Positions 1 to 26,279 of a stretch of 26,279 nt of DNA are shown here, one piece after another. The stretch's first letter is position 1, and the number at the start of each line of letters is the position of its first letter. A program made the position numbers and the translations under genes. The notes beneath the pieces are model-generated. The model had not been told where the DNA came from and ran no database searches. It saw nothing but the letters and a program-made list of their open reading frames with translations. The stretch comes from a virus: IMG/VR virus record IMGVR_UViG_3300022198_001508, positions 1-26,279 of that record. One strand, 5' to 3'.

Positions 1-569
1 CTTGCAATATTGGCCAATATTGCTACATGAGTGTCATATCTATTATCAGCATCAATGCCCTCAACTTGAAGTTTAGTTGTGATACCCATATTTGTTGCGG
101 CATTAGCAAATACATCAGCAAGCCCTGTACTACCGTTAATGTTTAATACATTGGTGTATGTTCCGCCTACGTTAGCAAAGAAAGCAATATTGCCATTGTT
201 GTTTGTATTGGTAATGTTTACCAACCCACTTAACTCTTTAATTTCTAAATTACCACCACCGCCAACAGTTAAGTTACCAGCGATGTCAACATTACCTGTA
301 AGATTAGATCCAACAGGAACCCAACTTGTTCCATCATAATGCTTAATATTGTTTACTGTAGTATCAAACCAAAGTTGTCCAGTAATTGGATTAGCTGGCT
401 CAGTAGATAAGGCAAAATTTTCTAATAGGTGTACAAAGTTTTCGTTAGTAGCATCACCGTAGTTTTGTACTAGTCGTCCAAAGAGTGTTAGGCTTGTACT
501 GGTAATATCTTTAGTACCGTCAAGTACAATAATTGCTGTTCCATCTGTTTTGTTTACGTAATATGCCAT
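1..569 (-). CDS. fibre-like virion protein, 3' end outside the window
   Basis: Open for 189 codons from the ATG at 569-567 to the left edge with no stop, so the C-terminus is missing. A purine-rich AGAGGG lies just upstream of the ATG and supports this start. The N-terminus reads MAYYVNKTDGTAIIVLDGT. About residues 60-85 carry the motif PITGQLWFDTTVNNIKHYDG followed by TSWVPVG, then TGNVDIAGNLTVGGGG. Motifs of the GQLWFDT...W and GNLTV type are common near the N-terminus of tail-fibre and other virion proteins of marine T4-like phages (family knowledge). The following sequence is rich in N, T, G and short hydrophobics, as in beta-structured fibre shafts. It starts 12 bases after the preceding gene ends, in the same transcription direction, so it belongs to the tail operon. 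A fibre or baseplate-attached structural role is inferred; the exact T4 counterpart is unknown. Confidence 0.8.
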   Translation of the reverse strand, partial: MAYYVNKTDGTAIIVLDGTKDITSTSLTLFGRLVQNYGDATNENFVHLLENFALSTEPANPITGQLWFDTTVNNIKHYDGTSWVPVGSNLTGNVDIAGNLTVGGGGNLEIKELSGLVNITNTNNNGNIAFFANVGGTYTNVLNINGSTGLADVFANAATNMGITTKLQVEGIDADNRYDTHVAILANIA

Positions 570-581
570 AACCCTCTACCC

Positions 582-1289
582 TTACAATTGACTGGTTAAG
601 TTAGTTAATGTCTGTATTCTAACTGTGTAATCAACCTGAATTAATCTGTTCAATGATTTTTGTACAGGGTGGAATACAACGTGTGTTAACAGTTTACCTG
701 TTGTTGCTAATCCACTTGTACCATCTGTACTACGTGCTTTAAGTCCGAGCTCATCAAAAGTATATGTATCATCAAGGGTAGTTGAATTATCAAATGCGCT
801 TTGTCCTGTCGGTTCTCCGTAATCTAACAAGCAACTTACAACTATGTCTGTATACACTCTACCAGGTGTATGTCTAATTTCCATTTTGTTACGTGTAGAA
901 TCAGCATTTAGTGCGCTAGTGTTATCTACAATTTTAGCAAAGGTTGGATTGTACAAGTTACTGTTGCTGGTATTGGTGTTTGATGGCAAGTAGTTAATGA
1001 CCCCAGTTGGGTCAACACTTGTACCACCGTTACCAAAGTGCATTTCGTAAATGTAACTTTGTCCTTTGTTGGCAAGGCTATATGCTATTGCTTCACTGAT
1101 GTTTTCATAGTGAATAGCATTGCGCTTGTCAATGAATACTTCCCCAGACTCTGGGTCAAAGATTTTAATATGACCTTGTACGTGTAAACCGCTTTGTTCG
1201 TCGGGTTTACGCTCAAGATCTGATTGTTCAGGTAGAGTTTGCATATTAGTATTTTCCGTATCTTCAGTATTTATCTGGGAATTTATCAT
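582..1289 (-). CDS. virion structural protein downstream of the giant protein, function unassigned
   Basis: A 235-residue protein. Its ATG overlaps the TGA of the giant upstream gene as ATGA, and a strong GAGAGGAG ribosome-binding sequence sits about a dozen bases before it, inside the end of the giant gene. Translation is therefore probably coupled. An internal Met at residue 16 is an alternative start, but the ribosome-binding site favours the upstream one. The first 35 residues are polar and Glu/Asn-rich. The body begins at HVQGHIKIFDPESGEVFIDK, continues with NISEAIAYSLANKGQSYIYEMHFGN, and ends in a beta-rich segment with LIQVDYTVRIQTLTNL. There is no signal peptide or membrane segment. 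The type is familiar from tail clusters of T4-like marine phages, but I cannot tie it to a T4 gene. Its position after gp6 and the giant protein suggests a peripheral baseplate or fibre-attachment component (inference). Confidence 0.75.
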   Translation of the reverse strand: MINSQINTEDTENTNMQTLPEQSDLERKPDEQSGLHVQGHIKIFDPESGEVFIDKRNAIHYENISEAIAYSLANKGQSYIYEMHFGNGGTSVDPTGVINYLPSNTNTSNSNLYNPTFAKIVDNTSALNADSTRNKMEIRHTPGRVYTDIVVSCLLDYGEPTGQSAFDNSTTLDDTYTFDELGLKARSTDGTSGLATTGKLLTHVVFHPVQKSLNRLIQVDYTVRIQTLTNLTSQL

Positions 1290-4200
1290 GGAGTATAACT
1301 CCTCTCATCTTTAATCCAGGTAGCCCATTCTGTAGTGCTAGACTCTAGTGTATCACCAGTGCCATATGCTTTCCATAAGTAGTCCTGTGTTATTGTCTTG
1401 CCAGTAACGCTAACATTTCCGTCACTTTCAACATCACCTAGTATCTGCATTGCTGTAACGTTTGCTGTAGTGCTAAATCCATTAACTTTAATATTTGCTG
1501 TGCTTCCAATAGTTAAGTTACCACTAATAAATTGAACAGCAACAACATTAGCACTTGAGACATTTCCTAATACTTTTACATTGGCTGCTGGAGTAGTCAT
1601 TGTAATGTAATCACCAACAAATGCTGTAATTGTATCACTTAGTGATACACGCCATGTTACATTAGCGGTGACTGTTTTTTCACCTGTCAGTGTTGTTGTA
1701 GTTGTTGGTACAATATTTGGTAATATCTGTGCCAATGAACTATCAACTACACGAGTATTTGCTGTGTGTACATCCGGCGATCCAGTTCCATCAACGCCAC
1801 GACGTAATTGTGATAGTGAGTTAACATAAACTTGCTTAATGTTTGTTGTATCAATGTAACTTGTAGCATTAGCATATACATTGCCTAGTACTAAGAACAC
1901 ATTGCTATCAAATGTAATTAAACTGTCTGTCGCAAATTCTGTGTTTGCTGTCCATGTACTTGCTGTTAGTATCTTAGCGGCATCGTATTTCTGATAGTAA
2001 TGAATAAGTTCACCGTTAATGAATACTTCACCCGGAATACCAACTGCGGCACCTGGATCTGGTAACACACTTGCATCATCAACAAACAAGTTTACATCGC
2101 CTATAGACAAGTTAGCACTAAGTGTCGTTGAACTGTTAGCATTAATTCTGTAGTAGCGTCTGTTACCACTCATTGGTTCAAATACTCTAAAGCCATAACT
2201 TGCAGTGTTTGATGCTGTGTTAGTAAACACACGCATTTCAAGTGCATCAAACATTCTACCAGGAACAAGTTCTTCTGGTGCGTGACTGTTGTAAGCATCT
2301 AAGTAGAAACCACCAACAATGTTAATGTCTTCTGGTCTTGTACCAATTGCTGTATCTGTGTAGAAACTTACAATATTGCTATCTAGTAGATCGTCAATGT
2401 ACAAGTTGCTTATCTTAACGTTAGCTGTACCTTCACCGTTTCTGACACCAGCAACATTTGCTGTAGTTGCTACCCCATTAATGCTAATAACATTGGCGCT
2501 ATTTGTAAATCCGTACTTCTCGTGTATTATTGTAATGTTACCCCAATTGGTATGATTATTAAGTACCCGTGCATTTGCTGTAGTATTTGCTTGTGTTATA
2601 TAATCACCTGCATTAACAGTAACATTGGATCCCAAGTGCAATATTGAAGTTGTTTCAATTGGCTGTCCTGCCAGCATCATTTCGTCACGTGTTAAACTTA
2701 CAACTCTAAATGTTGCATTATTCTCAAAGTTAAAATTATCATACAGGCCTTCAATCTTAATTGGATCATTCAAATTAAAACCTGCATCAATAAAGTCAAC
2801 TTGCTGTGTGTTAGCACTAGTAATTTTATGACCAGTATAATTAAAACTGATTACATTACTTGTAAGTGTAAAACTATTTGATGTGAAATTTTTTCCAAGT
2901 ACTTTATTTCCCGGGTAAGTTGCCCCAAACATTAATTGATCTAAATCTTTTGCTGGTCGCCCGTAACTAGGAACATAGTAACTTGTAATTCTATCAGCGG
3001 CATTAAGTAACACATTACCGCTACCTATTTCTGTATAGCGTGTAAAGTCAAACACTGACTGTGAACTTACGTTAGCATTAGTTGCCAAGTATGCTGTATT
3101 GTTATAGAATATAATGTTACCGCTGGTAATATACAAATTACCTTCTATAGGAATTATTCCATCAGTATTAAAGTTATATTGTTGTACCCAATCACTAATT
3201 GGATCAGCAACAAACAACCGTGTTCCGTCGGCTCTAATATAAAGACCGGTTGGTTGTGTCGTGTTGACATCAGCTGAATTATGTAATGATGCTGTACTTA
3301 CATCCCAAGGTGTAGTTAATACATAACTCCATATTTTGTTGTACTGCTGTCCAGTAATATAAAGTTCTCTACCATCTTCCCTAAAACGCATACCTGTTGG
3401 TATATTTTCTTCCCCGCCAACATATAAACTACGTGAGCTATAACTTGCTGAACTTACTTTCCAAGGTATGGTTAGATCATATTCATAAACAGTATCACCA
3501 AGGGTACCAAGAATATACATTTTAGTACCATGATTATCAAATTCAACAGCACGAGCACTTGCCTCTTCGCTTACAATACTCTTAACTGAAATATTAGCGG
3601 CTGTGTTCACACTCCATGGTGTTGCTAGTCTATATTCGTAAACAGCATCTGTTGTAATACCAACAGTGTACATTCTATATCCGTCTTCCCTAAAATACAA
3701 TCCTTGTACACTTGAGTCTTGCGGTGCGAGGTTAGCGATAGCAACATTACTTGCTGTATTAACTTCCCATGGTGTAGTAAGAGTATACTCGTATACTCTA
3801 TCGGTATTGTTACCGGTTACATACATCTTAGTACCGTCTGGTTTAAAATAAACGTCAGTCACATCAATATCTTGTGAGCCCACCCCTATGTAACTATTGT
3901 ACTCAATCCTATTAAGATCGAAACAGTTAGCATTATTTCCGTTAACCACGATAGTGTCTGGATATGCTGTATTAGCTTTCCATTGTGTTACATTACTTGT
4001 ATAGGAAATTCTATCAAATTTAATTGTACTATCAATTGATCTAACAGTGTTGTAACTTCCACTAGTGTCGTACTCATTATTTAGAATAGCGTATGCTGTA
4101 CCACCTTCGCCTGTTCCGTTGATAACAACAGTAGGTATGCTAGTGTATCCCGAACCTGGCTTAGTCATAGTAATGCTAGTGATTGTTCCGGATGCTGGGT

Positions 4201-7200
4201 TGACTGTAGCAACTGCTTCGGCACCAGACCCGCCACCACCTGATATTTCAACATTGGGGGCCAAAGTATATCGTACACCTGCATTACCAACTATGATATC
4301 ACTAATTTTAAATTTATAATTGTCAGCGTATGGCTTGTATAAATCTTTAGTAAAGAAAGTACTATCTGAGCTTATCTGAATGTTTGGAGAACGCATTGTA
4401 CTTTCATCAGCAAACCACCTTGCTGGTATATCAAAGTCTGTCCAATTGCCTGTTGCTTCGTCAGTCTTACTATATGTAGGAACAAATTCACGTAATTGAG
4501 TTCTATAAGGTTTTATTTCATTAATATAATCTTCATAGAAATTTTGATTGTCTCTACTATAATTTGGTATTTCCTCTAATGTTCGTAAGTTATGGTAGAC
4601 ATCGATGAATCCAGACTTGAAAATCCAATCTGGACTTTTCTGCTCTTCAAATATATGATTAACTAATGCAAAGAAAAGATTGTTAAATTCTTTAGCGAAA
4701 CTGTTTATTAATATTTCTTGATAAACGCTGTCAAAGATCTTACCTATTTCAATTGTTGCTTGACTATCCCAGGCCTCTGCGTCAAACACAGCACTATCAT
4801 ATCCAGATGAAACTGTAGTATCGTATAAACTACTGTTGAATTGAATTGATGCATTCTGTGCCGCAATTAATGTTAATTCCCCTGTGCTTTCATAACGGTA
4901 AATTAACCAACGACCTGATCCATCATTGAGAACTTTAACATAGTCACTTGTAGATAGTGTTTGCTTTTGAATATCTCCGTATGTGTTAACAGTGTGATGA
5001 ATGTCATTACCTACTATATAAGTTGCATCGTACCAATCTTTGGTAGTCCAGAATAGTTTTGTTTTATAACTTTGTGATCTTATTAAATCAAATTCTCTTG
5101 TAATTCCGTTAAATTCAAACAAACTCCAACGATTGTCATATCGGCTATCCTCAGGGATAAGGATTTTGTATCCATCAGCAAAGCCTGTTGTATCTAAGAA
5201 GCTAATTTCTGTAAACGATGCAACTTGCGAATCGTATTGTGTTGGAAAAGCTTCTTCGGTATATAATCCATTTGGTGTTGTAGTTAATAAAGTAGGATAA
5301 TTTTTAAGGATGCTATTAACTTCAGTAACGTAAGTTTTTAAAGCCTTTGTTCTATCTGCAAAAATACTTTGTCTTGGCTTTGATAGTATACCTATTTTAT
5401 CTTGTACATTTAATAACGGATCTGGCACTATATTGTCAGATGCATCTAATCCTCGTAAACTGTCACGTAGTTTTGCAATTATTCTATTAGGAATGTTTGA
5501 AATAGAATTGCCTTGCTGTATTAATTCAAACTCACTGTGAATTAAGTTTGGATTTTTAGATGTTGAAGTATCAACATGTAGAATAACATCACTTCCTACT
5601 GTGCTGTCAGAAATATTATATAAATTAAGACTATTTGGTGCTAAAGGAGCAATATATGGTATGCCTTGATCCTTAGGATTTGTAATATAATTTTCTAACG
5701 AGCTGACACTTAAAGTTCGTTTTGCTGTGATAGGATCAACACTTGTTTTATTCCCTACCCAATAATAAAATTTATTAACAATAATTCCTGTTACAGGATC
5801 TACAGTGGTAATCTGTGTGAAGGCAGAATCATCTACATGCTTCGGAGTGCCATTACCACCGTTAGCAGTATATTGGCTAGGTAAAAATTCGCTCTCTACC
5901 CATTCGTAGACTGCAACGGTACTACCTGGGAATAACCCGCCCCAATTTTTACTTCTGTATACGAGTGTGTCTTGCTCGTAGTCAATAAAACTTAACTGCC
6001 CAGTATCTAACCAGGAACGACCTACGTGTTTATCACTCCAGTAGAATGAGTTATTAACAATAGTATTTGCGGCTGTTGCAGTGCTATACGATGCAGGATC
6101 AAACTCTTCTATATAATCTAATTCTTGGTCAACGATTCCAAGTAACTTGCCTTTAGCAGGGTCAAGGATATCCAGGAAGCTAAGAATTTGTTTAGTATCT
6201 TTATTATATATAAATGCACTATTAATTGCATCTGTAGCGACTCTTGGTTCCTTGTATCTTAATAAAGTCCAACCTGGTTTACTATTTTCATTATAATAGC
6301 TATAAACACTTCCGCCACCTACAACAATATTAGCATCATTTGTAACACCAATTACCATGATGTCGTTGACTAAGTCAATATCAGCACCGAAGTTGTATCC
6401 GGTTTGGACTCCTGCGGCAATTAACTTCTGACTGAATGCAAATACTGATGGGTTATCTTCAGACTCAAACGGATTTGGCATTAAGTCGTACATATACACT
6501 GCACCAGTATCTTTAGCAATAAGTACAAACTTTGTTCCTAAACTATCAAATGTTGTTTCTTCTCTATTAGAATCAAATGTAGTTGGTATTTCAATGTCAG
6601 CACCCTCGCTACCAATTGCTAGTTTTCCGTAACCTTGACTTAGTCCAATTGCTGTTCCAAATTTTTCTCCAATTTTGTTTGGATGTTCGATAACTTGAGT
6701 ATGCTTGTAAATCTCTATACCTAGATCAGTTAGTGCTGTTCCTGTTGACGCTGGTTTAATATTAAGTTTTTCGTTAGCAACCGCAACATTACTTGTTAGG
6801 CCTAAACGCCAATGTGACTCAACTTCTCCTGTAGTAACATTTGAAACAAACACTAGTGTGTTGCTGGCTGTTACACCAGGAATATTCTTAGCATTAATGT
6901 CTCGTACAACGGTATCTAGTCCGCCACCTAAGAATTTAACAGATCTATCGTTAATAATAATAGAATCACCAGCAGTAACAGTAGCATTAGAAACTGTACC
7001 TGTTATGTTTCCATAAACTCGTCCTACGTTTACTAATCTATAAACTGCACCAGAAGAATAACCATACTTAAAATACGACGGAGCACTGGCGTATAAATTG
7101 CACCCTGTTCCGCAGAGAGCAATATCAGTACCAAAACGTTGTCCATTTACTCCAGTTTGGCTCGGAGTAATAATTTGATCCTCAACAAATTGATTGGTTT

Positions 7201-10200
7201 CTATTCTTAGAATTTGTCCTGCTACAGGAACAGTAAACGCACCAAACTGAACACTAGATGGAGACACAGTGTAGTAATCAGCACCGTCTACTAACTCCAC
7301 ATCATTGAGTGTAACACGATATGACGAATTGAGTGCATCAGGAGCGGTATATGTAGAAGTAATACCGTCGGTTGAGAACTCTGTAATTGTTCTATGATAT
7401 ATGTAAGATAATCCTTCGTTGCCTTGCGTACCTACAATACTCTTGTCTGCACCAATTGCTATCACACTTCCGTCTCTGTTAGTACTTAAACTCGAACCAA
7501 AGTTTGTACTTGCGTTCCCGTTTATTTCAAAAATCTTCTGATAGTAGTTTTCTCTTTGGAAAACCTGTATTGCTTCGTTAAGTCCAGGTGCGCTTGTGAA
7601 TGTTATAGTGTTCCCGCTAAATTCATATTCAACTTTTGGTACATATTCAACAGCACGTAGCTGTGAATAAACAATAACTTCAGTTGGGTCACTTACTGCT
7701 AATGTAACATTACTGAATGTTGTAGTGGCACTGTCTATAACTGCACTTGTATATGATGCGGCTGAGTTGGCGCTATTGATAGCTAATAAGTTTGAGCTGA
7801 ATTCCGTAACGTTACCTGTAACTACAATAACGTTTGTATTTGTTAAATCTCTTGTACTATCAAAAACTACTGTAGCATTCGCTGTTCCCATAGTTGATGG
7901 AACAGCATGAGTAATGTAATCTCCAACACTCACACTTATGTTTGCATCTAATGTCAGTACGTATCGTAAAACTGGAAGAGATTCTGGGCCTCGTGCTGTT
8001 CTAGTAGATAATTTGTAACAAAATACCTTATCTGCTCCTTCAGCACCAACATATAGATACAGTCCGTCTCTGCTCAAAGCAAGACTTGATCCAAAACGAT
8101 CGTTTGGACTAGAACCATTGATATCAGTTATAATTTGTTGTAGGATGCCTTCTTTGTAAACATATACGTAACCTTTGCCACTAGAACTATCTGGTGCACT
8201 TATAGCTACTATGCCATTTCCGTTAACAACTGTTTCTCCAAAACTATCAACACCGGTACTGCTACTTCTAAACCCAGTAGATAATGACCAATTGTTTGTA
8301 GTACCTCTGAAGAATTCGTTTACTCGACCTGCACCCGAGCCCGGTGACCCTACATACATAACCTGTGCAAGGTCAGGCTCAATGCTAACGCTATAACCAA
8401 AATTGTCGTTGCCACTTAGTTTACTTGGGTCTAACTCTGCTGTACTGTTATATGTCCATGGATCGGTTTTGTTATATACTGCCCAATTGCCGTCGGCATC
8501 TAAGTTCTCAACCCAAACCTTGTCATTCTTAATCCATCCTTCGACAGGCATAGCGTTGTTAATATCTGTTGGGTAATTTATTTTTGCACTTGTTAATTTG
8601 TAAAGTGTGCCGCTGGCAACAACCACTGACTCTTTTTCAATGGCGTCCAGATTCTGATGCATTGCAATTCTAAATCTTGTTGAATCAACAATAGATTCTA
8701 CTTTATACACAGCATCAAATCTATCATCAAACAACTTAATAACAATTATATCGTTTTTAACCAATCCGTGATTAGCGTTAAAGATAACCTCAACAATATC
8801 ATCTGCAATAAATCTCATTGTAAAGACTAGCCCATCGATATAACTTGCTCTATATACATTCCATTCGTTGTTAAAATCTCTCGCTACCCAAATCTTATAA
8901 CCTGTGCCAATTTTATCAATAATATTTGTCAAACTCTTAAAGTTATTAAGGTCAAATAATGTAGCATCAATGTCAGACAGATTAGCAAATCCAGCAACCG
9001 GTAGAGATCGTAATTCACTAGGGGTACCACGATCTTCTGTTCTTAAGAAGTTTGCTCGATATTCGTTTGAAATTTTATAAACATCACGTTCAGTTAAAGT
9101 TACTACTCCTGGCTCAGCTTGAACACTGCTATCAATTAGTTGTACGGGCTGAGGGTTGCTTTCAATTTGGGCTTCGTCAAGTACTAACTCAGTAAATTGA
9201 TTAGTTTCTAATGATCCATACTCGCCAACTCTAACAGCCCAGTTTTCGTACCAATCAATATTACTGTCAAGATTACCAAACTGAGCTCCTGCAAGTGCGT
9301 TGATAGAATTTACTGTTCCTTTTTGTGTTATTAAACCCTGATAAAACTTACTTTGTGTAGTAACATCAATACCAAGATTAGTAAAATAATCACGCTCTCT
9401 AAACCCTATTAGGCCATTGCTGAATAGCTGAATGTCTTCGTTGGGAGGCTGATTATCTATGTCATAGAACGATGTTCCTAACCAAGCATTTGTAGCAAAA
9501 TTACGTATCATGCCACTACGTAAGTCTGACTTGTCTATCTGCTTCCATTTAGCGGTCTGAAAATCAGTTGATGCTGTAATATTTTCTAATGCTGTGTAGA
9601 ATAAATCCTTATGCTTTACTATTGATCCTTTAAGATAATCAATTCCTGAACCCCATAGATCAACATTATCACTACTAAACATAAATCCAGGTAATTCTAA
9701 GCTACCGTTCCATGAGTCTGTCTTGTGCCCAACAAGTTTTAATCGATATTGTCTGTTACCTAACTCTGGTACGTAGATAACGTCATTAAACACCGTAACG
9801 TTATCTAGTAATAATAAATGCTCGTATTGTACTAAATCAAACTCAGCAAATCCTACTGTCTGATCTCTATTAGATTGTAGAGTAAATTGATTGTCTTCTC
9901 TGTATACAGAGAAATTATTCTTTACAATAGGTTTAAAGTTAATGTCTAATACTCTGCTACCATTTGGTACATTCTTTATTGCGTCAACAGTTGCACGTTT
10001 GTTATAAACTTTAAGAAGTGTTGATACTGGGCTAAGTGTTATAATGTTACCATTATTCCATCCTTGTGAGGACCAATGTAAAAATTCTTTACAACTTAAT
10101 ATCCAATCTTTTTGTTCAGCTAACGAATAGTCTCTGTCATCAAATAAGAAACCTTGAAGTTTAAGATATCTTTCATAGCTTACTAAAAATTCAACAACTT

Positions 10201-13200
10201 CTTGTCTTGTATTAAATTCATAACCATACGGAATTGACGTTGTTGTTTTTTGGGCGTCTCTATAAACAGTTCCTTGAACTCCACCAGCTGTAATACTATA
10301 TGCATTGTTATTAATAAGACTAGGGATAATATTAAAATAAGGATCAGTTAAATTGTAACCACTTACTGTATAACCATTTGAGCTCTTGTTTACAATTACA
10401 GCACTATATGTTATTTTACTGATAGGAGATCCTTTGTATAGATCTAATCTATAATTTTCTTCAGGTATCACCACACTGTCATTAATACTGCTAGGACTGT
10501 TTTGCTCAGCTAATAGTTCGATAAATCTTTTGTCGGTATAACCAGACATTCTGTAAGTTAGCCTTACGTCTAGATTTTTTAAATTATTAATTATAGTTGT
10601 TGGTGCATCTGTTACACCAAGGTTAACAATATAATCTTTAATCCAGTTTAAGTATCCAGCAGTATAAACTGTTGCTCCAGCTGAATTAACATACCCATTT
10701 ACATGCAAGGCTGTTGGCGAAAGGTGTTGAGAAGTTTCACTTACTTCAAACTGGCCAGTAAAAGAATTTCTTAGATAATTGTTTACATTTGCTTGCAATG
10801 CAAAGAATCTTGCTGGTTTTGTTAATGCCAATGCTAGAATCGTAGCAAATGGAAACTCACTGCTACGACGCCAGGCTAATTCAACTGGACCAATATCACC
10901 AACAGCATAACTTGTATTTGCCTTACTGCTGTCAAAGTCTGACACTAAAATAGATTCTGGGCTACGAAGATTTCCGTTGTCGTCTACTGGAATAATCTGT
11001 GATAAATTTGGTCTAGCATATCGTTGATCAAATCCTTGTCTTGGCCCGCTATGTATATAACCTAAACTTAGATCACTCCATAACGTATTATTGCCACCTG
11101 TGTATGGAGCTGGTCCGTAACGATCTTGCCAGTAGTCTGGCTTTTCACTGAATCCTAACATCTCCCATGGGTGAGTATGTGGGCGGTCTGTGTCGTAGAA
11201 GTAGCGATAACATGCTCTCCATGTTCCTGGTAAACTCTCGCCATTGATAACATCTCTAAATTCTTTGTAATTCCATGTAAAAGGATCGCTACTAACAAAA
11301 TAACTATTAGTTGTAAAATCTAGTCTGTTTGTACCTACCCAGGCTAGGAAACCTTGACTTAATACCTGATTAAATTCTGTTCTAGTATAGTCTGTTACTC
11401 TAAACTTACCGGGCATATAATCGTCGATATTAAATGTGTTTACATCGTAGTCAACTTTAATATTGTTATAAATTCTACGCTCAAGTTCAATTAGTAGATC
11501 ATCTCTGAAGTCGTTGAACGCAGGAGTTAAACTCCCATCATGACCTTGAATCATGTATGCTGGTGTGCGTAGTGTGTTATCTAAATATTTCTCAGGCGCA
11601 AACTTAGGATACATTCCCATCTTTGAAGGGGTTTCAGGAACAAAGCTGCCTGATGTATCGTCATATTCAACAATGTTAATCTTATCGCCAAACAGTAGTC
11701 TAAAGGAACTTGTAAAAGTTACAGCAGGTCTAGTTTGACTAAATGTGTAATCTCTATCTTTAACCAGCAATGTCTTAGTTGTTACATTATCAACTGTTCT
11801 TGTGAGATAGATAAGAACTGCTTTATTGCTAGGAGTCTTATCATTAAAGATACTAGTGATTTCGTAACTTGTAAGCTCAGGATCAAGTATTTCAATTTGT
11901 GGAAGTCTAGTAATATTATCCTCACCGTGCGGAATCATATCAGACTGGTACCACGGGAAAGAGCTGTTCTTTACAGAATGCATCTGTGTTAATATCTGGT
12001 CAACACTTGTTGCAGGATCAGTTCTATCAATCTCAATTAACCCTGCTGTTTCTAAAAATTTATTTTTAAATTTTGTAAATTCTCTATTGGCTAAACGTAT
12101 AGAATTTACAAAATTCATAGTAGGGTGATTTAGGAATAATCCTGAATACACCATTGGTGCACTGTGCTGAAGAATACTTCCACAGGTATTTTTATATGTT
12201 ATATCTCTTAGATTGTTACTACCTGGTACTTTTCCAACAACATTTAAACTATGATTTTTCAATGAAATCAAATGATTACGCATTTGACCCAATGTTAATG
12301 TAGAAAGATTCTTGTTTAAGGTATTGATGTCAAGGTTAATTGGTACTTCGTAAAAAGAATTTTTACCAGCTGGGGTAAGTTGATTAAACACTGCAATAAA
12401 AATAACATCATTTTTACTTATAAGATCTGGGTTGACTAACACTGCAAATTTATCTACTACAGTACCTGTTGCAAAATCAGTGTTAGCTATAATTTTATTG
12501 TTTACATAAACTTTTATGTGCGGAAAATTTGTACTTGTGTCAGGTAAACTATCAATAGCAAATAAGTTTGTTACCCCGTCGTACACATAATCATAAATTT
12601 GAAATTGTTTACTAAATGTCTTTGCAATTTGCCACACGTTTGTTCTTGTGCATGTAGACTCTGAAATATTTTTCTGCAGATATCCAGCATTAATGTTTAC
12701 CGTTTCAACTACACTATTGCCTGTTAAGTAAGTAAAAGATTGATTATCAAAATTATTTTCAAATTCAATATCGCCTTGGTTGACAAAGTTCTTGTAACTT
12801 AACGGAAAACCTATAATAGGATCATTGGTTCCAGTTCCTCTCTTATAAGAAAAAATCTTATTTCCTGTAAATGTTGTTCCTGTATAAGTGGTTCCGTTGG
12901 CAAAACTAATACCTTTGTCGTCAATGATATCATACAAAGGTTCTTGAGATGTACTAGTTTTCTGCTGTGAAACTGTCCATGACGTACCGTTGAAGTGCCA
13001 CTGTTTGCCACCATTTGTTCCCGACAAAACTAGTACTGTATTGTTGTCAAGGACAGAAGCATCATCTGCTTCTACTAGGTAAGCCTTATAAACATCACTA
13101 GGATTGTCAATTGCCTTTTCAATGGTAAACGTAAAGATCTTATTTCGTACAGTATTATCTTCGTCGTTGGCAAAAACAACTCTATCACCGTGTGTTAATG

Positions 13201-15448
13201 TTAGTGTGCTACTAACTTCATATACTGTAGTATCAATACAGACCTTGCCTTGAATTTCCTGGAATGCTCGCTCTATAGTAGTATCAAGAATATCAATTGG
13301 TAACTTAGCAACTGCACCAAAGTTATACAAATTAAAATCTGGTTCAAATTCTATAATAGGTCTCTGGGCACGTTTTGTTTGGTCATACACCACATCAGTG
13401 TTATTATATACTGCCGTTCTTTGTATTACTTCCATATGCACCCAACGATTACCACGACTCCACGGATTACGGTCAAGACTTGATCTGTTGATTGTAATGT
13501 AGTTTGCAAATTCAGGTTGCAGGTATACCTCTAACCTAGCACCTACTCCGGTTCCGCCTGTGACTGACACTGGATTAGTAGGTAGTACACTATATGCTCC
13601 TCTTTGTTTAATATGAAAAGTAGCAATAGGTCCTGATTCAGGTGCTGATAAAGTTATAGTAGGAGGAAATTCATAGTTACTACCACTACTTACTATACTG
13701 ATGCTAGTTACTACACCATTAGTTATTGTCGCTGTGGCACTGGCTGTAGTTCCACCAGGCAACGGATTACTAAATGTAATTGTTGGGGCAGTTAAATATC
13801 CACTTCCGCCGTTTACTATTGTTATAGCTGTAATAGATCCATTGGTGGAGTTGATTGTTGCTGTTGCTGTTGCTGTGTCTTGTGTAATAGTGTCTACAAC
13901 TGCTACCGCGGCAGTTGTGTATGTGCCGCCTTGGATGGTAACTCGATCATCAACTTTATATCCTAGTCCTCCTGACACAACAAAACTATCATTAAGTGTT
14001 TCAACGCTAATAAGTTCTGATTCAGATATAAGCCTAATGCTGGAACCAACGCCTTCAACGTAGTAGTAGTTGTTACGGAAAGCTGCCGGTACAGATGAAT
14101 CAAAGTATATTTTCATACCATTGGTAAAAACTATTCCGTTCGGACTGGTATAATTTGTTTTTCCAATGATGTCTACCGCAGGATCTATACTATCTGTTGC
14201 GGGATCTATTATGTTAATAAAACCTACTGCATCAGGATCTTGACTACTTTGATAGTAAAGTGTTGTTAGTGGTGCAGTAATATATGGTACTAGTTCAAAC
14301 ACTTGTGATCTTGCAAAGTATTCTCTACTAGCGTTAAATGCGCCACCCTTTATACGTACTTTTGTATCTTCAGATACACTTGATTCTGACAACAATAATA
14401 TACGATCGTTGCCATCCTCGTCGGGGGTAATTGAGATGGTATAAACATTTGTTCGATCGCTTAATGGTATTAAATTACTTTGATCAAAATAAACTACACC
14501 ACTTACAGTCCTGGTTGTATCTACCCAAAAAGCATCGTCAATATATTCAACATTAACAAAAACAACGGTAGAGCCATCTAAATATTTTACAGGCCCGTCA
14601 ATTCCGCCATAGTTGTCTATTAGTTCTTGCGGTTTCGCGCCTTGTACTTGATTAAATGCCAAACTAGTTGCATAGCTAACAACTTTTGCAGTTGGCATAC
14701 TAGTAAATCTGTTTTGTGCTGTAGATGACGGTACAGTTAATGTTACTGTGCCGCTGTCGGTTCCGTTATTGGTTACACCAAATACTGTTCGTGTTGTAAG
14801 ATTACTCTGGTCAGGATCTGTACCATCTTTACCTGGCTTAGATTGAATAAAGAAATTATTGTTAGGTTCGTTTATAACAAACTCGTACACGCCTCCGCGG
14901 GCCAGCGTAATACTTGGATTAGGCACGTTAGCGTTGTCTGAGAATTCGTATGCATTATTAATTGGGTTATAGGTTACTGTGTAAGTTTTCTTCATACTTA
15001 CATTATTAGAAGTAACCTGTACAGGGTCGGGGCCAAGAGGTAACCAGTAATATTGACTAAAGTTTACAAACTTATCTAAATCAATTCTTGGATCATATGA
15101 ATAGAATTCGCTGTCAAACAATCTATTATGATTGTTAGTATGTCCGCCATAATATGAAATCTTATTAACAATGTCTGGATAGGTCGTAGAAAAATCAACT
15201 GAATTAGATAAACGATTTTTTACAATTACACTAGGCTCAAGTTGATAGTTTTGTCTACTTACATCACCTTCTGTTATATAGCTGTCATTTGCCTTATAAG
15301 AAGGTGCTAACTTTCTACCAATATAGCCGTTTATCTTTTTAAGTTGCGGTTCATTGACTAACTGATCAACTGTAGCATTTAAAAACTTTTTATTAGTATC
15401 AGTTTGAAAAACACTAGGTAAAAACTGATGAGTCTTAATTACAGCCAT
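1286..15448 (-). CDS. giant multi-domain tail/baseplate structural protein (4720 residues)
   Basis: One uninterrupted frame of 4720 codons, roughly half a megadalton, with an AAAGG ribosome-binding sequence a few bases before the ATG. It starts 11 bases after the gp6 stop, where T4 has gp7 (about 1030 residues). Visible parts in order: an N-terminal globular region with LPSVFQTDTNKKFLNATVDQ and YYWLPLGPDPVQV; GSGY-type beta repeats at about 490-630; DY-type beta modules at about 977-1021 and 1208-1263; a dense, probably globular region at about 1275-1490 containing PHTHPWEMLGFSEKPDYW; seven FG-GAP motifs with F at 2350, 2403, 2452, 2650, 2772, 2930 and 3020; another GSGY pair at about 3722-3786; five propeller-like repeats from 3872 to about 4095; and GDYIT and W-ANT modules in the last 460 residues. 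There is no signal peptide, membrane segment or recognisable enzyme motif. A peripheral wedge or host-contact role is inferred from position and modular beta composition. It could combine gp7-like and fibre functions. Confidence 0.85.
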   Translation of the reverse strand: MAVIKTHQFLPSVFQTDTNKKFLNATVDQLVNEPQLKKINGYIGRKLAPSYKANDSYITEGDVSRQNYQLEPSVIVKNRLSNSVDFSTTYPDIVNKISYYGGHTNNHNRLFDSEFYSYDPRIDLDKFVNFSQYYWLPLGPDPVQVTSNNVSMKKTYTVTYNPINNAYEFSDNANVPNPSITLARGGVYEFVINEPNNNFFIQSKPGKDGTDPDQSNLTTRTVFGVTNNGTDSGTVTLTVPSSTAQNRFTSMPTAKVVSYATSLAFNQVQGAKPQELIDNYGGIDGPVKYLDGSTVVFVNVEYIDDAFWVDTTRTVSGVVYFDQSNLIPLSDRTNVYTISITPDEDGNDRILLLSESSVSEDTKVRIKGGAFNASREYFARSQVFELVPYITAPLTTLYYQSSQDPDAVGFINIIDPATDSIDPAVDIIGKTNYTSPNGIVFTNGMKIYFDSSVPAAFRNNYYYVEGVGSSIRLISESELISVETLNDSFVVSGGLGYKVDDRVTIQGGTYTTAAVAVVDTITQDTATATATINSTNGSITAITIVNGGSGYLTAPTITFSNPLPGGTTASATATITNGVVTSISIVSSGSNYEFPPTITLSAPESGPIATFHIKQRGAYSVLPTNPVSVTGGTGVGARLEVYLQPEFANYITINRSSLDRNPWSRGNRWVHMEVIQRTAVYNNTDVVYDQTKRAQRPIIEFEPDFNLYNFGAVAKLPIDILDTTIERAFQEIQGKVCIDTTVYEVSSTLTLTHGDRVVFANDEDNTVRNKIFTFTIEKAIDNPSDVYKAYLVEADDASVLDNNTVLVLSGTNGGKQWHFNGTSWTVSQQKTSTSQEPLYDIIDDKGISFANGTTYTGTTFTGNKIFSYKRGTGTNDPIIGFPLSYKNFVNQGDIEFENNFDNQSFTYLTGNSVVETVNINAGYLQKNISESTCTRTNVWQIAKTFSKQFQIYDYVYDGVTNLFAIDSLPDTSTNFPHIKVYVNNKIIANTDFATGTVVDKFAVLVNPDLISKNDVIFIAVFNQLTPAGKNSFYEVPINLDINTLNKNLSTLTLGQMRNHLISLKNHSLNVVGKVPGSNNLRDITYKNTCGSILQHSAPMVYSGLFLNHPTMNFVNSIRLANREFTKFKNKFLETAGLIEIDRTDPATSVDQILTQMHSVKNSSFPWYQSDMIPHGEDNITRLPQIEILDPELTSYEITSIFNDKTPSNKAVLIYLTRTVDNVTTKTLLVKDRDYTFSQTRPAVTFTSSFRLLFGDKINIVEYDDTSGSFVPETPSKMGMYPKFAPEKYLDNTLRTPAYMIQGHDGSLTPAFNDFRDDLLIELERRIYNNIKVDYDVNTFNIDDYMPGKFRVTDYTRTEFNQVLSQGFLAWVGTNRLDFTTNSYFVSSDPFTWNYKEFRDVINGESLPGTWRACYRYFYDTDRPHTHPWEMLGFSEKPDYWQDRYGPAPYTGGNNTLWSDLSLGYIHSGPRQGFDQRYARPNLSQIIPVDDNGNLRSPESILVSDFDSSKANTSYAVGDIGPVELAWRRSSEFPFATILALALTKPARFFALQANVNNYLRNSFTGQFEVSETSQHLSPTALHVNGYVNSAGATVYTAGYLNWIKDYIVNLGVTDAPTTIINNLKNLDVRLTYRMSGYTDKRFIELLAEQNSPSSINDSVVIPEENYRLDLYKGSPISKITYSAVIVNKSSNGYTVSGYNLTDPYFNIIPSLINNNAYSITAGGVQGTVYRDAQKTTTSIPYGYEFNTRQEVVEFLVSYERYLKLQGFLFDDRDYSLAEQKDWILSCKEFLHWSSQGWNNGNIITLSPVSTLLKVYNKRATVDAIKNVPNGSRVLDINFKPIVKNNFSVYREDNQFTLQSNRDQTVGFAEFDLVQYEHLLLLDNVTVFNDVIYVPELGNRQYRLKLVGHKTDSWNGSLELPGFMFSSDNVDLWGSGIDYLKGSIVKHKDLFYTALENITASTDFQTAKWKQIDKSDLRSGMIRNFATNAWLGTSFYDIDNQPPNEDIQLFSNGLIGFRERDYFTNLGIDVTTQSKFYQGLITQKGTVNSINALAGAQFGNLDSNIDWYENWAVRVGEYGSLETNQFTELVLDEAQIESNPQPVQLIDSSVQAEPGVVTLTERDVYKISNEYRANFLRTEDRGTPSELRSLPVAGFANLSDIDATLFDLNNFKSLTNIIDKIGTGYKIWVARDFNNEWNVYRASYIDGLVFTMRFIADDIVEVIFNANHGLVKNDIIVIKLFDDRFDAVYKVESIVDSTRFRIAMHQNLDAIEKESVVVASGTLYKLTSAKINYPTDINNAMPVEGWIKNDKVWVENLDADGNWAVYNKTDPWTYNSTAELDPSKLSGNDNFGYSVSIEPDLAQVMYVGSPGSGAGRVNEFFRGTTNNWSLSTGFRSSSTGVDSFGETVVNGNGIVAISAPDSSSGKGYVYVYKEGILQQIITDINGSSPNDRFGSSLALSRDGLYLYVGAEGADKVFCYKLSTRTARGPESLPVLRYVLTLDANISVSVGDYITHAVPSTMGTANATVVFDSTRDLTNTNVIVVTGNVTEFSSNLLAINSANSAASYTSAVIDSATTTFSNVTLAVSDPTEVIVYSQLRAVEYVPKVEYEFSGNTITFTSAPGLNEAIQVFQRENYYQKIFEINGNASTNFGSSLSTNRDGSVIAIGADKSIVGTQGNEGLSYIYHRTITEFSTDGITSTYTAPDALNSSYRVTLNDVELVDGADYYTVSPSSVQFGAFTVPVAGQILRIETNQFVEDQIITPSQTGVNGQRFGTDIALCGTGCNLYASAPSYFKYGYSSGAVYRLVNVGRVYGNITGTVSNATVTAGDSIIINDRSVKFLGGGLDTVVRDINAKNIPGVTASNTLVFVSNVTTGEVESHWRLGLTSNVAVANEKLNIKPASTGTALTDLGIEIYKHTQVIEHPNKIGEKFGTAIGLSQGYGKLAIGSEGADIEIPTTFDSNREETTFDSLGTKFVLIAKDTGAVYMYDLMPNPFESEDNPSVFAFSQKLIAAGVQTGYNFGADIDLVNDIMVIGVTNDANIVVGGGSVYSYYNENSKPGWTLLRYKEPRVATDAINSAFIYNKDTKQILSFLDILDPAKGKLLGIVDQELDYIEEFDPASYSTATAANTIVNNSFYWSDKHVGRSWLDTGQLSFIDYEQDTLVYRSKNWGGLFPGSTVAVYEWVESEFLPSQYTANGGNGTPKHVDDSAFTQITTVDPVTGIIVNKFYYWVGNKTSVDPITAKRTLSVSSLENYITNPKDQGIPYIAPLAPNSLNLYNISDSTVGSDVILHVDTSTSKNPNLIHSEFELIQQGNSISNIPNRIIAKLRDSLRGLDASDNIVPDPLLNVQDKIGILSKPRQSIFADRTKALKTYVTEVNSILKNYPTLLTTTPNGLYTEEAFPTQYDSQVASFTEISFLDTTGFADGYKILIPEDSRYDNRWSLFEFNGITREFDLIRSQSYKTKLFWTTKDWYDATYIVGNDIHHTVNTYGDIQKQTLSTSDYVKVLNDGSGRWLIYRYESTGELTLIAAQNASIQFNSSLYDTTVSSGYDSAVFDAEAWDSQATIEIGKIFDSVYQEILINSFAKEFNNLFFALVNHIFEEQKSPDWIFKSGFIDVYHNLRTLEEIPNYSRDNQNFYEDYINEIKPYRTQLREFVPTYSKTDEATGNWTDFDIPARWFADESTMRSPNIQISSDSTFFTKDLYKPYADNYKFKISDIIVGNAGVRYTLAPNVEISGGGGSGAEAVATVNPASGTITSITMTKPGSGYTSIPTVVINGTGEGGTAYAILNNEYDTSGSYNTVRSIDSTIKFDRISYTSNVTQWKANTAYPDTIVVNGNNANCFDLNRIEYNSYIGVGSQDIDVTDVYFKPDGTKMYVTGNNTDRVYEYTLTTPWEVNTASNVAIANLAPQDSSVQGLYFREDGYRMYTVGITTDAVYEYRLATPWSVNTAANISVKSIVSEEASARAVEFDNHGTKMYILGTLGDTVYEYDLTIPWKVSSASYSSRSLYVGGEENIPTGMRFREDGRELYITGQQYNKIWSYVLTTPWDVSTASLHNSADVNTTQPTGLYIRADGTRLFVADPISDWVQQYNFNTDGIIPIEGNLYITSGNIIFYNNTAYLATNANVSSQSVFDFTRYTEIGSGNVLLNAADRITSYYVPSYGRPAKDLDQLMFGATYPGNKVLGKNFTSNSFTLTSNVISFNYTGHKITSANTQQVDFIDAGFNLNDPIKIEGLYDNFNFENNATFRVVSLTRDEMMLAGQPIETTSILHLGSNVTVNAGDYITQANTTANARVLNNHTNWGNITIIHEKYGFTNSANVISINGVATTANVAGVRNGEGTANVKISNLYIDDLLDSNIVSFYTDTAIGTRPEDINIVGGFYLDAYNSHAPEELVPGRMFDALEMRVFTNTASNTASYGFRVFEPMSGNRRYYRINANSSTTLSANLSIGDVNLFVDDASVLPDPGAAVGIPGEVFINGELIHYYQKYDAAKILTASTWTANTEFATDSLITFDSNVFLVLGNVYANATSYIDTTNIKQVYVNSLSQLRRGVDGTGSPDVHTANTRVVDSSLAQILPNIVPTTTTTLTGEKTVTANVTWRVSLSDTITAFVGDYITMTTPAANVKVLGNVSSANVVAVQFISGNLTIGSTANIKVNGFSTTANVTAMQILGDVESDGNVSVTGKTITQDYLWKAYGTGDTLESSTTEWATWIKDERSYTP
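1430..1690 (-). repeat. GDYIT module, copy 3 (C-terminal)
   Basis: GDYIT at residue 4612 in the context LSDTITAFVGDYITMTTP, followed by AANVKVLGN, VVAVQFISGNLTI and IKVNGFSTTANVTAM. The module lies in the last 140 residues of the giant protein. Confidence 0.65.
1855..1975 (-). repeat. W-ANT module in the giant protein (shared with the 540-residue protein)
   Basis: STWTANTEFATDSLITFDSN, then VFLVLGNVYANATSYIDTTN. The same pattern, W-x-ANT-x-F-x-TDS-x-I ... V-LGNV-A, occurs in the 540-residue protein at 20200-20310. The W...T.(Y/F)...(D)S.(V/I)...(Y/F) spacing recalls small carbohydrate-binding modules of the CBM5/12 type, but that relation is only suggestive. Confidence 0.5.
2440..2640 (-). 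repeat. GDYIT module, copy 2
   Basis: GDYIT at residue 4281 in the context LGSNVTVNAGDYITQANT, followed by TANARVLNN, NITIIHEKYGF and ISINGVATTANVAGV. The order of elements matches copy 3 near the C-terminus. Confidence 0.65.
3170..3890 (-). repeat. five tandem propeller-like repeats of about 51 residues in the giant protein
   Basis: Five tandem units share the core G-(T/Y/R)-(K/R/E)-(M/L)-(Y/F), then VYEY-(T/R/D)-L and (T/A/I)-PW-x-V-(N/S)-(T/S)-A. The G residues of the cores fall at 3872 (GTKMY), 3923 (GYRMY), 3974 (GTKMY), 4026 (GRELY) and 4075 (GTRLF), giving spacings of 51, 51, 52 and 49 residues. Each core follows an (R/K/D)-x-DG or HG turn. The period and the G-x-x-(M/L)-Y-V pattern suit small beta-propeller blades. 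The fifth copy is degenerate and lacks the PW end. Confidence 0.75.
4080..4300 (-). repeat. second GSGY-type repeat pair in the giant protein
   Basis: About residues 3722-3786: GVRYTLAPNVEISGGGGSGA, then PASGTITSITMTKPGSGYTS and IPTVVINGTGEGG. The same unit type is found about 3,200 residues earlier. The pair lies shortly before the five-blade repeat array. Confidence 0.6.
6250..8410 (-). repeat. seven FG-GAP-type motifs in the giant protein, blades separated by insertions
   Basis: Seven FG motifs followed by alternating hydrophobics and a GA/GS/SAP turn: FGYSVS (F2350), FGETVV (F2403), FGSSLA (F2452), FGSSLS (F2650), FGTDIA (F2772), FGTAIG (F2930) and FGADID (F3020). Examples are FGSSLALSRDGLYLYVGA and FGTAIGLSQGYGKLAIGS. 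The first three are about 50 residues apart; the later ones are spaced by 90 to 200 residues because other beta modules lie between them. Seven such units form a seven-bladed propeller in integrin-alpha-type proteins (family knowledge). That these seven close into one propeller is inference. Confidence 0.7.
7740..7960 (-). repeat. GDYIT module, copy 1 (inside the FG-GAP region)
   Basis: Residues from about 2497, with GDYIT at 2509: LDANISVSVGDYIT, then a GTANATVVF segment and a TNVIVVTGNVTEF segment. It is inserted between the third and fourth FG-GAP motifs and resembles two later copies in the same protein. Confidence 0.6.
13550..13990 (-). repeat. GSGY-type beta repeats near the N-terminus of the giant protein
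   Basis: About residues 490-630. Units of the form GxGY-x(3)-PT-x(3)-F, then a GG-rich turn with alternating Ala/Thr and VTSIxI: GGLGYKVDDRVTIQGG, NGGSGYLTAPTITF (GGSGY at 547), SSGSNYEFPPTITLS (about 589) and a weaker final unit around 613. Such units recur in marine phage structural proteins. The Gly/Ala-rich coding also yields a long open frame on the opposite strand, which is a shadow. Confidence 0.6.
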
Positions 15449-15459
15449 GTGCTACCTTT

Positions 15460-18400
15460 CTATACCCTATTAAGTTGTCCTGCTGTGATAGCAGATATAA
15501 TTTGTACATCGCTTACTGTTGCCGCACTAGTTAGTATCTCGTTGGCTTCGGCATTGATCTGATATAACGTACCAAAACTATTTGTTCCTGTGTCAGGCAC
15601 AATAATAATGCTACTAACATTTGGAGTGAGCTCGCTGTGTAAGTAAGCACTTAGTTCACTAAAATAAAATGTTTCGCCAAATTCCCAGTTATTAATATTA
15701 AAGTATTCATTGATGCTGGAAATTACTAAACTCTTCACTTCGTTGTCACTGATATTAACATTAGGATTTTTAACTACTTTAAACGTTGCTCTAAGTGCTG
15801 GGTCTGCTTTACTTCCAAATAATGGCTTGAATGTTGCCGCATTGTAAATTAGACTATCGCTAATAGTTTTAAAGTTTTCTATTGTACTGTAATCTGTTCT
15901 TAGGTCATCACTTGTGGGAGCAACCGGCTCAGTTAATGTATTCGTTGAGTCAGTAATATATGCGCTGTACTCATCACTATAACTCTTGGTTAACAAATAA
16001 AGATCAATGATGTTATTAGGACTTGGATCAATTCGTCTATTGTTAGGACTATTATGAGTGTACTGGAACGACACACTTTCTCTTCCTATTCTAGCAATAT
16101 AATTTGTTAGTAGAGTTAGTGTTGAGTTACTTGACTGATAAAATTTGTCTTCGCTAGTAGCATAAAAAATTGTACCATTTGCATAAAGTGTAATATTGTT
16201 TAAGATTTCTGTTTCTGTTGTGTAACTTGACACAACTTCTACACGCAAAATAGGATCATACTGTAAAAAACTTGTTTCGCTTGTACTTTGTTTAAAGTAT
16301 ACAAACTTGTTTTCTGGGTTGACCGATGGCGCAACAAAATTTAAGAATAAGTCAGGATCATCAGGAACACCATCTAAATTATCATCAGGAAACTTTACAA
16401 GTATTTTTCTGTTATCTTCAATACCGTCGGCTCCCAATACACGATTATCTATTCTCCAACTTTGACTATAAAAGATACTATTAGCATCATCGGGGTTGGT
16501 ATTAGTTCTTAAAATTTTAATAGCATCTAGTTTAGTAGTTGCGGTACGAGAATCATATACTTTAGCATCTGGGTCAAAATAAAATCTTGTTTCTCTAGTA
16601 CTCTCAAAGAAATACTTCAATCCTCGAGAAGTAATTGTATACTCTTGATTGTCAAATGCAAATTTTAAAAACCAAGAATTATCTAACCCAGTTCCTGTGA
16701 TGTCTCCAGCTTTTGATAAACTAAAATCGCCAGTACCAATGTTGGATTCGTCAATGATAGTCCATTCAGTATCAGTAACATCGTAGCGAAGTGCGAACGT
16801 CTTATAACTTAAGATATTATTAATAATACTGGTTATAAGTGTAGTACTCCAACTGCTTTTAAATACCGGAATGACCTGCGATACTATCGCTGTACTTGGT
16901 ACTACTACGCTTAGTATAGCATTGCCAATACCAGGGGTTGGGTAACTTATTATACTTGCCCATATACTTGTACGTTGATATTCTGTTTCAACGCTACCTG
17001 TAACCAATTGATTTTGTGCATTAAAAAACTTACCAGCTGGTGCTGTAAATTTAACAAGAGCACCTTGGGTTAGGTATGTGTAGTTGTCAGATGAAAAAGT
17101 ACCGGTGCTTCGGCCACTGCTGTTTGTTAACTGAGTCCATGTTGCTGTGGGGGTCTGCCTGGTTGCTGTTTCGTAGTATAAGTTTTTAACCTCGGTTGTT
17201 GATATAAGAGGTTGTGCAGTATTCTGCACAATAAAATTAACTTCGCTTGTGCTAGTAAACTGAAAATTTTCTAGTGCAGTAGAATTTTGTTTGTATATTC
17301 TTCCATCTTCAGCAAATATGTTTGTGCTAGAATATTTTCCTGTAGCATCAATCACATCAAGGTATCTACTGATACCAGAGCTGGATCTATTAACTGCCTT
17401 TGCTTTTAGTACTGTGCTAAAAGTGGTGTAAGGTAAAACATTATAATCCTCGCCAGACACCATACGGTTTTGTGTATAGTACTGTTGCGGTGCTTTAGTT
17501 CTAATCTCATCGAGTGTTTCTCTAGCAGTAGCATTGGTAACTGTGTACTGTAAACTTGCTCTAACAGTAAGTGTTTCTGTTTGGCCTGTCTTGGAACGAT
17601 ATGGAATATTAACTGTTACACTAGACATTTCTTCTGGAGTAATCTTATATGTAAGATTATTAGATTGTCTATAGAATATTCTAAATGACCCCCTCGGAAT
17701 GTTAGTAAATGAACCGTCTCCAAATACTAAATCAATTTGATCATTTGCTCTAGTAGAAACACTGTATAAATTTCTTTCAGCATCGTCGTTATAGATCACA
17801 TTTACGCCATTTACCGCAGGAACTTTTTTCCATTCTGTATCTACGTTGCCTGATGTGGTTGTACTATACAACCAGACATCATTGTTATTAATATTGTCAA
17901 AGTTGACATTTACTACACGATTTGGTAAACTCTCTCCTATTGCAAAATCAAGATTTTTTAACGAACCTTGTTTGAAGTAAAAGAAATATCCTGTATTGTT
18001 GGAGTCGTTGCCCTGGTTATCGTTTTTGTATAAAAAGTTAAATTGTCCAGTTGGACTAGGAGATCTTTCATACACATAATTATAGTCAGCTGTTGTTGGG
18101 CTAACTACTTCAAATACTGTGTTGTTGCCACCAATGGATGCAGTGAATGGTTGTACAGGTATAATGTTATTAATGAGTCTAATACCATATTCGTCTGTTT
18201 TAACACTATTAAATGTTTTAGTGCCTCCAGGTTTACCAATGGCCTGTGTTGTTAGTAATGTAGCATTTAGTACAGCAGTAAATTGTTCTAACCAATTCTC
18301 GTTGGTACTATCATTCCAATTAATACTTGTATTGCTTAGGTTGTTACCTTCGCTGTCAAACAGATTTTCTGTTGTAGTTACACTTTGGAATTTTAAGAAT

Positions 18401-18747
18401 CCTGATGCAGGAATGTTACGTTTAGGATTGTAGCTGATTAACTTAGCTAATTTTAATATGCTGTCACGGCGTTCGGCTGTGTCTAAAAAGTTTTCACGTG
18501 CATTCAAATCTGTTCTGTAGGCTAAACTTTGTCCTAAGAATGCAATTAAGTCGATCAATGCAATGTATTCACTTGATTCTGTGAAGTCGTTAAAGTCTTC
18601 TGGGTAATATGTGCGCAAGTAATCAATCATTGATTTGCGAATAGTTTCAAAGTCAAAACTTTGAAAATCAGCATCTCTGAATGTTTGATATATTTTAGTC
18701 CAATCTTGTTGAACTAGTAAACTGGTCTGTCGTGTAGTAGTAGCCAT
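15460..18747 (-). CDS. 6: baseplate wedge protein gp6
   Basis: A 1095-residue baseplate wedge subunit. In T4, gp6 forms the inner ring that joins the six wedges around the hub. Residues 40-110 are strongly gp6-like: IDYLRTYYPEDFNDFTESSE, then YIALIDLIAFLGQSLAYRTD and LNARENFLDTAERRDS, then NPKRNIPASGFLKF. Around residues 422-437, TQNRMVSGEDYN matches the conserved baseplate-J/gp6 element. The C-terminus carries NINNWEFGETFYFSELSAYL and the following ELTPNVSSIIIVPD, also typical. T4 gp6 is about 660 residues, so roughly 430 extra residues lie mostly in the second half before the conserved end. The gene follows gp25 as in other T4-like phages. The ATG at 18747 has only a weak AGGT upstream, but a late-promoter-like sequence lies in the 51-base gap before it. 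Confidence 0.92.
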   Translation of the reverse strand: MATTTRQTSLLVQQDWTKIYQTFRDADFQSFDFETIRKSMIDYLRTYYPEDFNDFTESSEYIALIDLIAFLGQSLAYRTDLNARENFLDTAERRDSILKLAKLISYNPKRNIPASGFLKFQSVTTTENLFDSEGNNLSNTSINWNDSTNENWLEQFTAVLNATLLTTQAIGKPGGTKTFNSVKTDEYGIRLINNIIPVQPFTASIGGNNTVFEVVSPTTADYNYVYERSPSPTGQFNFLYKNDNQGNDSNNTGYFFYFKQGSLKNLDFAIGESLPNRVVNVNFDNINNNDVWLYSTTTSGNVDTEWKKVPAVNGVNVIYNDDAERNLYSVSTRANDQIDLVFGDGSFTNIPRGSFRIFYRQSNNLTYKITPEEMSSVTVNIPYRSKTGQTETLTVRASLQYTVTNATARETLDEIRTKAPQQYYTQNRMVSGEDYNVLPYTTFSTVLKAKAVNRSSSGISRYLDVIDATGKYSSTNIFAEDGRIYKQNSTALENFQFTSTSEVNFIVQNTAQPLISTTEVKNLYYETATRQTPTATWTQLTNSSGRSTGTFSSDNYTYLTQGALVKFTAPAGKFFNAQNQLVTGSVETEYQRTSIWASIISYPTPGIGNAILSVVVPSTAIVSQVIPVFKSSWSTTLITSIINNILSYKTFALRYDVTDTEWTIIDESNIGTGDFSLSKAGDITGTGLDNSWFLKFAFDNQEYTITSRGLKYFFESTRETRFYFDPDAKVYDSRTATTKLDAIKILRTNTNPDDANSIFYSQSWRIDNRVLGADGIEDNRKILVKFPDDNLDGVPDDPDLFLNFVAPSVNPENKFVYFKQSTSETSFLQYDPILRVEVVSSYTTETEILNNITLYANGTIFYATSEDKFYQSSNSTLTLLTNYIARIGRESVSFQYTHNSPNNRRIDPSPNNIIDLYLLTKSYSDEYSAYITDSTNTLTEPVAPTSDDLRTDYSTIENFKTISDSLIYNAATFKPLFGSKADPALRATFKVVKNPNVNISDNEVKSLVISSINEYFNINNWEFGETFYFSELSAYLHSELTPNVSSIIIVPDTGTNSFGTLYQINAEANEILTSAATVSDVQIISAITAGQLNRV

Positions 18748-18767
18748 ATGTAATCAATACCTATATT

Positions 18768-18778
18768 CAGTATTTATG
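18768..18778 (-). promoter_or_regulatory. candidate T4-type late promoter upstream of gp6
   Basis: On the minus strand the 51-base gap between gp25 and gp6 contains CATAAATACTG, one base from the T4 late -10 consensus TATAAATA and followed by ACT as in many T4 late promoters. It is about 20 bases before the gp6 ATG. AT-rich sequence makes chance matches common, but this is one of the few true gaps in the operon. Confidence 0.45.
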
Positions 18779-18798
18779 GCATTTAAAAACGGCTATTA

Positions 18799-19176
18799 TT
18801 ATAAAACAGTAAGTTCTTCTGTATTAGAATTGAAGTCTAATACAAGTTTATCAGCGAAGTTTCCGGGGAGGAAATTTAAATCTATTTGTATTTGCAGACC
18901 GTGTTCAAACTCATCTATTAGAACACCAAGTACTTTAGTTCTTGGGTCGTAGTTTACAATTCTTTTTACATCTGAGATGATAACACTTTTAACATCTTCT
19001 GTCATTGGTTCATAGAGCATACTCCAGATGATTGTGCCAAAGTCTGGATTCATTAATTTTTCACCTTTTCTTATAGTGAAGTGATTAATCAAGTCTCTCT
19101 TTACTATTTCAATATCATTAAGATTAAATTTCTTAATTCTATCAACAGTACTAAAACCTTTGTATCGTGTGCTCAT
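18799..19176 (-). CDS. 25: baseplate wedge protein gp25
   Basis: A 125-residue protein, close to the T4 gp25 length of 132. The family signature is clear at residues 35-62: TIRKGEKLMNPDFGTIIWSM followed by LYEPMTED. The next segment, VKSVIISDVKRIVNYDPR, and the beta-rich end (LQIQIDLNFLPGNFADKLVL) also fit the GpW/gp25 family. gp25 is the wedge component that binds gp6 and gp53 and resembles the sheath-attachment core of other contractile machines. The upstream gene ends 8 bases earlier, and a GGAG that can serve as ribosome-binding site overlaps the end of that gene. The ATG at 19176 gives the normal N-terminus. Confidence 0.95.
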   Translation of the reverse strand: MSTRYKGFSTVDRIKKFNLNDIEIVKRDLINHFTIRKGEKLMNPDFGTIIWSMLYEPMTEDVKSVIISDVKRIVNYDPRTKVLGVLIDEFEHGLQIQIDLNFLPGNFADKLVLDFNSNTEELTVL

Positions 19177-19184
19177 ATGTATAT

Positions 19185-19481
19185 TTACTCCGCTAATAAT
19201 CTCTGACCAGCAAGGAAGTACTCTCCTGGGTTTCTTCCTTGACTATCTTCAATTGCAGGGTTGAATCTAAACTCTGCTGTAGCCACTGCAGGATTTGGTG
19301 CATCGGCAAACTGACAAAATACTGTGATATATCCTAATATGTCATTTCGTCCATCCTTAGGCGATACTGCGCAGGACCATCGCAACTTTTCAATGATTTG
19401 ATCTATATCAATATCGTGACTTACACCAAACATTGCACCCAAAAATGTTTTTATTTTTTCTTGTTCAATTTGATTAAACAC
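19185..19481 (-). CDS. 98-residue tail-cluster protein of unknown function (GTG start)
   Basis: The start codon is GTG at 19481-19479. It overlaps the last 8 bases of the upstream 540-residue gene, and an AGGAG ribosome-binding sequence lies about nine bases before it inside that gene. The N-terminus is helical and charged (NQIEQEKIKTFLGAMFG), and residues 22-35 read HDIDIDQIIEKLRW. The rest is mixed, with GYITVFCQFADAPNPAVATA and a polar end. No signal peptide, membrane segment or enzyme motif is visible. Sandwiched between the lysozyme-like protein and gp25, it may be a small baseplate or assembly component (inference). I do not recognise the family. Confidence 0.75.
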   Translation of the reverse strand: MFNQIEQEKIKTFLGAMFGVSHDIDIDQIIEKLRWSCAVSPKDGRNDILGYITVFCQFADAPNPAVATAEFRFNPAIEDSQGRNPGEYFLAGQRLLAE

Positions 19482-21096
19482 TGATGTCTGCTCCTAGTGT
19501 TTTTACCGCATATCGTCCAGCATTATAAAATAACGAACCTGGGCGTCCTTGACTATCGACAATCAAGTCACCTTTTAATCTCCAATCTTTAACTTTACTT
19601 GAAATTAATGAATTGTATGTAGTAACAATTTTAGTATTAAATGATGTAATACTTGCTACTGCTGAAGTTATTGCTCGTTGTTTTACTAATCCGTCAATGT
19701 TAGAAAATAATGCTGATTGCACTAATTTAGTCACTGTTAGTGCGCTACTATTTAGGTCTTCAGCCAAAGAGTATAGTTGCCTTTGTTCAAGCGGTGTGGT
19801 TGAGGTTATTGTAAAATCTTCTAATAAATCACCAATACCGCTATCGGTATAGTTTTGATAAGCACTGTCTGCTGTGCCTAGGTAACCTAAGGTGTTTGAT
19901 AGTTGTGTTGCTAAGTTTGATGTTCTAGTAATTACATAACTAAGGTCTACGTTACGTAGTTTTGAAACACTACCTGATGCAACGTTACTTGAGATAGCTT
20001 TACCTAGTCTAAATGTTGTATTACTGTCAGTGTCTGTAATGGTATGTATTTCGTATATTCCGTTAAACGAAGACGCACCGTTAACCTGCACTAGTGTACC
20101 TTGTGAAAATAAAGATCTATTAGAGTTTAGTGTAACATCACTAACTGTTCCGCCATTGGGCACTCCAAATTCTTCTATGTTTGAAGGATTAATATTTGCA
20201 GATGTGTCTGCAAAAACATTTCCTAACACTTTATATACAACATTGTTAATTACAATAATACTGTCGGTGTCAAATACTGTGTTTGCTTCCCATAATGTTG
20301 AAAATGTTCTATCGGCACTTCCAATACTGGTTACAGGATAAGTTGCAGAACTAGTTACTGTTCCGGTATCAACTGTTGATGCAATATTACCACCAGTACT
20401 AGTGTAGTCAAAGACATACTGACTTACTACGTTTCCAACTGTTTGAGTTCCGTTTAAATCAACGTTTGAGCTGGTTTCTACAACAACTTGTCTACCACTG
20501 CCTAATGTATGTGCAGTAGGGTATGTATTAACAAAAGCAATGTTATCGGTTCTACTTACACTAGCAATAGAAAATTTTTCGTTGGGGACAAAAAAACTTG
20601 TACGATAAGTTGATATATGGTCTTGGAATTGATATGCAACTGCTAGTAATCCTCCAACAACATCCTTGCTATCCCCAGGCTTCATAACACCAGATGTTAC
20701 ACAAGATGTGTACTGCTCTGTTAAAAAACGCTCCATGACATCATCTTGTGTTGTGCGGCTCAATAAAAATGCTTCTATGGAATCTATGCCACCTTTGCCC
20801 GTCCAGGTCTCACCATCTTCGCCTACGTACCCATAGTTGATCAGTGTCTTGAGATGTGTTGCATATCTACCAAATCTTGATCCTTGGCTGTAAGCAATGT
20901 TGTCTCCTGTTTCTAAATATGCAATTTGTGCCATTAATGCTTTAACACTTCTTTTGCGTAATCCAGGGACATCATTATTAATACTTTTAATACCAACTCC
21001 GGGAGCAGTGGTTGTCAAGCCAAGAGTTGTTCTAGGAGCCAACTGATCTGAATTCAATGGCTGTGCGTTTGATAGTAATATACCTTGGTCAGCCAT
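19474..21096 (-). CDS. baseplate-associated protein with lysozyme-like N-terminal region
   Basis: A 540-residue protein whose ATG overlaps the gp5 stop as TAATG. Residues 50-160 resemble the lytic/lysozyme-like domain found in many phage tail proteins. They show AQIAYLETGDNIAYSQG with Glu62 in the usual catalytic position, then SRFGRYATHLKTLINYGYVG, a GIDSIEAFLLSR segment, a QDDVMERFLTEQY helix and GLLAVAYQF. In that family the pattern is E-(S/T)-x-(N/D)-N ... GRYQFG ... L...GY; here the Q of RYQFG is Ala and the following FG is lost. Residues 170-400 are beta-rich and Thr/Ser-rich and include a W-ANT module. The C-terminal part is helical, with a final SQGRPGSLFYNAGRYAVKTL. Cell-wall cleavage during infection is inferred, not shown. 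A purely structural, inactive descendant is the main alternative. Confidence 0.8.
   Translation of the reverse strand: MADQGILLSNAQPLNSDQLAPRTTLGLTTTAPGVGIKSINNDVPGLRKRSVKALMAQIAYLETGDNIAYSQGSRFGRYATHLKTLINYGYVGEDGETWTGKGGIDSIEAFLLSRTTQDDVMERFLTEQYTSCVTSGVMKPGDSKDVVGGLLAVAYQFQDHISTYRTSFFVPNEKFSIASVSRTDNIAFVNTYPTAHTLGSGRQVVVETSSNVDLNGTQTVGNVVSQYVFDYTSTGGNIASTVDTGTVTSSATYPVTSIGSADRTFSTLWEANTVFDTDSIIVINNVVYKVLGNVFADTSANINPSNIEEFGVPNGGTVSDVTLNSNRSLFSQGTLVQVNGASSFNGIYEIHTITDTDSNTTFRLGKAISSNVASGSVSKLRNVDLSYVITRTSNLATQLSNTLGYLGTADSAYQNYTDSGIGDLLEDFTITSTTPLEQRQLYSLAEDLNSSALTVTKLVQSALFSNIDGLVKQRAITSAVASITSFNTKIVTTYNSLISSKVKDWRLKGDLIVDSQGRPGSLFYNAGRYAVKTLGADISV
20200..20310 (-). repeat. W-ANT module in the 540-residue protein
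   Basis: FSTLWEANTVFDTDSIIVIN followed by NVVYKVLGNVFADTSANINP. It matches the module at 1855-1975 of the giant protein in order and spacing: W-x-ANT-x-F, TDS, then a hydrophobic run and VLGNV. Confidence 0.5.
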
Positions 21097-22673
21097 TATT
21101 CATCCTTTTGCTGTTGACTAGGTTTAAGTGTGCCATCATTAAGTTGCTGTGGACCCGACTCACGGCTCCATGGTTCGTGTGTTGGTGTAAAGTGTGCGAT
21201 ACTTTCAAGTGTTGAGTCCTCATCTATTACCCAACGTCTAATAGCGGTATCAAATTTAACATCTTGTTTTTGATATTGTTCAAATGGGGCATTGCTTTCG
21301 GGATTCTCAGGGGCACGAATACTTTTACCTGCTGTGTTCAAGTGTATATCACTACCACCAGTTAACTGCATTTCACCACTCTTAACTGTCCAACCACTGG
21401 TTGTTCCACTATGCATACGCAAGAATCTTTCTGTCTCGATGTGTGCGTTAAGTGTTTTAATTCTAGTATCACTTCCTACAAGTAATCCAAAACTACCTGT
21501 GTCAATATTGTGTAGTTGCTTGATCTTTTCTCTCTTGATATGTGTTTCAGTTTCTATACGCTTTTCTGCAAAACAATTAATGCTGTCGCCTGCGTGTATG
21601 TTAACGTTTCCGTCTGCGTGTATATTAACATTGGCTTCACTGCGTAGGCTAAATGATTTCGTGTTGTATACATTTACCGCACCGTCGGCTGTGAGCTCTA
21701 TCCAAGCATTACCTTTTTTATTTGTAATATAGATAATATTCTCTGTATCGTGCATTAATATAGTATGCCCACCAGCAGTACGTAGCCTTACTAAATCGTT
21801 ATCGCCGTATACATCACCGTCATCCATAACAAGCGTATGCCCACCGGATCGTCCTGGAGGAGTGTTTATTAGATTGTTGTCTATTCTAGTGTCAACATTG
21901 TTGATATAATCGTCAACTACTTTCTTTGCGGCTTCTTTGCCTTCTAAATCTCTATAGATGTTAGCTAAATCAGGGTCGGGTCTGCCAGGAGTGCTGAAGC
22001 CAAACACCCTACTGGGTGCTTCTCGTTGACTACTACTTGTTATTGTACCTCTAATAGAATCTGTTTCTAATCCTTGCTGTATTACTGTCTCAGATTGGGC
22101 GGTATGTGCAACTCTTTTCAATGTTAACATATCCCCACGCAAACTTGATTCTCTACTGTTTAGATTAACTTCGCTGGCTGGTAAGAATACTTCCCCTGAA
22201 TCTAATTGTCTACCTGTTAATTGATCATCTTTGATAATTGTGTTCTCAGCTGGAAGTCGAGATACACCCGGAGTCATGTGCCTTGATTCTGCATTAGGCA
22301 AGCAGGCAAACCAGTAACCGCGACTAGCATCTCCCATAACAAAAGTCACCAACACCTGATTTTCTAGGTCGGGCGGAACTGCCCAGAACCCGTATGTTTG
22401 TTTTTCATTGCCGATGTTTTCTTGTGGCGATGCTGTACCTATTGTTGTTCCTGCAAATGGACTAGCATAGGTTACTGTGAACCAGTTTGCTGATTGAGAG
22501 GGATCACCACCAATGTCAGGAATGTAAACTTGTAGTCTGCCTAATCTAGCAGGATCTGAGTTATTCTTTACAATGCCAATGTAAGGGCCACTGTCAATTT
22601 TAATACCAGACTGTTCATTGGTATAGTGTTTGTTTATCCCGCCGTGTTTCTTTGAATTTATTGGATCTGCCAT
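21096..22673 (-). CDS. 5: baseplate hub spike protein gp5 (no lysozyme domain)
   Basis: A 525-residue central spike protein. Residues 30-130 form the gp5/VgrG-type OB fold: YIGIVKNNSDPARLGRLQVY, then IPDIGG, then YGFWAVPPDLENQVLVTFVM and GDASRGYWFACLPN. Residues 275-460 give the beta-helix needle: GGHTLVMDDGD, LRTAGGHTILMHDTENIIYI, NAWIELTADGAVNVYN and the short repeats VNIHADGNVNIHAGDSI. The C-terminal HFTPTHEPWSRESG is also usual for marine gp5 proteins. T4 gp5 (575 residues) carries a lysozyme between OB fold and needle. Here the 145 residues between them are polar and show no such domain. A GGAG ribosome-binding sequence lies before the ATG, within the 10-base gap after the upstream gene. 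The next gene begins at its stop codon. Confidence 0.92.
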   Translation of the reverse strand: MADPINSKKHGGINKHYTNEQSGIKIDSGPYIGIVKNNSDPARLGRLQVYIPDIGGDPSQSANWFTVTYASPFAGTTIGTASPQENIGNEKQTYGFWAVPPDLENQVLVTFVMGDASRGYWFACLPNAESRHMTPGVSRLPAENTIIKDDQLTGRQLDSGEVFLPASEVNLNSRESSLRGDMLTLKRVAHTAQSETVIQQGLETDSIRGTITSSSQREAPSRVFGFSTPGRPDPDLANIYRDLEGKEAAKKVVDDYINNVDTRIDNNLINTPPGRSGGHTLVMDDGDVYGDNDLVRLRTAGGHTILMHDTENIIYITNKKGNAWIELTADGAVNVYNTKSFSLRSEANVNIHADGNVNIHAGDSINCFAEKRIETETHIKREKIKQLHNIDTGSFGLLVGSDTRIKTLNAHIETERFLRMHSGTTSGWTVKSGEMQLTGGSDIHLNTAGKSIRAPENPESNAPFEQYQKQDVKFDTAIRRWVIDEDSTLESIAHFTPTHEPWSRESGPQQLNDGTLKPSQQQKDE

Positions 22674-22683
22674 TGATACTCCA

Positions 22684-24894
22684 TTATACTAACTTAAACG
22701 GGCTCGAAACACCGGGGCTACCTGTAGTTCCAAAGTTTTGTGTGAATGCTGGAGGAGCAGGTTGATCGTTTGCACTATCAAATGCATTATCCAATACTCT
22801 GATTAAAAATAAGTTTTGTGTGAATTGCCCATCGGAAAAATTACTATCAACTGATATTACTCTATATGCACCACTGAATGTACTGTTAACTTCACCTATT
22901 TGTAATTGTAATTTTTTATTTGGGTCAAATATACCTGTCTCGTCATCTAGATCATTAACAGTATTAAAAGTCAACTGTACATATATTTCACTCATATCAA
23001 ACAATACTTGGCTAGTTCCGTTGTCGTTAGTGACCACTGACGCATCGTCGGCCCGTGCCTGTGTTGCTTTATATAATTTTGATGATGGATTAAGATAAAC
23101 ATCATCTTGTTTTATAAATGCTGGATCTCCAATTATCTTAAGATCAATATTGAGCATATCTCCCCGGGCTTCTGTGTATAAACTAGATACCAAGTCACTA
23201 ACAGTTATACTTGTAGGATCATCAACTTTATTCAATTGGCCGTACCGTTGTTGTCTACTACCAATTGGTCGAATTACATTTGGCGGATTTTGCGCTATTC
23301 GCTTGACCTTGTCTGTTCTTCGATTATCATCTAACTTACGAAGATTACTTGTACCGCCATCACGTTTACTTTGGCTTGAACCGCCAGATTCTGATTTACG
23401 AGATTCGTAACTGGTTATACTTGTAAAATAAGCCGCATCAAAATCAATGTTAACGTCTAGTATATCTGAATTATCACCAGTGTATAGATAGTTATAAGTC
23501 CTAGCAATATTGCTTTTAGATATTTTTGCTTTAGCAAAGTCGGGGTGTTTTTGATTAGCAACACGATATGGTACAATATGATATTCAATTAATTTACTAT
23601 ATGCCTGTGTGTTTACATCAAAATCTTGCACCTTAACTTGAGGTATTATTTTATACCAGTCTAGAAACTTAAATGCCCCAGAATTTAATGCGTTATTTCG
23701 AGCTTGCTGTTCGCTAGCCGAGTTGCCAAATGACGCCATAAACGCTTTAAAATCGTGAAGCTGATCTGTGATGTATTCGCTACTAGTCATTACCCTGTCA
23801 ATGATTGACACAATATTTGTTCCTGCATTCACTTGAAAAATTTGAACAGTTTTAGCATTTTTAATTGACGGAGCGTTGGTCCAAGACTTCGATGCTCGCT
23901 CGTCTACTGCATCCATTGGAGTGGCTCTCGTTTCAGTAACTAATGCATCAACAATCTTTTTACTTGAAAACTTCTCATCAACTATAAACTTAACAATGTT
24001 TGGAGGGAATTTAAATTGGTATTCGTCTTCGGGTCCAGAAATTTGTTTAAAATGATTGTTATAAGCGGCAGAAAAACTATTTGTGCGTTGTATGACTCCA
24101 AAGCGAGCTCTTGCTGATTTTAAAGCATCCTCCGACAGGCCAGCGCCGCCAAATGGCTGATCCTTCTTCCATTTATTAAATTCAGATTCTGCTCTATTTT
24201 CACTACTGTCAGTAATACTTGCTACTTCATCTGCACTTTCGTCACCAAAGAAATCTCCAACTGTGCTTGCCTCAACTGAAAGATTAACCGGACACGATGC
24301 TACAGAGTCAGTTAATGCCATATGATTAAAAGGTACAGCATCTATTTTATATACAGTTCCCCCAACATCTGGCTTAATTGCAAAACTTATTAATCTAATT
24401 GCTATTCTTTTTCTATCTATTAAAAATTCTCTAGTAGAGTCAGGGTTGTCCGGGTCAGCTAAATCACCAGCATTGCCTAAAAAATCAATTTCTAATAGAT
24501 AAGGTTGTTCTAGGTAGTTAGGGCAATTTATAGGATCTGATCCGCAGGCGCTTAATAAACGATCAAGTAAGGTTAATCCGTACGGTTCAATAACGTTAAA
24601 ACTAACTGATATAGCGTTACTGGCTTTTGCTTTAGAATTAAGTCCGACGATAGTCGTCATTCTCAGGTCATTGATAAAAAAATCTTCTTGGAAATCGGGA
24701 TGTCTTGCCGCATTTAAGCTAACAGGATTTGGATATCCTCCGCCACTGCTCATTAAAACATGTCGTGGTCTAAATGTGTCGGGATTATCACATAGGTCAG
24801 CGTGGTCTTGATTACTTAATAAGTACCAGGTAATTCTATAGGTAGAACTGGCATACTGGTGTAGTACATTTGTGTTGGTCTGTCCGGTGGCCAC
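22684..24894 (-). CDS. large baseplate hub-type structural protein (possible gp27 functional counterpart)
   Basis: A 736-residue protein with a GTG start at 24894-24892, two bases after the gp53 stop, and an AGGAA ribosome-binding sequence upstream. The N-terminal part contains YRITWYLLSNQDHADLCDNP, the motif INDLRMTTIVGLNSK, then ISVSFNVIEPYGLTLLDRLL. About residues 495-565 form a basic, Ser/Gly/Arg/Lys-rich stretch (SRKSESGGSSQSKRDGG, DNRRTDKVKRIAQ) likely to be a flexible linker. The C-terminal part has DLKIIGDPAFIKQDDVYLNP and, near the end, SGAYRVISVDSNFSDGQFTQ, a pattern seen in hub proteins of contractile tails. It lies directly upstream of gp5, where a spike-binding hub ring protein would be expected. 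The gp27-like role is inferred from position and these motifs; I see no clear full-length T4 match. Confidence 0.82.
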   Translation of the reverse strand: MATGQTNTNVLHQYASSTYRITWYLLSNQDHADLCDNPDTFRPRHVLMSSGGGYPNPVSLNAARHPDFQEDFFINDLRMTTIVGLNSKAKASNAISVSFNVIEPYGLTLLDRLLSACGSDPINCPNYLEQPYLLEIDFLGNAGDLADPDNPDSTREFLIDRKRIAIRLISFAIKPDVGGTVYKIDAVPFNHMALTDSVASCPVNLSVEASTVGDFFGDESADEVASITDSSENRAESEFNKWKKDQPFGGAGLSEDALKSARARFGVIQRTNSFSAAYNNHFKQISGPEDEYQFKFPPNIVKFIVDEKFSSKKIVDALVTETRATPMDAVDERASKSWTNAPSIKNAKTVQIFQVNAGTNIVSIIDRVMTSSEYITDQLHDFKAFMASFGNSASEQQARNNALNSGAFKFLDWYKIIPQVKVQDFDVNTQAYSKLIEYHIVPYRVANQKHPDFAKAKISKSNIARTYNYLYTGDNSDILDVNIDFDAAYFTSITSYESRKSESGGSSQSKRDGGTSNLRKLDDNRRTDKVKRIAQNPPNVIRPIGSRQQRYGQLNKVDDPTSITVSDLVSSLYTEARGDMLNIDLKIIGDPAFIKQDDVYLNPSSKLYKATQARADDASVVTNDNGTSQVLFDMSEIYVQLTFNTVNDLDDETGIFDPNKKLQLQIGEVNSTFSGAYRVISVDSNFSDGQFTQNLFLIRVLDNAFDSANDQPAPPAFTQNFGTTGSPGVSSPFKLV

Positions 24895-24896
24895 AA

Positions 24897-25202
24897 TTAA
24901 ATTCCTAGATCTGACTGCAATGTAGTTTTCTTAGGTATATATATCCTCGCTCCAGCTTTAAAATCAAAAAGTGGATCCTTAAGAACGTCGGGGTTACGCT
25001 GTGCAAATACCCACCATAATCTACTGTCTCCATATAAGTCAAATGCTAATACGTCCGGACGATATTCATAAACAGAGTCAATTTCATAATAAACATCGTC
25101 GGACTTAGTAGTAATAGGACGATTAGTCATAACGTCTAAAAATTTACCAAACTTGTCAGTTTTAGCGTATGGGCTTGTTTCTGAATACTTGATGTTTGCC
25201 AT
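24897..25202 (-). CDS. 53: baseplate wedge protein gp53
   Basis: A 101-residue protein with the gp53/LysM-like core at residues 45-93: YRPDVLAFDLYGDSRLWWVF, then AQRNPDVLKDPLFDFKAG and ARIYIPK. The YGD...LWWVFA..NP signature is diagnostic of gp53-type wedge proteins in T4-like phages. gp53 sits in the inner baseplate with gp6 and gp25. T4 gp53 has about 196 residues, so this is a short form with only the core domain plus a 40-residue N-terminus. Short forms of this size are common in marine relatives (recollection). Its ATG overlaps the stop of the preceding gene as TAATG. Confidence 0.88.
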   Translation of the reverse strand: MANIKYSETSPYAKTDKFGKFLDVMTNRPITTKSDDVYYEIDSVYEYRPDVLAFDLYGDSRLWWVFAQRNPDVLKDPLFDFKAGARIYIPKKTTLQSDLGI

Positions 25203-26080
25203 TATAAGAATCCTTTATTAAGTTGGTCCCCTCTAGCAAAGGCATCAAAATTAAATTCTTTTTGTCTTGCTCTACTGTAAATTGGTTGTAGTGCAACGTA
25301 TATTGAACTCACAGTAGGTATTCTAGTGAAGCTACCGCTTGCACTAGCCGTTGTTGATTTCTCTGTCATGTCTACTTCAATATAATCTACATCGTTAGGC
25401 ATAGTATGGTTAAAACTGGTGAGCACACAGGGAACGTGCGGTAAATAGTGTGGTCCATAACCATCAAGATACAAAACAGGTGGCGGTGAACCTTGATATT
25501 TTCCGCTATCACCATAAAACATTTTTGAAGCGGCTCTAAAGAATGTTATTGCCGCAAGCACATATTCGGCATCAGCAGGAGATTGTGCAGAAAACTCTCC
25601 AGTAATTTGTATTTCTTGTACTTCGCTGTTTTGGTAAAAGTAATTCTTATAGTTGCTATGAGTAATGTCGGATGTATTATAATTTGCTCTATGGTACATC
25701 TGTAATTGAGGAACATACGGAAAAATGACACCATCAGTGGCATATAGTGGTGCAAGCACACTTGCACCATCTTCACGATATAACACTCCTGAATTAGGGT
25801 GTACACTTATTCTGACACGCCAATCCTTTCCGGTTTCGTTAAAGGCAAATGTTGGTGTGTTGTTCTGAAAGGTATCCTTGCTACCACCTCCAGGAGCCAA
25901 ACCTCCTTGTGCTAATCTAATTGCCGATGGGTCAGGCGCAGTTGAAGTAGAACCCATTGGAGACGACTGTCCGCCAGGTTGTGCAGCCGATAACGAGCCG
26001 GTGCCTTGCCTTCCCTTAGACTTTGAAGCCGCATCTTTACCAGGTCCTCTGGTCTTTGTTGAGTCTGCTAAACTTGCCAT
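25202..26080 (-). CDS. baseplate tail-tube cap/initiator-like protein (gp48/gp54 type)
   Basis: A 292-residue protein, first of the minus-strand run. Residues 1-70 are low-complexity and rich in Gly, Ser, Ala, Pro and Lys, probably disordered. The folded part begins near KDWRVRISVHPNSGVLY and continues with GVIFPYVPQLQMYHRANYN, HSNYKNYFYQNSEVQEIQIT, AEYVLAAITFFRAASKMFYG and PPPVLYLDGYGPHYLPHVPC, ending with VALQPIYSRARQKEFNFDAF. This set of motifs is what I recall from proteins called gp48 or gp54 in marine T4-like phages, which join the baseplate hub to the tail tube. I cannot decide between gp48 and gp54, so no symbol is given. T4 gp48 and gp54 are somewhat longer (364 and 320). An AGAGGA ribosome-binding sequence precedes the ATG. 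Confidence 0.85.
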   Translation of the reverse strand: MASLADSTKTRGPGKDAASKSKGRQGTGSLSAAQPGGQSSPMGSTSTAPDPSAIRLAQGGLAPGGGSKDTFQNNTPTFAFNETGKDWRVRISVHPNSGVLYREDGASVLAPLYATDGVIFPYVPQLQMYHRANYNTSDITHSNYKNYFYQNSEVQEIQITGEFSAQSPADAEYVLAAITFFRAASKMFYGDSGKYQGSPPPVLYLDGYGPHYLPHVPCVLTSFNHTMPNDVDYIEVDMTEKSTTASASGSFTRIPTVSSIYVALQPIYSRARQKEFNFDAFARGDQLNKGFL

Positions 26081-26091
26081 TTTATTAAAAT

Positions 26092-26116
26092 TCCTCTTGC
26101 TCTTTTATTATTTATT
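26092..26116 (-). promoter_or_regulatory. candidate late promoter and ribosome-binding site of the tail operon
   Basis: On the minus strand AATAAATA (26116-26109) is one base from the T4 late -10 consensus. It is followed by AGAGGA (26097-26092), a good ribosome-binding sequence about a dozen bases before the ATG at 26080. The intergenic region is very AT-rich, so the promoter is less certain than the ribosome-binding site. Confidence 0.5.
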
Positions 26117-26152
26117 TGTTAAATTAAGTGCTTATATAAAGGATAGTACTAA

Positions 26153-26279
26153 ATGAAACGACACAACTACCTCAATAACCGAGATATCTTAAAGGAGATA
26201 CACAAAAGTAAAAAGACATATTGTAGTTTTACCACTCCAGACGACGGCGACTTTGACATTATTGTTGCCAGCGTAGAAA
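26153..26279 (+). CDS. divergent small protein, 3' end outside the window
   Basis: On the plus strand an ATG at 26153 opens a frame that continues to the right edge (42 codons) without a stop. It begins MKRHNYLNNRDILKEIHKSK and continues KTYCSFTTPDDGDFDIIVAS. AAAGGATA about eight bases before the ATG is a plausible ribosome-binding site. The NNRDxLxEIHxSKxTYC ... DIIV pattern resembles a small conserved protein of unknown function in T4-like marine phages (from memory, so moderately sure). It is transcribed away from the tail genes, so the 72-base gap between the two ATGs marks an operon boundary. No function can be assigned. Confidence 0.7.
   Translation, partial: MKRHNYLNNRDILKEIHKSKKTYCSFTTPDDGDFDIIVASVE

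Follow-up and report, generated by a model that had tools for sequence, protein, structure and literature searches.

The closest described relatives of the giant gene studied here belong to PHROG 10938, a family of 3324 positions annotated as 'virion structural protein', whose members include 121Q gp582, phAPEC6 gp245, RaK2 ORF070, CBB_236, PA5oct gp355 and AUZ94962 of Atu_ph07. In phAPEC6, gp245 was detected in the virion by mass spectrometry (381.88 kDa, 17 unique peptides, 7.6% coverage; PMC7247149), and its gene, which comes after the gp6-type gp244, computes to 381.87 kDa. CBB_236, which adjoins the gp6-type CBB_237, appears in the CBB virion proteome with the values 21 and 7.72, taken here from the table columns as peptides and % coverage (PMC5259590). 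The orthologue PA5oct gp355 is flagged ESI-MS/MS in its database record. The family therefore consists of virion proteins, as shown for orthologues in three isolated phages, which agrees with the structural role first proposed for the giant protein. The family is very common, being found at at least 590 places in IMG/VR, yet its only labels are 'virion structural protein' or 'head and packaging'.

In T4, the slot after gp6 is filled by gp7 (phrog_964), the baseplate wedge initiator, which acts with gp10 and has 1032 aa, as the approximate figure of 1030 residues in the initial annotation had it. In cyanophage S-CAM22, gp6 is followed by a 6273-aa 'virion structural protein' (gp152; L134:11976-28120; S-CAM22 50468-69289; compare phrog_2885, 4179 positions). 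Because gp7 profiles match inside this protein (E 1.2e-6 and 1.4e-15), giant gp7 proteins exist, and S-CAM22 gp152 is a genuine one, larger than the protein described below.

Here we analyse a window of 26,279 nucleotides from a virus (IMG/VR record IMGVR_UViG_3300022198_001508). The family and its size were already known; what we add is the domain layout and a set of controlled gp7 tests.

The giant gene and its reading frame

1286..15448, minus strand: giant virion protein gene, PHROG 10938 family, 4720 aa
15460..18747, minus strand: gp6-type baseplate wedge subunit, 1095 aa (phrog_10646, E=0; phrog_219, 3.5e-22)

A single intact frame of 4720 codons, filling over half of the window directly after gp6, had been read from the sequence, and our data agree on each point: the frame is continuous, it takes 54% of the window, and gp6 ends 11 nt upstream. 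The gene begins with an ATG preceded by an AAAGG-type ribosome site, its stop overlaps the start of the next gene by 4 nt, and its product would have a mass of 522 kDa and a predicted pI of 4.8. Chance does not account for such a frame: the log10 P expected for it is about -157, and 200 shuffles gave no stop-free run longer than 215 codons. In pairs with usable synonymous divergence, dN/dS across the entire frame was 0.05-0.10, and the frame is under strong purifying selection. A tandem-repeat search at the DNA level revealed no array within the gene.

Family membership, size and linkage to gp6

The giant protein matched PHROG 10938 with E=0 and 1155 bits in four stretches, the best one at residues 980-1924, and adds a new member to a known but scarcely described family. 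Its nearest relatives are full length (4702-4719 aa, 59-74% identity). Collinear relatives were also found in Atu_ph07 (4449 aa), Phosso (4555 aa), PA5oct (3857 aa), SCTP-2 (3807 aa), Vibrio 2.275 (3771 aa), 121Q (3323 aa) and RaK2 (3326 aa), and more distant members follow gp6 in phages RAS14 (3138 aa) and XacN1 (3313 aa). The window protein, with 4720 aa against 3323-4555 in the PHROG 10938 isolates, is longer because of an insert at residues 141-640, an FG-GAP propeller and C-terminal modules. Closed frames, present in 56 of the 120 environmental loci examined, encode 3508-4913 aa. The suspicion that size alone might not be new was correct, as such a length is ordinary both for the family and for the slot after gp6. 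The architecture had been considered worth describing unless close full-length homologues were already described; homologues of the same layout do exist in databases and in virions, but we found no paper in the open-access literature describing the domain architecture of the family or gp7 tests. Among the loci without a closed frame, L064, L069 and L078 have frames of the same family that run for 5930-6054 codons and are still open at the sequence end, indicating even larger members.

The gene for gp6 lies directly upstream in all 106 testable environmental loci, that is, those among the 120 with enough upstream sequence, and the giant gene follows gp6 in six of the seven isolated-phage genomes examined. 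The adjacency is not absolute, because in Salicola phage SCTP-2 (L004), the one isolate among those examined where the two genes are separated, gp6 lies at ~231 kb and the giant gene at 127.8-139.2 kb, ~90 kb apart. The SCTP-2 giant gene adjoins another ORF of 3096 aa.

Conserved blocks and structural models

15029..15448, minus strand: residues 1-140, N-terminal conserved block (LPxxFxTDxNxKFL ... RQxYQLEP ... DKFVNFxQYYW)
11939..13528, minus strand: residues 641-1170, conserved block M
9674..11656, minus strand: residues 1265-1925, most conserved core (AlphaFold2 pLDDT ~90)
9119..9520, minus strand: residues 1977-2110, conserved helical block D (KFYQGxIxxKGTxNAIxAL motif)
4289..6283, minus strand: residues 3056-3720, conserved block E-F (FKTSFI...YINEVKPYRTxIRE)

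The family has four conserved blocks (residues 1-140, ~640-1170, 1265-2110 and 3056-3720), and the PHROG 10938 isolates share them with the window protein in the same collinear order and in the same position after gp6. The two denser globular regions of the initial annotation are too low a count.

Two AlphaFold2 models were obtained, one of residues 1262-2105 (pLDDT 83.7) and one of the D-E-F blocks of the compact relative L091 (pLDDT 81.5). No PDB counterpart was found for the confident model of the core (residues 1265-1925), and a PDB sequence search with the whole giant protein gave no match. A search of BFVD returned mainly the giant's own family. The top PDB fold matches of the second model, ubiquitin E1 and endosialidase, were partial (TM ~0.06), and we attach no meaning to them.

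Beta modules and cassettes

13991..15028, minus strand: residues 141-486, variable, inserted in comparison with jumbo phage isolates
13529..13990, minus strand: residues 487-640, Gly-rich GSGY beta modules
9521..9673, minus strand: residues 1926-1976, CBM5/12 (chitin-binding type 3) fold
6284..8401, minus strand: residues 2350-3055, seven FG-GAP repeats (integrin-alpha type) with extra loop modules
7679..7981, minus strand: residues ~2490-2590, first GDYIT-type beta module, inside the FG-GAP propeller
3929..4288, minus strand: residues 3721-3840, Gly-rich GSGY modules
3134..3928, minus strand: residues 3841-4105, five YVTN/lactonase-like propeller repeats of ~51 aa each
1289..3133, minus strand: residues 4106-4720, C-terminal region with two GDYIT modules
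1814..1954, minus strand: residues 4499-4545, second CBM5/12-like module, common to a neighbouring 540-aa gene

The mosaic of at least five kinds of beta module reported at first was confirmed both by the identities of the modules (Gly-rich GSGY, FG-GAP, GDYIT, YVTN-like and CBM5/12-type) and by their gain and loss among relatives. Several modules are gained or lost as near-clean cassettes. Residues 487-648 are missing in relatives L027, L045 and L101; residues 2487-2600, with the first GDYIT module, in L016, L018, L024 and L026; and the YVTN-like cassette (3840-4100, with repeats spanning 3868-4100) is missing or strongly reduced in L026, L045 and L101. The three GDYIT modules of the giant lie at residues 2509, 4281 and 4612. 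The GSGY modules at 3721-3840 resemble those of phrog_460/phrog_1922 and of the cyanophage giant, S-CAM22 gp152 being, like the window protein, a giant with GSGY modules encoded after gp6. The C-terminal region (4106-4720) had no match in phage isolates. With its four blocks, exchangeable modules and near-clean cassette boundaries, the layout divides an unnamed giant into testable pieces.

The FG-GAP repeats, at residues 2350, 2403, 2452, 2650, 2772, 2930 and 3020, match Pfam FG-GAP_2 in four stretches (E 5.8e-15), and the region is predicted to form a beta-propeller. The N-terminal propeller of integrin-alpha also has seven repeats of FG-GAP type but, unlike it, the giant holds whole extra modules in the loops between repeats. 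Depending on the locus, blocks D and E lie between 233 and 1704 aa apart, with ~235 aa separating them in two compact relatives, L091 and L082. This spread indicates that the FG-GAP region, too, has been inserted. It is also the fastest-evolving large segment among close relatives, with a mean identity of 59%, against 73% for the core (1265-1925) and 74% for the C-terminal region. A C-terminus acting as a hypervariable receptor tip was considered and rejected, this region being as conserved as the core. Given that the C-terminal region is not hypervariable, the modules that interrupt the core may have a structural role instead of binding the host.

The module at residues 1926-1976 has the fold of CBM5/12 domains, with Foldseek matches in the PDB at probability 1.00 and an rmsd of 1.2-2.5 A in most of them. 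At the sequence level, a profile search linked it to chitin deacetylases (E 7e-4), and its Pfam score of 14 lies under the Pfam cut-off of 26.2. It shares the aromatic signature W-Y-G-V-Y-F-W with the CBM5/12 domains of chitinase and of the baseplate spike of Agrobacterium phage Milano, and the aromatics W1932, Y1938, Y1951, F1963 and W1968 are kept in 57-64 of 67 relatives. Unlike known CBM5/12 domains, however, it sits inside the most conserved core. Judging from its fold, we regard it as a putative carbohydrate-binding module.

Relation to T4 gp7 and the baseplate wedge

The giant occupies the gene position of T4 gp7, as the initial annotation stated, but homology to gp7 was not supported. 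The giant is more than four times longer and has no detectable sequence similarity to gp7 or, for the two modelled parts, PDB fold match. No profile match to phrog_964 was found in the giant protein, and hhalign against T4 gp6-gp10 revealed neither gp7 nor gp10 homology, with a probability below 1% for gp7 and of 0.3% for the core (1265-1925) against gp10. When the giant family was aligned with a gp7 profile (six phages) and with cyanophage gp7 regions, the hhalign probability was below 1%, against 95% in the control alignment of T4 gp7 with the cyanophage giant, in which a T4 gp7 motif is recognisable, whereas the window family has no recognisable one. Moreover, profiles phrog_964 and phrog_17744 had no match in seven complete jumbo genomes; the same profiles matched T4 and S-CAM22, and gp6 was found in all nine genomes. 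Profile and sequence searches for gp7 or gp10 homology, and PDB fold searches with the two models, gave no support past a coincidence at motif level. The family raises the question of what fills the role of gp7 in jumbo phages without a recognisable gp7.

From synteny, the detection of orthologues in virions and the absence of a recognisable gp7, we conclude that the giant is probably a wedge protein of a jumbo myovirus of RaK2/Atu_ph07 type, placed in the slot of T4 gp7 and built from a conserved scaffold and exchangeable beta modules. It is encoded in that slot and very likely assembled there as well. We infer that each of the six wedges of the baseplate most likely holds one copy, the four conserved blocks forming a scaffold that presumably joins gp6. 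The type of the modules and their cassette behaviour suggest that they probably project from the baseplate, where they would contact the envelope of the host or further components of the baseplate. The several baseplate roles first proposed (wedge arm plus host contact) are plausible in this arrangement.

This wedge reading can be refined in two ways. The scaffold may be truly homologous to T4 gp7 but have diverged past detection and grown by insertions as in cyanophages, a reasonable possibility although somewhat short of probable. It shares the slot after gp6, no other gp7 was detected in the seven jumbo genomes, and S-CAM22 has a profile-matched giant in the same slot. Furthermore, weak alignments of block D place its KFYQGxIxxKGTxNAIxAL motif precisely at the FYSTKGT motif that gp7-type proteins carry, with KFYQGLITQKGT aligning at this FYSTKG-type wedge motif; none of these alignments is significant, however, and block D had no Pfam, PHROG or PDB-sequence match to gp7-type families. 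The hhalign result also speaks against homology, as does the lack of any T4 gp7 chain among the best 50 PDB fold matches of each of the two models (1262-2105; L091 D-E-F).

The second refinement, which we hold more tentatively, is that an unrelated protein took over from gp7 by non-orthologous replacement, giving a different architecture of the wedge initiator. In its favour, the homology tests were negative with working controls, and no PDB counterpart was found for the confident core model. Nevertheless, undetected homology is weak evidence at such divergence, because the gp6 of the window is itself recognised mainly via ~100 N-terminal residues, and the fold models cover only residues 1262-2105 and the D-E-F blocks of L091. 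A stronger form of this proposal, that the core represents a wedge fold not described before, replacing gp7 in a large group of environmental jumbo phages, in a chain of >500 kDa combining a wedge connector with a cassette-swapping host-contact array, seems rather unlikely.

The beta-rich, modular composition of the giant and its modules of carbohydrate-binding type would also suit a tail appendage, such as a whisker, fibre or spike network protein, encoded beside gp6 by chance, and RaK2-group phages such as CBB do bear whiskers and many fibres (PMC5259590). We consider this improbable, given the close linkage to gp6 across very diverged phages and the large, conserved, non-repetitive scaffold with its helical blocks; an appendage would also leave the jumbo genomes with no detectable gp7. 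Its length, and the alternation of conserved blocks with inserts, could also be read as those of a polyprotein cut into separate baseplate parts at assembly. No cleavage signal was identified in the giant, and the published peptide coverage of 7-8% for the phAPEC6 and CBB orthologues cannot decide the matter; cleavage of this kind strikes us as very improbable.

Neighbouring genes

The genes upstream of the giant include gp25, gp53 and a gp5-type hub with an OB domain, all of them baseplate genes. The gp5-like hub protein (21096-22673; Phage_base_V) had no lysozyme match in Pfam, whereas fused hub-lysozymes are annotated in related jumbo phages. Two further genes sit between the hub gene and gp25, one encoding a 98-aa protein without a family match (19185-19481) and the other a 540-aa protein (19474-21096) with only a weak PHROG match of hub type. 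A CBM5/12-like module occurs both in the 540-aa gene and in the giant C-terminus (46% identity over 41 aa, E 9e-7), and a 40-base stretch of DNA is 80% identical between positions 20254-20293 and 1916-1955 of the window. This similarity indicates that the module was exchanged recently between these neighbouring baseplate genes.
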